From assembly GCF_003967195.1 (NCBI RefSeq), contig NZ_AP018725.1:1-64000 (forward strand): a stretch of DNA of 64,000 nucleotides, in the 5' to 3' direction. Both the position numbers and the translations under genes were made by a program. This DNA comes from Sulfuriflexus mobilis. Its GTDB lineage: Bacteria > Pseudomonadota > Gammaproteobacteria > AKS1. Positions 1-64,000 of the stretch are shown in pieces; positions within the stretch are counted from its first letter, which is position 1, and every line of letters starts with the position of its first letter. The notes beneath the pieces were generated by a model. The model did not search any database, was not told the origin of the DNA, and worked only from the letters and a program-made list of their open reading frames with translations.

Positions 1-50
1 GGTAAACTCCGGGTTTTACATCAAAGAACAATCAGGGGAAAACCTCGTCC

Positions 51-1394
51 GTGTCCGCACCATTGTGGCAAGCCTGTCTAAACCAGCTCGAAGGTGAACT
101 CACCGCCGAACAGTTCAATACCTGGATCCGCCCCTTACACGCGGTCGAAGATAATGATTGTTTGCGGCTGTTGGCACCCAACCGCTTCGTCCTCGACTGG
201 GTCAATGAGCAATTTCTTCCGCAAATTACGGACATCGCCAGCCGCCTGGCGAATGGCTCAAGCCCGGCGATTCTGCTCGAAATCGGCAGTCGCCGTGTTG
301 CCGACAAGGCCGTAAGCAGCCCGGAACCGGTAGCCGGCCAGCATCGGCCACGCGAGGAAAAACCGCCACAACACTTCAGTGCCCTGAACAAGTCCTTCAC
401 GTTTGAGAGCTTTGTTGAGGGTAAATCTAACCAGTTGGCGCGGGCGGCCTCCAGTCAGGTGGGTGAAAACTCCGGCGGCGCCTATAACCCACTGCTTATT
501 TACGGTGGTGTTGGCCTCGGCAAAACCCATCTTATGCACGCCGTGGGGAATCTCATTGTCGAACGTAACCCCAATGCTCGTGTGGTGTATCTGCATTCCG
601 AGCGCTTTGTCGCCGACATGGTCAAGGCCCTGCAACATAACGCCATTAACGAATTCAAACGCTATTACCGCACGCTTGATGCGCTGCTCATTGACGATAT
701 CCAGTTTTTTGCCGGCAAGGAACGCTCCCAGGAAGAATTTTTCCATACATTTAATGCCTTACTAGAACGCCAGATGCAGGTGATCATGACCTGTGACCGC
801 TACCCGAAGGAGGTCAATGGCCTCGAGGAGCGACTGAAATCACGTTTTGGCTGGGGCCTGACCGTGGCCATTGAGCCACCGGAACTGGAAACACGTGCCG
901 CCATCCTCATGAACAAGGCCTCGCTGGCCCAGATCGAATTGCCCAGGGATGTCGCCTTCTTTATCGCCAAGCGTATTCACTCCAATGTGCGCGAGCTGGA
1001 AGGGGCCCTGCGTCGCGTGATCGCCAACGCGCATTTCATGGGCAAGGCCATCACCGTAGATTTTGCCAAAGAATCGCTGAAAGACCTGCTTGCCATGCAG
1101 GAGCGGCTAGTCAGTATTGATAATATCCAGAAGACCGTGGCAGAGTATTACAAAATCCGGGTGGCTGACCTGCATTCAAAGAGCCGTACCCGTTCGGTCA
1201 CTCGGCCACGACAACTGGCCATGGCCCTGGCCAAGGAATTGACCACGCATAGCCTGCCTGAGATCGGTGATGCCTTTGGCGGTCGTGATCACACCACGGT
1301 TTTGCATGCCTGCCGCAAGGTGACGGAATTGAAAGAAGCGGATAATCGCATTAACGAGGATTATGCGAACCTGTTGAGAACCCTGTCAACATAG
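51..1394 (+). CDS. dnaA: Chromosomal replication initiator DnaA
   Basis: DnaA binds origin DnaA boxes as an ATP-bound oligomer and opens the duplex. The 447-residue protein has the expected four domains: an N-terminal DnaB-interaction region, a short linker (about 85-115), an AAA+ core with Walker A GGVGLGKT (152-159), Walker B LLIDDIQ (about 212-218) and the NVRELEGAL segment, and a C-terminal DNA-binding domain with the signature [10 protein letters not shown] (411-420). Translation begins at GTG, as in E. coli, behind an AGGGGA ribosome-binding site; the first residues [16 protein letters not shown] align with the E. coli start. dnaN follows after a 232-nt AT-rich spacer holding DnaA boxes. 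Only 50 nt of upstream sequence are visible, so the promoter is mostly outside the window. Confidence 0.98.
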
Positions 1395-1626
1395 TTGTTG
1401 ATAAACTGTGGACAGTATTGTGGATAAATATTTTACATGACTTATCCACAACCCATACACAATTTATATAGATGTTTACATACGTTATTAACAGCCTTTG
1501 TTTGTTTTTAACATATTGACTAATAAGGGTATTTTACGGTTTTCCACAGGAAGGCCTTGGACTAATAATAACAATAATAAATTAAATATATATAATATAT
1601 ATTAATAACTAATCAGGATAAGAGAT
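1395..1626. other. Probable oriC (dnaA-dnaN intergenic region)
   Basis: Two perfect DnaA boxes face each other: TGTGGATAA at 1419-1427 (- strand box) and TTATCCACA at 1442-1450 (+ strand box). One-mismatch boxes occur at 1396-1404 (TGTTGATAA) and 1540-1548 (TTTTCCACA), and a weaker one at 1407-1415. A stretch from about 1561 to 1612 is almost pure A/T and could be the unwinding element. Boxes at the dnaA end and the A/T block at the dnaN end is a known bacterial oriC layout. The dnaN promoter and ribosome-binding site (GGATAAGAG just before the ATG) also lie here. That this is the only origin is inference. Confidence 0.8.
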
Positions 1627-2733
1627 ATGAATTTCACCATACAACGCGAAGCACTGTTAAAACCTTTGCAGACCATATGCGGTGTTGTTGAACGCAGACA
1701 GACCTTACCTATTCTGTCGCATGTCCTGATTCAATGTGATGGTCAGAAACTGACCATGACCACGACGGACCTGGAAGTTGAAATGGTTGCCTCGGCGATG
1801 GTCGAGGCCTGTGAGGCAGGTGAAACCACTCTGCCGGCAAGAAAATTCATGGATATTTGTCGAACCTTACCGGAGGGGGCAAAGATCAGTCTCGCCGTTG
1901 AAGGGGAACGGGCTATCCTCCGGGCCGGTAAAAGTCGCTTTACCTTGTCTACCCTGCCGGCGGGGGATTTCCCGAATATTGAGGCGGTGGCCGATAGTCT
2001 GAATTTTTCTTTGCCGCAACGGGCGCTGAAGTCGCTTATTGACCATACTGCCTTTGCCATGGCCCAGCAGGATGTTCGTTATTATCTCAACGGCCTGATG
2101 TTAGAACTGGATGAGGGAGTCTTGCGCAGTGTCGCCACAGATGGCCACAGGTTGGCCATGTGTGAGCAGGAGGCGGATCTCGAGGGCGGCAATGCACGCC
2201 AGATCATCCTGCCACGCAAGGGGGTGACCGAATTGGCCCGCCTGCTCGAAGAGGATGATACGCGGGTAAAACTCGAAGTGGGCAATAACCACCTTCGTCT
2301 GAGTATCAATGAGTTGATTTTTACCTCGAAGCTGATCGATGGAAAATTCCCCGATTATCAACGGGTTCTGCCACAAAAACCGGATAAATTACTGGTCGGT
2401 GAACGTGAATTATTGCGTCAGGCCCTGGCCCGTGCCTCGATCCTCTCTAATGAAAAATACCGTGGTATCCGCCTGTTACTCGATACCAACGCCTTGCGTA
2501 TCGTGGCCAATAATCCGGAACAGGAGGAGGCCGAAGAGGAGATTGAGGTCGAATATGGCTACGATGCCCTGGAAATAGGCTTTAACGTTAACTATATCCT
2601 CGATGCCCTGAATACCATCGCCAATGATAAGGTTCAAATCGCCTTTAGTGACTCGAACAGCAGCTGTCTGATCACTGCAGCGGGTGAAACAGCCGGCCAG
2701 TGCAAATATGTTGTTATGCCGATGCGCCTCTAA
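1627..2733 (+). CDS. dnaN: DNA polymerase III beta sliding clamp
   Basis: The beta clamp forms the ring that tethers polymerase III and other replication and repair factors to DNA. At 368 residues it is the normal length (E. coli 366) and is alignable throughout: N-terminal MNFTIQREALLKPLQ, the internal FPDYQRVLP segment, and the C-terminal end VVMPMRL, which forms part of the protein-binding cleft. It follows dnaA across the putative origin and precedes recF by 39 nt, the usual dnaA-dnaN-recF-gyrB order, and is probably co-transcribed with recF. Confidence 0.98.
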   Translation: MNFTIQREALLKPLQTICGVVERRQTLPILSHVLIQCDGQKLTMTTTDLEVEMVASAMVEACEAGETTLPARKFMDICRTLPEGAKISLAVEGERAILRAGKSRFTLSTLPAGDFPNIEAVADSLNFSLPQRALKSLIDHTAFAMAQQDVRYYLNGLMLELDEGVLRSVATDGHRLAMCEQEADLEGGNARQIILPRKGVTELARLLEEDDTRVKLEVGNNHLRLSINELIFTSKLIDGKFPDYQRVLPQKPDKLLVGERELLRQALARASILSNEKYRGIRLLLDTNALRIVANNPEQEEAEEEIEVEYGYDALEIGFNVNYILDALNTIANDKVQIAFSDSNSSCLITAAGETAGQCKYVVMPMRL

Positions 2734-2772
2734 GTCGCTATTGCCTGATCTCAACAGCCGCTTGTTGCTCCA

Positions 2773-3846
2773 ATGACCCTGGAACGCCTGGACATCCAGC
2801 AACTGCGTAATATTCACCAGACACGCCTGCTTTTTGGTGAGCAACTCAACCTGATCGTGGGTGCCAATGCCAGTGGCAAGACCAGCCTGCTGGAAGCCAT
2901 TTACTTGTTAGGTACCGGCCGCTCGTTTCGTACTAACCGTTTGCAGCATGTCATCGAGGCGGAAACCGACCAGTTTACGGTGAGTGCGAGGATCCGTGCC
3001 GAAAGCGGTGCCCTGATTACGGCGGGCATGGCCTTGAACAGGCAAGGGCGTATCCTGCGCGTCGACGGTAAAAATGCCCGTAGTAGTGCCCAGTTGGCTG
3101 AAATATTGCCCTTACAGCTGATTAATCAGCAATGTTTTAACCTGATTGATGAGGGCCCTGCTCATCGCCGGAAGTTCCTTGACTGGGGTGTGTTTCACGT
3201 GGAACAGGGTTTTTTTGTCATATGGCAGCGCTATATGCGGGCCTTGAAACAGCGTAATGCCGCCTTAAAGCGTGGTAATACCAATACCCGTGCCTGGGAA
3301 AAAGAAATGTCGGAGGCGGCGGTGCAATTGCATGGTATGCGCGAGGCCTATGTCGAGGCCTTAAAACCCATCCTGCATGAAAGCATGCTGGATATGCTGG
3401 AAATCGAAGATATCAGTGTGGATTACCGACCAGGCTGGGATACCGGGCGGCCTTTGGCAGATGTCCTGGCCGAGGAGGCGGAACAGGACCGTGGACAGGG
3501 GTTTAGCCGTTATGGACCACAGCGTGCTGACCTGATCTTCAGGCGAGGTACGGTGGCGGCTAAAGAAAGGTTGTCACGCGGTCAGCAAAAACTCCTGGTC
3601 AGTGCACTGATATTGGGCCAGGCCCGTTTGCTGGCAAAAAGGCAGACCCGCCGTAGTACCGTGCTGATTGATGACATTACGGCAGAACTTGATGCCAGAC
3701 ATTGCGCGCGCCTGATGAAGGCCCTGGCGGATACCGGTGCCCAGTTAGTGGTGACCGCCATCGATGCGGAATCCATACCCAAGGTGGAAAACATGGATAG
3801 CAGGATGTTTCACGTGGAACACGGTGTACTCAAAACAATGGTATAA
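2773..3846 (+). CDS. recF: DNA replication and repair protein RecF
   Basis: RecF is an SMC-like ATPase that helps load RecA at gaps through RecFOR. The 357-residue protein shows Walker A GANASGKT (30-37), an ABC-type signature LSRGQQKLL and Walker B with D-loop VLIDDITAELD near the C-terminus. The chosen ATG lies 39 nt after dnaN; its ribosome-binding site is poor, consistent with coupling to dnaN. The gene carries two exact copies of a 16-bp parS-type palindrome, read in frame as FHVE each time. A perfect TATAAT overlaps its stop codon (3842-3847) and may serve gyrB, though no convincing -35 is seen. Confidence 0.97.
   Translation: MTLERLDIQQLRNIHQTRLLFGEQLNLIVGANASGKTSLLEAIYLLGTGRSFRTNRLQHVIEAETDQFTVSARIRAESGALITAGMALNRQGRILRVDGKNARSSAQLAEILPLQLINQQCFNLIDEGPAHRRKFLDWGVFHVEQGFFVIWQRYMRALKQRNAALKRGNTNTRAWEKEMSEAAVQLHGMREAYVEALKPILHESMLDMLEIEDISVDYRPGWDTGRPLADVLAEEAEQDRGQGFSRYGPQRADLIFRRGTVAAKERLSRGQQKLLVSALILGQARLLAKRQTRRSTVLIDDITAELDARHCARLMKALADTGAQLVVTAIDAESIPKVENMDSRMFHVEHGVLKTMV
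3191..3206. promoter_or_regulatory. parS: parS-type centromere site 1 (inside recF)
   Basis: TGTTTCACGTGGAACA is an imperfect palindrome. Its left arm matches the B. subtilis parS (TGTTTCACGTGAAACA) and its right arm matches the Pseudomonas type (TGTTCCACGTGGAACA), one mismatch from each. ParB recognises this family near origins. An identical second copy lies 615 bp downstream in the same gene. Confidence 0.82.
3806..3821. promoter_or_regulatory. parS: parS-type centromere site 2 (3' end of recF)
   Basis: This is an exact second copy of TGTTTCACGTGGAACA, 26 bp before the recF stop and upstream of gyrB. Two identical 16-mers of this consensus within 4 kb of oriC are very unlikely by chance. 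parAB is not in this window; it often lies on the other side of dnaA. Confidence 0.85.
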
Positions 3847-3849
3847 TGA

Positions 3850-6288
<2,439 letters not shown>

Positions 6289-6291
6289 GGT

Positions 6292-7005
6292 TTAGATAGT
6301 GTTGAGCGAGGCGCGGGTGGTGTTGATCCACTGCTCAGCTTCAGCATTGATCTCGGCGGGCTTACGTCCCGCGGTTTGAATGGGTTTACCGATAACGACC
6401 TTGATGGTGCCGGGTTTTTTCAGAAAACCGCGCTTCGGCCAGAATTCACCGGCGTTGTGTGCAACGGGGATGACGGGATAACCACTCTTCGCGGCGAGAA
6501 AGGCCCCGCCAACGCCAAATTTCTTTGTTTCCCCCGGTGCGGTGCGAGTCCCCTCAGGGAAGACCACGATCCAGCGCCCGGCATCAAGCCTGGCAATACC
6601 TTGAACGATAATCTGGTTAATCGCCTTGCGGCCGGCATTGCGATCAATGGCGATGGGTTCGAGTACCGCCAGTGCCCAGCCAAAAAAGGGCACCCATAAT
6701 AATTCACGCTTCAGCACCCAGGCCTGTGGTGGAAAGATCTTGGTCAGGGCCAGGGTTTCCCAGGTCGATTCATGTTTGGCGAAGATGATCCCGGCACGCC
6801 CCTGCGGAATATTTTCCAGCCCTTCAATTTGATAACGAATCCCGCAGGTGAATTGTAACCACCACAACACCGCACGATGCCAGACACCGACAATACGGTA
6901 ACGTAGCCGATAGGGAAGTACATAGCTGAGGCAACTGGGGATGGCATAGATCACGGTGATCAAGATCATGCCGATGGAAAACAGTAACGAACGAAGAAAG
7001 CGCAT
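6292..7005 (-). CDS. plsC: 1-acyl-sn-glycerol-3-phosphate acyltransferase (PlsC family)
   Basis: The enzyme transfers an acyl chain to lysophosphatidic acid to form phosphatidic acid at the inner membrane. It is 237 residues long, with hydrophobic N-terminal segments (about 8-30), an acyltransferase motif HESTWE (H78 to E83; Glu instead of Asp at the last position is common in this subfamily) and the FPEGTR motif at 149-154. It is the last gene of the glyQ-glyS-mazG-gmhB-plsC run and starts two bases after the gmhB stop, so translation is probably coupled. Its stop lies only a few bases from that of gyrB, which converges from the other strand. Confidence 0.92.
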   Translation of the reverse strand: MRFLRSLLFSIGMILITVIYAIPSCLSYVLPYRLRYRIVGVWHRAVLWWLQFTCGIRYQIEGLENIPQGRAGIIFAKHESTWETLALTKIFPPQAWVLKRELLWVPFFGWALAVLEPIAIDRNAGRKAINQIIVQGIARLDAGRWIVVFPEGTRTAPGETKKFGVGGAFLAAKSGYPVIPVAHNAGEFWPKRGFLKKPGTIKVVIGKPIQTAGRKPAEINAEAEQWINTTRASLNTI

Positions 7006-7007
7006 AG

Positions 7008-7562
7008 TTAAATATTTTCGAGCAGCTTATCCGCGAGTAGGGCATTAGCCGCCTGTTTCAGGTCACAATAAACCGGTACGCCTTCCAGGCCTTCACCCTT
7101 ATAAAGCGTCTCTGTACCCTTGCCGGTTCGCACCAGCACCGGTTGTGCGTTAACAGCCTGGGCCGCCTGCAGGTCACGCAATGAATCACCGATAACAGGA
7201 ACACCATTAAGCTCGATACGCAGTCGCTGCGAGATTTGTTCAAGCATGCCGGGTTTCGGTTTGCGACAATCACAATGGTCTTTCGGCGCATGTGGGCAAA
7301 AGAATACAGCGTCAATGACACCGCCGTATTCATTCACCATGCTGTACATCTTGTCGTGAATGGCATTGAGGGTATCAATATCGAATAGTTTACGTGAGAG
7401 ACCGGACTGGTTGCTAGCCACGACCACACGCCAGCCTGCATTGCTCAGTTGTGCAATGGCCTCAAGACTGCCAGGTATAGGTATCCATTCATCCGGCGAT
7501 TTGATGAACTCATCCGAGTCTTCGTTAATCACACCGTCACGATCGAGGATGACCAGACGCAT
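7008..7562 (-). CDS. gmhB: D-glycero-beta-D-manno-heptose-1,7-bisphosphate 7-phosphatase
   Basis: GmhB removes the 7-phosphate of heptose bisphosphate on the way to ADP-heptose for the LPS core. The 184-residue HAD-superfamily protein has motif I LDRDGVIN near the N-terminus, motif II SNQSG, and the GmhB zinc loop with the Cys/His cluster CPHAPKDHCDCRKPKPG. It sits two bases after the MazG-like gene and two bases before plsC. The glyS-gmhB-plsC arrangement is common in Gammaproteobacteria. A histidinol-phosphatase-type activity is the main alternative, but the zinc loop and context favour GmhB. Confidence 0.92.
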   Translation of the reverse strand: MRLVILDRDGVINEDSDEFIKSPDEWIPIPGSLEAIAQLSNAGWRVVVASNQSGLSRKLFDIDTLNAIHDKMYSMVNEYGGVIDAVFFCPHAPKDHCDCRKPKPGMLEQISQRLRIELNGVPVIGDSLRDLQAAQAVNAQPVLVRTGKGTETLYKGEGLEGVPVYCDLKQAANALLADKLLENI

Positions 7563-7564
7563 GG

Positions 7565-7903
7565 CTAGTTTACATCCCGGAATTCAGAAACACGGATACG
7601 GCCGTTTACCATCTTTGCTTCGCGTTGCATGATCTTGTCTATCTTCTGCCAGAAGGCGGCGTTCAGATCAAACTCGGCGGAGATGGCCGTGCCCATGAGC
7701 AGGATAAACAGGTCGGCGCACTCTTCGGCCAGCTGCTCGCTCGACTTGCCCTTGGTCACAGCCGAGGAGATTTCACCCAATTCCTCGGCCATGAGGGCGA
7801 CGCGGTAGGTCAGGTCTTCACCGCCGGTGCCCTTGAAGTCGTGTTTGTCATGGAAAGCCTGAATGGCCTTTAACATGTCGGCGTAGGAATCCGGGTTGCT
7901 CAT
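7565..7903 (-). CDS. MazG-like nucleotide pyrophosphohydrolase
   Basis: This is a 112-residue all-alpha NTP-pyrophosphatase (MazG/dUTPase-like) domain protein, likely cleaving a nucleoside triphosphate to the monophosphate and PPi. The metal-binding acidic motifs are visible as AEELGEISSAV followed by EECADLFILLMG, the EExxE...ExxD pattern of the family. It is a stand-alone single domain, shorter than E. coli MazG (about 263 residues). It is inserted between glyS (17 nt upstream) and gmhB (2 nt downstream), so it is probably expressed with glycyl-tRNA synthetase. The substrate cannot be told from sequence. Confidence 0.8.
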   Translation of the reverse strand: MSNPDSYADMLKAIQAFHDKHDFKGTGGEDLTYRVALMAEELGEISSAVTKGKSSEQLAEECADLFILLMGTAISAEFDLNAAFWQKIDKIMQREAKMVNGRIRVSEFRDVN

Positions 7904-7920
7904 AATAACCTCTGTGGGCG

Positions 7921-10011
7921 TTAGGCTTGCAGTCGCGACAAATCGGCAATACGTAAGAACAGTGTACGCATGCCATCGAGTAATGCCAGTCGGTTATTAC
8001 GTACCGCGACGTCATCGGCCATGACCATAACATTGTCGAAGAAGGCATCGACGGGGCCGCGCAGGGCTGCCAGTTCGGTCAGTGCGGTGGTGTAATCACC
8101 TTTGTGTAGCAGGGGTTCGAGTCTTTCGCGCATACTGGTGATGACTGTGGCGAGGGTCTTTTCACTGTCTTCGCTCAACAAGCTGTTATCGACCTGCTCC
8201 GGCCAGGAACCGTCTGCCGCCTTTTTCAGGATATTGGTAATGCGGGTATTCGCCGCCGCCAGGCTTTCCGCCTCCGGCAGCTTGCGAAAGGCGGCGACAG
8301 CGCGTAGACGCTGGTCAAGTTCATGCAGGCGACCCGGTCGCAGGCTGAGCACGGCATCGATCTCATCGGCGGCAAAGTCCTGGTTACCGTAATAAACATG
8401 CAAGCGACCAAGGATGAAATCAAAGACCTCGTCCAGGGTGGTCTCGGGCACGACAAGCTTCGGCGCCAGGCTCTGGTAATTATGCAGCGCCTCACGGATC
8501 AGTTCGCGGACATCGAGGTCCAGGTCACACTCCATGCAGATACGCAGTACGCCGAGGGCGGCACGGCGCAGGGCGTAGGGGTCTTTTTGCCCGGTCGGTG
8601 GCTGGCCGATGGCAAACAGGCCGAGCAGCGAATCCAGCTTGTCGGCAATCGAGACGGCCTGTCCGATCACCCCGGCAGGCAGCCGGTCACCGGCGAAGCG
8701 CGGCAGGTAGTGGTCTTCAATGGCCTGGGCCACGGCCGGGTCTTCACCATCATTGGTCGCATAGTAACGGCCCATAATGCCCTGCAGTTCGGGAAACTCG
8801 AAGACCATTTCACACAATAGGTCACATTTGCACAACTGTGCTGCCCGTGCAGCCTGTTGCGCATTGGCACCGAGTTGCGCGGCAATACTGCCGGCCAGTG
8901 CGGCGATGCGTGCGCTCTTGTCGCTGAGTGTGCCGAGTTGTTTCTGAAACACTACGGTATTCAGGTTAGCCACACGATCAGCCAGTTTGTGTTTTTTATC
9001 CTGATGCCAGAAAAATTCTGCGTCGGCCAGGCGTGGACGGATCACGCGCTCGTTACCCTTGCGCACCTGATCGATATCTTTACTGTCGATATTGCTGACG
9101 GTGATAAAACAGGGCATCAGTGCACCCTTGTCATCGACGACATGGAAATATTTCTGGTGGCCCTTCATCGAACTGATCAGGCACTCGGCGGGCACATCGA
9201 GGAAACGTTCATCGAAGTTACCGAGCACCGCAATTGGCCACTCGACCATGGCGGTGACCTCATCGAGAAGGTCGGCATCCATCACGGCCTTGCCGCCATG
9301 CTGGATGGCGATCTCCTGAACCTGCGCCTGCACGGCCTCGCGACGACTGGCGAAATCCGCGATGACATGGCCCTGTGATTCGAGCAGCGGCGCGTAGGCC
9401 TGGGCCTCGAACAGGGTCATGGCGGTCGGGTGGTGGAAACGATGGCCGCAAGTTGTACGGTCGGCCTTAACGCCGAGGACCTCGGCATCAATCACCTTGT
9501 CACCAAACAGCAGCACCACCCAGTGCACCGGGCGAACAAACTCGGCCGTGCCCGCGCCCCAGCGCATACGCTTTGGGATCGGCAGGTCATCCAGGGCTTT
9601 CTGCACAATAGCGGGGATCAGCGCTTCGGCCGGCTTGCCGTTTTCATGAACGGTATGGGCGAGCCAGGCACCCTTGTCGGTTTCGAGTCGATCGAGTTCA
9701 TCGACACTACCAAGTCCGCAGGAGCGAGCAAAACCCTCGGCGGCCTTGGTCGGGCAACCATCATCGCCAAAGGCGGCAGTCAGCGCCGGACCACGGCGCT
9801 GGGTTTGACGGTCGGCCTGCCTGTCTTCCAGTGCCTCAACCAGCAGGGCCAGGCGGCGCGGTGCGGCATATTCCTTGGCGGTGATAAAGGCCAGGCCCGC
9901 CTCTTCCAGGCCTGACGTCACCCCAGCTAAAAAGGCGGCAGAGAGTTTTAGCAGGGCCTTTGGCGGTAGTTCTTCGGTGCCGATTTCAACTAACAGGTCA
10001 CGGTTATTCAT
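7921..10011 (-). CDS. glyS: Glycyl-tRNA synthetase beta subunit
   Basis: GlyS is the large tRNA-binding subunit of the bacterial alpha2-beta2 glycyl-tRNA synthetase. The 696-residue protein starts [20 protein letters not shown], typical of the family, and continues as a collinear full-length homologue (E. coli 689) with the HD-domain-like central region and C-terminal anticodon-binding domain. Its ATG overlaps the glyQ stop by 4 nt (ATGA), so the two subunits are translationally coupled. Confidence 0.97.
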
Positions 10012-10919
10012 GATTTGGCCCCTTTGGTCATCGGGAAGCCAAGGGCCTCGCGGGCGGCATAGTAGGCCTCGGCGACGGCACGTGACAGGCTACGTACACG
10101 CAGGATATAGGCCTGGCGCTCGGTGACCGAAATGGCATGGCGGGCATCGAGCAGGTTAAAGGTATGCGAGGCCTTGAGGACCTGTTCGTAGGCCGGCAGC
10201 GGCAGGCCGGCTGCGATCAGGCGCTGGCTTTCGCGTTCACAGGTATCAAACCAGCCAAACAGTGACTCAACATCGGCGTGTTCGAAGTTGTAGGTCGACA
10301 TCTCGACCTCATTCTGGTGGAAGACATCGCCATAGGTGATGGTGCCGTGTTCACTTTTTGACCACACCAGGTCGAAGACGCTGTCGACACCCTGGATATA
10401 CATGGCCAGGCGCTCGAGGCCGTAGGTGATCTCACCCGTGACCGGGCGACATTCAAGGCCGCCAACCTGCTGGAAATAGGTAAACTGGCTCACTTCCATG
10501 CCGTTCAGCCAGACCTCCCAGCCCAGGCCCCAGGCACCGAGCGTCGGGGATTCCCAGTTATCTTCAACAAAGCGGATGTCGTGCACCAGCGGGTCGAAGC
10601 CCATCAGGCGCAGCGAGTCGAGATACAACTCCTGGATATTGTCCGGCGAGGGTTTTAGCGCGACCTGGAACTGATAATAATGCTGCAGGCGGTTCGGGTT
10701 TTCGCCGTAACGGCCATCGGTGGGGCGGCGCGAGGGCTGCACATAGGCGGCGCGCCAGGGCTCCGGGCCGATAGCGCGCAAAAAGGTAGCCGGGTGGAAG
10801 GTGCCGGCACCGACCTCCATATCATAGGGCTGGAGTACGGCACAGCCGTGCCCGGCCCAGAAGGCCTGCAGACCCGCAATCAGGCCGTGGAAGGTCGAAA
10901 AATCTGTATGGGTAGTCAT
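10008..10919 (-). CDS. glyQ: Glycyl-tRNA synthetase alpha subunit
   Basis: GlyQ is the class II catalytic subunit that activates glycine and charges tRNA-Gly. The 303-residue protein carries the highly conserved GlyQ stretches [19 protein letters not shown], the [18 protein letters not shown] segment, and [19 protein letters not shown]. It is the first gene of the - strand operon; the 160-bp region to the divergent PP-loop gene must hold promoters for both directions. No attenuator or T-box is evident. Confidence 0.97.
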
Positions 10920-11079
10920 GGACGTTTAATGATTGCCTGAAAATCCTCAATAAGCGCGCAAGTATACCGTGAGCGAGCGCAGAGTTGTATGCAGGCGATA
11001 CCTTTTATATAAGGGTCTATTGCCCGTGATGGCGCGACCTCTGCTATAATGGCCGCCCTTTTCGTCGCATTTTACCAGC

Positions 11080-12126
11080 ATGAGCTCACCACAACGTAAA
11101 GCCGTCGCCCTCATTTCCGGAGGCCTGGATTCCCTGCTCGCCGCCAAGGTGATCATGGAGCAGGGCATCCATGTCGAGGGTATTAATTTCTTCACCGGTT
11201 TTTGTGTCGAGGGGCATACCCATGCCATTCGCAAAAAAGACCGTGCCAAGCCAAAGCGCAATAATGCTTTGTGGGTAGCGGAACAGCTGGGCATAAAATT
11301 ACACATTGTTGATGTCATCGAAGAATATAAAGACGTTGTGATTAATCCAAAACATGGCTATGGCAAAAACCTGAATCCCTGTCTCGACTGCAAGGGTTTT
11401 ATGGTGCGCAAGGCACAGGAGTGGATTGAGGCTAATAACTTCGATTTTATTATCACCGGTGAAGTGATGGGTCAGCGCCCGATGTCACAACGTAAGGACA
11501 CCATGCCGGTGGTAGCCAGAGAGTCCGGAGCCGGCGATTTATTGTTACGCCCCCTCTGTGCCAAACATATGTCACCGACCAAACCGGAAACAGAGGGTTG
11601 GGTTGATCGTGAACAGTTACTCGACTTCAGTGGCCGTACACGGAAACCACAGATGGCACTGGCCGAGAAATATGGTTTTACGGATTACGCTCAGCCAGCG
11701 GGTGGTTGTTGTTTCCTTACCGATGCGCAGTATTCGAAAAAGATATCCGACCTGTGGGAGTCGCGAGGTAACCGCGATTACGAACTCGATGACATTATGA
11801 TGCTCAAGGTCGGTCGGCATATTCGTCCACGTCCGCACTTCAAGTTGATCATCGGCCGTGAAGAAGGTGAGAATAATTTTCTTTCTGGTTATCGCAAGAG
11901 CTTTGCCAGTTTGAAACCCACTAGCCATGCCGGGCCACTGGTATTACTCGATGGTGAGTTAACGGCTGAGGATATTGAGTTCGCCGCCCGTATCGCGGCA
12001 CGCTATAGTCAGGGTCGCGATGCAGAGAAGGTTGCGCTTGAATACACCAGTAAAGACGGTGTCGCGAAAATCCTGGAGGTAGTACCCATGCCGCAGAGTG
12101 AGATCCCTCCGGCATGGCATATATAA
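11080..12126 (+). CDS. PP-loop ATPase of the MnmA/ThiI-like (tRNA thiolation) superfamily
   Basis: The 348-residue protein begins with an adenylating PP-loop SGGLDSLL (13-20), as in ThiI, MnmA and QueC. It has a paired-cysteine motif NPCLDCKGF (C101, C104) and a second pair in PAGGCCFLTD (C210, C211), which could carry persulfide or a metal cluster. The C-terminal part (VGRHIRPRPHFKLIIGREE onward) resembles the NFACT-R-like tail found on some PP-loop proteins annotated as thiouridylases. A TusA-type sulfur carrier follows after 17 nt, which supports a sulfur-transfer role. The exact substrate, probably a tRNA base, is inference. A TATAAT at 11045-11050 is a plausible -10, but the -35 (TTGCCC) is 19 bp away. 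Confidence 0.75.
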   Translation: MSSPQRKAVALISGGLDSLLAAKVIMEQGIHVEGINFFTGFCVEGHTHAIRKKDRAKPKRNNALWVAEQLGIKLHIVDVIEEYKDVVINPKHGYGKNLNPCLDCKGFMVRKAQEWIEANNFDFIITGEVMGQRPMSQRKDTMPVVARESGAGDLLLRPLCAKHMSPTKPETEGWVDREQLLDFSGRTRKPQMALAEKYGFTDYAQPAGGCCFLTDAQYSKKISDLWESRGNRDYELDDIMMLKVGRHIRPRPHFKLIIGREEGENNFLSGYRKSFASLKPTSHAGPLVLLDGELTAEDIEFAARIAARYSQGRDAEKVALEYTSKDGVAKILEVVPMPQSEIPPAWHI

Positions 12127-12143
12127 GGTAATAACAGCCTAAA

Positions 12144-12377
12144 ATGGCCCACTATACACTCGATGCGCACCGCTTGATGTGCCCGATGCCGGTGATACGT
12201 ACGCAGGATCGTGTTGCCGAACTGCAACCGGGCGATACGCTCGAAGTATTTTGCACCGATCCTGGCGCACTCAACGATATCCCGGCCTGGTGCCGTATTA
12301 ATGGTCATGAAGTGATCGAGACTAAAGAACAAAAAGGCGAAGTCATCATTACCGTGCGTGTCGGAGAACAAGACTAA
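12144..12377 (+). CDS. TusA/SirA-family sulfurtransferase
   Basis: This is a 77-residue sulfur-carrier protein that relays persulfide sulfur on a single cysteine. The family motif CPxP is present as LMCPMPVI, with the active cysteine at position 13, followed by the usual beta-alpha-beta-alpha-beta pattern (GDTLEVFCTDPGA and EVIITVRV). It lies between the PP-loop gene and the CDF transporter, ending one base before the CDF ATG, so the three form a tight operon. In sulfur oxidisers TusA proteins act in cytoplasmic sulfur trafficking as well as tRNA thiolation; here the PP-loop neighbour is the likeliest partner. Confidence 0.9.
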   Translation: MAHYTLDAHRLMCPMPVIRTQDRVAELQPGDTLEVFCTDPGALNDIPAWCRINGHEVIETKEQKGEVIITVRVGEQD

Positions 12378-13541
12378 ATGGCTCATTCACATGTTGAAGA
12401 CATGAACCCGCAGGATGTGCGTTACAGGGAAGTTCGCAAGGTCACGCTGATCGGTAGCGTTGTCGACTTGCTGCTGGGCGTGGCCAAGATCGTCGTTGGC
12501 TCTATTGCACATTCGCAGGCCCTGATCGCCGATGGCATCCATTCGCTGTCAGATCTCGCCACCGACTTTATGGTCTTGTTTGCGGCCAAGCATGCCAGCC
12601 GCGATGCCGATGACGAACACCCCTATGGGCATGGCCGTATAGAAACCGTAATGACCGTGGTGCTGGGTGTGGCACTCATACTCGTATCAATCGGCATCGG
12701 TTGGGATGCCGTGCGGCGCCTGTTTGCACCCGATACCTTATTACAGCCGGGCTGGTTGGCATTACTGGTTGCAGCTATCTCGGTCGTTGCCAAAGAGGCG
12801 ATTTATCATTACACCATGCATGTCGCGCGCAAGCTGCGCTCGCGTCTGTTGCGCGCCAATGCCTGGCACAGTCGCTCCGATGCAATCTCTTCGATTATTG
12901 TGTTTGTGGGTGTGCTGGGTGCGATGTCCGGCCTGGATTATCTTGATGCGATTGCCGCCATCGGTGTGGCCTTCATGATTACCAAGATCGGCTGGGATCT
13001 GGCCTGGCACAGTATCCGTGAATTAATCGATACGGCACTGGATGAAGAGCGTGTCGAGAAGATCCGTGAGTCCATCAAGGGCGTGGGGGGTGTCGAGGCC
13101 CTGCACATGCTGCGCACCCGGCGCATGGGACCCGATGCGCTGGTTGATGTCCACATCCAGGTAATGCCGAAACTCAGTGTCTCAGAAGGGCACCAGATCA
13201 GCGAAATGGTTCGTCAGCAGGTGATCGAGGATATCGAGGAGGTCACGGATGTCATGGTGCATATCGACCCGGAAGACGATGAACTTGCTACGCCCTGTTG
13301 CCATTTACCCGATAGAGGGCAGATAATGGCCCGCCTGCAACAGTACTGGGCCGGCATCCCTGAGGCGCAACAGCTGACGGTTGCTGACCTGCATTACCTG
13401 AATGGCAAGATCCACCTGGAGGTAGAGCTACCCCTGGCGGTGTTAAGTGAGATCGCTGCGGCTGGGCCATTGGTTCAGCGCCTGCAAGACGCAGCGGGCA
13501 ACGATAAAGATATTGCAGAGGTGAGGGTCGCCTTTGTATAA
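12378..13541 (+). CDS. Cation diffusion facilitator (FieF/ZitB-like) metal transporter
   Basis: This inner-membrane proton-coupled exporter for divalent metal (Zn, Fe, Mn or Co) has 387 residues. The metal-site signatures appear as GIHSLSDLATD in TM2 and WHSRSDAISS in TM5, with about six hydrophobic segments between residues 20 and 210. A cytoplasmic metal-binding domain follows (VDVHIQVMPKLSVSEGHQIS), then a C-terminal extension that makes it longer than FieF (about 300). It starts directly after the TusA stop, so it is co-transcribed with the sulfur-transfer genes. The metal is not predictable here. Its stop is 3 nt from the first NtrC box of glnA. Confidence 0.88.
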   Translation: MAHSHVEDMNPQDVRYREVRKVTLIGSVVDLLLGVAKIVVGSIAHSQALIADGIHSLSDLATDFMVLFAAKHASRDADDEHPYGHGRIETVMTVVLGVALILVSIGIGWDAVRRLFAPDTLLQPGWLALLVAAISVVAKEAIYHYTMHVARKLRSRLLRANAWHSRSDAISSIIVFVGVLGAMSGLDYLDAIAAIGVAFMITKIGWDLAWHSIRELIDTALDEERVEKIRESIKGVGGVEALHMLRTRRMGPDALVDVHIQVMPKLSVSEGHQISEMVRQQVIEDIEEVTDVMVHIDPEDDELATPCCHLPDRGQIMARLQQYWAGIPEAQQLTVADLHYLNGKIHLEVELPLAVLSEIAAAGPLVQRLQDAAGNDKDIAEVRVAFV

Positions 13542-13544
13542 AGC

Positions 13545-13589
13545 GCACTAGTATGGTGCGCTTTGTGGGGTATCGCACCAGTACGGTGC
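13545..13589. promoter_or_regulatory. Tandem NtrC enhancer sites upstream of glnA
   Basis: Two dyads match the NtrC-P consensus GCAC-N7-GTGC seen at E. coli glnAp2: GCAC TAGTATG GTGC (13545-13559) and GCAC CAGTACG GTGC (13575-13589). Their centres are 30 bp apart, about three helical turns, so dimers would bind the same face. They sit roughly 126 and 96 bp upstream of the start predicted from the sigma-54 promoter, close to E. coli spacing. The first also forms a 9-bp hairpin but lacks a T-tract, so an operator reading is better than a terminator. Confidence 0.85.
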
Positions 13590-13652
13590 ATATGTACGGG
13601 TTTTTATTAGTATTTTTATAGTAAATTTTAATGAATTCAGTGGGTTATCTTG

Positions 13653-13668
13653 TGGCATGGTTCATGCA
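13653..13668 (+). promoter_or_regulatory. Sigma-54 (-24/-12) promoter of glnA
   Basis: TGGCATGGTTCATGCA matches the consensus TGGCACG-N4-TTGCA with the invariant GG and GC exactly 10 nt apart. One deviation at the -12 element (ATGCA for TTGCA) and T for C at -24 are tolerated. Transcription would start near 13678, giving a leader of about 95 nt. A/T-rich DNA separates it from the NtrC boxes, suited to bending. Confidence 0.82.
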
Positions 13669-13773
13669 CTAAGGTGATACCAAGTTTAATAGCGTCGCCC
13701 GGCAAAGCTAAGGCCTAACCCTAAGGCGACAAACACTCGTTCAGGACAATCGGTTGATTTCGGAGGAGACAAA

Positions 13774-15183
13774 ATGTCCGTAGCAAAAGTTAACAAGATG
13801 ATGAAAGACAACGATGTCGCATTCGTTGACATGCGTTTCACAGATACACGCGGTAAGGAGCAGCACGTTAGTTTACCGGCTTCACAAATTGATGCGGGCT
13901 TTTTCAAAGAAGGCAAGATGTTTGATGGTTCATCGATTTCCGGCTGGAAGGGCATTAACGAGTCAGACATGATCCTGATGCCGGACGTGACCACCGCATT
14001 TATGGACCCGTTCATGGATGAGCCAACCATGATCATCCGTTGTGACATCCTCGAACCCGCCACCATGCAGGGTTATGAGCGTGATCCACGCTCCATCGCC
14101 AAGCGTGCCGAGGCCTATCTGGCATCAACCAAGATCGGCGATAACGCCTTCTTTGGTCCTGAAAACGAATTCTTTGTGTTTGATGACGTTCGCTGGGGCG
14201 CCGACATGAGCGGTTCCTTCTGCAAGATCGATTCTGAAGAAGCCGAGTGGAACTCCGAGCGTGTCTACGAAGACGGTAACATCGGTCATCGTCCTGGCAT
14301 GAAGGGGGGTTACTTCCCGGTTCCGCCCGTCGATTCCCTGCAGGACATGCGTTCTGCCATGTGTCTGGCCCTGGAAGATGTCGGCCAAACCGTAGAAGTG
14401 CATCACCACGAAGTGGCAACAGCCGGCCAGTGTGAAATTGGTGTTGGCTTTAATTCGCTGGTGGCCAAGGCCGACGAAGTCCAGGTTCTCAAGTATGTCA
14501 TCCAGAACGTCGCCCATGCCTATGGCAAGACAGCGACCTTCATGCCGAAGCCACTCGTTGGTGATAACGGCAGTGGTATGCATGTGCATATGTCGATTGC
14601 CAAGGCTGGTAAGAACCTGTTCACGGGTAACAAGTACGGTGGCCTGTCTGACATCGCCCTTTACTACATTGGCGGTATCATCAAGCATGCCAAGGCCCTG
14701 AACGCCTTTACCAATGCCTCAACCAACTCTTACAAGCGTCTGGTTCCGGGCTTTGAAGCCCCGGTTATGCTGGCTTATTCTGCCCGCAACCGTTCTGCTT
14801 CGATTCGTATCCCATTCGTGTCTAACCCGAAGGGCCGCCGTATTGAAGTGCGTTTCCCGGATTCAACGGCCAACCCCTACCTGGCCTTCTCTGCCATGCT
14901 CATGGCCGGCCTTGATGGTATTCAGAATAAGATCCACCCGGGCGATGCCATGGACAAGGACCTGTATGACCTGCCGCCGGAAGAAGAGGCCCAGATCCCA
15001 CAGGTTTGTCACTCATTTGATCAGGCACTGGATGCCCTGGATCAGGATCGTGACTTCCTCAAGGCAGGCGGTGTATTCACCGATGACGTGATCGATAGCT
15101 ACATCAAGCTGAAGATGGAAGAAGTCACCCGTATGCGTATGACCACGCACCCGGTTGAGTTCGATATGTATTACAGCCTGTAA
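13774..15183 (+). CDS. glnA: Glutamine synthetase type I (GSI-beta)
   Basis: Glutamine synthetase makes glutamine from glutamate, ammonia and ATP and is the entry point of nitrogen assimilation. The 469-residue protein shows the GSI features [13 protein letters not shown], the catalytic [10 protein letters not shown] region, and the adenylylation segment [10 protein letters not shown] with the target tyrosine at Y398 (E. coli Y397), so activity should be controlled by GlnE. Transcription appears NtrC and sigma-54 dependent. A strong ribosome-binding site (GGAGGAGAC) precedes the ATG, and a clear terminator follows the gene. Confidence 0.98.
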
Positions 15184-15206
15184 AGTCGGTTATCAGCCAT
15201 ACTGAA

Positions 15207-15236
15207 AACGCCTCCCACTCGGGAGGCGTTTTTTTT
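15207..15236 (+). terminator. Rho-independent terminator of glnA
   Basis: A 10-bp perfect stem AACGCCTCCC / GGGAGGCGTT closes a 4-nt ACTC loop and runs into eight T residues, 24 nt after the glnA stop. Confidence 0.93.
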
Positions 15237-15320
15237 ATGTGAAAACGTGACCGCGTAGCCAGATAAAATATTGAGTACTGTCACAGACTTGGCTATGCTC
15301 AGGGCAGGAGAGAGACCCTT

Positions 15321-15914
15321 ATGCGCAAAATCATCGTATTCTGTTTGCTGGCCGTGTTTGCACAACCGGTACTGGCGAAGCTGTATAAGTGCAAGGATGC
15401 CGAGGGTAATACCGTCTATACCGATGAACCCTGTGCTGATGGCAAGGAACTCAAACTGCCGCCGCTGCATACCTATACGCCGGTGATCATCCCGCCTGCA
15501 TTCCCGACGACTAATGAGGCTGATAAAAAGGCTGTGACCTACGAGTCGTTAAAGATCCTCGAGCCGGCTAATGACAAACCCGTCTACAATAATACAGGGA
15601 CAGTGACCGTCAGTTATCAGCTCAAACCCTCACTTGATACCAGTCAGGGCCACCAGTTTTCGATTGCCCTGGATGGCAAGCAGTTAAAAACCAAGGGTGT
15701 CACCAACCAGATCCAGCTCCAGAACCTGGATCGTGGCAGCCACAGTGTGCAGATATTTGTCGTCGATAAGGATAACGGCATCCTCCTCTCATCGCCGACC
15801 GTGACCTTCCATTTGCGCCAGGAAAGCCTTCTCAACACACCTCTGCCGGGCAGCCCGCAAAAGGCCCCCCAGGCACCAAGTGTCCCCGCCGCGCCGCGCG
15901 CCACGGGTCTATAA
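15321..15914 (+). CDS. Periplasmic DUF4124-domain protein
   Basis: This is an exported protein of unknown function. A signal peptide (MRKIIVFCLLAVFAQPVLA, cleavage after residue 19) precedes a DUF4124 module with the typical pattern LYKCKDAEGNTVYTDEPC, where two cysteines may form a disulfide. The remainder (about 75-175) reads as a beta-rich Ig or fibronectin-like domain (VTVSYQLKPS to VTFHLRQES), ending in a Pro/Ala-rich tail. DUF4124 genes are often found between glnA and ntrB in Gammaproteobacteria, but a link to nitrogen control has not been established to my knowledge. Confidence 0.85.
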   Translation: MRKIIVFCLLAVFAQPVLAKLYKCKDAEGNTVYTDEPCADGKELKLPPLHTYTPVIIPPAFPTTNEADKKAVTYESLKILEPANDKPVYNNTGTVTVSYQLKPSLDTSQGHQFSIALDGKQLKTKGVTNQIQLQNLDRGSHSVQIFVVDKDNGILLSSPTVTFHLRQESLLNTPLPGSPQKAPQAPSVPAAPRATGL

Positions 15915-15937
15915 ATCCTCACACACAGCCCCTATAT

Positions 15938-15952
15938 GCACTATAATGGTGC
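15938..15952. promoter_or_regulatory. NtrC box overlapping a -10 hexamer upstream of ntrB
   Basis: GCAC TATAATG GTGC is the same GCAC-N7-GTGC dyad as at glnA, extended to TGCA on both sides. It contains a perfect TATAAT (15942-15947). A bound NtrC dimer would block RNA polymerase, as in the autorepression of E. coli glnL. No good -35 hexamer is visible. Confidence 0.75.
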
Positions 15953-16135
15953 AATACCTGCCCGTTATCGGCGCGATTAGTCCAAAGAATTTTCAGAGAT
16001 ACCTGGATAGTGGCGTAAGTCACGATCATGTGTTCGTATATTATTGTTTTAATTAGAGTTTCATAATCGAAAAAAGTGCCGAATTTTTTACCAGGAAGGC
16101 ATGAAAATGGTTCGAGAATTGCACAAGGGGTAGGC

Positions 16136-17224
16136 ATGATGGTGAAGCAGACACGCCCGCTTAAATTGGGGGGCCTGGTTTTAGAATACATGAATACCGC
16201 CGTATTGGTGTTCGATGCGGAACTGCGCCTGAACTACCTGAATCCCGCCGCCGAGATGTTGTTTGCCGTCAGCGCCAGGCAGATGGTGGGCACGAGTGTT
16301 CAGGAGTTGTTGCCGGCCGAACCGACCTTTCGCGAGAACCTGCACCAGGCCCTCACCACGGGCCAGGGCATGACCGAGCGTGAGCTGACCCTGATGCTGA
16401 ATAGTGAGAAAAAGATCACGGTGGACTGCTCGGTAACCTCGATAAGGGGCGAAGCAGAGGATGACCTGGTGTTGGTCGAGATCATGCAGGTTGATCATCA
16501 TTTGCGTATTTCGCGTGAGGAACGTCTGCAGGCGCAGAATCTGGCAACCCGGGCCCTGGTGCGCGGCTTTGCGCATGAGGTGAAAAACCCCTTGGGTGGC
16601 CTGCGCGGTGCCGCGCAGCTTCTCGAGGGCGAATTGGCCGAGGAGTCACTAAAGGAATACACGCAGATTATCATCGGCGAGGCCGACCGGCTGCAGAAAT
16701 TGGTCGATGAAATGCTGGGCCCAAATCGCCTGCCGAAAAAGTCATTGGTCAATATTCATGAAATCCTGGAGCGGGTGAGGAGTCTTGTCCTCGCAGAGAT
16801 GCCGGAAGGTGTGCAAATTAAACGCAATTACGACCCCAGTATTCCTGAATTTACCGCAGACCGGGATCAGCTCTTCCAGGCCATTTTGAATATTGTCAGA
16901 AATGCCATTCAGGCCGTTGAGGGTAAAGGCATTATAGAGCTGAGCACACGAATAGAAAGACAGTTCACGATTGGTAATGTCAGGCATCGCCACGTGTTAA
17001 GACTGGATATCAGTGATGATGGTCCGGGTATACCAGAAGACATGATACAAAAGATTTTTTATCCCATGGTAACAAGCCGCGCAGAAGGTACCGGCGTCGG
17101 TTTGTCTATCTCACAATCACTCATAAGTCGCCATGACGGCCTTATTGAATGTAGTAGTAGTAATGAAGGCGCAAATTTCAGGATATTGCTGCCGTTAGAA
17201 ACGGAGATGAAAGACGATGGCTAA
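16136..17224 (+). CDS. glnL: Nitrogen regulation sensor histidine kinase NtrB (GlnL)
   Basis: NtrB is a cytoplasmic kinase and phosphatase that sets NtrC phosphorylation in response to PII (GlnB). It has an N-terminal PAS domain (VFDAELRLNYLNPAAEMLF), the phosphoacceptor region RGFAHEVKNPLGGLRGAAQL with His at about 147, and a HATPase domain ending in DISDDGPGIP and GTGVGLSISQSL. Translation could start at 16076, but AGGGG at 16126-16130 is well spaced for the ATG pair at 16136/16139, and the protein then begins like other NtrBs. Its stop overlaps ntrC by 8 nt. Confidence 0.94.
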   Translation: MMVKQTRPLKLGGLVLEYMNTAVLVFDAELRLNYLNPAAEMLFAVSARQMVGTSVQELLPAEPTFRENLHQALTTGQGMTERELTLMLNSEKKITVDCSVTSIRGEAEDDLVLVEIMQVDHHLRISREERLQAQNLATRALVRGFAHEVKNPLGGLRGAAQLLEGELAEESLKEYTQIIIGEADRLQKLVDEMLGPNRLPKKSLVNIHEILERVRSLVLAEMPEGVQIKRNYDPSIPEFTADRDQLFQAILNIVRNAIQAVEGKGIIELSTRIERQFTIGNVRHRHVLRLDISDDGPGIPEDMIQKIFYPMVTSRAEGTGVGLSISQSLISRHDGLIECSSSNEGANFRILLPLETEMKDDG

Positions 17225-18617
17225 GGAAAAGGTATGGGTCATTGATGATGACCGATCAATTCGCTGGGTGCTGGAAAAGGCACTTGAAAAGGCAGACATG
17301 GACGTGGTGTGTTTTGAAAATGCAAACCGGATCATGGCCAAGCTGGCAGAGGGGAAGCCCGATGTTATTCTTACCGATATTCGCATGCCGGGCATCAATG
17401 GCCTGGAATTACTCAATGACATCAATACTGCCTACCCGGACCTGCCGGTGATTATCATGACCGCGCATTCCGACCTGGATAGTGCGGTCTCGGCCTATCA
17501 GGGCGGTGCATTTGAATATCTGCCAAAACCCTTCGATATCGATGATGCCGTTGACATGGTCAGGCGTGCGGTGGATCTAAAGAGAACGCAGGAGCCCGTA
17601 AGCCTGGATAGCCAGGTAACCAAGACCGAGATCATCGGTGAGGCACCGGCTATGCAGGAGGTGTTCCGCGCCATTGGCCGGCTGGCCCGCTCAAACATCA
17701 CCGTGCTGATCAACGGTGAGTCGGGTACGGGTAAAGAACTTGTGGCCCATGCCCTGCACCGCCACAGTCCACGTGCAGACAAACCCTTTATTGCGATCAA
17801 TACCGCGGCGATACCCAAGGACTTGCTGGAATCTGAATTATTCGGCCATGAAAAGGGCGCCTTCACCGGCGCACAGGCTATGCACCGCGGCCGTTTTGAA
17901 CAGGCCGACGGTGGCACGCTATTTCTGGATGAGATTGGTGATATGCCGGCCGAGTTACAGACACGCCTGCTGCGTGTGTTGGCAGAGGGCGAGTTTTACC
18001 GGGTAGGTGGGCGAACGGCCGTTAAGGTCGATGTACGCATTATTGCAGCCACGCACCAGGACCTGGAGAAACTGGTGAAGGAAGGTCGCTTCCGTGAGGA
18101 CCTGTTTCATCGTCTGAATGTCATACGCATTCATGTCCCGGCCCTGCGTGAACGCAAGGAAGACATCCCCGCGCTATTAAGGCATTTTATGGCACAGGCA
18201 GCGAAGGAGTTGAATACCGAGGTCAAGACGCTCACGGCCGAGGCAGAGAAATTTTTAAGCCAGGTTGAATGGCAAGGTAACGTCCGGCAGCTTGAAAACT
18301 TGTGCCGATGGTTGACGGTGATGGCCGCGGGTCAGGAAGTTATGGTCGAAGACCTGCCGCCGGAAATAAACAAGGCCGAGGAGCCTCGCGGCAATGAGGG
18401 CAGCTGGCAGAAATCACTCGAGCGCTGGGCAGACCAGCGCCTGAACGGTGGCGAAAATGGAATTCTGGATACTGCCGTGCCGGATTTCGAACGCATCATG
18501 ATCCGTACCGCGCTGCGCCATACCGGTGGTCGCCGCCAGGATGCCGCCAAGTTGCTCGGCTGGGGACGCAACACCCTGACACGCAAGATCAAAGAGCTGG
18601 GGATGGAGCTTAATTGA
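17217..18617 (+). CDS. glnG: Nitrogen regulator NtrC (sigma-54 activator)
   Basis: NtrC activates sigma-54 promoters under nitrogen limitation. The 466-residue protein has a receiver domain with phosphoacceptor D54 in LTDIRMPG and switch lysine in YLPKPFD, an AAA+ domain with Walker A GESGTGKE, the sigma-54 loop GAFTGA and GTLFLDEIGDMP, and a C-terminal Fis-type helix-turn-helix (GRRQDAAKLLGWGRNTLTRK). The ATG lies inside the end of ntrB (8-nt overlap), so the pair is coupled. Three NtrC-type boxes in this neighbourhood are its likely targets. Confidence 0.97.
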   Translation: MAKEKVWVIDDDRSIRWVLEKALEKADMDVVCFENANRIMAKLAEGKPDVILTDIRMPGINGLELLNDINTAYPDLPVIIMTAHSDLDSAVSAYQGGAFEYLPKPFDIDDAVDMVRRAVDLKRTQEPVSLDSQVTKTEIIGEAPAMQEVFRAIGRLARSNITVLINGESGTGKELVAHALHRHSPRADKPFIAINTAAIPKDLLESELFGHEKGAFTGAQAMHRGRFEQADGGTLFLDEIGDMPAELQTRLLRVLAEGEFYRVGGRTAVKVDVRIIAATHQDLEKLVKEGRFREDLFHRLNVIRIHVPALRERKEDIPALLRHFMAQAAKELNTEVKTLTAEAEKFLSQVEWQGNVRQLENLCRWLTVMAAGQEVMVEDLPPEINKAEEPRGNEGSWQKSLERWADQRLNGGENGILDTAVPDFERIMIRTALRHTGGRRQDAAKLLGWGRNTLTRKIKELGMELN

Positions 18618-18802
18618 TTGATGATTTCCTGGCTCATAGAATCCCTTCGGGTTACACCATAGAACCTTACAGGTTCATCATGGATACCTCACCCATTTCC
18701 AATGGGTCGAGGCAATTATGAGTACCCTAACCTTCGTCCAGAAGATTCAGGGCAATTGGTGGTTGATGATTTTATAGGGTGAATTACTATCATCAATCTT
18801 TT

Positions 18803-21800
18803 TTAATAGAGTTCACGACGGTAAATGGTTGCATCATTGCCACGGAAGATGCCAAAGGTAGCGGTGGCGGAAGGATCATCATCGTAAGGACCATCTTCCA
18901 GACCATCGGTATTATCCCAGTCAAACTGTAACCAGGGCTCAACCGTCAGGCTTATCGTGGCACTGCCGTCATTGCCGGCGCCCGGGCCGAGGGTAACATC
19001 GCCCGGCAGGTGCAGGACAAGTGGTTTAGCGGGGTCACTGAGACCACTTATCAGGTCTGCAGGCGGCATGGTGACGGTGGCGGCGACCTCACCGGCATCG
19101 AGGCTACCAAGATAATTCGAGAATACGAGATTGTTGGCATTGGAGACGGGGTTGTTGGCGACATCATAGCTGACGCAGACATCATTCGCGTTGGTTATGA
19201 AACCACCCCCGCCAGCATCGCTTAAGAAATATTCCGTCGACAAGGGAATCGACAGTGGCAGCAGTTCCGAACCATACGCATTTGCGATGCGGAAGCGCCC
19301 GAAGCGCACGTCCGTCGGCATACCTATGGTGATACTGTCGCAATCACCCACCATAGTGCAATCACTCATTACGCCAGGCTTTTGATCACGACCGGCAATA
19401 TTACGGCTGTCCAGTTCATCGTTCATCTGCAGGCTCAACTGCAAAGTTTGAAAGGCACCATCCGGGCCGGCGGCTGCGCGATCAAAGCTCGCCGCCGGGT
19501 CATTGACGCTGTATTCACCGGCAACCCAGTTGCCCGCTACACTGGACACGCGTGCCGTCATGTCGACACCGTCATTGTTATCCTCGGCATGCAGGCTCAG
19601 CGTGTCATTGTCCATCGAATCAGTCGTCTTATAGCCAGCAGCAGTATCGTAGTTATCCGTTTTGTTGTTGTTTAGGCTGCGTGCCTGAAGCGAATAACTG
19701 ATGCTCAGCTCGGGTTGGCTCATATAGGTAAAGGCACCACAGGCCGCCGCGACGTTGCTCGCCGTTAACGTAAAGTGGTCCGGGAAGAAACGGCCAACAA
19801 CGCCAGCACCCATATTGGGAACAATGATGTCATCATACCGGCTGGTACCATTAATATTAACACCGGGCGAATTCAGGTAGTCGCTTGCATCGGCCTGCAT
19901 GAAAATACTGCCGACCTCGCTATAGGCCATGTTCATGATAGTGACCTGGCCATCGGCAAAGGTCCCCTTTGCAAGCATGGTCGGAGTCAGGCTACCGAGT
20001 ATGCCGCCAGCAGGGGTATCGAGTATCGGACTCAGCGCGGTATCCCAGTCATAATGGGGGGTCAGGCCATTATTGGTGAGATTGGTTATCGGTGTGTCAG
20101 GGACACCGTTATTATTCAAATCGTCGGCGGTCTGCCACAGATAGGCGCCCAGCGTGGCATTGAAACTGGCATCGGCGGCGACAAAGCCGTCACCGGCGGT
20201 GGCAGTGCCTCGCGGGTTGGGTATGCCGCCGGCATCCTGAATATTCGTAAAGGCAAAACCAAACGGCCGGGTGGTGATGCTGTCCGAACTGCCACGGCGG
20301 TTACCGTCACGAATATTCAGGATATATTTACCCACATCGGTCGTGTCGAGGTTAAAGCTGGCGACGCCGTTGATGAAGTCGAGTTGGTTGGCGCCGGTTA
20401 GATTGTTACCTCCGGGGTCGGCATTGGGTAATGATACGCCATTGATGCTGGGGGCAATGCCGTTGGGGTCATTGATGTCACGCGTGATCCAGGCACGGAC
20501 CTGGCGGTCATCATTAAAATTGGTATCAATCATGCAATTGTTATCCAGCCTGGCCACGCTCATGGCTTCTGGTCGTCCAGCGATATTGATCGGGTCTGCA
20601 ACTATGAGCGGATCAACACTAAGAATTCTGTTGGTTACGAGTAATGAGCGGTTGCCGCGACGAAAATCAATGGTTGCAGAGGTTGAAATGATCCCGGCAA
20701 AAGCATCCTGTACCGTGATAGCGACATCAGCATCATCAGACATGCCGAGGTCGAGTACAACAATGCCGTTATCAATAGCGACAAACTGGTAAGTGCCGGC
20801 ACCATCATCGGCAGCGCCATTACTCAGGGGGCCGTTACCCGCGACCAGGCTCCAGTCACCGAGGCCGTTAGAAGTCGAGAGGTTAATCAGCCCGGTGTAA
20901 TCGGTTATCGTATTGCCGAGGAAATCCCTGGCGATAATCGTGATCTCGGAATTATTCGTATTACAGACACTGCCAAAAACGGGGACGATGATATCAAAGT
21001 GATCAAGTATCCCTAGCGCACAGCCATGGGTTGCATTCCTGTCAGCCTGTATTTGTGCGGTTGTCTGCACGAAATTATAAATACGTGCTTCGTCAATGGA
21101 GCCATTAGCCGAACGATTGCTTGAACCCGAGGCAAAATAGGAGCTTCGATTATCACCAAGGTAAATTGTATTGAGTCCGCCTAATTCCCCATTGGTATTG
21201 AAGGTAGTATCTTCAGCGGCCAGGTTGCCATCGATATAGATCTGCAGCGTGTCGTTCGGCAGGTCCCAGGTAATGGCGATATGTACCCAGTCATCGGCGA
21301 GAATAATGTTGTCGCCGGTTTCAAGCTGAAAATCACCGTCATTGCTGTCTTCGAGGGCAAAACGTAAGCGGCTGCCGTTGCGGACTTGCAGGAAGAAGTA
21401 CTTTTGGCCATTGGCGGTCGTCGAGGCATCGAGCAGTTGCCGGTTCTCGCCGCCGTCCCAGTCGACGTTGCTCTTATACCAGAAACTAATCGAACCGGTA
21501 TTACCGACATCGGTAGTTACATTGACACGCGTATCGACAGCTTCAGTGGTACCGGTGGCATTATTCTCCGGAATTTCTCCATAGCGACAGGTGCCAGGAC
21601 TGCCCGGCCGCGCCGGGCTGACAGAACGGGTACTAATGCCATCCACCGCTGTGCCGTGCCGTCCATTCCCTGACAAATCCACCACCTCACCAGCAGAGCC
21701 GCCCCAGGAGATCTCATCCATGCGGAAATAGGCAAGCAGTTGTGGCGGCGGTGGCGGTGCGGGTAGCAGGGAGATGGACTGGGTCGCCCCTACGTCGGCG

Positions 21801-23188
21801 TTACCACCGACGCTGGCCGTGCGCGGCCCGGTAGCGCTGGCCGTGGGACGAGCCTCATAATTGATCTCCATTGCGATACCAATGGCATTGTTTGGCGGCA
21901 GTGACGAAACATCAACGGCTTCCGTCATGCCGGCCGGCGGGGTCCACATCCTGGAACTGGTGAACTCGTGAGTCGTTACCAGCATGCCGCCGTCTTGCGT
22001 GGTGGTGATATCCGGTGCGGTATGTGTCGTGCCGTTGGGCGTGGGGTTGCCCAGCTCGGCATCGATGGGCGTGGCGGTATCCACGCCACTGAAGCTGGCA
22101 ATGCCGCCGGCGGCGCCGGTAAATCCTGCAGCGGAGAATGTCCAGGTATAATCGGCTGGCTCGCTGGCACCGGCTACCCGGTAGTAGGTTTCCAACACAC
22201 TGGAATTGGCGTTAGGCTGGGTAACTTTCCGGATCAGTGTCCAGCCAGCCGGTGCGGTAATGGTGATACTGGCGGGGCGGGCAGCGACCGAGGCGATCAT
22301 GACATCGTCCCGAATGGTCCCGGTAGGGACGTTGATGGCAAGTCCCGCCGCACTGACTAAAGGTGCAGGGCTCAGGGCAAAAATGGCACCGATGTTCTCA
22401 TCGGTACCACCAGTAGGCCAATTACTGATGCTTCTCGGACCTGCGGTGGTTTGCCGCTGGTAATTCAGGGTGATGCCCAGGTCTGGCTCAGCACCACCGT
22501 CGTTATAAGCGAAGTCGAAGGCTTCGCTCCAGTTTCCGTTTGCATCTGCTTGTTCAGTTACGTTGCGGTTATTACTGATAAACCCGGCAACAAGTAGCAT
22601 GGCTGTAGGCGAGGTTGTGGTGATAGACCCCGTATCGATATTGTTGGAATCCTGGGCGACGACGCCCGGTCCAGGTGTTTCGAACGGGCTGGCGGGATCC
22701 ACGCCCCGGAAACGGGAGATTTGGCCACCCAGACCGCTGCCATCGCCGGCGTTACAGAAAGAACCGGCCTGTGTGATCGTGTTCGGGTCAGTACTGTTAG
22801 CAAAGCGCCAGAAGATACGCACCTGCATTTCGTTAGTATCACTAGGGTTGCCCGGATACGTCGCGGCGTAATAGGTGTTCCAGCCGGGCATGGTCACGTC
22901 ATTGCCGCCATCATCTTCCTTGGCCATCGCCAGGGCGATCAGCAGATCACCGTTTGTACCTGGGGGGATTGAAGGGTTGATACTGCCACAGCCCGTGATC
23001 CCCTGAGGGGAGCCGGTACCAATGTGGCTGATAGTCGTGGCCGTAGGTATCGTGTTAATGGCATTTTGCGCAGCGGCGCGAAAATTGACGGCAGCCTGTG
23101 CCAGAGCCGTGAACAGCAGGCAGCCGATGAGGCTGCTAATCAGTAATAGCCAAGATAGTAGAGGTCGTCTAGGTAGATTCATAGGCAT
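18803..23188 (-). CDS. mshQ: MshQ-like giant secreted protein with LamG-type domain
   Basis: This 1461-residue exported protein closes the MSHA-like operon. A signal peptide (LLSWLLLISSLIGCLLFT then AQAA) is followed by beta-rich repeats (about 35-480), a Pro-rich linker APPPPP, and a concanavalin/LamG-type lectin-like domain (about 490-735; YFRMDE, GSISFWYKS, DDWVHIAITWDL, GSIDEARIYN). The C-terminal half (about 870-1461) resembles the DUF6701 region of MshQ proteins. By position and architecture it is probably a surface or pilus-tip-associated adhesin, analogous to PilY1, but this role is inference. It begins about 100 nt after the MshP-like gene, in the same orientation. Confidence 0.78.
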   Translation of the reverse strand: MPMNLPRRPLLSWLLLISSLIGCLLFTALAQAAVNFRAAAQNAINTIPTATTISHIGTGSPQGITGCGSINPSIPPGTNGDLLIALAMAKEDDGGNDVTMPGWNTYYAATYPGNPSDTNEMQVRIFWRFANSTDPNTITQAGSFCNAGDGSGLGGQISRFRGVDPASPFETPGPGVVAQDSNNIDTGSITTTSPTAMLLVAGFISNNRNVTEQADANGNWSEAFDFAYNDGGAEPDLGITLNYQRQTTAGPRSISNWPTGGTDENIGAIFALSPAPLVSAAGLAINVPTGTIRDDVMIASVAARPASITITAPAGWTLIRKVTQPNANSSVLETYYRVAGASEPADYTWTFSAAGFTGAAGGIASFSGVDTATPIDAELGNPTPNGTTHTAPDITTTQDGGMLVTTHEFTSSRMWTPPAGMTEAVDVSSLPPNNAIGIAMEINYEARPTASATGPRTASVGGNADVGATQSISLLPAPPPPPQLLAYFRMDEISWGGSAGEVVDLSGNGRHGTAVDGISTRSVSPARPGSPGTCRYGEIPENNATGTTEAVDTRVNVTTDVGNTGSISFWYKSNVDWDGGENRQLLDASTTANGQKYFFLQVRNGSRLRFALEDSNDGDFQLETGDNIILADDWVHIAITWDLPNDTLQIYIDGNLAAEDTTFNTNGELGGLNTIYLGDNRSSYFASGSSNRSANGSIDEARIYNFVQTTAQIQADRNATHGCALGILDHFDIIVPVFGSVCNTNNSEITIIARDFLGNTITDYTGLINLSTSNGLGDWSLVAGNGPLSNGAADDGAGTYQFVAIDNGIVVLDLGMSDDADVAITVQDAFAGIISTSATIDFRRGNRSLLVTNRILSVDPLIVADPINIAGRPEAMSVARLDNNCMIDTNFNDDRQVRAWITRDINDPNGIAPSINGVSLPNADPGGNNLTGANQLDFINGVASFNLDTTDVGKYILNIRDGNRRGSSDSITTRPFGFAFTNIQDAGGIPNPRGTATAGDGFVAADASFNATLGAYLWQTADDLNNNGVPDTPITNLTNNGLTPHYDWDTALSPILDTPAGGILGSLTPTMLAKGTFADGQVTIMNMAYSEVGSIFMQADASDYLNSPGVNINGTSRYDDIIVPNMGAGVVGRFFPDHFTLTASNVAAACGAFTYMSQPELSISYSLQARSLNNNKTDNYDTAAGYKTTDSMDNDTLSLHAEDNNDGVDMTARVSSVAGNWVAGEYSVNDPAASFDRAAAGPDGAFQTLQLSLQMNDELDSRNIAGRDQKPGVMSDCTMVGDCDSITIGMPTDVRFGRFRIANAYGSELLPLSIPLSTEYFLSDAGGGGFITNANDVCVSYDVANNPVSNANNLVFSNYLGSLDAGEVAATVTMPPADLISGLSDPAKPLVLHLPGDVTLGPGAGNDGSATISLTVEPWLQFDWDNTDGLEDGPYDDDPSATATFGIFRGNDATIYRRELY

Positions 23189-23284
23189 TACTATTGCTTA
23201 CGCTGAGTGGGCTGCCAAATATTCTCTAATTTTAGCATTTTGTAAGGCCATGGGCCTTGATCAGGTTTTTTCAACGACCCGGCC

Positions 23285-23725
23285 TCAGGGGGGCGGCAGC
23301 GAGATCGTCGCCGTGATACGCCGTCGCACGAAATCCGCACTGCCGTAATTGCTGAAACGGGCCTCAGAGGTGATAACAAAAATATTGATGTTGTTGCCAG
23401 CCTCGGTATGGGAGCTGGACGTGCACATAACAGTGACAGCAAAGCCGCCCTGGCCCGGTGCAGTAGCTGCGAAGCTCGGATTGTCGGTAATGCTTGTACA
23501 GGTGGCATTGGGTACCAGCACTCGTGCTATGGCCCACTCGATACCGCTACGTGCCGCCTGAAAGGCACGTGCCCCCTGGAGGGCGGCAGTCGTAGTGGTG
23601 CGTTGTGTACCACCAATGGTGACCATGAAAGCACCGATCGCAGAAAGGACCACCAGCAAAAAAATTGCCGTCACCAGTGAAAAGCCTTTTTGCCTAGGTA
23701 GCATAATATTGTCTGGCCTGATCAT
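23285..23725 (-). CDS. mshP: MshP-like minor pilin-type protein
   Basis: The 146-residue protein has a prepilin-like N-terminus QKGFSLVTAIFLLVVLSAIG. This is the PilX/MshP style, with Val-Thr-Ala replacing the usual Ile-Glu, so the E5 residue of classical pilins is absent. The soluble part contains cysteines at about 77 and 102 that could pair. The ATG overlaps the MshO-like stop by 4 nt (ATGA); a second in-frame ATG seven codons on (MLPRQKGFS) gives a more typical leader and is possible. It is probably a minor pilin or pilus-biogenesis factor at the inner membrane. Confidence 0.8.
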   Translation of the reverse strand: MIRPDNIMLPRQKGFSLVTAIFLLVVLSAIGAFMVTIGGTQRTTTTAALQGARAFQAARSGIEWAIARVLVPNATCTSITDNPSFAATAPGQGGFAVTVMCTSSSHTEAGNNINIFVITSEARFSNYGSADFVRRRITATISLPPP

Positions 23726-24633
23726 GGCGCATTATCCACGTGGACCTGGTGCAAGAGACGAATTTGTTCGCCCGTAGCGGCATCGAGAATGGTCAGGTCA
23801 AGGGTTGCCAGGCCGGCACGCTGGCTGGTGCCCGGTGCATAGGTAAAAGTGCATGAATCCACATTATCGGCCATGAGATTGCGCATTGTGTTGGGACCAA
23901 CAAAGTCTGCTGCCTGCACGGGTTGGGTGACATTGGTGAAGTTATAGCCGGTGTAACGTAGCAATTGGCCATTTTCGCAGACATACGAAACAGGCGTATC
24001 GACGATATATACGCGGTGATTTAAAGAGGAGTCATGTCTGAACTGGAAACCACCATCAATGTTAACATGGTCTTCATTTCCTGAGTCAGAATAAGTAATC
24101 TTTCGACCCATGGGCGTGATGACATTTCGACCCAAACCATCAGGACCGGCATAGGCATTGGAGCCGGCGACGGGCACGCCCATGGCGTCAACCTGACCAA
24201 TATTGTAAATAGCGATGCGATGGGTTGTGGAATCAAATGGCATCGTGGGAAAGGGCGCGGGTAAATTGCTAAAGTTGCCAAGGATATCGAAATCGCTGTC
24301 AAGTATGTTGAACTGAAGGCGGTTCAAAGGGTTTCCGGGTGGTGGCATAGCGCGGTAGCGTGCGCCCTCGAGCGTATGCAACAGCTCAAGTGCTGTATCG
24401 CCTGCATCAACGCGAACCCGTACACTGTTCGGCAAGGCACGACGGACATCACGCTGCATACGGCGCAGGGCGCTTTCTGCCGAATAGACCAGCGTCGCAC
24501 GTCGACTCAGGTCGATAAAGCCCTGAATCGGCTGGGCAATAAACACCGACACGATACTCAACAGGATACCGCTGATGACGATGACAATAATCATCTCCAC
24601 CAGGGTAAAGCCTTGCTGTTTCAGGCGCATCAT
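23722..24633 (-). CDS. mshO: MshO/PilW-like minor pilin
   Basis: This is a 303-residue minor pilin. The class III leader MMRLKQQG|FTLVEMIIVIVISGILLS is processed by PilD-type peptidase and carries E5. The downstream region (ALRRMQRDVRRALPNSVRV) is characteristic of MshO/PilW proteins. It is flanked by ATGA overlaps on both sides (MshD-like stop upstream, MshP-like start downstream), so these three genes are translated as a unit. Such proteins usually form the priming complex at the pilus tip. Confidence 0.85.
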   Translation of the reverse strand: MMRLKQQGFTLVEMIIVIVISGILLSIVSVFIAQPIQGFIDLSRRATLVYSAESALRRMQRDVRRALPNSVRVRVDAGDTALELLHTLEGARYRAMPPPGNPLNRLQFNILDSDFDILGNFSNLPAPFPTMPFDSTTHRIAIYNIGQVDAMGVPVAGSNAYAGPDGLGRNVITPMGRKITYSDSGNEDHVNIDGGFQFRHDSSLNHRVYIVDTPVSYVCENGQLLRYTGYNFTNVTQPVQAADFVGPNTMRNLMADNVDSCTFTYAPGTSQRAGLATLDLTILDAATGEQIRLLHQVHVDNAP

Positions 24634-25106
24634 GGGTACGCTGTCCGGTAACCGGCCAATACAATATCCGCCCCATCAGGCGGCGTAACGGTAACGGTGA
24701 CGCGCAGGGCCGGAACCTGTGCGACGACAGGGCCGAGCATTTCGGCAACGACATTGACATTGACTGCGTAATTATCAAGACCGGCAATCGCCTTACCGTT
24801 AGGGTTAGCGGCATCACCTTGATCACGTACAACACTGTCCGGCAGACCGTTATAGTCATCGACATCATCAAACAGGTAACGCGATGCCTCGCCATCGGCA
24901 TCCGGATCGGTAAATGCCTTGGCAAGTATCTCATCAAGATAAGACTCGGCAATCGCAATCGCCTGATGGCGCAGCATCGGGTCGGCACTGGAGCGGGTAT
25001 TAATAGTCATGACCTGCAAGACCCCCGTCACGGCAATGCCGATCACAATGATCGAAATGATCAGCTCAACGAAGGTCACACCCTGTTGGTTGCGAAGCTG
25101 CCTCAC
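24630..25106 (-). CDS. mshD: MshD/PilV-like minor pilin
   Basis: This 158-residue minor pilin has a short leader MRQLRNQQG|VTFVELIISIIVIGIAVTGV with E5, then the MshD-like IAIAESYLDEILAKAF segment, in which a helix after the transmembrane part contains the conserved ESYLDE. Val at mature position 1 is unusual but tolerated. The stop overlaps the MshO-like ATG. It lies 64 nt after the first ligase-like gene and heads the D-O-P cluster. Confidence 0.85.
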   Translation of the reverse strand: MRQLRNQQGVTFVELIISIIVIGIAVTGVLQVMTINTRSSADPMLRHQAIAIAESYLDEILAKAFTDPDADGEASRYLFDDVDDYNGLPDSVVRDQGDAANPNGKAIAGLDNYAVNVNVVAEMLGPVVAQVPALRVTVTVTPPDGADIVLAGYRTAYP

Positions 25107-25170
25107 TATAATTTCTCAATAAAGCCAATGGTTTTGATCATAATAAGCATTAAAAAATTAATCTGTCCCT

Positions 25171-27123
25171 TTATAGTTTGTAATTATCAAGACTAACGGT
25201 GCTGACGGCGTCGTAGATATCCTCAGCTGTCAGATTAGTATTATTGGGTACACGTTCATGTATCATTTTGGCTATCTCCATAGCACCATTGAAGTCATTA
25301 TGCATAAACCGTTGTCTTAATGTTAATTCAAGATAAGGAACGAAATGCTTACCTTCATGAGGATAATACTCTGCAATTCCTGCATTCAAAATATTTAGCG
25401 CTTTCTCGCTTTCATCGCGGCGCAGGAGTGAAAGCGCGTATGCGTAGCGAATTCGATATTGACGAGCATCTAACGACAGGCATTTTTTAAAATTTAAGAT
25501 TGCCAGGTCAGCTGAATTGGCCGGACCAAGATCGGGATTTTTAGCATAGAGCCAGGCCCTTAATTCATAGATTATGCTTCGATAATGATTAAGGTTTTCA
25601 GATGCGACCAGCAATGAAAGTGCTTTGTTGAATAATAATTTACGCGACTGTATTTCTGATTTTGGATAGGAAGATAAAACCGTATAAATAATATTCGCAT
25701 GCGTTAAAAGCAGGGCATCATTCGCATGTAAGCTTTCAGCCTTTAGTAAGTTCTGCTCAGCAGATGCATAGTCGTTCTTTTCTATGAATGCATTTGCAAC
25801 ACGTTGATATTCATTGGATTGCCACATTTTAAAAAGGATTAAGGAAAGACTTAAAAATGCTGCAGATAAAATGATTTTATATATTATTGGTTTTACAGCC
25901 CTATGGAGTGAAATAGGTACTTTATTATCGTTGGACAGTAATTCATTCAGTCTGCCAATGAATAATCCTGTGATGATAATATGAGCGGTTATAAAAAAAT
26001 TAAAAGTAAATAGACTGTGCATGCTCACAGCAAGAATCGCACAAAATATCCCGGCCGCCTCTGTTAATCGATCGGGTTTGTTTAGAGCAAATTTTATAAA
26101 AGAAACACCAATAGTGATTAATATTAGAAGGAAAAGTAACAGTCCTGGAAGCCCTGATTCAAGCCACATTTGCATATAATCATTATGGACAAAATATCCC
26201 CCGCTGGAGTCTGAGGCAAGGCGGTATTGCGGATATATTAACCAGAACATGCCTGGGCCAATTCCCAGAATTGGATGGTCTTTAATCATTTCCCAGGCTT
26301 GTTGCCAGATAACAAAACGATTGGCACCGGATGACTCGATATCAGTCATGGAAGAGAGGCGGGAAAATAATTTTGCATCAGAGAAGATGTCAGAAATAAA
26401 CAATGTGATAGGCACAACCAGCGCGAGGAACATAATATGTTTTCGATTCGAGGGTTTTGCCGCAAGAAAAAGCAGAATTGCCAGTGCTATGAGCAGGCTT
26501 AGCGAAGCCCCGCGACTTTTCGATAGTCCGGAGACAAAAGTCATTAGTAAGATAGTCGCAGCAAGGAGCAGAGTAGACAGGTTGATTTTCTGGCTATTTA
26601 TTGCGATTAAATACCTGGAGCAGGTCAGTAAAATAATGATATTTAATAGCGCGGCAAGAGAGTTGCGGTTTATAAATACAGAGCTTGGACTTAGGCCAAG
26701 GGCATACTGCTGATATATGGCGTGTATAGAGAGTGCACAGGCAATAAAGATTAAGAACAGACTAATATTTCTCCACCCGGCATCGTTTATTTTTGCGAAC
26801 TGATATACGAAAAAACTTGCCGGCAACAGGCTGAGTATAAATACATTGTGTCGGCTGATGTGCGGCGATTCGCTCCAATTAACAGACAATAGAAACCAAA
26901 CCCAGAATAAAAACAGGAAGAGACTCAAATAATTCCTGGTCAGGCTGATCGGGGATTTTGGCAGATTAAAAAAAATATAAAAATATGTAAGCAGGAATAC
27001 AAATTGTGTTAATAACAGCAGCCTGTAATCTACGCCGGTGAAAAAAAGTGCTGACAGCCAGGCGATCAATAAGGCGATACTTATTAGTGAGGAACGGGCA
27101 GGTAAGATTTTTATATTGTTCAT
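25171..27123 (-). CDS. O-antigen ligase / PglL-like membrane protein with TPR-like C-terminus (copy 1)
   Basis: This polytopic inner-membrane protein (650 residues, about 11-12 TM segments to residue 440) belongs to the Wzy_C/O-antigen-ligase superfamily, which includes pilin O-oligosaccharyltransferases. The signature loop is present: GIGPGMFWLIYPQYRL followed by VHNDYMQMWLESGL, with the conserved His-Asn-Asp-Tyr. The C-terminal 200 residues are alpha-helical and TPR-like. It is the last of two paralogues in this locus, and its ATG overlaps the stop of a small pilin-like ORF (ATGA). Base composition is clearly AT-richer than the neighbours, suggesting transfer. Its setting among pilins suggests pilin glycosylation; this is inference. 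Confidence 0.78.
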   Translation of the reverse strand: MNNIKILPARSSLISIALLIAWLSALFFTGVDYRLLLLTQFVFLLTYFYIFFNLPKSPISLTRNYLSLFLFLFWVWFLLSVNWSESPHISRHNVFILSLLPASFFVYQFAKINDAGWRNISLFLIFIACALSIHAIYQQYALGLSPSSVFINRNSLAALLNIIILLTCSRYLIAINSQKINLSTLLLAATILLMTFVSGLSKSRGASLSLLIALAILLFLAAKPSNRKHIMFLALVVPITLFISDIFSDAKLFSRLSSMTDIESSGANRFVIWQQAWEMIKDHPILGIGPGMFWLIYPQYRLASDSSGGYFVHNDYMQMWLESGLPGLLLFLLILITIGVSFIKFALNKPDRLTEAAGIFCAILAVSMHSLFTFNFFITAHIIITGLFIGRLNELLSNDNKVPISLHRAVKPIIYKIILSAAFLSLSLILFKMWQSNEYQRVANAFIEKNDYASAEQNLLKAESLHANDALLLTHANIIYTVLSSYPKSEIQSRKLLFNKALSLLVASENLNHYRSIIYELRAWLYAKNPDLGPANSADLAILNFKKCLSLDARQYRIRYAYALSLLRRDESEKALNILNAGIAEYYPHEGKHFVPYLELTLRQRFMHNDFNGAMEIAKMIHERVPNNTNLTAEDIYDAVSTVSLDNYKL

Positions 27124-27278
27124 ATTATATAAGGCTCAAGCAAAGAATGATGTCCTGCCGAATAGACGGGTGGTGCACGACGGCTCAGGCAGATAAGGCT
27201 CGACATGGTAGTGTTGGTGATGAACGGGATGATCAATTCAATTAAGGTAATGCCTGACTGTCGTTTAAACACCGTCAC
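27120..27278 (-). CDS. Tiny pilin-like ORF (52 residues)
   Basis: A GTG start inside the MshC-like stop (GTGA overlap) opens a frame reading MTVFKRQSG|ITLIELIIPFI, a convincing class III prepilin leader with Glu at mature position 5. After about 22 hydrophobic residues it passes into SRRAPPVYSAGHHS and stops. The TGA overlaps the ATG of the ligase-like gene (ATGA). Only the N-terminal helix of a pilin is present. It is either the stub of a minor pilin truncated when the AT-rich ligase gene was inserted, or a small coupled peptide. The sequence alone does not decide. Confidence 0.6.
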   Translation of the reverse strand: MTVFKRQSGITLIELIIPFITNTTMSSLICLSRRAPPVYSAGHHSLLEPYII

Positions 27279-27748
27279 GGGAGTTCCTCTATGTAACCGG
27301 TTGCTTGATGAACTCTGAACGTATATCCATCAACATCACCGACAGTTATATCAATACCAATATCTGCTGCTCCCAGCGCATCAAAGATGATAGTTGCCGC
27401 TGTAATTGATACATCAGGATTACTACCTGTAAACCCAGGCTGTCCAGTAACAGGGTTCGGGGCAGCCGTTGTAAGAGAATCTCCGGGACAAGCATCGTTT
27501 GGTTTATCTGGTTCATCATCAATTGTGACGGTATAGGTGTTGTCCACAATAGCGACCTGGGTATTGCAGTTAATGGCCACGGCGAGTTGCTGGGCATAAC
27601 GCACGGCGTTTAAGACCTCAGTGTAAAAGCCGCGGTTTTCAAAGCTGTCCTGGTTAAAAAAGCGAGGCAGGGCGGTGGCTGCTAGCAAGCCGGCAATGAT
27701 CATCACCAGAACCAATTCTATCAGGGTAAATCCACGTTGATGCAGCAT
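27275..27748 (-). CDS. mshC: MshC-like minor pilin
   Basis: This is a 157-residue pilin with a short leader MLHQRG|FTLIELVLVMIIAGLLAA and E5, then the MSHA-type ATALPRFF continuation. Two cysteines (in AINCNTQ and NDACPGD) could form a disulfide. A longer variable beta domain ends GYTFRVHQATGYIEELP. It sits where MshC is expected, after the major pilin but separated from it by the second ligase-like gene. The gene ends in a GTGA overlap with a tiny pilin-like ORF. Confidence 0.82.
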   Translation of the reverse strand: MLHQRGFTLIELVLVMIIAGLLAATALPRFFNQDSFENRGFYTEVLNAVRYAQQLAVAINCNTQVAIVDNTYTVTIDDEPDKPNDACPGDSLTTAAPNPVTGQPGFTGSNPDVSITAATIIFDALGAADIGIDITVGDVDGYTFRVHQATGYIEELP

Positions 27749-27787
27749 GGTTAAAGGTCCTGTTTCCTTATCATTTAAGCCTATAAG

Positions 27788-29794
27788 TTATTTGGCAATT
27801 GTCAATTCTGACGGGTCAATAGCTATATTCAATTCATTCGACTTATCGGGGCTGTCATCATTCAAAATAGTTTCTATATCCTTTCGTTTGTCTTCGGCTT
27901 GTCGTGTTTGGATAGAAAGCGCAAGATTGCGTGCCCCAGCTTCATTGCCTTGGCTTAGGCGCAATGCCATGGTTAGTTTTAGATATGGTGTAATATTTTG
28001 TCTAGGTAAATAGGTTTGTATTAGGCCCTGTTCCAGCACCTCAAGTGCCTCGTTTTCCCTGTTCTCAGCCAGCAATAGTTGTGCCAGTAAGTAACGGACT
28101 TTGTAAAGACGTGGATTGAGATAAAGCGCGTGTCGGTAGGCGTTACTGGCAAGTCTCAAGTAGTCTTTTCCGGTAAATTCCGGGTAAGATGAATATAAAT
28201 GGCCACGGACGTGATATTGATATGTTCTAAGCGGGTTGATGGTCTCTGCTTTATCAAGTAGTTGTAGTGCCTCATTGTACAAGGCCATTCTCTTTTCTAC
28301 AGCAGACTCAGGCCAGGTATGTATAGAGTCAATAAGAAGGCTGGCGTGTGATACGAGCGAGGCATTAGTAGCGTTTAACCGTTTTGCTAAGGTAAAGCTC
28401 TTGTCGGCAGCCTCGAATTGTTTCTGCTGGTATTCCTTTATTGCACGACGGTAGTAGTGTTGGTGTGCCCAGTCTGAGGCGAGCAATATCAATGCAATAA
28501 GGCTGATGATAATAATCAGCAGGCGTATTAAAGATGGTTTTATATATAGCTCTGGTCGTATATAAATATATGAGTTGGAATCTTTAATGCAAAGCTGATT
28601 TAAGCGCCCAAGAAACAAACCTGCAAGAACAAGAATAGAGAGAATATATAAGTTAAAGGTAAAAAAACTATGCAAGGCAACACTTAGCAGGCCACAAAAT
28701 AAGCCACTTATTTCTAGGCGTGTTGGTAGGTCAATTGATCGCCGTAATGTTCCTCGAAAGGTGGTGATTGTGCTGATAAGCAATGCGATCAGAATTAGCA
28801 GGCCGAGTAGGCCCATCTCGAGCCAAATCTGTAGATAGTCATTATGTACATATTTTCCGCCACTGATTTCTTCCGGCAAGCGGTATTGTGGGTATAGCAA
28901 TGAAAACATACCTGGCCCATGTCCAAGCCAAGGTGACTCCTTAATGATGCTCCAGCTTGCTTGCCAAATGTATAAGCGGTCAAGACCAGCGGAGCCGAGA
29001 TCACTAAGTGTTAATAGTCGGCCAATAAGACCACCTTCAGTTTGTATATTGGCCAGTAGCAGGGCAACTAGTAGTATAAAAAGCAAGCTGAACCAGATGC
29101 CTTTATCAAGCCGGCGGTAAATGAGAATGCCCAGTAATGATTGACCAGCAAAAAGAGCGGCCAAGGCACCACGGCTTTGTGTTATGCCTACTGCGTAGGC
29201 CATCATGAATATCGAAGCCCCGAGCATTATTTGAATAACAGGATGTAGTCTCTGTTGCCTAAGGCTTAGAAACGTTGCACTAGCTGTAAGGAGAACCAGA
29301 TTGAGCAGGGCTGCGAGTGTATTTCGAGTATAAAAGACAGAGGCACTACCAGAGTTATCATGGAATGTTGCACCAGAAATTAGCTCATAGGTATAGTGAA
29401 GTGAGAGCCCTGTAGCAATGGCAACAACAAGCGCCAGGATAAGATTCCACCGCTGTTTTTTGATGTCGGCAAGCTGGAAAAGGAAAAAAGCCGCCGGCAA
29501 CATACCAATTAACCAGGCTGTATACTTGTTGTATATAGGAATTGAGCCAAGTGGAATAGAGAGTATTAGGTATAACCAGAATAGTGCAGTAGCCACGGCC
29601 AGACTGTTACGTGGTAGTTTTATACCAGGCTTTGCAGAACTCCAAAAAATATAGGCAGCGAGTAGCACAAATGAGGCCTGGGCAAAAACCAGGTAGCCGA
29701 TGTGCACGCCGTGATAAAAGACGGCAGCTAACCAGGCGCTGCCCAATAAAATAGTGGGCAATAGACTAAGCAGACGGCTAACAGTGGCTGTCAT
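27788..29794 (-). CDS. O-antigen ligase / PglL-like membrane protein with TPR-like C-terminus (copy 2)
   Basis: This is a 668-residue paralogue of the other ligase-like gene in this locus. The shared signature is GHGPGMFSLLYPQYRL, then VHNDYLQIWLEMGLLGLL. About 11-12 TM segments occupy the first 440 residues; the helical C-terminal region reads like TPR repeats (AADKSFTLAKRLNATNASL, NENEALEVLEQGLI-like). It lies directly downstream of the major pilin across a strong hairpin. It is probably an O-oligosaccharyltransferase acting on periplasmic glycan-lipid and the adjacent pilins. A Wzy polymerase or an O-antigen ligase is the alternative. Composition is moderately AT-rich. Confidence 0.78.
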   Translation of the reverse strand: MTATVSRLLSLLPTILLGSAWLAAVFYHGVHIGYLVFAQASFVLLAAYIFWSSAKPGIKLPRNSLAVATALFWLYLILSIPLGSIPIYNKYTAWLIGMLPAAFFLFQLADIKKQRWNLILALVVAIATGLSLHYTYELISGATFHDNSGSASVFYTRNTLAALLNLVLLTASATFLSLRQQRLHPVIQIMLGASIFMMAYAVGITQSRGALAALFAGQSLLGILIYRRLDKGIWFSLLFILLVALLLANIQTEGGLIGRLLTLSDLGSAGLDRLYIWQASWSIIKESPWLGHGPGMFSLLYPQYRLPEEISGGKYVHNDYLQIWLEMGLLGLLILIALLISTITTFRGTLRRSIDLPTRLEISGLFCGLLSVALHSFFTFNLYILSILVLAGLFLGRLNQLCIKDSNSYIYIRPELYIKPSLIRLLIIIISLIALILLASDWAHQHYYRRAIKEYQQKQFEAADKSFTLAKRLNATNASLVSHASLLIDSIHTWPESAVEKRMALYNEALQLLDKAETINPLRTYQYHVRGHLYSSYPEFTGKDYLRLASNAYRHALYLNPRLYKVRYLLAQLLLAENRENEALEVLEQGLIQTYLPRQNITPYLKLTMALRLSQGNEAGARNLALSIQTRQAEDKRKDIETILNDDSPDKSNELNIAIDPSELTIAK

Positions 29795-29814
29795 AATGAA
29801 AAGCCAGACTATAT

Positions 29815-29843
29815 AAAGAAGGGCGCATCATGCGCCCTTCTTT
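29815..29843 (-). terminator. Strong hairpin after the major pilin gene
   Basis: A 13-bp perfect inverted repeat AAAGAAGGGCGCA / TGCGCCCTTCTTT encloses a 3-nt loop, 20 nt past the pilin stop. The run of T is short and interrupted, so it may act as a leaky terminator or as an RNA-stabilising 3' end that lets pilin mRNA accumulate above downstream genes. Confidence 0.75.
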
Positions 29844-29863
29844 ATTTATAACAATACTGATTA

Positions 29864-30289
29864 TTACTGACAGCCTGTGACGTCACCACTGATTGTTGGT
29901 CCGCTCGTTGCAGAGGTGGCTTCTGCATAGGTGACCGTACAGTTCGGGGCGATTGTCCATGTAACGGGAGCGGTACCAGTAGCGGTTATGCTTGAATCTA
30001 AGGCAACGGTAATGCCGTCAGTCTCATCAGGATAGCCGTAGGCAAGGTTAACGGTTTGGCCTTCCATTACAATTGATGCAGTCGCTCCTGTTGCACCTTC
30101 TACCAGTGCCTGCGCGTGGGCGATGGCGCTGGCAGAGCGAACACCACCCAAGACACCGTCACGTGAAGCGCGTTCGGCATCTTCGGTCAGGTCGGCAAAA
30201 CGCGGCAGGGCGGTCGCAGCCAGCAGGCCAAGGATGACGATGACGATAACGAGCTCAATCAGGGTAAAACCGCTTTGTTGCTTTTTCAT
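29864..30289 (-). CDS. mshA: MSHA-type major pilin (MshA-like)
   Basis: This is the predicted main subunit of the pilus. The start chosen (MKKQQSG|FTLIELVIVIVILG) is 7 nt after a perfect AGGAG; a second ATG two codons earlier is too close to it. The mature protein starts with Phe, has E5, and continues ATALPRFADLTEDAERAS, diagnostic of MSHA pilins. Two C-terminal cysteines (about C121 and the penultimate residue C140) would form the D-region disulfide. The Thr/Ser/Ala-rich C-terminal half offers possible O-glycosylation sites for the adjacent ligase-like enzymes. Good ribosome binding and a 3' hairpin fit high expression. Confidence 0.88.
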   Translation of the reverse strand: MKKQQSGFTLIELVIVIVILGLLAATALPRFADLTEDAERASRDGVLGGVRSASAIAHAQALVEGATGATASIVMEGQTVNLAYGYPDETDGITVALDSSITATGTAPVTWTIAPNCTVTYAEATSATSGPTISGDVTGCQ

Positions 30290-30344
30290 ACTCATACTCC
30301 TCAAATCTTCAATAATAAATCCGTCGCGAAAGGTGATGGCGCAG

Positions 30345-30968
30345 TCACTTGCTATGGGTATAGTCCTCTACAGTGACCGGCTCATTCAACCATGTGTATG
30401 GCTCAACGGCCGCCAGTCTTAAGCCGTGAATTTCATCGATGCCCGCGTTGTATTGCCCGTCATCATCGATATCAGTGTAGTCCAATTCTACCCGGAAGCG
30501 CGCGACGGCCGGGCCCTTCAGGTCACTCTTGAAATATTCCGCATTACTGACGCGATATATCAGGTAACCGTAATACTGGTCAAAATACCAGTGAGCGGGC
30601 GCAATGTCGGCCGGGTCGGCCTCGTTCTTGAGCCCGAGATAGTTATCCGGCCGTGTCGACAGCCAGCGCATCGGGTTTTTACCCCGCTCCCCGGCAATCG
30701 CCTGGATATTGCCCCCGGCGATCTTGTTCGCCATATCGATGCTCATCGCGCTGCGCAGGTTGCCCAGGACCTGCTGCATGCTGGTGCGTTCGGCCTCGAC
30801 ACGCAGCAGCAGTAGCCGGTCGATAGCCAGAATGATCAGCAGGCTGATGATCGCAATGACCAGCACCAACTCTAAAAATGAAAAGCCGCGCTGCGAATGC
30901 CTGGCTTTCCAGCAGAGTATTTTGCTGTTACCACAATAGCTTATAGCACATATCTTAGGCGATTTCAC
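30345..30968 (-). CDS. Type IV pilin-like protein at the MshB/MshF position
   Basis: The conserved part is SQRG|FSFLELVLVIAIISLLIILA, a prepilin cleavage site with E5, followed by a soluble domain of about 150 residues (YFDQYYGYLIYRVSNAEYF; DYTDIDDDGQYNAG, a possible Ca-binding Asp-rich loop). No ATG precedes the leader. The nearest in-frame start is GTG, 13 nt after the platform-gene stop, giving an unusually long 33-residue leader with a poor ribosome-binding site. Between mshG and mshA one expects MshF or MshB; this is probably MshB-like. Confidence 0.7.
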   Translation of the reverse strand: MKSPKICAISYCGNSKILCWKARHSQRGFSFLELVLVIAIISLLIILAIDRLLLLRVEAERTSMQQVLGNLRSAMSIDMANKIAGGNIQAIAGERGKNPMRWLSTRPDNYLGLKNEADPADIAPAHWYFDQYYGYLIYRVSNAEYFKSDLKGPAVARFRVELDYTDIDDDGQYNAGIDEIHGLRLAAVEPYTWLNEPVTVEDYTHSK

Positions 30969-30981
30969 AGCTTTGTCAACG

Positions 30982-32202
30982 TCAGCCCCTGGCCACGGCG
31001 GCCAGGTCCCACATCGGCAGGAACACCCCGAGGGCAAGGACAAAGACCATGATGCCGATGATGACGATCATAATCGGTTCAATCGCCGAACTGAGGTTTT
31101 TCAGGTCGTAATCGACCTCGCGTTCGTAGTATTCCGCGACCTCGAGCATAAGTTCATCAATGGCGCCGGTTTCCTCGCCAACGGCCATCATTTGCAACAC
31201 CAGCGGGGTAAACATGCCGGTGGCGGCGGCGGTGCGGGTCAGGGTGTCGCCGCGTTCGATGCCATTACGCATCTGCAGGATACGCGCGGCCAGGTAGTCA
31301 TTATCCGCCGCGCGTGAGACCACGGTCATGGTCTGGATCAGCGGCACGCCCGCCCGCATGGCCATGGCAAAGGAACGGGAAAAACGGGCCAGCAGCGAGC
31401 GGTTAACAATGCTGCCGACAATCGGCAGGCGCAGTTTGTATTTGTGCCATTTGTACCGGCCTGCCTCGGTCTTCAGGTACATATTGATACCGACACCGCC
31501 AAGGATAAGGCCGGCGAGGATGTAGGGCCAGTTGGCGACAGTGAAATTGGAGGTGGCGATCAAGAACTTGGTGGCCCAGGGCAGGTCGGCATGGAACTTG
31601 GCGTAGATCTTGGCAAAGGCCGGAATCACGAACAGGTTAATAATGGCGATGGCGGCGACAATGGTAAGGATCACCACTATGGGGTAACGCATCGCGGTCT
31701 TGATGCGATCACGGGTGTCCTTTTCCAGCTCCTGGTAGGCCGCTATCTGCTGGAAGGACTCATCGAGACGCCCGGTATTTTCCCCGACCTGGATGATGCT
31801 CACATACAGGTTGGTGAATATCTTCGGGTGTCGCGACAAGGCATGGGAAAGTTCGCGGCCCGATTCAAGGTCTTCTACGATGTTGCGCAGCACCTTCGAC
31901 AGGGCCGGGTTGCGCGTGGATTCGGCAAGACTGGTGATGGAGCGGACGATAGGCACGCCGGATTTCATCAGGGTGTACATCTGGCGACTAAACAGGACCA
32001 GGTCATCGAGTTTTACACCCGGCCCAAACAGGTTGCCAAGATGGATATCTTTACTCTTGGTGACCTTGGTTTCAGAAATATCGATCGGGGTAACGCCGGA
32101 GTTAAGCAGTTGCGCGGCAACGACGTCGGCATTCACCGCCTCAATATTACCCTCGATGGCATCACCGTGGTTGGTACGTCCCTTGTAATGAAAGCTACCC
32201 AT
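30982..32202 (-). CDS. mshG: Pilus assembly platform protein (MshG/PilC/GspF family)
   Basis: This inner-membrane platform protein couples the assembly ATPase to pilin insertion. At 406 residues it has the two GspF repeats: LVLFSRQMYTLMKSGVPIVR (about 75) and LLARFSRSFAMAMRAGVPL (about 275). TM segments lie near 170-195, 220-240 and 375-400. It ends FLPMWDLAAVARG, as in MshG. Its ATG is 6 nt downstream of the ATPase stop, so the two are coupled. Confidence 0.93.
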   Translation of the reverse strand: MGSFHYKGRTNHGDAIEGNIEAVNADVVAAQLLNSGVTPIDISETKVTKSKDIHLGNLFGPGVKLDDLVLFSRQMYTLMKSGVPIVRSITSLAESTRNPALSKVLRNIVEDLESGRELSHALSRHPKIFTNLYVSIIQVGENTGRLDESFQQIAAYQELEKDTRDRIKTAMRYPIVVILTIVAAIAIINLFVIPAFAKIYAKFHADLPWATKFLIATSNFTVANWPYILAGLILGGVGINMYLKTEAGRYKWHKYKLRLPIVGSIVNRSLLARFSRSFAMAMRAGVPLIQTMTVVSRAADNDYLAARILQMRNGIERGDTLTRTAAATGMFTPLVLQMMAVGEETGAIDELMLEVAEYYEREVDYDLKNLSSAIEPIMIVIIGIMVFVLALGVFLPMWDLAAVARG

Positions 32203-32208
32203 GTGGTG

Positions 32209-33993
32209 TTAGTCCTCGGCGAGGACGTCATCCACCTCTATGGGTGCTAAGGGCAGGTCAAATTCCTCCGCGTCGGTGTTGACATCACCGGCAATGCGCA
32301 TGACCTCTTCTATCGTGGTAATACCGGCCTCGGCATTAGCCATTGCTGCTTGCGCCAGGGTACGGAAGTTCTTTTGGCGTTGGGCCGCACGGGTAAAGCC
32401 GGCGGGGTCATTTCTGCGCAGGGCATCGGCCAGGGTATTGGTGATTTCGAGGAGTTCATAGACACCGATACGGCCACGATACCCCGTATTATTGCAGTGC
32501 GGACACCCTGCGCCGTGTTTAAACTGCACCGTGTCGGCGCGGCCATCAATCAGTTGTTGTGCCCAGGCCCATTCATGGGTCTGCGGCGTATAGTCTTCAA
32601 TGCAGCCTTCGCAAATACGCCGGATCAGGCGTTGTGCAAGGACACCACGCAGGGCCGAGGCAACGAGGAAACCCTCGGCGCCCATATCCAGCAAACGCAG
32701 GGCGGTACTGACCGCGTCGTTGGTATGCAGGGTAGATAATACCAGGTGCCCGGTCATGGCGGCACGCAGACCCATCTCCACCGTTTCATGATCACGCATC
32801 TCACCGACCAGCACGATGTCCGGGTCCTGGCGCAGGGCGGCGCGCAAGACGCGGGCAAAAGTCAGGTTAATGGTGGGATTGATCTGGACCTGGTTTATAC
32901 GCGGCAGACGGTATTCGACCGGGTCTTCGACGGTAATGATCTTGCTCTCAGGGTGATTTAACAGGCTCAGTGCGGCGTAAAGAGTCGTCGTCTTACCGCT
33001 ACCCGTTGGCCCGGTAACCAGGGCCATGCCATGCGGCTGCTGGATGATGCGTTTAAAACGCGTGGCGATGTCTTCTGGCATGCCGAGCTGGTTCAGGTCC
33101 AGCATGCCATGCGACTGATCGAGCAAACGCATGACCACCGATTCACCAAACTGTACCGGCATGGTCGATAGACGCACGTCGATATTTTTGTCTTTAACCT
33201 TGATATTAAAGCGGCCGTCCTGGGGCATGCGTCGTTCCGAAATGTTCAGTCCGGACATGAGTTTCAGACGAGAAACCAGCGCGTTGGCAATGCGTTTTTC
33301 CTTCATTACCGTTTCATGCAAGATACCATCGATGCGCTGGCGCAGGCGCAATACGGTTTCATCCGGTTCAATATGGATATCCGAGGCGCCGACCTGTGCG
33401 GCATCTTCAAACATGGATTGCAGCAGCTTAACGACCGGCGCATCGGTAATGTCAGCGGCTTCGCTGAGTGCGGCAATATCAAAGTCGGTATCAGAAAGTT
33501 CGTCGCCGAGCTCTTCAGCAAATTCGGAAATCTCCTGGGTACGGCGAAACACCGCATCGATCGTCTTCAGCAGGTCTGTTTCACGTACCAGTGCCTGGCG
33601 GATGGGGCGCTTGAGGATACCGGCGATTTCGTCATAACCGAAGATGTCGGTGGGGTCGGCCATGCCGACCAGTACGTCATCGCCATTCGAGTCGAGGGCG
33701 ATGGCGCGGTAACGCCGGGCATAGGTCTCCGGCAGCAGGCGCACGGTATCGGCATCGTACTTATAGTATTTGAGATCGATAAACGGGATGCGCAGTTGGC
33801 GAGAGAGGACGTCGAGCATTCTGCCCTCATCGGTAAAGCCATTTTCGATCAGGACCTTGCCGAGCTTGCGGCCGGATTTTTTCTGGTCGGCGAGGGCCAA
33901 CATGAGCTGTTCCTCGGAAATGACCTTGTGCTCGACGAGCAGGTCACCGAGACGAATTTTTTTACGTGTTTGTCCAGTTAACTCTGGTTCCAT
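32209..33993 (-). CDS. mshE: Pilus assembly ATPase (MshE/PilB/GspE family)
   Basis: This hexameric cytoplasmic ATPase drives pilus extension. The 594-residue protein has an N-terminal MshEN-type region with two consecutive 24-residue motifs (RLGDLLVEHKVISEEQ... at 14-37 and KLGKVLIENGFTDEG... at 43-66). MshEN motifs bind cyclic di-GMP in MshE; here Lys23 replaces the usual Gly of the first motif and Lys43 the Arg of the second. The core has Walker A GPTGSGKT (328-335), an Asp box, Walker B PDIVLVGEMRD (391-401) and the zinc cysteines CEGC...CPHC. First gene of the pilus operon. Confidence 0.93.
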   Translation of the reverse strand: MEPELTGQTRKKIRLGDLLVEHKVISEEQLMLALADQKKSGRKLGKVLIENGFTDEGRMLDVLSRQLRIPFIDLKYYKYDADTVRLLPETYARRYRAIALDSNGDDVLVGMADPTDIFGYDEIAGILKRPIRQALVRETDLLKTIDAVFRRTQEISEFAEELGDELSDTDFDIAALSEAADITDAPVVKLLQSMFEDAAQVGASDIHIEPDETVLRLRQRIDGILHETVMKEKRIANALVSRLKLMSGLNISERRMPQDGRFNIKVKDKNIDVRLSTMPVQFGESVVMRLLDQSHGMLDLNQLGMPEDIATRFKRIIQQPHGMALVTGPTGSGKTTTLYAALSLLNHPESKIITVEDPVEYRLPRINQVQINPTINLTFARVLRAALRQDPDIVLVGEMRDHETVEMGLRAAMTGHLVLSTLHTNDAVSTALRLLDMGAEGFLVASALRGVLAQRLIRRICEGCIEDYTPQTHEWAWAQQLIDGRADTVQFKHGAGCPHCNNTGYRGRIGVYELLEITNTLADALRRNDPAGFTRAAQRQKNFRTLAQAAMANAEAGITTIEEVMRIAGDVNTDAEEFDLPLAPIEVDDVLAED

Positions 33994-34125
33994 TTACCAA
34001 ACCCCGTCAACGGCAAGCAAATTGCCATTTATCCCTGACGATAAGACTAAAATAAGCATGAAAAATCAAGAAGTTTTATGTCAAACTTCGTGAATTATCT
34101 TAACGTATTGGTCACCCGCGGGTAT

Positions 34126-35055
34126 CTACCCGTTCAAACTCAGGCTGCCGACCAGTTCCCCCACAGAATTAAGGCCGTGCCTTTGAAGATAGTCGAGTAT
34201 GCCATGATTGATAGTCTGGCAGGCCAACGGCTCGTAAAACAGCGCCGTGCCGACCCCGACCGTGGTCGCCCCGGCGATGAGGAACTCTAGCGCATCCTCG
34301 GCGGTGGTGATGCCGCCCTGGCCGATGATGGGGATATTGTGCCCCTTGGTCGCCTGGTAGACCTGGTGCACCTTGAGCAGGGCCACGGGTTTGATGGCCG
34401 GGCCCGACAGGCCGCCCTGGTTGTTACCGATCACCGGCCGACGCTGTTCGATATCGATGGCCATGCCCATCAGGGTGTTGATCACGGCCAGGCCATCGGT
34501 ACCCGCCTCGATACAACGTCGGGCATTTTCGGCGATATCGGTCTGATTGGGCGATAACTTGGTGATAAGTGGTTTGGAGGTATTGGCGCGGCAGGCCTCG
34601 ACCACACGCGCCGACATATCCGGGTCGTTGCCAAAGGCGACGCCGCCTTCCTTCACATTCGGGCAGGAGATGTTGATCTCCATGGCGTCGATGGCGGAGT
34701 CGTCGAAGATCTTCGCCACCTCGGCATATTCCTCGACACTGGAGCCGGAGATATTGGCGATATAGCGGGTCTCCGAGAAATCCAGTGTCGGCAGGATCTC
34801 GTCGACCACGTAGCGGGCGCCCGGGTTTTGCAGGCCAATGGCGTTGAGCATGCCGGCCGGGGTCTCGTAGACGCGGTGCGGCGCATTACCGAGGCGCGGC
34901 TCGAGGGTGGTGCCCTTCAGGCAGACCCCACCGACATCGGCATGGGAAAAGCCCTCGACGCGGGTATATTCGTGCCCAAAGCCGACACAGCCGGAGAGCA
35001 GCATAATGGGGGTATTGAGTTTCAGACCACAAAAGTCGATAGCGAGTGGATTCAT
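34126..35055 (-). CDS. pyrD: Dihydroorotate dehydrogenase, class 1B type
   Basis: The enzyme oxidises dihydroorotate to orotate in pyrimidine synthesis. At 309 residues it is a soluble class 1 enzyme without the N-terminal membrane helix of class 2. The catalytic base is cysteine (C131 in MEINISCPNVKEGG), the class 1 hallmark; the FMN/phosphate region IIGQGGITTAEDALEFLIAG is present. Class 1B enzymes normally pair with PyrK (FAD, 2Fe-2S), but no pyrK is adjacent. Most Gammaproteobacteria use class 2, so this is notable. It is monocistronic here, upstream of and divergent from trmL. Confidence 0.88.
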   Translation of the reverse strand: MNPLAIDFCGLKLNTPIMLLSGCVGFGHEYTRVEGFSHADVGGVCLKGTTLEPRLGNAPHRVYETPAGMLNAIGLQNPGARYVVDEILPTLDFSETRYIANISGSSVEEYAEVAKIFDDSAIDAMEINISCPNVKEGGVAFGNDPDMSARVVEACRANTSKPLITKLSPNQTDIAENARRCIEAGTDGLAVINTLMGMAIDIEQRRPVIGNNQGGLSGPAIKPVALLKVHQVYQATKGHNIPIIGQGGITTAEDALEFLIAGATTVGVGTALFYEPLACQTINHGILDYLQRHGLNSVGELVGSLSLNG

Positions 35056-35146
35056 GGGGCTTATTGTATAGCAGATAAAAGCTAAATTGATGAATTATGA
35101 TCGCTGATCGAGGAATGCAACGTGATCATCCATGTACTATAGCGCT

Positions 35147-35611
35147 ATGTTTCATATCGTCCTTTTTGAACCCGAGATCCCACCGAACACCGGCAACGTC
35201 ATGCGCCTGTGCGCGAACACGGGCATGCGCCTGCACCTGATCCACCCGCTGGGTTTTGATTTGAATGAAAAGAGTGTCCGCCGTGCCGGGCTGGATTACC
35301 GTGACATGGCCACCGTCACCGAGCATGAAAGTCTGGAACATTTTATCGAGCAGATAAAACCCAGACGCCTGCTGGCCTGCTCGACAAAAGGCACGCAAAA
35401 CTACGCCGAGATTAACTATATAGAAGGTGATGCCCTGTTATTTGGCCCCGAGACACGTGGCCTGCCACAAGCGGTGCTGGATAGTTTGCCCAAGGAGCAC
35501 TGCCTGCGCGTGCCCATGCAGCCCGGCTCGCGCAGCCTGAATCTGTCCAACACCGTGGCGGTGATCGCCTACGAGGCCTGGCGACAAAATCATTTTCCAG
35601 GCAGTGTTTGA
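35147..35611 (+). CDS. trmL: tRNA (cytidine(34)-2'-O)-methyltransferase TrmL
   Basis: TrmL is a SPOUT methyltransferase that 2'-O-methylates position 34 of tRNA-Leu isoacceptors. The family motifs are clear: MFHIVLFEPEIPPNTGNVMR at the start, RRAGLDYRDM, LFGPETRGLP and the knot sequence MQPGSRSLNLSNTVAVIAYE. The in-frame ATG at 35132 adds MYYSA, but family alignment supports starting at MFHIVL. The protein is 154 residues, normal for TrmL. Confidence 0.95.
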   Translation: MFHIVLFEPEIPPNTGNVMRLCANTGMRLHLIHPLGFDLNEKSVRRAGLDYRDMATVTEHESLEHFIEQIKPRRLLACSTKGTQNYAEINYIEGDALLFGPETRGLPQAVLDSLPKEHCLRVPMQPGSRSLNLSNTVAVIAYEAWRQNHFPGSV

Positions 35612-35728
35612 TAAAGTAAATGAGTCGATAAGAGGTACGGGATTAACGGTTTACGCCCATCGCGGAGATAGTGAAAATGTCTACTGCAGGCGAAAGTGCT
35701 TTGTTTATTACGAAAACAAGAGAGGCCC

Positions 35729-35759
35729 AGGACATAGATACAGGTAGTATCTATGTCCT
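35729..35759. other. 13-bp perfect inverted repeat between converging genes
   Basis: AGGACATAGATAC and GTATCTATGTCCT flank a 5-nt loop between the trmL and cyclase stops. There is no T-tract beyond TT, so it is a hairpin of uncertain role, possibly a bidirectional Rho-linked terminator. Confidence 0.6.
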
Positions 35760-35782
35760 TGATCCCGCCTGATCAATTTGTG

Positions 35783-36754
35783 TCAGTGATCGGATTTATC
35801 CTCTGCGGCCAATGCAAACACACGCAGCGCTGAGCCGGTTCCACCACGAATTTTTAAGGGCGGCACAACGGCAATAAACGTATAGACCTTCTCAGCGGCG
35901 AGCTCTTCAAGTAAAAGATTTTCAATAATATAAATGCCATGATCAGCAAGCAGCAGCATGTGGACAGGGAAGACCTGAAACCGCGGTTCAAATATTAGCG
36001 GCGGACGTTTTTCAAACGTCAGCGTATCATTACCCACGACCCGTGCACCTTTATCAACCAGATACTGTGCCGCACCAACCCCCAGCCCTGCGGCCTCATC
36101 TGCGAGATACAGCTGTGGGTTGTCACGAAAATATTGTCCCCATCCGGTACGAATGAAGACGGTATCACCGGGCTTGATACGAACTTTTTGCGCTTTGGCG
36201 GTCTGTTCAAGGTGTGCGGCGGTGATCTCAAAGTCGGCGGCCAATGGCGTGTCATCATTATTAATAAATCTCGCTACATCCAGCAGGACCGCTCGGTTTG
36301 CCAGTAAGTCGCGAGGAAAATGATCAATGTCCAGCTCTGCACCGATACCACTTCGCCCCAGGCCTCTGAGGTCACTGGTTGCCGCGGCGGCATCAACGGC
36401 ACCGAAGAGGTGGCCGTCACGGCCAATATGACCGATGGCATCAATGCTCGGTGCGCCATGCTGACCACTCCATTGCATGATTTCTGAAGTAAAAGACAAT
36501 TGGCCGCCGTCACCAAATATGCCACGTGTTGATTCATGCGTAGCATTTAATGACATGGAAAAGGGTGGGTTTACAGAGGCGACAGGGGAGTTTTCATCCC
36601 AGGTGTGGGATAAATCAAATGTCTGTGCGGTGCTTATAGAGTGAATCCAGGCTTTATTTTCTCTATCGTCATTATCTGATGCATTGGCAAGACCGGTAAA
36701 AAAAGACACAACCAGGAGAGTAGCGGATACAGTATGCAGAGCGGTATTGAACAT
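35783..36754 (-). CDS. Secreted cyclase-family (kynurenine-formamidase-like) metal hydrolase
   Basis: A signal peptide (MFNTALHTVSATLLVVSFFTG, cleavage near ANA-S) precedes a 300-residue domain of the PF04199 cyclase family, which includes kynurenine formamidase and isatin hydrolase. The metal-binding signature appears in the form HGAPSIDAIGHIGRDG, keeping the second-half Asp and His but with Ala-Pro-Ser where GTH or GTQ is usual. Other family stretches are GDTVFIRTGWGQYF and VVGNDTLTFEK. Periplasmic location is predicted. The substrate is unknown. It diverges from the M19 dipeptidase gene. Confidence 0.75.
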   Translation of the reverse strand: MFNTALHTVSATLLVVSFFTGLANASDNDDRENKAWIHSISTAQTFDLSHTWDENSPVASVNPPFSMSLNATHESTRGIFGDGGQLSFTSEIMQWSGQHGAPSIDAIGHIGRDGHLFGAVDAAAATSDLRGLGRSGIGAELDIDHFPRDLLANRAVLLDVARFINNDDTPLAADFEITAAHLEQTAKAQKVRIKPGDTVFIRTGWGQYFRDNPQLYLADEAAGLGVGAAQYLVDKGARVVGNDTLTFEKRPPLIFEPRFQVFPVHMLLLADHGIYIIENLLLEELAAEKVYTFIAVVPPLKIRGGTGSALRVFALAAEDKSDH

Positions 36755-36906
36755 AACATCAATCCCTTGTTGCTGATAGATAGTTTATTTCCATCACAAC
36801 GATACCTGAGAAGCGGCGGTGTGGGTATATGAAATACGTGGGAATCGCCTAGAAATATTAAGCCTTCGGCCATCAATCTAGATTCCATGATGATAGTATT
36901 GAAAAT

Positions 36907-38073
36907 ATGATATCAAAAAAACAATACATTCTAGCCATCACCATTATCGTGCTTGTCGGCGTTGTCGCGGTGTTACCCCGATATGTTGAACAGCGGCATA
37001 ACCGGGTAACAGCCGGGCCCTTGCCGGAAATCACCGCCGCCGCCAAGCGGCTGCATAAATCCCTGCTGGTTGCAGACCTGCATGCTGACTCGTTGCTTTG
37101 GGACCGTGACTTAGCCAGTTCATCAACCTACGGCCATCTTGATTTGCCCCGCATGCGGCGCGGTGGCGCGGCCTTACAGGTTTTTTCTATCGTCAGCAAA
37201 ACCCCGCACGGGCTTAATCTGCATGAGAATGCGGATGATTCGGATGACATCACCTGGCTGGCCATGGCCCAGCGATGGCCATTGAAGACCTGGTTTAGCC
37301 TGCATGAGCGCGTGTATTACATGAGTTCACGCCTGACAGCACTGGCCGCAGACCCTGATAAGCAGTTTATGCTTATTCGAAATCAAGGTGATCTGGCCGA
37401 GTTTTTGTCACGCCGCCAACAGCAGCCCGAGATGTTGGCCGGGCTCCTCAGTATCGAAGGCGCGCATGCACTGGAAGGCTCTTTGGATTTGATTGATGCG
37501 TTTTATGCGCGCGGTATCCGTCTGGTCGGGCTGACACACTTTTTTGATAACGAAGTAGGCGGTTCGGCACATGGTGAACGCAAAGGCGGGCTAACGCCGT
37601 TTGGTAAACAAGCCATTGCCAGAATGCAGTCCCTGGGCATGCTTATTGATTTGGCGCACAGTTCTGAAAAACTCTTTGCTGACGTTGTCAGCATAAGCCG
37701 GTACCCGCTGATTGTCAGCCATACCGGCGTGGCCGGAACCTGTAATAAAAGTCGGAATTTATCCGATACGCAATTACGCCAGATTGCTGCCACCGGCGGC
37801 GTTATAGGTATCGGTTACTGGCCAAGTGCAACATGTGGCAGCGACGTCGAGTCTATCGTGCGCGCCATCGACTATGCGGTGAAGGTTGCCGGGATTGATG
37901 CTGTCTCGTTGGGTTCGGACTTTGATGGTTCTGTGAGCACGCCCATTGATGTCACCGGCCTGCCGTATCTGACCGATGCCTTGCTACGACATGGCTTTAG
38001 TGAAGTAGAGGTCAGCAAGATTATGGGCGGGAATTTTTTTCGTCTTTTGGGTACGGCCCTGCCTGCTGCGTGA
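36907..38073 (+). CDS. Membrane dipeptidase, peptidase family M19
   Basis: This is a zinc metallo-dipeptidase of the renal dipeptidase family. A single N-terminal membrane segment (ILAITIIVLVGVVAVL, 8-23) anchors it toward the periplasm. The amidohydrolase-type metal ligands are visible in order: DLHADSLLW, SIEGAHALEG, GLTHFFDN, LIDLAHSS, VSHTG and GSDFDGS. At 388 residues it is the usual length. It probably acts on periplasmic dipeptides; some family members act on D-amino-acid-containing peptides. No operon partner is evident upstream. Confidence 0.9.
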   Translation: MISKKQYILAITIIVLVGVVAVLPRYVEQRHNRVTAGPLPEITAAAKRLHKSLLVADLHADSLLWDRDLASSSTYGHLDLPRMRRGGAALQVFSIVSKTPHGLNLHENADDSDDITWLAMAQRWPLKTWFSLHERVYYMSSRLTALAADPDKQFMLIRNQGDLAEFLSRRQQQPEMLAGLLSIEGAHALEGSLDLIDAFYARGIRLVGLTHFFDNEVGGSAHGERKGGLTPFGKQAIARMQSLGMLIDLAHSSEKLFADVVSISRYPLIVSHTGVAGTCNKSRNLSDTQLRQIAATGGVIGIGYWPSATCGSDVESIVRAIDYAVKVAGIDAVSLGSDFDGSVSTPIDVTGLPYLTDALLRHGFSEVEVSKIMGGNFFRLLGTALPAA

Positions 38074-38099
38074 GGCTAAATATTTTTTAAGGGTTACGG

Positions 38100-38621
38100 A
38101 TGATTAAAAGATTTATAAATAGCTTCGGCACTACGATGTATGTGCAAATATGGGAAAAACGCATCAAGGTTACCAATATTGAGACAGGTAAGATATACGA
38201 TGAAGCACCATTGGTAGCGATCGAAACAGTCAATAAAGATAAGAAAGCTGTAAATGCTGTGGGTAATAAAGCAGCGTTGCTAATGGGGAAAAATATTGAA
38301 GTAATTAATCCCTTTTCTCACCCAAGAGTTTTATTTTCAGACTTTCATGTTGCTGAGAAGCTGCTTCAGCATATTTTCAAGCTATTAACAGGTGGAAAAA
38401 TATTCATATTGGCACCAGCTGTGGTTATTCACCCAATGGAAAAAACGGAAGGTGGACTTACCCTGATCGAAGAACGCGCTTTCAGAGAGCTCGCCCTTGG
38501 TGCGGGCGCCCGGGACGTGGTTATTTATCAAGGCTCTCCGTTGCCAATTCATGGATTTAATTACGAGGCAATAAAAGCTATGGATAAAGAATCAACGATA
38601 AATAGGGGCAGTAGTTTTTAA
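38100..38621 (+). CDS. Half-length MreB-like (actin-fold) protein
   Basis: The 173-residue protein follows the N-terminal half of MreB: SFGTTMYVQIWEKRI at the phosphate-1 position (MreB has DLGTANTLIY), then APLVAIE, AVNAVGNKA, a VLFSDFHVAEKLLQHIFK helix matching MreB's VIADFxVTEKMLQHF, FILAPAVVIHPME, and ERAFRELALGAGARDV matching RRAIRESALGAGAREV. It stops where MreB subdomain II would begin, so the phosphate-2 and adenosine motifs are missing and ATP binding is unlikely. A clean start, stop and intact reading frame argue against a random fragment. Function unknown. The DNA is AT-richer than neighbours. Confidence 0.65.
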   Translation: MIKRFINSFGTTMYVQIWEKRIKVTNIETGKIYDEAPLVAIETVNKDKKAVNAVGNKAALLMGKNIEVINPFSHPRVLFSDFHVAEKLLQHIFKLLTGGKIFILAPAVVIHPMEKTEGGLTLIEERAFRELALGAGARDVVIYQGSPLPIHGFNYEAIKAMDKESTINRGSSF

Positions 38622-38733
38622 ATACATCAATGATGTCTGGCGAAACCATAAACAATCATCACTCAGCAAGCCGTTCCCAGGCGTCCATGGCTCACACGGC
38701 ATAAGTACATCTGACCGCCATGGTCAGTCCGTT

Positions 38734-39732
38734 TTACTCTGCCTTCTGCGCCCGATGCAGTAAATCCCGCACGGCCCGATGCGGGTCATGGCCTGCATAG
38801 ATAACCTGGTAGACTTGCTCGCTGATGGGCATATCGACAGCCAGTGACGCCGCTAAATCATGCAGAACTTTTGCCGTCTTGGCACCTTCAACAACCTGAC
38901 CAATATCGATGTAGGCCTGTTCGGCACTGTTGCCGGCGGCAAGGGCCTTGCCAAAGCGGCGATTGCGGGACTGATCATCGGTACAGGTCAGGACCAGGTC
39001 ACCGAGGCCTGCCAGTCCCATAAAGGTTTCGGCCTCGGCACCGAGGCGATGGCCCAGGCGCGACATTTCGGCCAGGCCACGTGTGATCAGTGCCGCACGG
39101 GTATTGGCGCCAAAACCCAGGCCATCGGCGATGCCGGCGGCGATGGCAAGCACGTTTTTTACCGCACCGCCGATCTCAACACCGACCACATCCGTACCGG
39201 TATAGGCCCGGAAGGTTTCGGTGTGCAGGCGCGCGGCAAGCTGTTCGGCAAAGTCGCTATCCTTGGAAGAGACGGTGACGGCGGTAGGCAGGCCCATGGC
39301 AACCTCACGGGCAAAGGTCGGGCCCGATACCACGGCAAGCGGATAGTGCTGGCCCAACTCTTCTTCGGCAATTGCGTGGAGCAACTGGTGGGTGTCGGTT
39401 TCAAGGCCCTTGGTCGCCCAGGCAACACGCTGGCCTTTTTGCAGGAAGGGTTGAATCTGTTTCAGGGTGTCGCGAAACACGTGGCTGGGGACAACGATAA
39501 GCAGGGTTTCCGAAGCGGCAACGGCGGCCTGGGTATCAGGCTCTATCTGCAGGCTGTCAGGAAACGGGATACCCGGCAGATAGCCCTCATTGCATCGCGA
39601 GGCGGCCAGTGCCGCCTGGTGTTCGGGGTTATGTCCCCAAAGCACGGCGGGGCGCTGGTTTTTGGATAACAGGATAGCCAGCGCGGTGCCCCATGAACCG
39701 GCACCGAAGATACTGACGCTGTTGGCATCCAT
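38734..39732 (-). CDS. gpsA: Glycerol-3-phosphate dehydrogenase [NAD(P)+]
   Basis: GpsA makes sn-glycerol 3-phosphate for phospholipid synthesis. The protein shows the N-terminal dinucleotide fold SIFGAGSWGTALAILLSKN, the substrate segment SGPTFAREVAMGLPTAV and the GGAVKNVLAIAAGIADGLGFG region with the catalytic lysine. A GTG three codons upstream is in frame, but GGTGA before the ATG gives a better-placed start, yielding 332 residues. It follows secB by 15 nt, the conserved grxC-secB-gpsA order. Confidence 0.96.
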   Translation of the reverse strand: MDANSVSIFGAGSWGTALAILLSKNQRPAVLWGHNPEHQAALAASRCNEGYLPGIPFPDSLQIEPDTQAAVAASETLLIVVPSHVFRDTLKQIQPFLQKGQRVAWATKGLETDTHQLLHAIAEEELGQHYPLAVVSGPTFAREVAMGLPTAVTVSSKDSDFAEQLAARLHTETFRAYTGTDVVGVEIGGAVKNVLAIAAGIADGLGFGANTRAALITRGLAEMSRLGHRLGAEAETFMGLAGLGDLVLTCTDDQSRNRRFGKALAAGNSAEQAYIDIGQVVEGAKTAKVLHDLAASLAVDMPISEQVYQVIYAGHDPHRAVRDLLHRAQKAE

Positions 39733-39747
39733 GATGGTCACCGCCGC

Positions 39748-40221
39748 TTATTGCAGGGTTTCGCTGCTTGCCGATTCCTGTTCCTGCTGCTGGGCAAACA
39801 GGGCATCGAAGTTAACCGGTGACAACAGTAGCTGTGGGAAGCCGCCGCGGGTTACCAGATCGGATATAACCTCACGGGCAAACGGGAAGAGGATATTGGA
39901 ACAATAGCTGCCCAGCATGTAGGACATTTCTTCATCCCCAAAGCCGGCAACACGGAAAATACCTGCCTGCTGAACTTCGGCGAGATAGGCGGTAGTGTCA
40001 TCATCGACTTTAGCCGTGACCGTTACCATCAAGACGATTTCAAAGACATGCTCATCGAGTGATTTGGAACGGCTTTGTAGTTGCAGATTGATGTTGGGTT
40101 GCCAGTTATCTTCACGGAAGATCTCGGGCGTATTCGGTGTCTCGAATGAAATATCCTTGGTATAGACCTTCTGGATAACAAAGACCTGTTCAGGTGTTGC
40201 GTTTGTGTTTTCTTCGCTCAT
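39748..40221 (-). CDS. secB: Protein-export chaperone SecB
   Basis: SecB is a tetrameric cytoplasmic chaperone that keeps preproteins unfolded and delivers them to SecA. The 157-residue protein has the family segments FVIQKVYTKDISFETPN, QPNINLQL, EVQQAGIFRVAGF, LGSYCSNILFPFAREVISD and GGFPQLLLSPVNFDALF. Length and sequence are typical (E. coli 155). It is in an apparent operon with grxC (29 nt upstream) and gpsA (downstream). Confidence 0.97.
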   Translation of the reverse strand: MSEENTNATPEQVFVIQKVYTKDISFETPNTPEIFREDNWQPNINLQLQSRSKSLDEHVFEIVLMVTVTAKVDDDTTAYLAEVQQAGIFRVAGFGDEEMSYMLGSYCSNILFPFAREVISDLVTRGGFPQLLLSPVNFDALFAQQQEQESASSETLQ

Positions 40222-40250
40222 GATGGCTTCCGTTTTTAATTCGGTGGTCG

Positions 40251-40511
40251 TTAATTCAGGCCCAGCATGGGATCGAGTTCGTCATCAATATCCAGTTCCG
40301 AGAGGTCATCAAAACCGCCAACGTGAATATCATCAATAAATATTTGCGGTACGCTGCTGCGACCATTGGCGCGGGCTTCCATTTCAGTGCGTCGCTCGGG
40401 AAATTGATCAACGCGGATCTCTTCGACTTCGACGCCCTTATTGGCGAGTAACTTCAGGGCGCGTACACAATAGGGGCATGCAGCAGTGCAGTAAACAGTA
40501 ACATGGGGCAT
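40251..40511 (-). CDS. grxC: Glutaredoxin 3 (GrxC)
   Basis: GrxC is an 86-residue dithiol glutaredoxin that uses glutathione to reduce disulfides. The active site is CPYC at 12-15 (VYCTAACPYCVRAL); RSSVPQIFIDDIHVGGFDDL contains the cis-Pro and glutathione-binding residues. An extra Cys at position 8 is found in many GrxC proteins. It lies between the rhodanese gene and secB, as in E. coli yibN-grxC-secB. Confidence 0.96.
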   Translation of the reverse strand: MPHVTVYCTAACPYCVRALKLLANKGVEVEEIRVDQFPERRTEMEARANGRSSVPQIFIDDIHVGGFDDLSELDIDDELDPMLGLN

Positions 40512-40572
40512 AGATATTTGACTCAGATAAAAGTGATAATGGTTAGGTTATTTATTACGCTTATTTTTACGA

Positions 40573-41010
40573 CTATTTTTTACGGCCATTTTTACTCAGG
40601 GGCAAACTGGCATTTTGCCAGGCCATCACGCCGCCTTTGAGGTTGGAAACGTTTTCAAAGTTATGTTTGCGCAACCAGCCGCATACGGTACCGGAACGTG
40701 CGCCACTGCGGCAACTAACGATAACCGGCTTTTGTTTGTATTTTTCTATTTCAGCAATGCGTTGTTGCACACTGCCCATCGGTATGTGTAGTGAGTTGAT
40801 GATATGTCCTTCAGCGAATTCTTTATCTTCTCGTACATCAATGACGATACCACCCTGGTGGTTAATCAGTTGTGTCGCCTCAGCGGGACTGATCTGTTTA
40901 ATACCGCGAATGACACTTATCAGGTTTGTGCCCGAGAGCATGAGCAGAATAATCAGCAGGGCAAGAAATAGATCCCAGTGGTTAGTGGCGAATTCGATGA
41001 ATTGTTGCAT
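40573..41010 (-). CDS. Membrane-anchored rhodanese (YibN-like)
   Basis: This is a single-TM protein with a cytoplasmic rhodanese (sulfurtransferase) domain. The TM segment is LFLALLIILLMLSGTNLI. The domain has VIDVREDKEFAEGHI and the active loop SCRSGARSGTV, with a catalytic cysteine, unlike E. coli YibN, whose loop appears degenerate. A longer open frame begins 24 codons upstream, but the ATG giving MQQFIEFATNHWDLF matches family starts (145 residues). It lies 106 nt downstream of an ArsR repressor with SqrR-like cysteine spacing, suggesting persulfide-linked control, and upstream of grxC. Confidence 0.88.
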   Translation of the reverse strand: MQQFIEFATNHWDLFLALLIILLMLSGTNLISVIRGIKQISPAEATQLINHQGGIVIDVREDKEFAEGHIINSLHIPMGSVQQRIAEIEKYKQKPVIVSCRSGARSGTVCGWLRKHNFENVSNLKGGVMAWQNASLPLSKNGRKK

Positions 41011-41116
41011 AGTATTTGTCTTGAGAGTCAGAAGTCGTGCTGAAAAAAAGGTATGATGAGAACGATCAGAACAGTCGCTCACCTATGTTACAGATTGTAA
41101 ATGTACCGTCCCTGGA

Positions 41117-41443
41117 TTAGCTACTAGGGTTACAAAAGACTTCACGCATCATGCCTATCAGGCGCAGGGTACGTTCATCACCCACACGATAAAACACGCG
41201 GTTGGCATCTTTGCGCGAAGCGAGAATGCCCTTGTCGCGTAATATCGCCAGATGTTGAGAGATATTACTCTGCGAGGTGCCGACATTTTCGACAATGTCC
41301 TGTACGCTGATTTCTCGTGCACCGAGGGTGCAGAGGATCTTTAGTCGCAGCGGGTGAGACATGGCCTTGAGTGAACGCGAGGCGCGATCGATGTCTTCAT
41401 CACGAGATATAAGCAAGGTATCTATAACTGTAACTGTATTCAT
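41117..41443 (-). CDS. ArsR-family repressor, candidate persulfide sensor (SqrR/BigR-like)
   Basis: This is a 108-residue winged-helix repressor. The ArsR core LKAMSHPLRLKILCTL, the recognition helix TSQSNISQHLAILRDKGIL and the wing ASRKDANRVFYRV are clear. It has exactly two cysteines, C38 and C104, 66 residues apart. In SqrR of Rhodobacter the redox pair C41/C107 has the same spacing and forms a tetrasulfide bridge with reactive sulfur. Metal-site residues of classic ArsR or SmtB (CVC in alpha3) are not seen. A rhodanese gene follows on the same strand, which fits a sulfide-response role. The sensing function is inference. Confidence 0.85.
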   Translation of the reverse strand: MNTVTVIDTLLISRDEDIDRASRSLKAMSHPLRLKILCTLGAREISVQDIVENVGTSQSNISQHLAILRDKGILASRKDANRVFYRVGDERTLRLIGMMREVFCNPSS

Positions 41444-41523
41444 ACTGACTACCTGTATAAATTAACCGGCCAGCGCCGGACTTCCATGTTTGCCCCAAGG
41501 AAATGCAAGGCGCACGTAGTTTC

Positions 41524-41537
41524 TATATGTTCATATA
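41524..41537. promoter_or_regulatory. Candidate operator upstream of the ArsR repressor
   Basis: TATATGTTCATATA is a dyad with 6-bp perfect arms, 81 bp upstream of the repressor ATG, in an A/T-rich stretch. An autoregulatory ArsR site is plausible but unproven. The rest of the 300-nt region to gpmI holds a structured leader and no gene. Confidence 0.4.
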
Positions 41538-41664
41538 TAATAAAAAGGTTATACAATAATGTACCGTTTTTAAAGGAAGTGCAAACGTACGGCACGGGGC
41601 GTGCCGCACGGCCGGAGGCGCTTGTGTTACACTACGCGCCCTTTTGAGGATGACGTCTTTCCCG

Positions 41665-41695
41665 CTTTCGAGTTAGACTTAGTCTAAGACGAAAG
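41665..41695 (+). promoter_or_regulatory. Structured leader hairpin upstream of gpmI
   Basis: CTTTCG..TTAGAC and GTCTAA..CGAAAG form an interrupted 12-of-14-bp stem with a TTA loop. It lies about 50 nt before the gpmI start and downstream of a TACACT -10-like hexamer, so it would be in the 5' UTR. Role unknown. Confidence 0.45.
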
Positions 41696-41743
41696 AGGAA
41701 CAAATGTGTCACCATTTAGCAACCAACAAATGGAAATAAGTCA

Positions 41744-43309
41744 TTGATTCCTAAACCAATGATGCTCATTATTCTGGATGGCTGGGGGTATAGCGAAGAC
41801 CCGGAGGCCAACGCGATCGCGGCGGCCAAGAAGCCCGTCTGGGATAAGCTCTGGAACGATTACCCGCACACGACGATCCGTGGCTCGGGGGCCGAGGTCG
41901 GCTTGCCCGCCGATCAGATGGGCAATTCCGAGGTCGGCCACCTGAACCTGGGTGCCGGGCGCGTGGTGTATCAGGAATTTACCCGCGTTTCGCGCGCCAT
42001 CAAGACCGGATCCTTCTTCAAGAATCAGACCCTGACCGACGCCGTCGACGTGGCGATTGAGAACGACAAGGCCGTGCATATCCTTGGCCTGCTCTCGCCC
42101 GGTGGTGTACACAGCCACGAAGAACATATCCAGGCCATGGTGCGCCTGGCCGTGGAGCGCGGCGCGAAGCGGGTCTACCTGCACGCCTTCCTCGATGGTC
42201 GTGATACCGCGCCGAAGAGTGCAGAGGGTTCCATCAAGGCCATGCAGGCGGTATTCGACGAGCTCGCTAATGGCTGTTTTGCCTCGGTGATTGGCCGCTA
42301 CTACTCGATGGACCGTGACCACCGTTGGCCACGTATCCAGGCGGCCTACGACCTGATCACAGAGGGTAAGGGTGAGTTCACGGCGGCCACAGCCAGCGAG
42401 GCGCTCGAGATGGCCTATGCCCGTGAAGAGACCGATGAATTTGTAAAGGCCACGGCGATTGTCCCGAAGGGCGGCACGCCGGTACAGGTCGAAGACGGCG
42501 ATGTGGTTGTCTTCATGAACTTCCGCTCGGACCGCGCCCGCCAGATCACGCGCCCCTTTATCGAAGAGGATTTTGACGGTTTTAAGCGCGAAAAAACACT
42601 CAAGCTGGGTTCTTACGTCAGCCTGACCGAGTACAAGGAAGACTTTAACGTGCCTGTGGCCTTCCCGCCCGAGCGCCTGAAGAATGTCTTCGGCGCCTAT
42701 ATCTCAAGCCTGGGTCTGCGCCAGCTGCGTATCGCCGAGACCGAGAAATATGCCCACGTCACCTTCTTCTTTAATGGTGGTGAAGAGGACCCGTTCGAGG
42801 GTGAAGACCGCATCCTGGTCAATTCACCGAATGTCGCCACCTATGACCTACAGCCAGAGATGTCAGCCCCGGAACTGACAGACAAGCTCGTCGACGCCAT
42901 CGAAAACGGCAATTACGACGCGATCATCTGCAACTATGCCAACCCCGATATGGTCGGCCACACCGGTAAACTTGAGGCCACGACCAAGGCTATCGAGGCC
43001 CTGGATGCCTGCCTCGGGCGTGTCAAAAATGCCCTGGACAAGGTGGGCGGCGAGATGTTTATCACCGCGGACCATGGCAATGCCGAGCTGATGCGAAACA
43101 AGGAAACCGGTCAACCACACACCGCGCACACGACCAACCCAATACCGCTGATTTACGTCGGTCGTCCGGCCAGCTTTGATATAAACCACGGGGCACTGTC
43201 CGATATTGCGCCGACCATGCTTTATTTAATGGGTTTGCCGCGGCCAGAGGAGATGAGCGGGCCGTTATTGCTGACCCTCGATGCCGACCGCGACGCCGCA
43301 GACGCCTGA
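41744..43309 (+). CDS. gpmI: 2,3-bisphosphoglycerate-independent phosphoglycerate mutase
   Basis: This Mn-dependent glycolytic enzyme interconverts 3- and 2-phosphoglycerate. The 521-residue protein has the N-terminal metal ligand in [11 protein letters not shown] and the catalytic serine S62 in [21 protein letters not shown]-type residues in [18 protein letters not shown], and C-terminal [10 protein letters not shown]. The best frame opens with TTG after GGAAATAAG. That start puts the nucleophile at residue 62, as in the Bacillus enzyme; the next ATG is five codons in. It begins the gpmI-envC-ctpA-yibQ cluster. Confidence 0.95.
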
Positions 43310-43314
43310 ACGGC

Positions 43315-44541
43315 GTGACGCGGCAGGTCTGCTCGTGGCATGCTAGCGCCGTGCAGAGTCCAGGCAGAAAATTCCTACCCCTTAGCGCCTTGCTACTGCT
43401 GGGCCTTGCCGCCGGTTTGCCGTCCGACGCCCGGGCCGAGAGTGACGAGCAGGAGCAGATCGAGGCCCAGCGCCAGCGTGACAGACTGGTCAAGCTGAAA
43501 AAAACCATTAGTGAAATGCAGGGGACACTGGATCGTGACCGTAGCAAACACGGCAAGTTGGGCAGCCAGCTACGCCATGCGGAAAAGGCCATAGGCGGGC
43601 TGATTCGCCAGATCGATATCATCGATCGCAAGCTCAGACAGCAAAAACAACGTATGAAAGACCTGCAGGGCGAGCGTCAGTCCCTGTGGACTGACCTGGC
43701 ACGCCAGCGCCGGGTGCTCGCCGGACAAATTCGGACGGCCTATGCCATGGGGCGCCAGGAATACATGAAGTTGCTGCTGAATCAGAAAGACCCGTCGGTG
43801 ATCGGTCGCACCCTTGTCTATTATGATTACCTGAACCGGGCCCGTACCGCCAAGATCGGCGCCATTGACACGGCGGTGCTCAAGCTGGAAAGGATTGAGG
43901 CACACATTCAGGATCAGACGGCGCGCCTGCAACGGACCCGTGAGGAGCAGCTTGCGCAAAAGAAAAAACTGGAAAAGAGCCGTATTGAACGCACCCGGGT
44001 GCTGGTCAAGCTGGACAAGCAGATAAAGACCCGAGAGGAAAAGCTGCAGCTCTACCGCGCCGACGCCAAGCAGCTTGAGCAACTTATGCAGGGCCTGCGT
44101 GAGGCGCTGGCCGATGTCCCGGCCAATGCCGGGCAGCGCCAACGCTTTAAAAGCCAGCGCGGACGCCTGCGCCTGCCGGTACGGGGGACGATCACTGCCA
44201 ATTTTGGCTCACACCGCAAGGCCGGGGGCTTTCGCTGGCAGGGTGTGATGATCCGTGCCAAACAAGGCGCCGACGTGAAGACGATCTCGCATGGCCGGGT
44301 CGCCTTTGCCGATTGGCTACGCGGTTTTGGCCTCATGGTGATCGTCGACCACGGTGATGGCTATATGTCCTTATATGGTCATAATGAGAGCCTGTATGTG
44401 GAAACCGGGGACTGGGTCGAGGCCGGGGACGTGGTGGCCGCAGTCGGCAGTAGTGGTGGACAAAAGCGCACGGGACTGTATTTCGAGATCCGCGCCAATG
44501 GCAAGCCCACCGACCCCTTGCACTGGTGCAAACGTCGCTAG
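43315..44541 (+). CDS. envC: EnvC-like murein hydrolase activator (degenerate M23)
   Basis: EnvC activates periplasmic amidases AmiA/B at the division site. The GTG start is 5 nt after gpmI. A signal peptide (LLLLGLAAGLPSDARA) precedes a long coiled coil (about residues 40-265; Lys/Glu/Gln-rich heptads) and a C-terminal LytM/M23 domain (RLPVRGTITANFGSHRKAGG; IVDHGDGYMSLYGHN). The catalytic HxH is altered to LYFEIR and the first zinc His/Asp motif is missing, so the domain is probably non-catalytic, as in EnvC. The gpmI-envC-yibQ order supports the call. Confidence 0.9.
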   Translation: MTRQVCSWHASAVQSPGRKFLPLSALLLLGLAAGLPSDARAESDEQEQIEAQRQRDRLVKLKKTISEMQGTLDRDRSKHGKLGSQLRHAEKAIGGLIRQIDIIDRKLRQQKQRMKDLQGERQSLWTDLARQRRVLAGQIRTAYAMGRQEYMKLLLNQKDPSVIGRTLVYYDYLNRARTAKIGAIDTAVLKLERIEAHIQDQTARLQRTREEQLAQKKKLEKSRIERTRVLVKLDKQIKTREEKLQLYRADAKQLEQLMQGLREALADVPANAGQRQRFKSQRGRLRLPVRGTITANFGSHRKAGGFRWQGVMIRAKQGADVKTISHGRVAFADWLRGFGLMVIVDHGDGYMSLYGHNESLYVETGDWVEAGDVVAAVGSSGGQKRTGLYFEIRANGKPTDPLHWCKRR

Positions 44542-44661
44542 GACCCGGGAACCGGGGTTATTTACCGGTGCCTTTTCCGGTGCCTTTTATAGAGTTCACA
44601 GGATCGGTGCTTGTATATGGCCGGATTTTAGAAAATACTTAGGCTTTGAGGCCTTAATTGC

Positions 44662-45993
44662 ATGGAGCAGTGGATGAACGCGCTCATTCGTAACTTTTTA
44701 GTACTGACCGTTGGGTTGATGTTGGGGGTATCGTTGGCCATTGGCCGTAGCGGTCTGGCAGAGCGTAGCGAGGCACCGGGGCCACTGCCGCTGGATGACC
44801 TGCGCGTATTCACCGAGGTCTTCGAGAAGATCAAGAATGACTATGTCGAGGCCAGGACTGACAAGGACCTGATCGAATCGGCCATCAGCGGTATGCTGAC
44901 AAATCTTGATCCACATTCCGCCTACCTCAACGAAGAGGCTTTTACCGAGCTACAAGTTGGCACCACCGGCCAGTTCGGCGGTCTTGGAATCGAGATCAGC
45001 ATGGAAGACGGTTTTGTAAAGGTCGTGGCACCGATTGATGATACCCCTGCACAACGTGCCGGCATGCAGGCCGGCGACCTGATTATTCGCCTGAATGAGA
45101 AATCCGTGAAGGGCATGACCCTGACCGAGGCCGTGAAGATCATGCGTGGCGATGTCGGCACCAGCATTGAGCTGACCGTAGTGCGCGAGGGTGCCGAGAA
45201 ACCGATCAAGTTCAACATCACCCGCGCCATTATCCGCGTCAAGAGTGTGAAATTCAGAACCCTGGACAAGGGCTATGGCTATATCCGCATCACCCAGTTC
45301 CAGAGCCGCACCGGCGATAGTCTCGCCAAGGCGATCAGCAAGCTGAAAAATGAAAACAAAACCCTCAAGGGTATCGTGCTTGACCTGCGCAACAACCCGG
45401 GTGGGGTACTGAACGCCGCGGTACGTGTCTCGGATGCCTTTATCGACAAGGGGCTGATTGTTTACACCGAAGGCCGTACCGAAGACTCGGATAACAAGTT
45501 CCACGCTACCCCGGGCGACCTGCTCAAGGGTGCACCGATTGTGGTGCTGATTAACGGTGGTTCGGCATCGGCGTCGGAGATCGTCGCAGGTGCCCTGCAG
45601 GATCACAAACGTGCCGTGATCATGGGTACGCGCAGCTTTGGTAAAGGTTCGGTACAGACAATTTTACCGATGAACAACGGTACCGCCGTGAAGCTGACTA
45701 CCGCACGTTACTTTACGCCGAATGGTCGTTCGATTCAGGCCGAGGGCATCGTTCCGGATATTGAGACCGAACGCCTGAGTGTGAGTAATGCCGACAAGCC
45801 CGCCCTTGATCGCATCAAGGAGGCCGATTTGAGTGGCCACCTGGAAAATGGCAATGGTAAGAAAAAGACGGCCGACAAGGAGAAAACGGACAAGGAAGAC
45901 AAGAAGAATCTGGCCAGTGAAGACTACCAGCTCTACGAGGCGCTTAACCTGCTCAAGGGTATAAACATCATGCATACCCGTATGGGTCGCTAG
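44662..45993 (+). CDS. ctpA: Carboxy-terminal processing peptidase CtpA (S41)
   Basis: This is a periplasmic serine protease with an N-terminal membrane anchor (NFLVLTVGLMLGVSLAIG). Domains in order are an N-terminal helical part (VFTEVFEKIKNDYVE), a PDZ domain (about 95-180; GLGIEISMEDG), and the S41 core with RNNPGG, the catalytic Ser in GGSASASEIVAGAL and Lys in GTRSFGKGSVQT. A Lys/Glu-rich low-complexity stretch (about 395-418) precedes the C-terminus. In Gammaproteobacteria CtpA degrades peptidoglycan hydrolases, fitting its place beside envC. It begins 120 nt after envC. Confidence 0.95.
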   Translation: MEQWMNALIRNFLVLTVGLMLGVSLAIGRSGLAERSEAPGPLPLDDLRVFTEVFEKIKNDYVEARTDKDLIESAISGMLTNLDPHSAYLNEEAFTELQVGTTGQFGGLGIEISMEDGFVKVVAPIDDTPAQRAGMQAGDLIIRLNEKSVKGMTLTEAVKIMRGDVGTSIELTVVREGAEKPIKFNITRAIIRVKSVKFRTLDKGYGYIRITQFQSRTGDSLAKAISKLKNENKTLKGIVLDLRNNPGGVLNAAVRVSDAFIDKGLIVYTEGRTEDSDNKFHATPGDLLKGAPIVVLINGGSASASEIVAGALQDHKRAVIMGTRSFGKGSVQTILPMNNGTAVKLTTARYFTPNGRSIQAEGIVPDIETERLSVSNADKPALDRIKEADLSGHLENGNGKKKTADKEKTDKEDKKNLASEDYQLYEALNLLKGINIMHTRMGR

Positions 45994-46006
45994 GGTCGGC
46001 CTTCAG

Positions 46007-46807
46007 GTGAAGCGACGGGGAAAAATGCTGGCAATGGCCGGGTTGTTACTCTGCAGCGGCCTTGCCTTTGCGCAGCGACCGGCCATCGCCATCATTATTG
46101 ATGACCTTGGTAACAATACCAAAGATGAACGCGCGGTAGACCTGCCTGGTGCTATTGCCTGCGCCTTCCTGCCTTATGCCCCCTATACAAAGGCCCTTGC
46201 AGGTAAGGCTCATAGCCTGAACAAGGAAGTCATGCTGCATGCGCCGATGGAATCCCTGCATGGCCATGCCATGGGTCCCGGCAGCCTGACCCTGCACATG
46301 ACCGAAAAACAATTTATCAGCACTTTGCAAGAAGACCTGGCTGCGGTGCCACACGTGCAGGGTATTAATAACCACATGGGCAGCCTGCTGACACGTCACC
46401 CCGGTCACATGCTCTGGCTGATGCAGGAGATGAACCGCCACGGTGATTTGTTTTTTGTCGATAGTCGCACAACCCTTGGCAGTGTCGCGCAGAGTGTCGC
46501 GGCAGAGAACAGTATTCCAAACCTGGATCGCGACATCTTTCTCGATGCCGAACCGGGTGCTGAATTTGTTGAGAAGCAGTTTGCACGCCTGCTAAAGATC
46601 GCCCAGACGCAGGGCATGGCCCTGGCCATTGGCCATCCTTATCCCGAGACAATGAAAGTACTGGAACAGCGCCTGCAACAGCTGGATACACACGGCATTG
46701 ACCTGGTCTCCGTGGCTGAACTCATTCAACGTAAAAAACAGGAGCCACCCTCATGGCAACTGTCCTCGTCCCCCTTGCACAAGGTTGCGAAGAGCTCGAA
46801 GCCGTAA
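46007..46807 (+). CDS. Divergent polysaccharide deacetylase (YibQ family)
   Basis: This is a periplasmic protein of the DUF610/YibQ group, with a polysaccharide-deacetylase fold. The signal peptide reads MKRRGKMLAMAGLLLCSGLA with cleavage after AFA. Conserved stretches are AIIIDDLGNN, HAPMES, GINNHMGSLLT, FFVDSRTT, FLDAE and AIGHPYPET. The GTG start gives the basic n-region; an ATG six codons later has a better ribosome-binding site (GGGGA) and is possible. It follows ctpA by 13 nt. Its last 55 nt overlap the yajL start in another frame. Confidence 0.88.
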   Translation: MKRRGKMLAMAGLLLCSGLAFAQRPAIAIIIDDLGNNTKDERAVDLPGAIACAFLPYAPYTKALAGKAHSLNKEVMLHAPMESLHGHAMGPGSLTLHMTEKQFISTLQEDLAAVPHVQGINNHMGSLLTRHPGHMLWLMQEMNRHGDLFFVDSRTTLGSVAQSVAAENSIPNLDRDIFLDAEPGAEFVEKQFARLLKIAQTQGMALAIGHPYPETMKVLEQRLQQLDTHGIDLVSVAELIQRKKQEPPSWQLSSSPLHKVAKSSKP

Positions 46808-47292
46808 CCATTATTGACCTGTTACGCCGTGCCGGCATCGAGGTCATCTCGGCCGGACTCGACGACCAGCCCGTGCGTGCCAGTCGCGGCACGGTACTGA
46901 TCCCCGATACCGATCTTGATAGTGCACTGCAACAGGAATTCGATATGCTCGTCCTGCCTGGTGGCCTGCCCGGTGCCGATCACCTCGACAAGGATCCGCG
47001 TATCCAGTCCCTGGTAAAGGCGATGGCGACAAAGGATAAATATATTGCCGCGATCTGCGCCGCGCCGAAGGTCCTGGTCAGCAGCGGTGTGCTGGAGAAT
47101 AAAAAGGCCACCGCCTACCCGGGTGTGCTCGATGCACTGGGCAGGGCCGCCGAGGCCGAGGCGGTGGTGCAGGATGGCAAGGTCATTACCTCGCGCGGCC
47201 CCGGCACGGCGATGGACTTTGCCCTCAAACTTATAGAAGTACTGGTGGGTAAGGCGAAATGCGATGAGGTAGAGGCGGGGCTGGTTAGATAA
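46753..47292 (+). CDS. yajL: DJ-1/PfpI-family protein (YajL-like deglycase/chaperone)
   Basis: This 179-residue cytoplasmic protein of the DJ-1 superfamily has the nucleophile elbow cysteine in AAICAAPKVL (about C97) and the partner glutamate in the N-terminal GCEELEAV, the YajL/DJ-1 signature. These proteins have been linked to thiol oxidation repair and glyoxal detoxification. An AGGAG with 8-nt spacing precedes the ATG, which lies inside the 3' end of the deacetylase gene, so the 55-nt overlap is real. It is the last gene of the + strand run. Confidence 0.9.
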   Translation: MATVLVPLAQGCEELEAVTIIDLLRRAGIEVISAGLDDQPVRASRGTVLIPDTDLDSALQQEFDMLVLPGGLPGADHLDKDPRIQSLVKAMATKDKYIAAICAAPKVLVSSGVLENKKATAYPGVLDALGRAAEAEAVVQDGKVITSRGPGTAMDFALKLIEVLVGKAKCDEVEAGLVR

Positions 47293-47666
47293 CTTGATGA
47301 TTTGTAAATGGGTGTACGAATGTCACGAGAGGGCAGGCAGCCCGGAGTGAGGAGTGACTGGCCGAGAACGGCTTGCGAAATGTTGATGGATGGATGATTG
47401 ATTACCAATATTGAAGTAAACAGCTCATTTAAATTTCATAGTTAGTAATGCAGAGGTCGCAAAGACGCAAAGGATGCAAAGGTTTTTAGTTAAAGGCATA
47501 CAGGCGAATAAACACTATCGAGCCTGTTCTCCGGATCGATAGTGTTTTTTAATATTTTCTTTGCGACCTCTGCGTCTTTGCGCGCTTTGCGTTTATTACC
47601 AGAAAGCAAAACCTGGCTGTGTAGATCATAATGGCATAGTAGCTTTATTTACGATCAGCAAATCAT
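47293..47666. other. Convergent intergenic region with nested inverted repeats
   Basis: The 374 bp between yajL and ubiB contain no credible gene. The outer repeat is a perfect 16-bp inverted pair GCAGAGGTCGCAAAGA (47450-47465) and TCTTTGCGACCTCTGC (47558-47573), extended by GCAAAG-rich units. These GCAAAGACGC/GCAGAGG words belong to a type of repeat dispersed in many proteobacterial genomes. Inside it lies a terminator hairpin. Confidence 0.75.
47510..47550. terminator. Terminator-like hairpin between yajL and ubiB
   Basis: A 12-bp perfect stem AAACACTATCGA / TCGATAGTGTTT with a 14-nt loop ends in a run of six T on the + strand. It has A residues on the other side, so it may serve both converging genes. 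Confidence 0.7.
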
Positions 47667-49289
47667 CTATTTCGACCAGGTTATGAGTAATATTGCGGCA
47701 CCAAGTCCGGCACTGACATAACTCACTAATGGTTCATTGGACTGAAACAGGATCGCGGCGACGATGATCAGTGCGGCACCACTGATACCTGCAACGGTGC
47801 GGCGATTGTTCTGACGCATCTCCTGACGCAATTTTACCAGTTCTTCAGACTTCCACTCGATCTCGAGTTTGCCGTCGCGTGCCTTGTCCAGTACCTCGTG
47901 CAGGAGCAGCGGTAGCTCCGGCAACTTTTCCGCCATCAGCGGTGCGTTACGACGCAGGGATTTGGCAAGGCCACGCCAGCCGACGTGTTCATTCATCCAG
48001 CGTTCGAGGAAAGGCTTGGCCGTGGTCCACAGGTCGAGGTCAGGGTAGAGCTGGCGACCGAGGCCCTCGATGTTCAACAGGGTCTTCTGTAGCAGCACCA
48101 GTTGTGGCTGGATCGGCATGTCGAAGCGACGCGCGGTCTGGAACAGACGCAGCAATAGATTACCAAATGAGATTTCCTTTAATGGCCGTTCAAAGATCGG
48201 TTCACACACGGAACGGATCGCGGCCTCAAATTCGTCGACGCGGGTAGTGCGCGGTATCCAGCCGGACTCAACATGTAACTCGGCGACGCGGGCATAGTCG
48301 CGGTTGAAAAAGGCAAGGAAGTTTTCTGCCAGGTAACGCTGGTCATCGGGGTTGAGGGTACCCATGATACCGAAGTCAACGGCGATATAACGGCCGCTGT
48401 CTTCGACAAAGATATTTCCCGGGTGCATATCGGCGTGGAAGAAGTTGTGGCGGAATACCTGGGTGAAAAAGATCTCGACGCCGCGCTCGGAGAGCTCCTT
48501 CAGGTCGATGCCCTTGGCACGCAGCGTGGCGATGTCGCTGACCACGGTACCGTGTATGCGTTCCATGACCAGCACGTTACGCCGTGCCAGTGGCCAGTAG
48601 ACTTCGGGGACATACAATTTGTTCGAGCCACTAAAGTTGCGGCGCAACTGCGAGGCATTGGCGGCCTCGCGCATCAGGTCGAGTTCATCGAGGATAGTGT
48701 GTTCGTAATCGCTGACCACTTCGCGTGGCCGCAGACGGCGACCATCGGCCCAGTAAGACTCGGCGAGGCGCGCCAGTGTATGCAACAGGGACAGGTCGCG
48801 GCGGATGACCTTTTCTATGCCGGGGCGCAGCACCTTGACGATAACGCGCTTGCCGCCGGGCAGGGTGGCGGTATGCACCTGGGCAATCGAGGCCGAGGCC
48901 AGCGGGGTTTCATCAAACTCGGTAAACAACGTGTCGGTGCTCTCACCGAGCGCCTTTTCGATAATGCGGCGCGCCTCGGCACCGGGGAAGGCGGGCACAT
49001 TGTCTTGCAGTTGCGCGAGTTCATCGGCGATATCATCGGGCAACAGGTCGCGACGCGTCGAGAGGATCTGGCCGAACTTGACGAAGATCGGGCCGAGGTC
49101 TTCGAGGGTGCGACGGATACGCTCACCGCGCGAGGCCCTGATGCGTCGGAACCAGGTCCACGGCGCAAAAATATACAAAAAGCGTAGCGGTCGCAGCAGG
49201 TGCGTGGCGAATACCAGTTCATCAAGGCCATGCCGGGTCAGGACAAAGTTGATATGTGCCAGACGTAGCAGTTGTCTCGGTCCAAACAT
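47667..49289 (-). CDS. ubiB: Ubiquinone biosynthesis kinase-like protein UbiB
   Basis: UbiB is an atypical membrane kinase-like ATPase needed for ubiquinone synthesis. The 540-residue protein has the extended family motif with KFGQ ([20 protein letters not shown]), the Ala-rich loop [17 protein letters not shown], the catalytic HADMHPGN and VDFGIMG. Two C-terminal TM segments (near 500-540) anchor it. It follows ubiE-ubiJ, 13 nt after ubiJ, giving the classical ubiE-ubiJ-ubiB operon. Confidence 0.96.
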
Positions 49290-49302
49290 TATTCGTGGTC
49301 GC

Positions 49303-49926
49303 TCAGGCGTTGTTATTATTCATACGTTGCTCGAAACGAGCAAGACGCAATTCAAAACGTTCAAAGTCGGCGCGTAGCATATCGACCTCATCAAGGAATT
49401 GTTCAACGTCGACGCGTTGCGGCAGTATGCGCATCTCGTGTTGTAACAGCTCGGCGAGGTCTTGTTGCAGGCTGTCGGCGGCCTGTTCGCCCCAGTTGAT
49501 CAGCCCACGTACTCCGCGCCCAACCTGGTGGGCGGCGACATCGCCGACAAGCTTTGACAGCAGTTCTTCCCAGTCGATATCGATAGCGCCGAGCAGTTCC
49601 TGAATGGACTGACCGAACTCCACGTCACCGACAATCTTCACCTCACCCTTAAACATCGCATCACTCGCCTCTGTTTGCAGGGCAAGGCGGGCCAGACCAA
49701 GCGGGGTCGCGGAGATGGTCGTATCCACATGGCCCTCGGCAAAGGCGTGTACCTGCAGGCGGCCATCGACCGGTAACAGGTACACGGTCAGGTTTGGGCC
49801 ACGGATGTGCAGGGCCAGGAGTTTGCCCTCGAGGGCATGAATGCGTTGTGCGGCCTGCGGGTCGAGTTGCAGCACACGATTCAGTGCTACATCGAGTGCC
49901 GACACCAGCGGCACCGGCGCTCTCAC
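49303..49926 (-). CDS. ubiJ: Ubiquinone biosynthesis accessory factor UbiJ
   Basis: UbiJ is a 207-residue lipid-binding protein of the Ubi complex, with an SCP2 domain (about 15-115; [28 protein letters not shown]) and a C-terminal coiled coil ([19 protein letters not shown]). The GTG start overlaps the ubiE stop (GTGA), so the two are translationally coupled. Confidence 0.92.
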
Positions 49927-50681
49927 AGTTTATAACCCTTGTGCAGGGCGACCACACCGCCGGTCAGATTGTAATACTCGCAGCGTTCAAGGCCGGCCTG
50001 CTGCATCATGCCGAGCAGGGTCTCCTGATCGGGGTGCATGCGAATGGACTCGGCGAGGTAACGATAACTGTCGGCGTCATCGGTGATGAGTTTACCCATC
50101 ATCGGCAAGAGCTTGAAGGAGTACAGGTCATAGGCCTTGGACAGCAGGGGCAGGGTGGGTTTGGAGAACTCAAGGATGAGTAACTTGCCACCCGGCTTGA
50201 GAACACGCTGCATGGCGCGCAGGGCCTTGTCCTTGTCGGTGACATTGCGCAGGCCGAAACCGATGGTCACGCAGTCAAAATAATTGTCCGGAAAGGGCAG
50301 CAGTTCGGCATTGGCCTGCACGTATTCGACATTACCGACGATACCCTCATCGATAAGGCGTTCACGACCGACACCGAGCATGCTGCCATTGATGTCGCTG
50401 ATGACCACGCGGCCCTTTTGGCCGACACGCCTGGCCATGAGTGCGGTCAGGTCACCGGTACCCCCGGCGAGGTCCAGCACCTGCTGGCCCGGACGTAACG
50501 CGCTGACCTCGACGGTAAAACGTTTCCAGAGGCGGTGCACACCGAAAGACATGACATCGTTCATGATGTCATAACGGCTGGCGACTGAATCGAATACGCC
50601 ACGAACACGGTTTTGCTTGTCCTTGCGGTCGACGGTCTCGAAACCGAAGTGCGTGGTAGGACCCTGTTGTTCGTTGCTCAT
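49923..50681 (-). CDS. ubiE: Ubiquinone/menaquinone C-methyltransferase UbiE
   Basis: UbiE is a SAM-dependent methyltransferase of the quinone pathway. At 252 residues it has THFGFETV near the start, then [18 protein letters not shown], the SAM-binding motif [12 protein letters not shown], and [14 protein letters not shown]. Length and motifs match E. coli UbiE (251). It heads the ubiEJB cluster, 28 nt after a DUF971 gene. Confidence 0.97.
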
Positions 50682-50709
50682 GTCGTGCCCCTGTTATGGT
50701 TGGCGGGTG

Positions 50710-51096
50710 TTAAATATTACTCAGGTCTTTCGCCAGGTCGCGTCGTGAACGGCCAGCCGCCTTCAGGCGTTGCAGGTAGTCTTCCCACATGGCATCACGG
50801 TTCATGCCGAAATTATACAGGGTATCCCAGGCATAAATCCCGGTATCGTGGCCGTCATCGAAACGCAGCAGCACGGCATAACTGCCAACCGGCTCGATGG
50901 CCTCGATGTTGACGCCTTCCTTACCAACCTGCAACACGCCCTCACCGGGGCCATGTCCCTGTACCTCGGCGGACGGGGAGTTTACACGCAGGAATTCGCA
51001 GCTGAGTTCAAAGTGCTTGCCATCGTCGAAGGTCAGCTCGAGCATACGTGCCTGTTTGTTAAGTTTAATCTCTGTGGGTATAGGTTTTTTTGACAT
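50710..51096 (-). CDS. DUF971-domain protein
   Basis: This 128-residue small protein matches the DUF971 pattern (gamma-butyrobetaine hydroxylase N-terminal-like): LELTFDDGKHFELSCEFLRV, NIEAIEPVGSYAVLLRFDDGH and DTGIYAWDTLY. In some proteins this domain has been linked to Fe-S proteins, but no function is assigned here. The metal-binding cysteine pattern of the hydroxylase version is absent. It lies between hslU and ubiE, a frequent gammaproteobacterial position. Confidence 0.88.
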   Translation of the reverse strand: MSKKPIPTEIKLNKQARMLELTFDDGKHFELSCEFLRVNSPSAEVQGHGPGEGVLQVGKEGVNIEAIEPVGSYAVLLRFDDGHDTGIYAWDTLYNFGMNRDAMWEDYLQRLKAAGRSRRDLAKDLSNI

Positions 51097-51146
51097 GGTA
51101 CTTACCTCGTTGGACCCGGGCGACTACTTTCACCCCGAGAGTGTAT

Positions 51147-52481
51147 TTAGAGTATATAACGGCTCATGTCTTCGTCACCGGCCAGTTCACCAAGGTGTTC
51201 GTCGACATAGCCACCATCAATGGTGATGCTTTCGCCAGGCTTGTCGCAGGCCTCGAAGGAGATGGTTTCCAGCAGGCGCTCCATGACCGTGTGCAGGCGG
51301 CGGGCACCGATGTTCTCGGTGGTTTCGTTGACCTGGAAGGCCATCTCGGCGATACGCGCGATGCCGTCGTCGGTGAAATGCAGCGTCACCGACTCGGTCT
51401 GCATCAGGGCGATGTACTGCTCAGTGAGCGAGGCATCCGGTTCGGTAAGGATGCGCACGAATTCTTCAGCGCCGAGGGAGTCGAGTTCGACACGGATCGG
51501 CAGGCGGCCCTGCAATTCCGGGATCAGGTCGGAGGGCTTGGTCAGGTGGAAGGCACCCGAGGCGATAAACAGGATGTGGTCGGTCTTGACCATGCCGTAC
51601 TTGGTGGAGACGGTGCAGCCTTCGACCAGGGGCAGCAGGTCGCGTTGCACACCCTCGCGGGAGACATCCGGGCTGCTGCTGTGGCCGCGTTTGGCGATCT
51701 TGTCCATTTCATCGAGGAACACGATGCCGTTTTGCTCGACCGCCTCCATGGCACGGGCCTTGAGGCTGTCTTCATCGACCAGCCGTGCGGCCTCTTCCTC
51801 GATGAGGATCTTGAGGGCGTCAGACACGGCGAGTTTCTTGGTCTTGGTACGCGTGTTGCCCATGTTCTGGAACATGTCCTGCAGCTGCGAGGTCATTTCC
51901 TCCATGCCGGGCGGGGCCATGATCTCGACGCCGACACTGCTGGCGCGGGTCTCAATCTCGACTTCTTTGTCATCGAGTTTGCCCTCGCGCAGCATCTTGC
52001 GGAATTTCTGCCGGGTCTCGTTAGTGTCCTTTTCGGCGTCATCAATACCGCGCGGGGGTGGCAGCAATAGGTCGAGGATCTTGTCCTCGGCGGCGTCCTC
52101 GGCTCGATGACGGACCTTGTGGGTTTCCTGCTCACGGAACATTTTCATTGCGAGGTCTGCAAGATCGCGGATAATCGACTCCACATCGCGTCCAACATAG
52201 CCGACTTCGGTGAATTTGGTCGCTTCAACCTTCATAAACGGTGCATTCGCCAGTTTGGCAAGGCGGCGGGCGATCTCGGTCTTGCCGACCCCGGTCGGGC
52301 CGATCATGAGGATGTTCTTCGGCGTGATCTCGTTGCGCAGGCTGTCTTCAACCTGCATGCGGCGCCAGCGGTTGCGCAGGGCAATGGCTACGGCGCGTTT
52401 GGCGGCGGCCTGGCCGATGATGTGCTTGTCGAGTTCCTGCACGATCTCGCGCGGGGTCATGGATTGAGTGGTATCAGGCAT
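51147..52481 (-). CDS. hslU: HslU (ClpY) AAA+ unfoldase
   Basis: HslU is a hexameric ATPase that unfolds substrates for the HslV peptidase. The 444-residue protein has [17 protein letters not shown], Walker [14 protein letters not shown] (61-73), the pore loop GYVGRDVES, the intermediate I-domain (about 110-240), Walker [11 protein letters not shown] and the C-terminal YIL tail that inserts into HslV. It starts 20 nt after hslV. Confidence 0.98.
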
Positions 52482-52501
52482 AGTGCTATCGGCGACGCGA
52501 C

Positions 52502-53050
52502 TTATTTGGCCGCGCCGTTCAGTTCTTCAATGGTCAGGTTGTCGTTGGTGTAAACGCAGATCTCGGCGGCGATCTTCAGGCCCTTTTCGACCACCTCGCG
52601 AGCCTCGAGCTCGGTATTCTGCAACAGGGCGCGGGCCGCGGCCTGGGCAAAGGGGCCGCCGGAGCCGATGGCCATGATGTTGTTTTCCGGCTCGATGACA
52701 TCACCGTTGCCGGAGATGATCAGCGAGGTCTCCTTGTCGGCGACCACAAGCAGGGCCTCGAGGCGGCGCAGCATGTTGTCGGTACGCCATTGTTTGGCCA
52801 GTTCCACGGCGGCACGGGTCAGGTTACCGGAGTGTTTTTCCAGTTCGGCCTCGAAACGCTCAAAGAGGGTAAAGGCGTCGGCGGTACCGCCGGCGAAACC
52901 GGCAATGACCTGGTCGTTATAGAGGCGGCGGACCTTGCGGGCATTGCCCTTCATGACCGTGTCGCCCATGGAGACCTGGCCATCACCGCCCACGGCGACT
53001 TTGCCGTTGCGGCGCACGGAGAGGATCGTTGTGCCGTCAAACTGTTTCAA
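52502..53050 (-). CDS. hslV: HslV (ClpQ) peptidase
   Basis: HslV is the threonine protease partner of HslU. The best start is a TTG 8-9 nt after AAGGA, giving [25 protein letters not shown] and 182 residues. The predicted mature enzyme starts with the catalytic Thr after removal of a short propeptide, a form seen in several proteobacteria, whereas E. coli starts MTTIVS. Further motifs: [20 protein letters not shown] and [16 protein letters not shown]. The frame stays open far upstream, but that part has no homology. Confidence 0.93.
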
Positions 53051-53162
53051 GACTGTATTCCTTAAATGAATTGCAAAAAAGGGTGGTCGATTGTACACGA
53101 GATGGGGCCGGGTATGGATTTTTTCAAGCGAATCAGGGAGTAACCCTGTACCGCAAAAGGGT

Positions 53163-54068
53163 TCAGGGACGCTTGCGCTTGGCCCGCGGGTGAGCGGCAT
53201 CGTAGACCTTGGCGAGGTGCTGGAAATCGAGGTGGGTATAGATCTGGGTGGTGCCGATATCGGCGTGACCGAGTAGCTCCTGTACCGCACGCAGGTCGCC
53301 GCTCGATTCGAGCAGGTGGCTGGCAAAGGAATGACGCAGGCGGTGCGGGTGGACGCGGACATCGAGCCCCTGTTTCAGTCCCCACTGCTGCATGCGCTGT
53401 TCGATACCACGCCCGGACAGGCGTGTCCCGTTGCGGCTGACAAACAGGGCCTGCTCATCCGCCTTAGCCAGTCCGTCGCGCCGCCCAAGCCAGTCCTTGA
53501 GGGCCTTTATGGCAAGACGACCGACAGGCAACACGCGGGTCTTTGCGCCCTTGCCGGTGACGCGCACCAGTGCGTCGGCGTAATCGATATCGTTCAGGTC
53601 GAGACCGGCCAGTTCAGAGAGGCGCAGGCCGGAGGAGTACATGAGTTCCATGATGGCACGATCCCGGATCGACAAGGGGTCTTTGGCCTTGATCTCGAGC
53701 AGGCGATTGACCTGGTCGGCATCCAGTACCTTGGGCAGGCTGCGTTTGACCTTGGGGGCGCTGACCCCCTCGGCCGGGTTGTGTGTGACCTGTTCCTCGC
53801 GCAACAGGTAACGGAACAGGCTTCTTAGCGAAGACAGCAGGCGTGCGATACTGCGTCCATGCAGGCCCTCGCGGTGCAGCTGTGCCACCAGCGCCCGGAC
53901 CTGATGGATATCCAGTTGCGGCCAGTGCTGGATGTGCCGTGCCTCGCAAAAGGCGCAGACGCGCCGCAGGTCGCGACGGTAATTAATAACTGTCTGTGGA
54001 GAAAGACGCCGTTCGAGCTCAAGGTGGCTAAAGAATTTTGTCAGCCAGTCTGTTTTGGTCTCTGGCAT
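53163..54068 (-). CDS. xerC: Tyrosine recombinase XerC
   Basis: XerC resolves chromosome dimers at dif with XerD. The 301-residue protein has an N-terminal SAM-like core-binding domain (TQ-type, [14 protein letters not shown]) and the catalytic domain with the Arg of [17 protein letters not shown], the [15 protein letters not shown] box (HxxR), the later His of [11 protein letters not shown] and the nucleophile Tyr in IYTHLDF. It follows the DUF484 gene by 12 nt, in the conserved dapF-DUF484-xerC cluster. Confidence 0.95.
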
Positions 54069-54080
54069 GTTGACGTCCGC

Positions 54081-54779
54081 TTACAGATGGGGGCGCAGGG
54101 TGCGGCCGACCATATCACCAATGTGACTCAGGAAAACCGTGCCCATTGCCGGATTAAAGCGTTGCTCGTCATAACTGCCGATGGCGAGCAGACCGAAGCA
54201 TTCCTTGTCGCATACCGGCACCAGCGCCGCCGAGGCGATATCCGTGGCGGCATCGACAAACAGGAAGCGAGCCTGGGCCTCATCGAGCGCGCCACAGAGC
54301 GGCTTCTTCTGGCGGAAGAACTTGCTGAATAATTGCTCGAGCATCTCGTCACGAGTGATAAACGCAACATCATTGACGTCACTGGCCTGTTCTGGCGAGT
54401 TGAACAGGCGCAGGACAACGCTGTCGGCGAGGAATTCACTGCGCAAGCTATCTTGTACGGCATAGAAAACCTCATCGAGCGAGGTGGTTTCCATCAGGGC
54501 CAGTGCCATCTTCTGGATGCGGGCATTGAGTTTGTCGTTGTCGCGGGCGATTTGGATCAGGTTATTGAGTTTTTGTTCCAGCTTCTGATTATTGTCACGC
54601 AGGATATTGACCTGGCGTTCAATCAGGGAGACGGCGGTACCACTTGGGTGTGGCAGGCGCATCTCGGCGAGCAGGTTGATGTTATTCTCAAAAAAGCGTG
54701 GGTGCTTTTGTAAAAATTCGGCCACATCCTTCTCGGAGGCGCCATCGATATTCAGGTCTTTTCCCTGGTGTGAGCTCAT
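54081..54779 (-). CDS. DUF484-family (GAF-like) protein
   Basis: The 232-residue protein has an N-terminal helical part (EKDVAEFLQKHPRFFENN), a coiled coil (LIERQVNILRDNNQKLEQKL) and a GAF-like C-terminal domain (FLFVDAATDIASAALVPV, FGLLAIGSYDEQRF). DUF484 genes are conserved between dapF and xerC in Gammaproteobacteria; the function is not settled. It overlaps the dapF stop by 4 nt. Confidence 0.93.
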   Translation of the reverse strand: MSSHQGKDLNIDGASEKDVAEFLQKHPRFFENNINLLAEMRLPHPSGTAVSLIERQVNILRDNNQKLEQKLNNLIQIARDNDKLNARIQKMALALMETTSLDEVFYAVQDSLRSEFLADSVVLRLFNSPEQASDVNDVAFITRDEMLEQLFSKFFRQKKPLCGALDEAQARFLFVDAATDIASAALVPVCDKECFGLLAIGSYDEQRFNPAMGTVFLSHIGDMVGRTLRPHL

Positions 54780-55606
54780 ATTTCTATCTGGCCATCAAAT
54801 ACATGGGTGGCGGGGCCGGTCATCCAGACAGGGCTGTCGTCACCTGCCCAGCTGATCTGCAGCGTGCCGCCGCGTAAAGCTAGGGCTACCTTATCATCAA
54901 CCAGCCCCTGTTGACGAGCGACAACCATCGCCGCGCAGGCACCACTGCCGCAGGCCTCGGTTTCTCCGGCGCCGCGTTCATAGACGCGCAGGCGCATATG
55001 TGTACGGTCTACGACCTCGGCAAAGCCGACGTTAACCCGATTGGGAAAATCGGGGTGCGCCTCGAGCCGTGGTCCGAGCTCGGCCACCGGTGCGCTATCG
55101 ACATTATCGACAAAAAGCACGGCATGCGGGTTGCCCATGGAGACGGCAGAAAAGTGGACTATCTCATCATCAATGTTCAGGCTGTACTCGGTCTCAACCG
55201 TATCATGGTGCATGGGGATATCGGCCGGTGCAAAGCGTGGTTGGCCCATGTTGACGGTCACCTCACCATTGGCCTCGACCTGCAGGCTGATACGGCCGGA
55301 GGCCGTATCGACGAGAATGGTGTTGTTGTCGGTTAGCCCCTTGTCACGGACGAAACGGGCAAAGCAGCGCGCACCATTGCCACACTGTTCTACCTCGCCG
55401 CCATCGGCATTGTAGATGCGATAAAAGAATTCGCTGTCGCTTTGCTGCGGCCTCTCAACAATCAATAGCTGGTCACAACCGATGCCGCGGTGGCGATCGG
55501 CAAGGTGACGGACCTGTTCCGTATCGAGCGATACAGACTGGTTGATGGCATCGATAACGACAAAGTCATTACCCAGTCCATGCATTTTGCTGAAGTTGAG
55601 TATCAT
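54776..55606 (-). CDS. dapF: Diaminopimelate epimerase
   Basis: DapF interconverts LL- and meso-diaminopimelate for lysine and peptidoglycan. The 276-residue protein has both active-site cysteines: EQCGNGARCFARFV (first) and TEACGSGACAAMVVA (second), plus the MHGLGNDFVVID start. It follows lysA after a spacer holding an inverted repeat and overlaps the DUF484 gene, so the order is lptM-lysA-dapF-DUF484-xerC. Confidence 0.97.
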   Translation of the reverse strand: MILNFSKMHGLGNDFVVIDAINQSVSLDTEQVRHLADRHRGIGCDQLLIVERPQQSDSEFFYRIYNADGGEVEQCGNGARCFARFVRDKGLTDNNTILVDTASGRISLQVEANGEVTVNMGQPRFAPADIPMHHDTVETEYSLNIDDEIVHFSAVSMGNPHAVLFVDNVDSAPVAELGPRLEAHPDFPNRVNVGFAEVVDRTHMRLRVYERGAGETEACGSGACAAMVVARQQGLVDDKVALALRGGTLQISWAGDDSPVWMTGPATHVFDGQIEI

Positions 55607-55672
55607 GTTGCCAAGGGTAGCGCGCCCGCCCGGTTTTGCAAAGCTATTGTGTATAAAACAAAAAAATGCAAT

Positions 55673-55749
55673 GGACAGGATTCACTGGATTAACGTGATA
55701 TTTTGAGTGTAAATAAATACGTCGTTTTTTAATCCAGTGAATCCGGTCC
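55673..55749. repeat. 21-bp inverted repeat between lysA and dapF
   Basis: GGACAGGATTCACTGGATTAA and its complement TTAATCCAGTGAATCCGGTCC are identical except for one base and are 35 bp apart. Words like ATCCAGTGAATCC recur as dispersed palindromic units in many bacterial genomes. It could also act as a terminator or attenuator for lysA (A/T-rich, T6 run before the second arm). Confidence 0.7.
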
Positions 55750-55775
55750 AAATAGATTTTGCTCTTAGTCCGGTC

Positions 55776-57029
55776 TTAATCGGGCAACAGATGTTCGCCC
55801 CTGGTGAGGTCGGCGAGGCTTTCTCGCTCACGGATCACATGCACCTTGTCGGCATCGATCATGACCTCGGCGGCGCGCGGTCGTGAGTTGTAATTCGAAC
55901 TCATGCTAAAGCCATAGGCACCGGAAGAGCGTACCGCGAGCAGGTCGCCTTGCTGCAGGGCCAGCAGACGCTGTTTGCCGAGGAAGTCTCCGGTCTCACA
56001 GACCGGGCCGACGATGTCATACATCTGCGCCATCGGTGCCGGCCGTGGGCAGACAGCATCTATAGCCTGCCAGGCACCATACAACGAGGGTCGCATCAGG
56101 TCGTTCATGGCCGCATCGACAATGGCAAAGTTACGTTCATCGCCGTGTTTGAGGAACTCGACCCGGGTCAGCAGCACACCGGCATTGCCGACAATGGCCC
56201 GGCCCGGTTCAATAATGATTTCCTGCGGGCGGTTGCCGAGTACCTCTGTAATCGTCCTGGCATAGTCAGCCGGGCTCGGCGGGGTCTCGTTGGCATAACA
56301 AATACCGACACCGCCACCGATGTCGATGTGCTGCAGGCTGATGCCACCTGCGGCGAGTGTGTCGACCAGCGTCAGGGTGCGGGCCAGCGCCTCGGCAAAC
56401 GGCGACAGCTCGGTCAGTTGCGAGCCGATATGGCAGTCAATACCGTGGATCTGGAGGTGTTCCAGTTCGGCGGCACGGGCATAGGCATCGGCGGCCTTTT
56501 CAATGGGAATACCGAACTTGTTCTCTTTCAGGCCGGTGGAAATATACGGGTGCGTGCCGGCATCGATGTCCGGGTTGACGCGTAGCGAGACGGGCGCGGT
56601 CTTGCCGACTCGCCCGGCAACCTGGTTGATACGCTCCAGTTCTGCTTCGGATTCGACATTGAAACAGCGAATACCCACCTCGAGTGCACGGGCGATCTCG
56701 TCCGGGCGCTTGCCGACGCCGGAGAAGACCACGCGGGAGGCATCACCGCCAGCGGCGAGTACACGCTCAAGCTCGCCGACCGAGACGATGTCAAAGCCCG
56801 AGCCAAGGCGGGCGAGGATGTTCAGCACCGCGAGGTTAGAGTTGGCCTTGACCGCGTAGCAGACCAGGTGGGCGCGCCCGGCAAAGGCCGCATCAAAGGC
56901 GCGCCACTGGCTCTCGATGGCCGCGCGCGAGTAGACATAACACGGGGTGCCACACTGCGCGGCGACCGCCTCCAGCGAAACAGCCTCGGCGTGCAGCACC
57001 TTGTCTGCATAGGCAAAAAAGTCAGTCAT
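55776..57029 (-). CDS. lysA: Diaminopimelate decarboxylase
   Basis: LysA is a PLP enzyme making lysine from meso-diaminopimelate. The 417-residue protein has the PLP lysine K61 in CYAVKANSN, the HIDIGGGVG glycine loop, IIEPGRAIVGNAG, and CETGDFLGK-type substrate residues (VGPVCETGDFLG). It starts 9 nt after the LptM-like lipoprotein gene. Confidence 0.97.
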   Translation of the reverse strand: MTDFFAYADKVLHAEAVSLEAVAAQCGTPCYVYSRAAIESQWRAFDAAFAGRAHLVCYAVKANSNLAVLNILARLGSGFDIVSVGELERVLAAGGDASRVVFSGVGKRPDEIARALEVGIRCFNVESEAELERINQVAGRVGKTAPVSLRVNPDIDAGTHPYISTGLKENKFGIPIEKAADAYARAAELEHLQIHGIDCHIGSQLTELSPFAEALARTLTLVDTLAAGGISLQHIDIGGGVGICYANETPPSPADYARTITEVLGNRPQEIIIEPGRAIVGNAGVLLTRVEFLKHGDERNFAIVDAAMNDLMRPSLYGAWQAIDAVCPRPAPMAQMYDIVGPVCETGDFLGKQRLLALQQGDLLAVRSSGAYGFSMSSNYNSRPRAAEVMIDADKVHVIRERESLADLTRGEHLLPD

Positions 57030-57038
57030 GGACGTCGA

Positions 57039-57167
57039 TCAGGCCTGGGTGTGTTGCGTCTGCTTGGCCACAGGCAGATATAAATCGCCCTTTTGGCCAC
57101 AGGCCGTGAGCAGTGGCAGGCTGAGCAGTAGGGCAAAAACAAGTCGGCCGAGTCTTTTGTTATTCAT
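57039..57167 (-). CDS. lptM: LptM (YifL)-like small lipoprotein
   Basis: This is a 42-residue outer-membrane lipoprotein. The signal MNNKRLGRLVFALLLSLPLL leads to the lipobox LTAC|GQKGDLYLP, the conserved LptM core CGQKGxLYxP. In E. coli LptM assists LptD oxidative maturation. Position immediately upstream of lysA is the standard gammaproteobacterial location, which confirms this very short gene. Confidence 0.92.
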   Translation of the reverse strand: MNNKRLGRLVFALLLSLPLLTACGQKGDLYLPVAKQTQHTQA

Positions 57168-57300
57168 TACGCGATACCATATAAAGGTGACTTGTGCGGG
57201 AGTATACCAAACGGCGCGGCTCGCGCACGCGGCTACGTGTTTCGCTATATTGGGGTCCTGTCGACGAGAATGACCTCAGCCAACAGATAAAAGGTGCAGT

Positions 57301-59232
57301 TTGCAGTTAAGGACCCATATATTCCTGCGTGTCGCCCTGGCCATCCTCCTGCCGATGACCTTGCTGGTCTTTGCCGCGACCTATTACAGCGAGCAACGCT
57401 ACCGGCAGGAGGTCGAGGCCGGGCTGAACGGCAGCCTGAACACGATCATCGCCGAGATCGACCGTCGCCTGGTCTATGAGCGTGAGACCTTCCGCGCCCT
57501 GGTGAATGCACCGGTCTTTGAACAGTACCTGCCGGTTATGCACGATGCCAACGAGGGGCGCTTGCACGCCGAGTTCTTTGCCCGCACGGAACAGATCAAC
57601 GGTTTTCTCGAAACCTTTCAGCAGATCGTGCCTTCACTACATACCCTGCGCATCCTCGATTCGCAGGCCAATACCCTGGTTAAGGTGCGCTACGGTCAGC
57701 GTAGTCCGGCACTGTTCGATGGTATCGAGAGCTTTCCCCTCGCAGAGGAAGAGATCGATGATGAGGAATACCTGGAACGGCTTTATACATTACCGAATAA
57801 CGAGATCGGCGTCACCTTGTTAACCCAATCACGACTCGAACAGGAAGAGGACGGTAGCCTGCCGATGCTTGATTACATCATGCCGATTGCCCGTGATGGC
57901 GAGTTTCTTGGTTATGTCGTGGTGAACATACTTGGTGACCAGATTGATCGCATACTTGACCTGGCACCACGACCCAATAAAGGTCAGTTAATGATCGCGG
58001 AGATCAATCCCGAGGATCGGGACCGTAATGGTGTGATCCTTTATGACGATGCAGCTAAGTTACGATTTGTTGACGTAAAGTCACAGCAACGTCGCCTGCA
58101 GGATCTGTTTGCCGGCCAGCTTTATGATGCGGTACAGGAGTTTCCCTATGGCAGAATCAAGACCAGCCAGGGGCAGGAAGAAATCTATTACATCGAGTAC
58201 TTGCCCTACCCGGACCTGCTGGTGCACTGGGTTGTGGCCTTGCGCATCGACAGCCAGGCGATTAGCGCACCCTTTGATCGTTTTCGTATTGCGATTGCAA
58301 CTTTTGCCTTTATCGGCGTGCTGGTGAGCTTGTGGCTGGCCGGCATAACAGCGGGGCGGATCGCGAGGCCGATTACCCGGCTTGCACAAACCTTAAAGAA
58401 TTATGCTAACGGTGATAACAAGGCACGTAGTCGGCAAACGGGTAGTGATGAAGTGCAGCAGCTGGCAGAATCATTTAATTATATGGCCGACACACTTGAT
58501 CGTGCCGCTGCAGATCGTGATCAGGCACAACATATTATGTTGCAACAGGCCAAGCTGGCGAGTATTGGGCAGATGGCGGCGGGCATTGGACATGAGCTGA
58601 ATAATCCGCTGAATAACATTTTGACGATTAGTAAATTACTTGAACGCGACAATAAAGATAAGGATCCGGGTTTGCATCAGGATATCGAATCCCTGCGTGA
58701 TGAAACACTTCGCGCCTCGGAGATCGTCAAGGGCGTGCTCAACTTTGCCCGCCAGGTGCCACCGCAATTTTCATGTTTCAGTATTCGGGAATGGCTGAAA
58801 AATACCGTGTCCCTGGTTCAGCAGCAGGCCAGATCACAACATATTAATCTGTATATAGACTGTGAAAATGATTTGAATATTACCGGTGACCGTGCACAGT
58901 TACAGCAGGTGCTGATTAATCTGCTATTAAACGCTATACAGGCCAGCGAAAGAGGTGCGAAAATTATAATCGAGACAGAGGTTTCTGATAAGAAATGTGT
59001 GGTAAGCGTAAAAGATGAGGGTGACGGTATCGCTGAAGAGGATCTGGAAAAAGTTTTTGACCCGTTCTTTACCCGCAAAGTGGTGGGTGAGGGTAATGGT
59101 CTTGGTCTATCGATAAGCCTTGGCATCATGGAACAGCATGGGGGTAGTCTTGATATTGTTAATAACTTGGACAAAGGGGTGACAGCAAGCATGCGCCTGC
59201 CAATAGAGTGTTGCGAGGTGGAACATGGCTGA
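57301..59232 (+). CDS. Membrane sensor histidine kinase, partner of the sigma-54 regulator
   Basis: This 643-residue kinase has TM1 (8-27), a large periplasmic sensor (about 30-325, Cache-like alternating alpha/beta; PMLDYIMPIARDGEFLGYVVV resembles a PAS/Cache strand pair), TM2 (329-350), HAMP (350-405), a DHp domain with H431 in GIGHELNNPLNNI and a HATPase (DEGDGIAEEDLEKVFDPFF, GNGLGLSIS). The TTG start follows AAGG by 6 nt. Its stop overlaps the response regulator by 8 nt. The ligand is unknown; adjacency to soxYZ suggests a sulfur-compound or redox signal. No cysteine pair stands out in the sensor. Confidence 0.9.
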   Translation: MQLRTHIFLRVALAILLPMTLLVFAATYYSEQRYRQEVEAGLNGSLNTIIAEIDRRLVYERETFRALVNAPVFEQYLPVMHDANEGRLHAEFFARTEQINGFLETFQQIVPSLHTLRILDSQANTLVKVRYGQRSPALFDGIESFPLAEEEIDDEEYLERLYTLPNNEIGVTLLTQSRLEQEEDGSLPMLDYIMPIARDGEFLGYVVVNILGDQIDRILDLAPRPNKGQLMIAEINPEDRDRNGVILYDDAAKLRFVDVKSQQRRLQDLFAGQLYDAVQEFPYGRIKTSQGQEEIYYIEYLPYPDLLVHWVVALRIDSQAISAPFDRFRIAIATFAFIGVLVSLWLAGITAGRIARPITRLAQTLKNYANGDNKARSRQTGSDEVQQLAESFNYMADTLDRAAADRDQAQHIMLQQAKLASIGQMAAGIGHELNNPLNNILTISKLLERDNKDKDPGLHQDIESLRDETLRASEIVKGVLNFARQVPPQFSCFSIREWLKNTVSLVQQQARSQHINLYIDCENDLNITGDRAQLQQVLINLLLNAIQASERGAKIIIETEVSDKKCVVSVKDEGDGIAEEDLEKVFDPFFTRKVVGEGNGLGLSISLGIMEQHGGSLDIVNNLDKGVTASMRLPIECCEVEHG

Positions 59233-60577
59233 AAAAGAAAAAAGGCCATTGATACTCTTTATTGATGATGACGTGCGCGCCGGCGAACTCATGCAACGCT
59301 TTATGGCAGATTCGCCATACCGTTGTGAAGTCTTTCAGAATCCGGACTTTGCGATCGAATATTTTAACGAGCACGGCGCAGACCTGATCATTACCGATCT
59401 GCGTATGCCGGGCATGACCGGTATGGAAGTGCTGGCCGAGGTCAAGTCACAGAATGCCGATACGCCGGTGATAATAATCACAGCATTTTCGACGGTGGAT
59501 AATGCGATTGAGGCCATGCGTCTGGGGGCCACAGATTTTATTAAAAAGCCCTATGACATGGATGAATTATTTGTCTTGATTAACAAGACACTTCAGCATC
59601 ATCATCTCGAACAGGAAAATCTGTTACTCAAACGTCAGCTTAGTGACGAAAAAAACCGTTATGGCATGATCGGCCATAGCCAGGCCATGCAGGATGTCTA
59701 TGCCCTGATTGAAAAAATCGCCGACATTCGTTGTAACGTAATCATTGAGGGTGAGTCGGGCTGTGGCAAGGAACTGGCCGCGCGTGCCATCCATTACCAA
59801 AGTCGCGATGCGGAAAAACCCTTTATCGTCATTGACTGTGGTTCACTGTCAGACACCCTGCTCGAGTCTGAGTTGTTTGGCCATGAAAAGGGTGCCTTTA
59901 CCGGCGCCACGCAAAGCAAGCCGGGTATGCTGGAAATGGCTTCGGGCGGAACCGTGTTCCTTGATGAAATCTGTAATATTTCCGACGCCATGCAAACCAA
60001 ACTCATGCGCGTAGTCCAGGAACAAACCCTGCAACGTGTCGGTGGGGTAAAGCCAATTCAAATCGATGTGCGTTTTCTTGTCGCTACCAACCGCAACCTC
60101 GAGGAGATGGTGGCACAGCAACGCTTTCGGCATGACCTTTATCACCGCCTCAATGTGGTGAAACTGCGCCTACCGTCATTGCGTGAACGGCGTGATGATA
60201 TCCCCGAGTTAATCCAGCATTTTGTCGAGCACTTCGCCGAACGCTTCCAGCGTGAGGTAAGAGGCTTTGATGCCGCCTCGGTGCAACAGTTATGCGAGTA
60301 CGATTGGCCGGGTAATGTACGCGAGTTGCGTAATCTCGTGGAACGTCATGTGGCCTTGGCCGATGGCCCGGAGTTGCATCTCGAGAGCCTGCCGGTCATG
60401 CCGCGGGGCGAGGCGATTGATAGTGATAACCCGACACTCGAGGAACTGGAGCAGCGTTATATCCTCAAGCTACTCGATAAGTTTGACGGTAACCGGGAAA
60501 AGACCGCGGCCGCGCTAGGGGTCAACAAGTCGACGTTGTGGCGGCGCCTGCAACAATACCAGGCCGTGGGTGAGTAA
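59225..60577 (+). CDS. NtrC-class sigma-54-dependent response regulator
   Basis: The 450-residue activator has a receiver domain (D58 in IITDLRMPG; K in FIKKPYD), a linker, an AAA+ domain with Walker A GESGCGKE (176-183) and sigma-54 loop GAFTGA (223-228), and a C-terminal Fis-type HTH (NREKTAAALGVNKSTLWRR). The DNA-binding tail differs from NtrC in this window, so it should recognise other sites. A sigma-54 promoter and TTGCA-type palindromes lie between it and soxY, making soxYZ the obvious candidate target. Confidence 0.93.
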   Translation: MAEKEKRPLILFIDDDVRAGELMQRFMADSPYRCEVFQNPDFAIEYFNEHGADLIITDLRMPGMTGMEVLAEVKSQNADTPVIIITAFSTVDNAIEAMRLGATDFIKKPYDMDELFVLINKTLQHHHLEQENLLLKRQLSDEKNRYGMIGHSQAMQDVYALIEKIADIRCNVIIEGESGCGKELAARAIHYQSRDAEKPFIVIDCGSLSDTLLESELFGHEKGAFTGATQSKPGMLEMASGGTVFLDEICNISDAMQTKLMRVVQEQTLQRVGGVKPIQIDVRFLVATNRNLEEMVAQQRFRHDLYHRLNVVKLRLPSLRERRDDIPELIQHFVEHFAERFQREVRGFDAASVQQLCEYDWPGNVRELRNLVERHVALADGPELHLESLPVMPRGEAIDSDNPTLEELEQRYILKLLDKFDGNREKTAAALGVNKSTLWRRLQQYQAVGE

Positions 60578-60602
60578 AGCAGAGACCGGGAAAAACTAAA
60601 AT

Positions 60603-60630
60603 TGCAATGCGGGGATTGCATATTGCAATC
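60603..60630. promoter_or_regulatory. Candidate enhancer palindromes upstream of soxYZ
   Basis: GATTGCATATTGCAATC (60614-60630) is a dyad with 7-bp perfect arms and a 3-bp centre. Just before it, TGCAAT and ATTGCA (60603-60620) form a second dyad with a 6-bp gap that shares one arm. Their centres lie about 110-120 bp upstream of the predicted sigma-54 start, the usual enhancer distance. Confidence 0.6.
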
Positions 60631-60704
60631 TGCAACGGGTAGAATTAACGAATATATCATCAGTAAAATCACTATCTATATGATTATTAAGTGAATAATA
60701 AAGT

Positions 60705-60720
60705 TGGTACGCGAATTGCG
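60705..60720 (+). promoter_or_regulatory. Sigma-54 promoter of soxYZ
   Basis: TGGTACGCGAATTGCG fits TGGCACG-N4-TTGC with GG and GC exactly 10 nt apart; only position 4 (T for C) and the last base differ. Transcription would begin near 60731, 33 nt before the soxY ATG, leaving room for the AGGAG ribosome-binding site. Confidence 0.78.
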
Positions 60721-60763
60721 ATAGAGTAAGTGAGAGCAAATTTTATTTTAGGAGTTATAAGCG

Positions 60764-61234
60764 ATGATTGAATCACGTCGTACATTTTTAAAAGGCAGTA
60801 TGGCCGGCAGTGCCATTGCTGTGGCAGTGGGCGCAGGCCTGCTGACCCCGCAAAGCGTCCTCGCGGCCTGGCCGAAAGAGGCCTTTGAAGCCAAGGGCGT
60901 GGATAACGCCATGAGCACCCTGTTCGGCAGCAAAGATTCAGCCGCCAGCAAGGACATCAAGATCAAGGCCCCGGACATTGCCGAAAACGGCGCCGTGGTC
61001 CCGGTCAGCATCACCGCCGCGCAGTCCGGCATCGAAAGCATCTCCATCCTGGCGGCGGCCAACGCCTCGCCACTGTGTGCGAGCTTCGACATGGGCGCCA
61101 ACGCCGAAGGCTATGTCTCCACCCGCATCAAGATGGGCAAGACCTCCAAGGTCATCGCCGTCGTCAAGGCCGGTGGCAAAGTCTACAGCGCCAGCAAAGA
61201 CGTCAAGGTCACCATCGGCGGCTGCGGCGGCTAA
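60764..61234 (+). CDS. soxY: Sulfur-carrier protein SoxY
   Basis: SoxY is the periplasmic subunit that carries sulfur intermediates covalently during thiosulfate oxidation. The Tat signal is explicit (SRRTFLK, 4-10, then a hydrophobic region ending SVLA|A). The C-terminus ends GGCGG with carrier cysteine C154 on the swinging arm, the SoxY hallmark. A second cysteine lies in ASPLCASF. At 156 residues it is the usual size. SoxZ follows after 29 nt. soxABX are not in the window, as in organisms with separate soxYZ. Confidence 0.97.
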   Translation: MIESRRTFLKGSMAGSAIAVAVGAGLLTPQSVLAAWPKEAFEAKGVDNAMSTLFGSKDSAASKDIKIKAPDIAENGAVVPVSITAAQSGIESISILAAANASPLCASFDMGANAEGYVSTRIKMGKTSKVIAVVKAGGKVYSASKDVKVTIGGCGG

Positions 61235-61263
61235 GGCAAACAGGAATTTAAGAGGAAACTATC

Positions 61264-61578
61264 ATGGCAAAAGGTATCAAAATCCGCGCCACGGCAAAGA
61301 AAGACTCCACCACGGTCAAGGCCCTGATGAGTCATCCGATGGACACGGGTCTGCGTAAAGACAAAAAAACTGGCAAGGTGATCCCCGCGCACTTCATTCA
61401 AGAAGTGAAGTGTGAGCACAACGGCAACGCCGTGCTGACCGCCCTGTGGGGTCCGGCGATCTCGAAGAACCCGTACCTGTCGTTCAAGTTCAAGGGCGGC
61501 AACAAGGGTGACAGCATCAAGATCAGCTGGGTCGACAACAAGGGTGAAAGTGCTTCCCAGGAAGCTCAGATCCGTTAA
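61264..61578 (+). CDS. soxZ: Sulfur-carrier partner SoxZ
   Basis: SoxZ is the 104-residue immunoglobulin-like partner of SoxY; the SoxYZ heterodimer is exported together by SoxY's Tat signal, so SoxZ has no signal of its own. The family pattern is visible in VKALMSHPMDTGLRKDK, FIQEVKCEHNG, GPAISKNPYLSFKFKGG and ISWVDNKGES. It has one cysteine (EVKCEH). Strong terminator downstream. Confidence 0.97.
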   Translation: MAKGIKIRATAKKDSTTVKALMSHPMDTGLRKDKKTGKVIPAHFIQEVKCEHNGNAVLTALWGPAISKNPYLSFKFKGGNKGDSIKISWVDNKGESASQEAQIR

Positions 61579-61598
61579 GTATTGCTTGTTTTACCCGT

Positions 61599-61628
61599 AA
61601 AAAAGGCCGCCTTGTGCGGCCTTTTTTT
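61599..61628 (+). terminator. Rho-independent terminator of soxYZ
   Basis: AAAAGGCCGC and GCGGCCTTTT form a 10-bp perfect stem around a CTTGT loop, followed by a T-run, about 20 nt after the soxZ stop. Confidence 0.92.
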
Positions 61629-61718
61629 ATGAAAAAAATATACCGCAAAGGATGATGCATCAGGGCTCGGGGTGTACTACTTGACTACGCGTAAAAGAAA
61701 ATACGCTACACTCTGCAA

Positions 61719-62459
61719 ATGAGAGCGGTAAAGTCACTCCTGATTCTGTTAACACTTATAACAAACCCCGTGTGTGCAAAGATAATGAATGCCCCCCTGG
61801 AAACAATAGAAATCAATCCGCCTGAGAAGGCTGATGCCGTGGTGATCTGGTTGCATGGCCTGGGTGCTGACGGTCATGACTTTGAGGCCATTGTGCCTGA
61901 GCTGGCCCTGCCACAATCTGCCAGGATACGCTTTGTCTTCCCGCATGCACCGCTGCGACCTATTACAATTAATGGTGGTTATGTTATGCGTGGCTGGTAT
62001 GACATTGCACAGGCTGATCTCGGTGCACAGCAGGATGCCGAGGGTATCAGGGTATCGCAACGACAGCTTGAGGCACTGATAGAAGCCGAAATAGCCGCGG
62101 GTATTCCGGCTCACAGGATCATCCTGGCCGGGTTTTCGCAGGGCGGGGTGACCATCCTGCACACCGGTTTGCGCTACCCGGTACGCCTGGGCGGATTGAT
62201 GGTGTTATCCGCTTATGTACCACTGGCAGAAACGCTGCAGACAGAGCGACATGCCGCCAATCAGGAGACGCCAGTATTTATGGCCCATGGCAGGAATGAT
62301 GACATCATCCCCTTTGCCCTGGCTGAGCAATCACGCGAACAACTTATCAAGCTTGGCTATCAAGTAGAGTGGCATGGCTATACGATGCCGCATGGCGTCC
62401 TGCCGGAAGAGATCGAAGATATCGCGAGTTGGCTGCGTAAGGTCCTGAAGCTGGACTGA
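61719..62459 (+). CDS. Phospholipase/carboxylesterase-type alpha/beta hydrolase
   Basis: This is a serine esterase of the EstB/YpfH carboxylesterase family. The catalytic triad is evident: nucleophile S140 in LAGFSQGGV, Asp in HGRNDDIIPF and His in MPHGVLPEE. The oxyanion region is VVIWLHGLGADGHDF. The first 20 residues (LLILLTLITNPVCA|K) read as a signal peptide, which would make it periplasmic. An ATG at 61785 (MNAPLETIEI) would make it cytoplasmic, like most of the family. Neither start has a strong ribosome-binding site, so the location is uncertain. Confidence 0.85.
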   Translation: MRAVKSLLILLTLITNPVCAKIMNAPLETIEINPPEKADAVVIWLHGLGADGHDFEAIVPELALPQSARIRFVFPHAPLRPITINGGYVMRGWYDIAQADLGAQQDAEGIRVSQRQLEALIEAEIAAGIPAHRIILAGFSQGGVTILHTGLRYPVRLGGLMVLSAYVPLAETLQTERHAANQETPVFMAHGRNDDIIPFALAEQSREQLIKLGYQVEWHGYTMPHGVLPEEIEDIASWLRKVLKLD

Positions 62460-63056
62460 TCAGTCCCTTTGCCAGACCAGGATACGGTTGTTGGCCGGCA
62501 TTTCATGGTCGTTGCGTAAAGAAAGCCCGATTTGCCGGGCGAGCGCATCAAGCGCTTCAAAATCACGGATGCCGCTTTGCGGGTCACGTTGTTTTAGCCA
62601 GACATCAAAGCGGGCGTTACTCTCGCTGCTATAGTCTCCAGCGTAGTTAAACGGGCCATACAGGCAGAGTAAACCCTTTTCTTCCAGAATCTCGCCAATA
62701 CCATTAAACATGGCCTCGACGGCAGGCCAGCCCATAATGTGTACGGCATTGGCGCTGAATACGCCGTCAAATTGCCTCTCGGGCCATGTATCGGCGAGGA
62801 CATCGAGTTGCAGGGGTGGCGGGGTGTTAGCCAGGTTGGTCTCGTCCAGCCAGGTACGGATGCCGGCAAGGGTTTCTGCGCGGTCACTGCATTGCCAGAC
62901 CAGGTGGGGGAGGTGTCGGGCAAAGAATACGGCGTGTTGCCCGGTACCACTGCCAACTTCAAGCACACGGCCTGTATGGGCAAATTCTTCACGCAGGATA
63001 TCGAGGATCACCTGCTTGTTCTGCTCGCAGGGCTCGGCAAAGGGTTTGTTGGGCAT
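62460..63056 (-). CDS. DUF938-family SAM-dependent methyltransferase
   Basis: This 198-residue class I methyltransferase-fold protein has motif I in VLEVGSGTGQHAVFFARHLP and the downstream GVFSANAVHIMGW and GLLCLYGPFNY. It starts at the ATG giving MPNKPFAEPCEQNKQVILDI, the usual DUF938 start; an ATG 15 codons upstream is in frame but lies in the terminator of the next gene. Substrate unknown. Converges with the esterase gene with no gap. Confidence 0.87.
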   Translation of the reverse strand: MPNKPFAEPCEQNKQVILDILREEFAHTGRVLEVGSGTGQHAVFFARHLPHLVWQCSDRAETLAGIRTWLDETNLANTPPPLQLDVLADTWPERQFDGVFSANAVHIMGWPAVEAMFNGIGEILEEKGLLCLYGPFNYAGDYSSESNARFDVWLKQRDPQSGIRDFEALDALARQIGLSLRNDHEMPANNRILVWQRD

Positions 63057-63067
63057 GGCCTTAAGAC

Positions 63068-63095
63068 AAAACAGCCGGTGCGAACACCGGCTGTG
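63068..63095 (-). terminator. Terminator of the glycine-zipper lipoprotein gene
   Basis: ACAGCCGGTG and CACCGGCTGT form a 10-bp perfect stem with a 4-nt CGAA loop. On the - strand it is followed by TTTTGTC, and it lies 23 nt after the lipoprotein stop. Confidence 0.8.
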
Positions 63096-63117
63096 ATGCA
63101 AGGATTGTCGTTATCGA

Positions 63118-63579
63118 TTAATTAATGACGCGCCAGGTACCGTTTTCGCGGCAGGCGGTACCGGTGGCCGTTTCACGGCGGCCGTCTATAACAACATCAG
63201 TCGTGTATTCACGGCAAGCATTACCGCTGGCCGAATTATAGGTTTTGGTGGGTGTAACGGTATAGGCATTGCCCGAATCCGGGTTACGCCAGCTACTGGC
63301 CTGGTTGGTCGGGTTGTTTTCGAGGGCGTTGTAGGCCTTCTGGCGGTCGACTTCATCCATGGTCTTGCCGATCTTGCCGCCGAAATAGGCGCCGGCCAGG
63401 GTTCCGGCAATGATCGCCGCGGTACGGCCCTTGCCCTTACCGACCTGGGAACCGAGTACGCCACCGAGCACGCCGCCCACGACTGTGCCGGTGCCTTCAC
63501 TGCTGGGGGTGGACTGGCAGCCAAGCAGCGACAAGGTCATGATGCTGGCAAACAGGGTGATTAGCGTTTTCTTTAACAT
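63118..63579 (-). CDS. Glycine-zipper (2TM-type) outer-membrane lipoprotein
   Basis: The 153-residue lipoprotein has a signal ending in lipobox LLGC|QST (C21) and a glycine-zipper domain of alternating small residues ([20 protein letters not shown], then GRTAAIIAGTLAGAYFGGKIG), the SlyB/OsmB-type 2TM pattern. A C-terminal beta domain has two cysteines (NACREYTTD, GTACRENGTW). An in-frame ATG 21 codons upstream exists, but GAGGGAAT before the chosen ATG supports it. Function unknown. Confidence 0.87.
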   Translation of the reverse strand: MLKKTLITLFASIMTLSLLGCQSTPSSEGTGTVVGGVLGGVLGSQVGKGKGRTAAIIAGTLAGAYFGGKIGKTMDEVDRQKAYNALENNPTNQASSWRNPDSGNAYTVTPTKTYNSASGNACREYTTDVVIDGRRETATGTACRENGTWRVIN

Positions 63580-63741
63580 GGTAATTCCCTCTGGGTGGTT
63601 CATTAAATAGTCAGTTATCGAGCTAACAAATTGGACCAGCAAGGCGGTCGCGGGTTCAAAAAGAAGATGGGTAAATTCTGTTACAATTTTTTTAATAGAA
63701 CAAGAGAAATAGTTGGCATAAATGGAGCTTATTGAAACTCT

Positions 63742-64000
63742 TTATAGGCAATCGTGGATACTCCCTACATCCTCGATGCGGAGCTGCAGGATACGGCGAA
63801 AGGCCTCGGGGTCTTTGATGTGCGTCAATTCGCCCTCTTTCGGAAAGTGCTTGTCCAAAAGGCGTGAAAGCCAGAAGCGTAGCGCCGCGGCACGTAACAT
63901 GACCGGCCAAGCGGATTTTTCTGCGTCATTGAGTGGCCGCTGCGAGGTATAGCTACCGAGCATGGCGGCCAGGCGTTTAGCATCCAGTGAACCGTCGCCG
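63742..64000 (-). CDS. thrB: Homoserine kinase ThrB (partial, C-terminal end)
   Basis: Eighty-five codons plus the stop are visible; the 5' part lies beyond the window. The text reads GDGSLDAKRLAAMLGSY, then WPVMLRAAALRFWLSRL and ELTHIKDPEAFRRIL, which matches the C-terminus of the Pseudomonas-type homoserine kinase (aminoglycoside phosphotransferase fold), not the E. coli GHMP type. It would phosphorylate homoserine in threonine synthesis. Confidence 0.85.
   Translation of the reverse strand, partial: GDGSLDAKRLAAMLGSYTSQRPLNDAEKSAWPVMLRAAALRFWLSRLLDKHFPKEGELTHIKDPEAFRRILQLRIEDVGSIHDCL

Follow-up and report, generated by a model that had tools for sequence, protein, structure and literature searches.

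Among the ArsR-family repressors that respond to reactive sulfur, the closest described counterparts of the protein considered here are HlyU, YgaV, BigR and SqrR. HlyU of Vibrio cholerae has only two cysteines, C38 and C104, which persulfides convert into a tetrasulfide, and it is unreactive towards GSSG and H2O2 (PMC10509353). Sulfide treatment of YgaV also yields a tetrasulfide bridge, and both YgaV and SqrR bind heme in addition (PMC9774250), so that the signal of the protein considered here could also be wider than persulfide. The target of BigR is the operon of a fused sulfurtransferase/dioxygenase (PMC5823870). As to the rhodanese that will be discussed together with the repressor, E. 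coli YibN is known as a partner of YidC (PMC12282094), and in an E. coli strain from which eight rhodanese genes had been removed, the level of cellular sulfane sulfur was not increased by yibN (PMC10215317). Little is known about how sulfur-oxidising gammaproteobacteria sense the sulfane sulfur inside their cells.

Here, we analyse a locus of Sulfuriflexus mobilis, whose genome carries both dsrA and soxB, within a window of 64,000 nucleotides. A literature search, for which subscription papers were mostly out of reach, found no report of an arsR gene in the yibN-secB locus. What is new here is the ArsR clade itself, its near-universal link to sulfur oxidation of the Dsr type, and the association of the repressor with an intact active site of YibN.

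The repressor gene, arsR (41117..41443, minus strand), encodes a winged helix-turn-helix protein of 108 residues, which belongs to a so far uncharacterised clade among the dithiol sensors of reactive sulfur. It is followed on the same strand by yibN (40573..41010), grxC for glutaredoxin 3 (40251..40511), secB (39748..40221) and gpsA (38734..39741), and the open reading frames thereby confirm the order arsR, rhodanese, grxC that an earlier note on this DNA had given. The open frame of the rhodanese reaches back to a GTG at 41082, while its homologues begin at the ATG at 41010, which corresponds to a protein of 145 residues and a gap of about 106 bp from arsR. Running in the opposite direction are gpmM (41744..43309, plus strand), which borders the arsR regulatory region, and an envC-type gene. 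In 100 of the 101 loci with enough downstream sequence, yibN lies directly downstream of arsR on the same strand, and grxC was found by tblastn in 46 of about 103 arsR loci. As to the suggestion in the earlier note that the secB-grxC-gpsA region might be tied to sulfide stress, the link of the repressor to the rhodanese is strong, whereas the whole secB-grxC-gpsA block is connected by co-orientation only. The window also contains, at 38100-38621 on the plus strand, a short MreB-like protein of 173 residues that matches the first part of MreB only.

The rhodanese has an N-terminal membrane helix and a single rhodanese domain, with the catalytic Cys100 in an active loop, CRSGARS, that is intact, as had been noticed previously. 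It is 35% identical to E. coli YibN over the full length, and 27% identical to E. coli YgaP over the domain only. All features of the YibN type were found: the N-terminal membrane helix, the rhodanese domain, the adjacent grxC-secB-gpsA and the divergent gpmM. In E. coli K-12 the order is gpsA-secB-grxC-yibN / gpmM-envC-yibQ, with arsR absent. The full-length match together with this gene order identifies the rhodanese, on sequence grounds, as the YibN orthologue rather than YgaP. The YgaV/YgaP pair, to which the two genes had been likened, is therefore a parallel repressor-rhodanese arrangement and not the same pair. In the alignment, VSCRSGARS of the window protein stands opposite VVDGSGMQC of E. 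coli YibN, from which the normal catalytic cysteine is missing, in agreement with the published result on sulfane sulfur cited above.

We consider it probable that arsR and yibN are under the control of a self-repressing, persulfide-responsive ArsR switch, in which both the sensing and the DNA binding are predicted. By analogy with the characterised relatives, from which the dimer, the repression, the polysulfide bridge and the release from DNA are all carried over, an ArsR dimer would bind an AT-rich site over its own promoter, at about 41535-41560, and keep arsR-yibN low; by read-through, grxC-secB-gpsA would perhaps be kept low as well. When persulfides or polysulfides rise, a polysulfide bridge would form between C38 and C104 of one subunit, the bridged ArsR would let go of the DNA, and the membrane rhodanese YibN would be made. 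Cys100 of YibN would then take sulfane sulfur and pass it on at the inner membrane, possibly with GrxC as a partner, and any acceptor named for this sulfur would be a guess.

The DNA upstream of arsR contains a conserved 26-bp block, ATTATTGTATAACCTTTTTATTATAT (41535..41560, minus strand), and the stretch ATTATTGTATAATGTTTTATTAATAA is common to 78 of 97 loci at this position (fitted model score >8 bits). Most of the 26 positions of the block model are conserved, to a total of 27.5 bits, and they contain a -10-like hexamer, TATAAT or TATAAC, the latter being the form in the window. In the family set, a score of at least 15 was found upstream of arsR in 22 of 46 cases, part of which had also trained the model, and upstream of an arsR-less yibN in 1 of 53; in about half of the family-level arsR set the block is weak or missing. 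We regard it as the candidate arsR promoter/operator, parts of which may be a plain -10 element, since the hexamer inside the block means that operator and promoter are not separable by sequence. The hexamer could also be taken to indicate that the block is the arsR core promoter only and that the repressor acts elsewhere. This is rather unlikely, because the conservation goes well beyond the hexamer and because loci without arsR almost always lack the block.

The palindrome that the earlier note had reported upstream of arsR is a different element. It is indeed present, as the inverted repeat TATATGTTCATATA (41524..41537, two 6-base arms with a 2-base spacer), and one end of the conserved block falls within it. 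However, about 21% of shuffled 80-bp stretches contain a repeat as good as this one, and conservation does not extend beyond the genus: the full TATATGTTCATATA is found in this genome only, and the shorter ATATGNNCATAT in two relatives. It was rejected as an operator on the ground of this restriction to the genus. A further palindrome, TTAGACTTAGTCTAA, was observed in the gpmM-arsR interval at 41673-41687 and is possibly a control element on the gpmM side; of 63 such intervals, 27 contain TAGA-N5-TCTA, which was seen nowhere else in the same loci.

The occurrence of the repressor was surveyed in 274 gammaproteobacterial genomes, 130 of which have an ArsR orthologue. It is present in 89 of the 94 genomes with dsrA and in 41 of the 180 without, and in 98 of the 114 with soxB. 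At the family level the odds ratio between the ArsR orthologue and dsrA is 64, a link that is affected by kinship; on gene trees the pairs go the same way and are few in number. Five dsrA genomes are without the orthologue. Three of these have a more distant ArsR relative, which in one case is a divergent ArsR (54%) in the yibN-grxC-secB-gpsA place; the locus has thus been preserved despite the divergence of its repressor. Of the other two, one is 78% complete and one has a congener that carries the orthologue. The orthologue is also retained in three dsrA genomes of only 1.0-1.1 Mb. Its presence in nearly all genomes with the Dsr pathway, which we take to be sulfur-oxidising, and its survival in genomes of about 1 Mb make the ArsR a strong candidate for a core sensor of sulfur oxidisers.

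The same distribution also speaks for a reading in which the ArsR is a global regulator of sulfur oxidation, acting on dsr, sox and sqr, with yibN no more than an adjacent gene. The degree of conservation also favours such a role: the median identity among orthologues is 86% for ArsR, compared to 73% for GpmM, 56% for GpsA, 52% for SecB and 45% for YibN. A single target does not explain this extreme conservation; it may reflect targets that are still hidden, or a strict chemical constraint. The distribution of the block, on the other hand, makes global control unlikely. In the 3.1-Mb genome the block is the sole match with no mismatch, and allowing one mismatch adds 5 matches, compared to 3 in the reversed control. 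Upstream of dsrA in 19 genomes and in the sox region it scores overall no better than in shuffles; single regions, at least six of them, do beat their own shuffles, yet their scores stay far below those of the arsR promoters, and they were not counted as sites. Across 56 genomes the near-matches, arsR promoters apart, are not clearly above the reversed control, and a 14-mer of the block has 7 exact matches, 5 of which are arsR promoters. The lack of convincing recurrence near dsrA or elsewhere favours a local, self-controlling switch. As a separate observation, ATCCCnnnnGGGAT and ACCCCATnGGTAGGGT-like palindromes, together with CCTAGACT, recur across families upstream of dsrA in the 19 genomes, a pattern reminiscent of a conserved dsr promoter that carries a site for a different regulator.

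The translated frame of the window ArsR has two cysteines only, C38 and C104, which are 66 residues apart and coincide in the alignment with the sensing cysteines of SqrR, BigR, YgaV and HlyU. The earlier claim of a SqrR-like cysteine pair is thus borne out by both the sequence and the alignment with known sensors. Conservation of the pair in orthologues had been set beforehand as a test, and both cysteines are invariant in 105 of 105 orthologues (identity >60%), among which no other position has Cys in more than a few sequences. This invariance across families makes the protein features more than chance.

An alternative is that the dithiol senses general thiol oxidation, such as H2O2 or disulfide stress, in the manner of RexT, and that yibN-grxC is a thiol-repair unit. 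It is true that two such cysteines can make a disulfide, as reported for BigR and seen in the disulfide crystal of SqrR C9S, and that grxC often comes next in the locus. However, the two cysteines occupy the same positions as in the persulfide group, a group reported to be distinct from the cluster of peroxide sensors (PMC10509353), and the occurrence of the gene tracks dsrA/soxB and the rhodanese, whereas many loci lack grxC. We therefore find general thiol sensing quite improbable.

The persulfide-responsive switch is also consistent with the family and fold assignments. The window ArsR matches PF01022 above the cut-off, and its best sequence matches among solved structures are BigR, YgaV, HlyU and SqrR; with the BigR equivalog NF040642 it scores 80.1 bits, below the curated cut-off of 155. 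The AF2 model (mean pLDDT 85.7) places C38 within the helix H31-40 and C104 at the end of the helix H90-104, in line with the conserved pair of the sensor group, which lies in the second and the last helix of the domain. It is closest to HlyU, BigR, SqrR and YgaV (VIA Z 14-15.5, rmsd 1.2-2.9 Å over 92-96 residues), but the metal sensors CzrA and AntR, which share the fold, come close in score, and the fold alone therefore does not tell the signal. The usual default of an ArsR annotation, a metal or arsenic sensor, would agree with this shared fold and with a match to the general metalloregulator model NF033788, but it is highly improbable given that the CxC metal motif, sought in the alpha-3 region, is not present (REISVQDIV stands there), that there is no further Cys for a thiol site, that the nearest sequence relatives are sulfur sensors, and that the neighbours are not efflux genes.

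In a phylogenetic tree with long branches and a bootstrap that had not settled, the window ArsR, its orthologues and a set of paralogues of 50-60% identity form one clade (support 100/98) apart from SqrR, BigR, YgaV and HlyU, and SqrR pairs with another sequence at 100/99 instead of with the window ArsR. Considering this separate clade and the sub-cut-off BigR score, we infer that the protein works like SqrR or BigR, with its sensing predicted, but is neither of the two.

The genome holds a second ArsR of the same clade at C1:2510099-2510395, which is 55% identical, has both cysteines and lies about 3.5 kb from a sulfide:quinone oxidoreductase-like gene. Its relatives adjoin a response-regulator-like gene and in some cases also a sensor-kinase-like gene. 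At about 981 kb of C1, a 233-residue open frame combines an ArsR domain with a weak rhodanese match, possibly as an ArsR-rhodanese fusion.

The state of the YibN active site was compared in one genome per family of the class, the families lacking arsR being those with yibN in the same neighbourhood. The C-x4-[RK] loop is kept in 54 of the 57 families with ArsR beside YibN but in only 8 of the 59 without, and the catalytic cysteine in 57 of 57 and 47 of 59, respectively. The Fisher p value for the loop against ArsR presence is about 1e-20, with no correction for kinship. Trees built from concatenated SecB, GpsA and GpmM imply at least 16-18 changes of the ArsR state (a SecB-only tree was too weak for the paired test). 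Among the supported independent pairs, the loop goes the same way as ArsR in 5.4 of 7 with FastTree (opposite 0.1, median p 0.06) and in 2.8 of 4 with IQ-TREE (opposite at most 0.1). The paired tests hence point the same way, but the pairs are too few for significance; the co-occurrence figures are not independent, and their statistics are corrected for phylogeny only in part. In genomes that lack ArsR, the YibN active site has usually decayed.

A broader proposal, which we put forward tentatively and see as nearly evenly balanced, is that an undescribed subfamily of predicted persulfide sensors, near-universal in Dsr gammaproteobacteria, controls a competent YibN, and that loss of this repressor accompanies the decay of YibN. 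If true, this would explain why YibN in E. coli is a membrane-insertion partner without the normal catalytic loop. It would also provide a testable reason for the damaged E. coli active site, namely that an intact YibN persists where the sulfur switch does.

Compared to the known systems, the window ArsR is most similar in structure to HlyU of V. cholerae and V. vulnificus, with 36-37% identity and, in V. cholerae, the same cysteine numbering, but HlyU belongs to another clade and acts on hlyA, whereas the neighbour here is a membrane rhodanese. With SqrR of Rhodobacter capsulatus, SoxR and sHdrR it shares the cysteine spacing, the fold and a sulfur-oxidising host; SqrR differs in its separate clade, in a third cysteine, C9, and in its deduced site, ATTC-N8-GAAT as quoted in PMC9774250, which is unlike the window block. 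BigR of Xylella, Acinetobacter and Agrobacterium gives the highest PDB score and has aligned cysteines, but the window protein falls short of the BigR cut-off. In E. coli YgaV-YgaP, a membrane rhodanese likewise directly follows the repressor, and the two repressors are 41% identical, but the membrane part of YgaP is C-terminal and YgaP is not the orthologue of the window rhodanese. E. coli YibN, finally, has no arsR at its side and has lost the normal catalytic cysteine, but it is the orthologue and stands in the same gene neighbourhood.

Follow-up and report, generated by a model that had tools for sequence, protein, structure and literature searches.

Predicted sigma-54 control of a separate soxYZ unit by an adjacent two-component system in Sulfuriflexus mobilis and its relatives

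The expression of a separate soxYZ unit in Sulfuriflexus mobilis is very probably controlled by a sigma-54 promoter and by the kinase-activator pair encoded directly upstream of it. Such control had been proposed in a first-pass annotation of the same DNA, and it finds strong support in the synteny of the genes, in the conservation of promoter, enhancer and spacing, and in the co-occurrence of the regulator with its putative site. The parts themselves, their conservation, this co-occurrence and the existence of two soxYZ copies are established at the level of sequence, while the activation that connects them is predicted. The genome of S. mobilis is complete and consists of one contig of 3,111,340 bp. 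The window, which is the whole stretch of 64,000 nucleotides that was analysed, comprises its bases 1-64000. The locus begins with a divergent lysA, followed by the kinase, the NtrC-class activator, a gap of 186 nt, soxY, soxZ and a hairpin with a T-run, behind which an esterase-like gene is located. The features of the locus are the following:

55776-57029, minus strand: lysA, the divergent neighbour of the kinase, from the list of open reading frames
57301-59232, plus strand: membrane histidine kinase with a predicted dCache sensor, HAMP, HisKA and HATPase_c
59225-60577, plus strand: NtrC-class response regulator (the activator) with a receiver, a sigma-54 AAA+ domain with GAFTGA and a Fis-type HTH
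60602-60635, plus strand: predicted enhancer, composed of the half-site TTGCAAT and two overlapping dyads and kept in relatives
60602-60608, plus strand: half-site TTGCAAT, from the sequence
60616-60628, plus strand: dyad TTGCATATTGCAA, an exact TTGCA-N3-TGCAA
60623-60635, plus strand: dyad TTGCAATCTGCAA, an exact TTGCA-N3-TGCAA
60673-60685, plus strand: weak IHF-like site (7/9), 32 nt 5′ of the -24 element
60705-60720, plus strand: predicted sigma-54 promoter TGGTACGCGAATTGCG, with the start expected near 60731
60764-61234, plus strand: soxY (TIGR04488, 177.4 bits against a cut-off of 125), with a Tat signal and a C-terminal GGCGG
61264-61578, plus strand: soxZ (TIGR04490, 145.8 bits against a cut-off of 76)
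61596-61631, plus strand: hairpin with a T-run 3′ of soxZ (-19.3 kcal/mol, z -4.7), absent from the terminator-scan list

The membrane kinase and the NtrC-class activator with an intact GAFTGA, which the first-pass annotation had placed upstream of soxYZ, are borne out by the reading frames, the domains and the motif. The two reading frames overlap by 8 nt, and the activator contains the receiver, the sigma-54 AAA+ domain, the Fis HTH and the unbroken GAFTGA by which its class is recognised. Both soxY and soxZ score above the cut-offs of the curated models that define genuine SoxY and SoxZ, and the hairpin behind soxZ is likely a terminator, which makes soxYZ a two-gene unit. The -24/-12 element is found as it had been described: in TGGTACGCGAATTGCG the GG at 60706-60707 and the GC at 60718-60719 are separated by 10 nt, in agreement with the pattern TGGYAYNNNNNTTGC. 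The TTGCA dyads, said to lie about 110 bp upstream of the start, are exact, and their centres are located about 102-109 nt 5′ of the predicted soxY start (near 60731). The genome also encodes rpoN (PF00309, E 9.4e-18).

The weight of these elements depends on how often they occur by chance. A match to the -24/-12 element alone is rejected as proof, as the window holds 25 matches with at most one mismatch against 19.65 expected, three of the 25 being exact. Two other exact matches to TGGYAYNNNNNTTGC are present in the window, at 28072-28086 on the minus strand and at 51845-51859 on the plus strand. The exact dyad alone is rejected as well, because it is not rare: it occurs at three places in 3.11 Mb, two of them at this locus, against two for the reversed control. 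The same applies to the dyad with one mismatch, which matches 82 times in forward orientation genome-wide and 40 times as the reversed control, and only twice in the window against 3.76 expected. The combination of a dyad and a sigma-54 element 53-82 nt apart is found genome-wide only here, as two overlapping hits, and is absent from the reversed control; in six size-matched Markov genomes its occurrences numbered 0, 0, 0, 0, 1 and 0. A looser form of this pattern with shorter gaps is met at one place in the genome against two in its control. Two overlapping exact dyads at the position of the soxY promoter are rare, and the observation at the locus as a whole is well beyond chance.

The arrangement of the genes is conserved in relatives. 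The search covered 369 genomes of the class and found a close activator in 53, where an activator-positive genome is defined by a match at E <= 1e-120 and the sister (DsrE) group is included. The activator loci were examined in 46 of the 53, all outside the DsrE group, and in 34 of these 46 genomes the gene that directly follows the activator is soxY or SoxY-like. Of the kinase-regulator-soxYZ order, named in the first-pass annotation as a point to check, the step from activator to soxY is thereby seen in most of the loci examined. In 11 of the 46 loci soxY is not next to the activator, one of them (G070) being on a contig that ends 391 nt further on, and in one more locus the contig stops at the activator. 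The SoxY-like genes of G149 and G260 are placed next to the activator from their coordinates. Among the 34, the contig end falls inside soxY in 12, four of which were recognised by eye on just their opening codons. Such contig ends would be expected if a near-identical soxYZ is located elsewhere in the genome. A match to lysA is present beside the kinase in 21 of the 29 loci L068-L097 and in 11 of the 13 loci L132-L144, two sets with overlapping genomes, and in none of the four loci of the DsrE group.

The second line of evidence comes from the regions upstream of soxY. The test was applied to 92 distinct regions and asked for an exact dyad 50-85 nt 5′ of a -24/-12 element. The full site is present at 30 of 65 soxY genes from activator-positive genomes and at none of 27 from activator-negative ones, with 0.02 and 0.005 sites expected from shuffles, in a sample of chosen loci, some of them taken for adjoining the activator, and of genomes that are not independent. 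Six of the regions (L273-L278) were included because the genome-wide pattern matched there, three of them being also found as SoxY hits; without the six, the counts are 24 of 59 and 0 of 27. The 92 regions leave out soxY matches that start after query residue 45, have less than 120 nt upstream or show a last 80 nt that recurs within the same genome, and the contigs L043, L049, L056 and L060, which end too soon after the soxY start and in which dyads and a -24/-12 element are visible by eye. Permitting one mismatch in the dyad adds seven sites among the 65, which gives 37 sites and leaves 28 soxY genes of activator-positive genomes with none. The 30 strict sites span 15 families, as counted from the rows.

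The same dyad, which the first-pass annotation had suggested looking for at other sox loci, thus recurs there, and it does so with a narrow spacing. The gap between dyad and -24 element measures 64-66 nt in 22 of the 37 sites (24 when ties are broken toward a gap of 65). The spacer contains an IHF-like match of at least 8/9 in 22 of the 37 sites against 2.5 expected from single-letter shuffles, and in the other orientation in 5 against 2.5. These matches (8-9/9) are always located 29-32 nt 5′ of the -24 element. The site in the window is atypical in both respects, with a gap of 70 instead of the usual 65-66 and an IHF-like match of 7/9 only. The dyad and sigma-54 pattern anywhere in the genome is found in 36 of 53 activator-positive genomes against 73 of 316 others (Fisher p 4e-10), and its reversed control in 12 of 369 genomes. 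Such a genome-wide pattern alone proves little, because those 73 activator-free genomes hold it too.

The site is not confined to soxY genes directly behind the activator. Eleven of the 30 strict sites, six of them pattern-chosen, belong to soxY genes in other positions: one is a gene away (G101), three are beside a sister-type activator and the rest are located elsewhere. The clearest case is Thiohalophilus thiocyanatoxydans: its activator, at 374 kb, lacks an adjacent soxY, and on the same contig a soxY at 301 kb, 73 kb away, carries the full site. In three genomes of the same genus as the window, the activator-proximal soxYZ has dyads and no recognisable -12 element; in two of these genomes a full site, with one dyad mismatch, precedes the soxYZ that comes next, and in the third the contig ends. 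Two tandem soxY(Z) follow the activator in the same-genus loci L132 and L134, and the second of them best matches the window copy, which points to the loss of the first pair in the window lineage or its gain in the others. SoxY-like genes in two same-genus genomes (L104, 1644-2132, and L103) are also preceded by a dyad and a -24/-12 element. For the protein of L104 the Pfam search result agrees, and on the basis of these upstream elements the two genes are possible further targets.

The genome of S. mobilis carries a second soxYZ, within the canonical sox cluster:

L064 3264-7387 (contig about 796,263-800,386): soxX-soxY-soxZ-soxA-soxB cluster, with soxYZ nearly identical to the window copy

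The SoxZ proteins of the two copies are 100% identical, and all differences between the SoxY proteins fall in residues 1-18. The nucleotide identity of the copies is 96-100% at about nt 50-800, 72% over the initial 50 nt and 43% in the region upstream. Such high identity of the coding part and low identity upstream indicate a recent duplication or gene conversion in which each copy kept its own promoter, and the upstream test used above finds no sigma-54 site at the canonical copy. As the mature carrier is identical in both copies, the switch would raise the amount of SoxYZ and make no different carrier, which suggests that the regulated copy serves the dosage control of SoxYZ. The accessible part of PMC11237559 offers dosage as the reason for a near-identical soxY pair in Sedimenticola. 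Similar near-identical pairs are found in G092, in one pair of G127 and in G037, which is without this activator. Identity is patchy between the copies in G130 and in G022, and divergence is seen in the G210 pair and in the third G127 copy. An extra copy for dosage is not a general rule, since the single-contig genomes G270 and G363 show one soxY, and this sole soxY carries the site.

Alternatively, the regulated copy could have a role outside thiosulfate oxidation, for instance in delivering sulfane sulfur, sulfite or the sulfur of pyrite. In favour of this, the window soxYZ is uncoupled from soxXAB, and in Allochromatium vinosum grown on pyrite soxYZ is up 5-fold with the other sox genes unchanged, according to the available text of PMC11267869. 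However, identical SoxZ and identical SoxY after residue 18 mean that the regulated copy cannot have a private chemistry, which leaves a separate process doubtful, if still a serious alternative to dosage control.

The activator tree describes how the system is related to others. In it, the window activator is a member of a 56-row clade (support 100/99), which is composed of a soxY group and a group of four. The split between the two is moderately supported (87/72 and 93/82; in a smaller tree 81/80 and 86/79). One of the four sister activators is a paralogue from the genome of S. mobilis itself:

L062 2488-6523 (contig about 1,329,487-1,333,522): paralogous kinase and activator genes, with a DsrE-like protein encoded next

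This paralogous activator is 51-52% identical to the window activator. The dyad-like site TTGCAAAATGCAC and a -24/-12-like element precede its DsrE-like gene, with the dyad farther from the -24 element. Eleven sister loci were compared, namely the four tree members and seven sister-type activators (46-54% identical) outside the tree. A DsrE-family gene (PF02635) is next after the activator in all 11, ten of them above the curated cut-off and L098 just under it, and SoxB (TIGR04486) comes next in two. An exact TGCA-N3-TGCA dyad lies between the activator and the DsrE gene in ten of the 11 loci, L282 being the one without. The recognition helices of the soxY and DsrE groups are alike, their commonest letters being NKSTLWRKLQ and DKTTLWRKLK. 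A soxY with a dyad and a -24/-12 element is located beside a DsrE-sister-type activator in G038 (L101, L028) and, by coordinates, in G127 (contig 2) and G336 (contig 11). No other close activator was found in the genome of G038, which suggests that the sister activators share the site code. The chances are about even that these loci represent an undescribed sigma-54 regulon of gammaproteobacterial sulfur oxidisers, made up of two sister two-component systems with one TTGCA dyad code. One system would switch a separate SoxYZ unit, and its sister would act on a DsrE-like secreted protein and, in some cases, on SoxB; in several genomes the switched soxYZ copy would be near-identical to the main one, with the dose of the carrier set apart from the other Sox proteins.

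Several known systems resemble the predicted one. SoxR is an ArsR-type repressor of sox clusters. Its sulfur-responsive control of sox genes (PMC10451225, available in part) would be shared with the window system in the response to sulfur, and differs in acting by repression instead of sigma-54 activation. The first-pass annotation knew of no circuit like the proposed one, a statement that does not hold for the type of control: the accessible parts of PMC6335251 and PMC12194929 describe sigma-54 two-component control of sox by TspS/TspR in Acidithiobacillus caldus, with the enhancer TGTCCCAAATGGGACA. Both systems have a sigma-54 kinase/NtrC-class pair directly 5′ of sox, an enhancer dyad and a -24/-12 promoter, and this common logic raises the question of whether the window holds the TspS/TspR-sox circuit of Acidithiobacillus in another genus.

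Such identity is unlikely. The comparison used a TspR-like sequence from locus L099 of G029, picked by the exact published enhancer and the soxX-soxY-soxZ order. This activator falls outside the 56-row window clade (100/99), and the AU test rejects a tree in which it joins the soxY group (p 4e-5). A tree that has it as the nearest outgroup of the whole window clade is not rejected (AU p 0.21), and long branches make its position unsure. It is 41% identical to the window activator and has a different recognition helix (SRKQLRTKMK), and G029 also possesses a member of the window clade, beside a DsrE-like gene. The enhancers differ too, TGTCCCAAATGGGACA having no match with up to three mismatches in the window activator locus (L032), where the dyad is TTGCA-N3-TGCAA. 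The target of the TspR-like locus is a cluster with soxX as the first gene, whereas the genes next to the window activator are soxY and soxZ alone, before the hairpin and the esterase-like gene. The differences in activator clade, helix, enhancer and target indicate that the window system works like TspSR-sox and is not orthologous to the copy tested; the window system as TspSR is rejected. The TspR-like activator itself has AAFTGA where GAFTGA is usual.

The genes of the predicted system have also been noticed side by side in other bacteria. In Thioalkalivibrio (Tgr7_0038-0041) a sigma-54 regulator, a histidine kinase, soxY and a diaminopimelate decarboxylase adjoin (PMC6382920), and in symbionts of the Thiohalomonadales a sigma-54 regulator, a histidine kinase and soxY do so (PMC11237559). 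In the accessible parts of both papers they are named as neighbours only, and no promoter, enhancer or circuit is given. The primary paper on TspS/TspR, Li et al. 2017, speaks in its title of 'some chemolithotrophic bacteria', and these may include relatives of the window clade.

The sigma-54 element could also be a relic, most soxYZ transcripts then coming from the operon of kinase and activator or starting at a sigma-70 promoter. No plus-strand terminator is listed by the scan in the stretch from activator to soxY, and the same-genus activator-proximal copies are without a clear -12, both of which would agree with such transcription. On the other side, the promoter scan lists no plus-strand sigma-70-like site in the activator-soxY gap, and the -24/-12 element recurs with its narrow spacing in many families, so that a relic is improbable. 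It is less probable still that the dyads serve another activator, such as NtrC, whose half-sites the TGCA half-sites of the window resemble, and that the adjacent pair has other targets. Nine strong sigma-54 activator domains are present in the genome, the window's included, but ownership of the dyads by a common activator such as NtrC is rejected, since all 27 soxY genes tested from genomes that lack this activator family are without the site; besides, soxY or a SoxY-like gene follows the activator in 34 of 46 loci.

The preferred reading, sigma-54 control by the adjacent pair, raises the question of the signal. The AlphaFold model of the sensor (the first 350 residues of the kinase) has a mean pLDDT of 81.5, and its best Foldseek matches (best E 6.4e-10) are to dCache-type domains found in kinases and chemoreceptors. 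The Pfam model dCache_1 matches the kinase at E 1.1e-06 and 28.8 bits, under its curated cut-off of 45. The periplasmic domain of the kinase is thus predicted to have a dCache fold. DctB structures are among the Foldseek matches, and DctD is the sigma-54 activator partner of DctB. The DctB/DctD system therefore combines the same type of periplasmic sensor with a sigma-54 activator and differs from the window pair in gene context and target. The sensor stretch of the window contains no cysteine, as read from its sequence, and this absence, together with the modelled dCache fold, makes a small-molecule ligand likelier than thiol redox sensing. The first-pass annotation had considered a sulfur compound or the redox state as the signal; the thiol redox part of this suggestion becomes less likely. 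The ligand of the kinase is likely a small molecule and, judged from the target genes only, would be a sulfur compound.

In the proposed mechanism, the kinase would respond to a small periplasmic molecule, probably a reduced sulfur compound or its oxidation product, and would phosphorylate the activator. The activator would then bind the TTGCA dyads about 100 nt 5′ of the soxY start, and DNA bending at the IHF-like site would bring it to the sigma-54 polymerase at 60705-60720. Its ATPase with GAFTGA would open the promoter, leading to the transcription of soxYZ as a two-gene unit. The output would be more SoxYZ, made from a second copy that encodes an identical mature carrier.

Sigma-54 two-component control of sox is, as a kind, already known from the published parts of the TspSR work cited above. 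What appears to be new, with respect to the literature searched, is the activator clade, the enhancer code, the isolated carrier as target and the sister DsrE system; in the accessible text of that literature no description of a soxYZ promoter or of the dyads was found outside Acidithiobacillus. As read from the genome sequences, the activator pair beside a separate soxYZ recurs across many bacterial families. Extracellular sulfur sensing and the level of the Sox carrier are poorly known outside the SoxR-type repressors and the TspSR of Acidithiobacillus. At this locus the conserved site, the regulator that is likely cognate to it and the target are all open to test, as both Sulfuriflexus mobilis and Thiohalophilus thiocyanatoxydans are cultured, and the dyad gives a way to find further targets. 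The separate control of soxYZ may explain how SoxYZ can respond without the rest of the Sox system.
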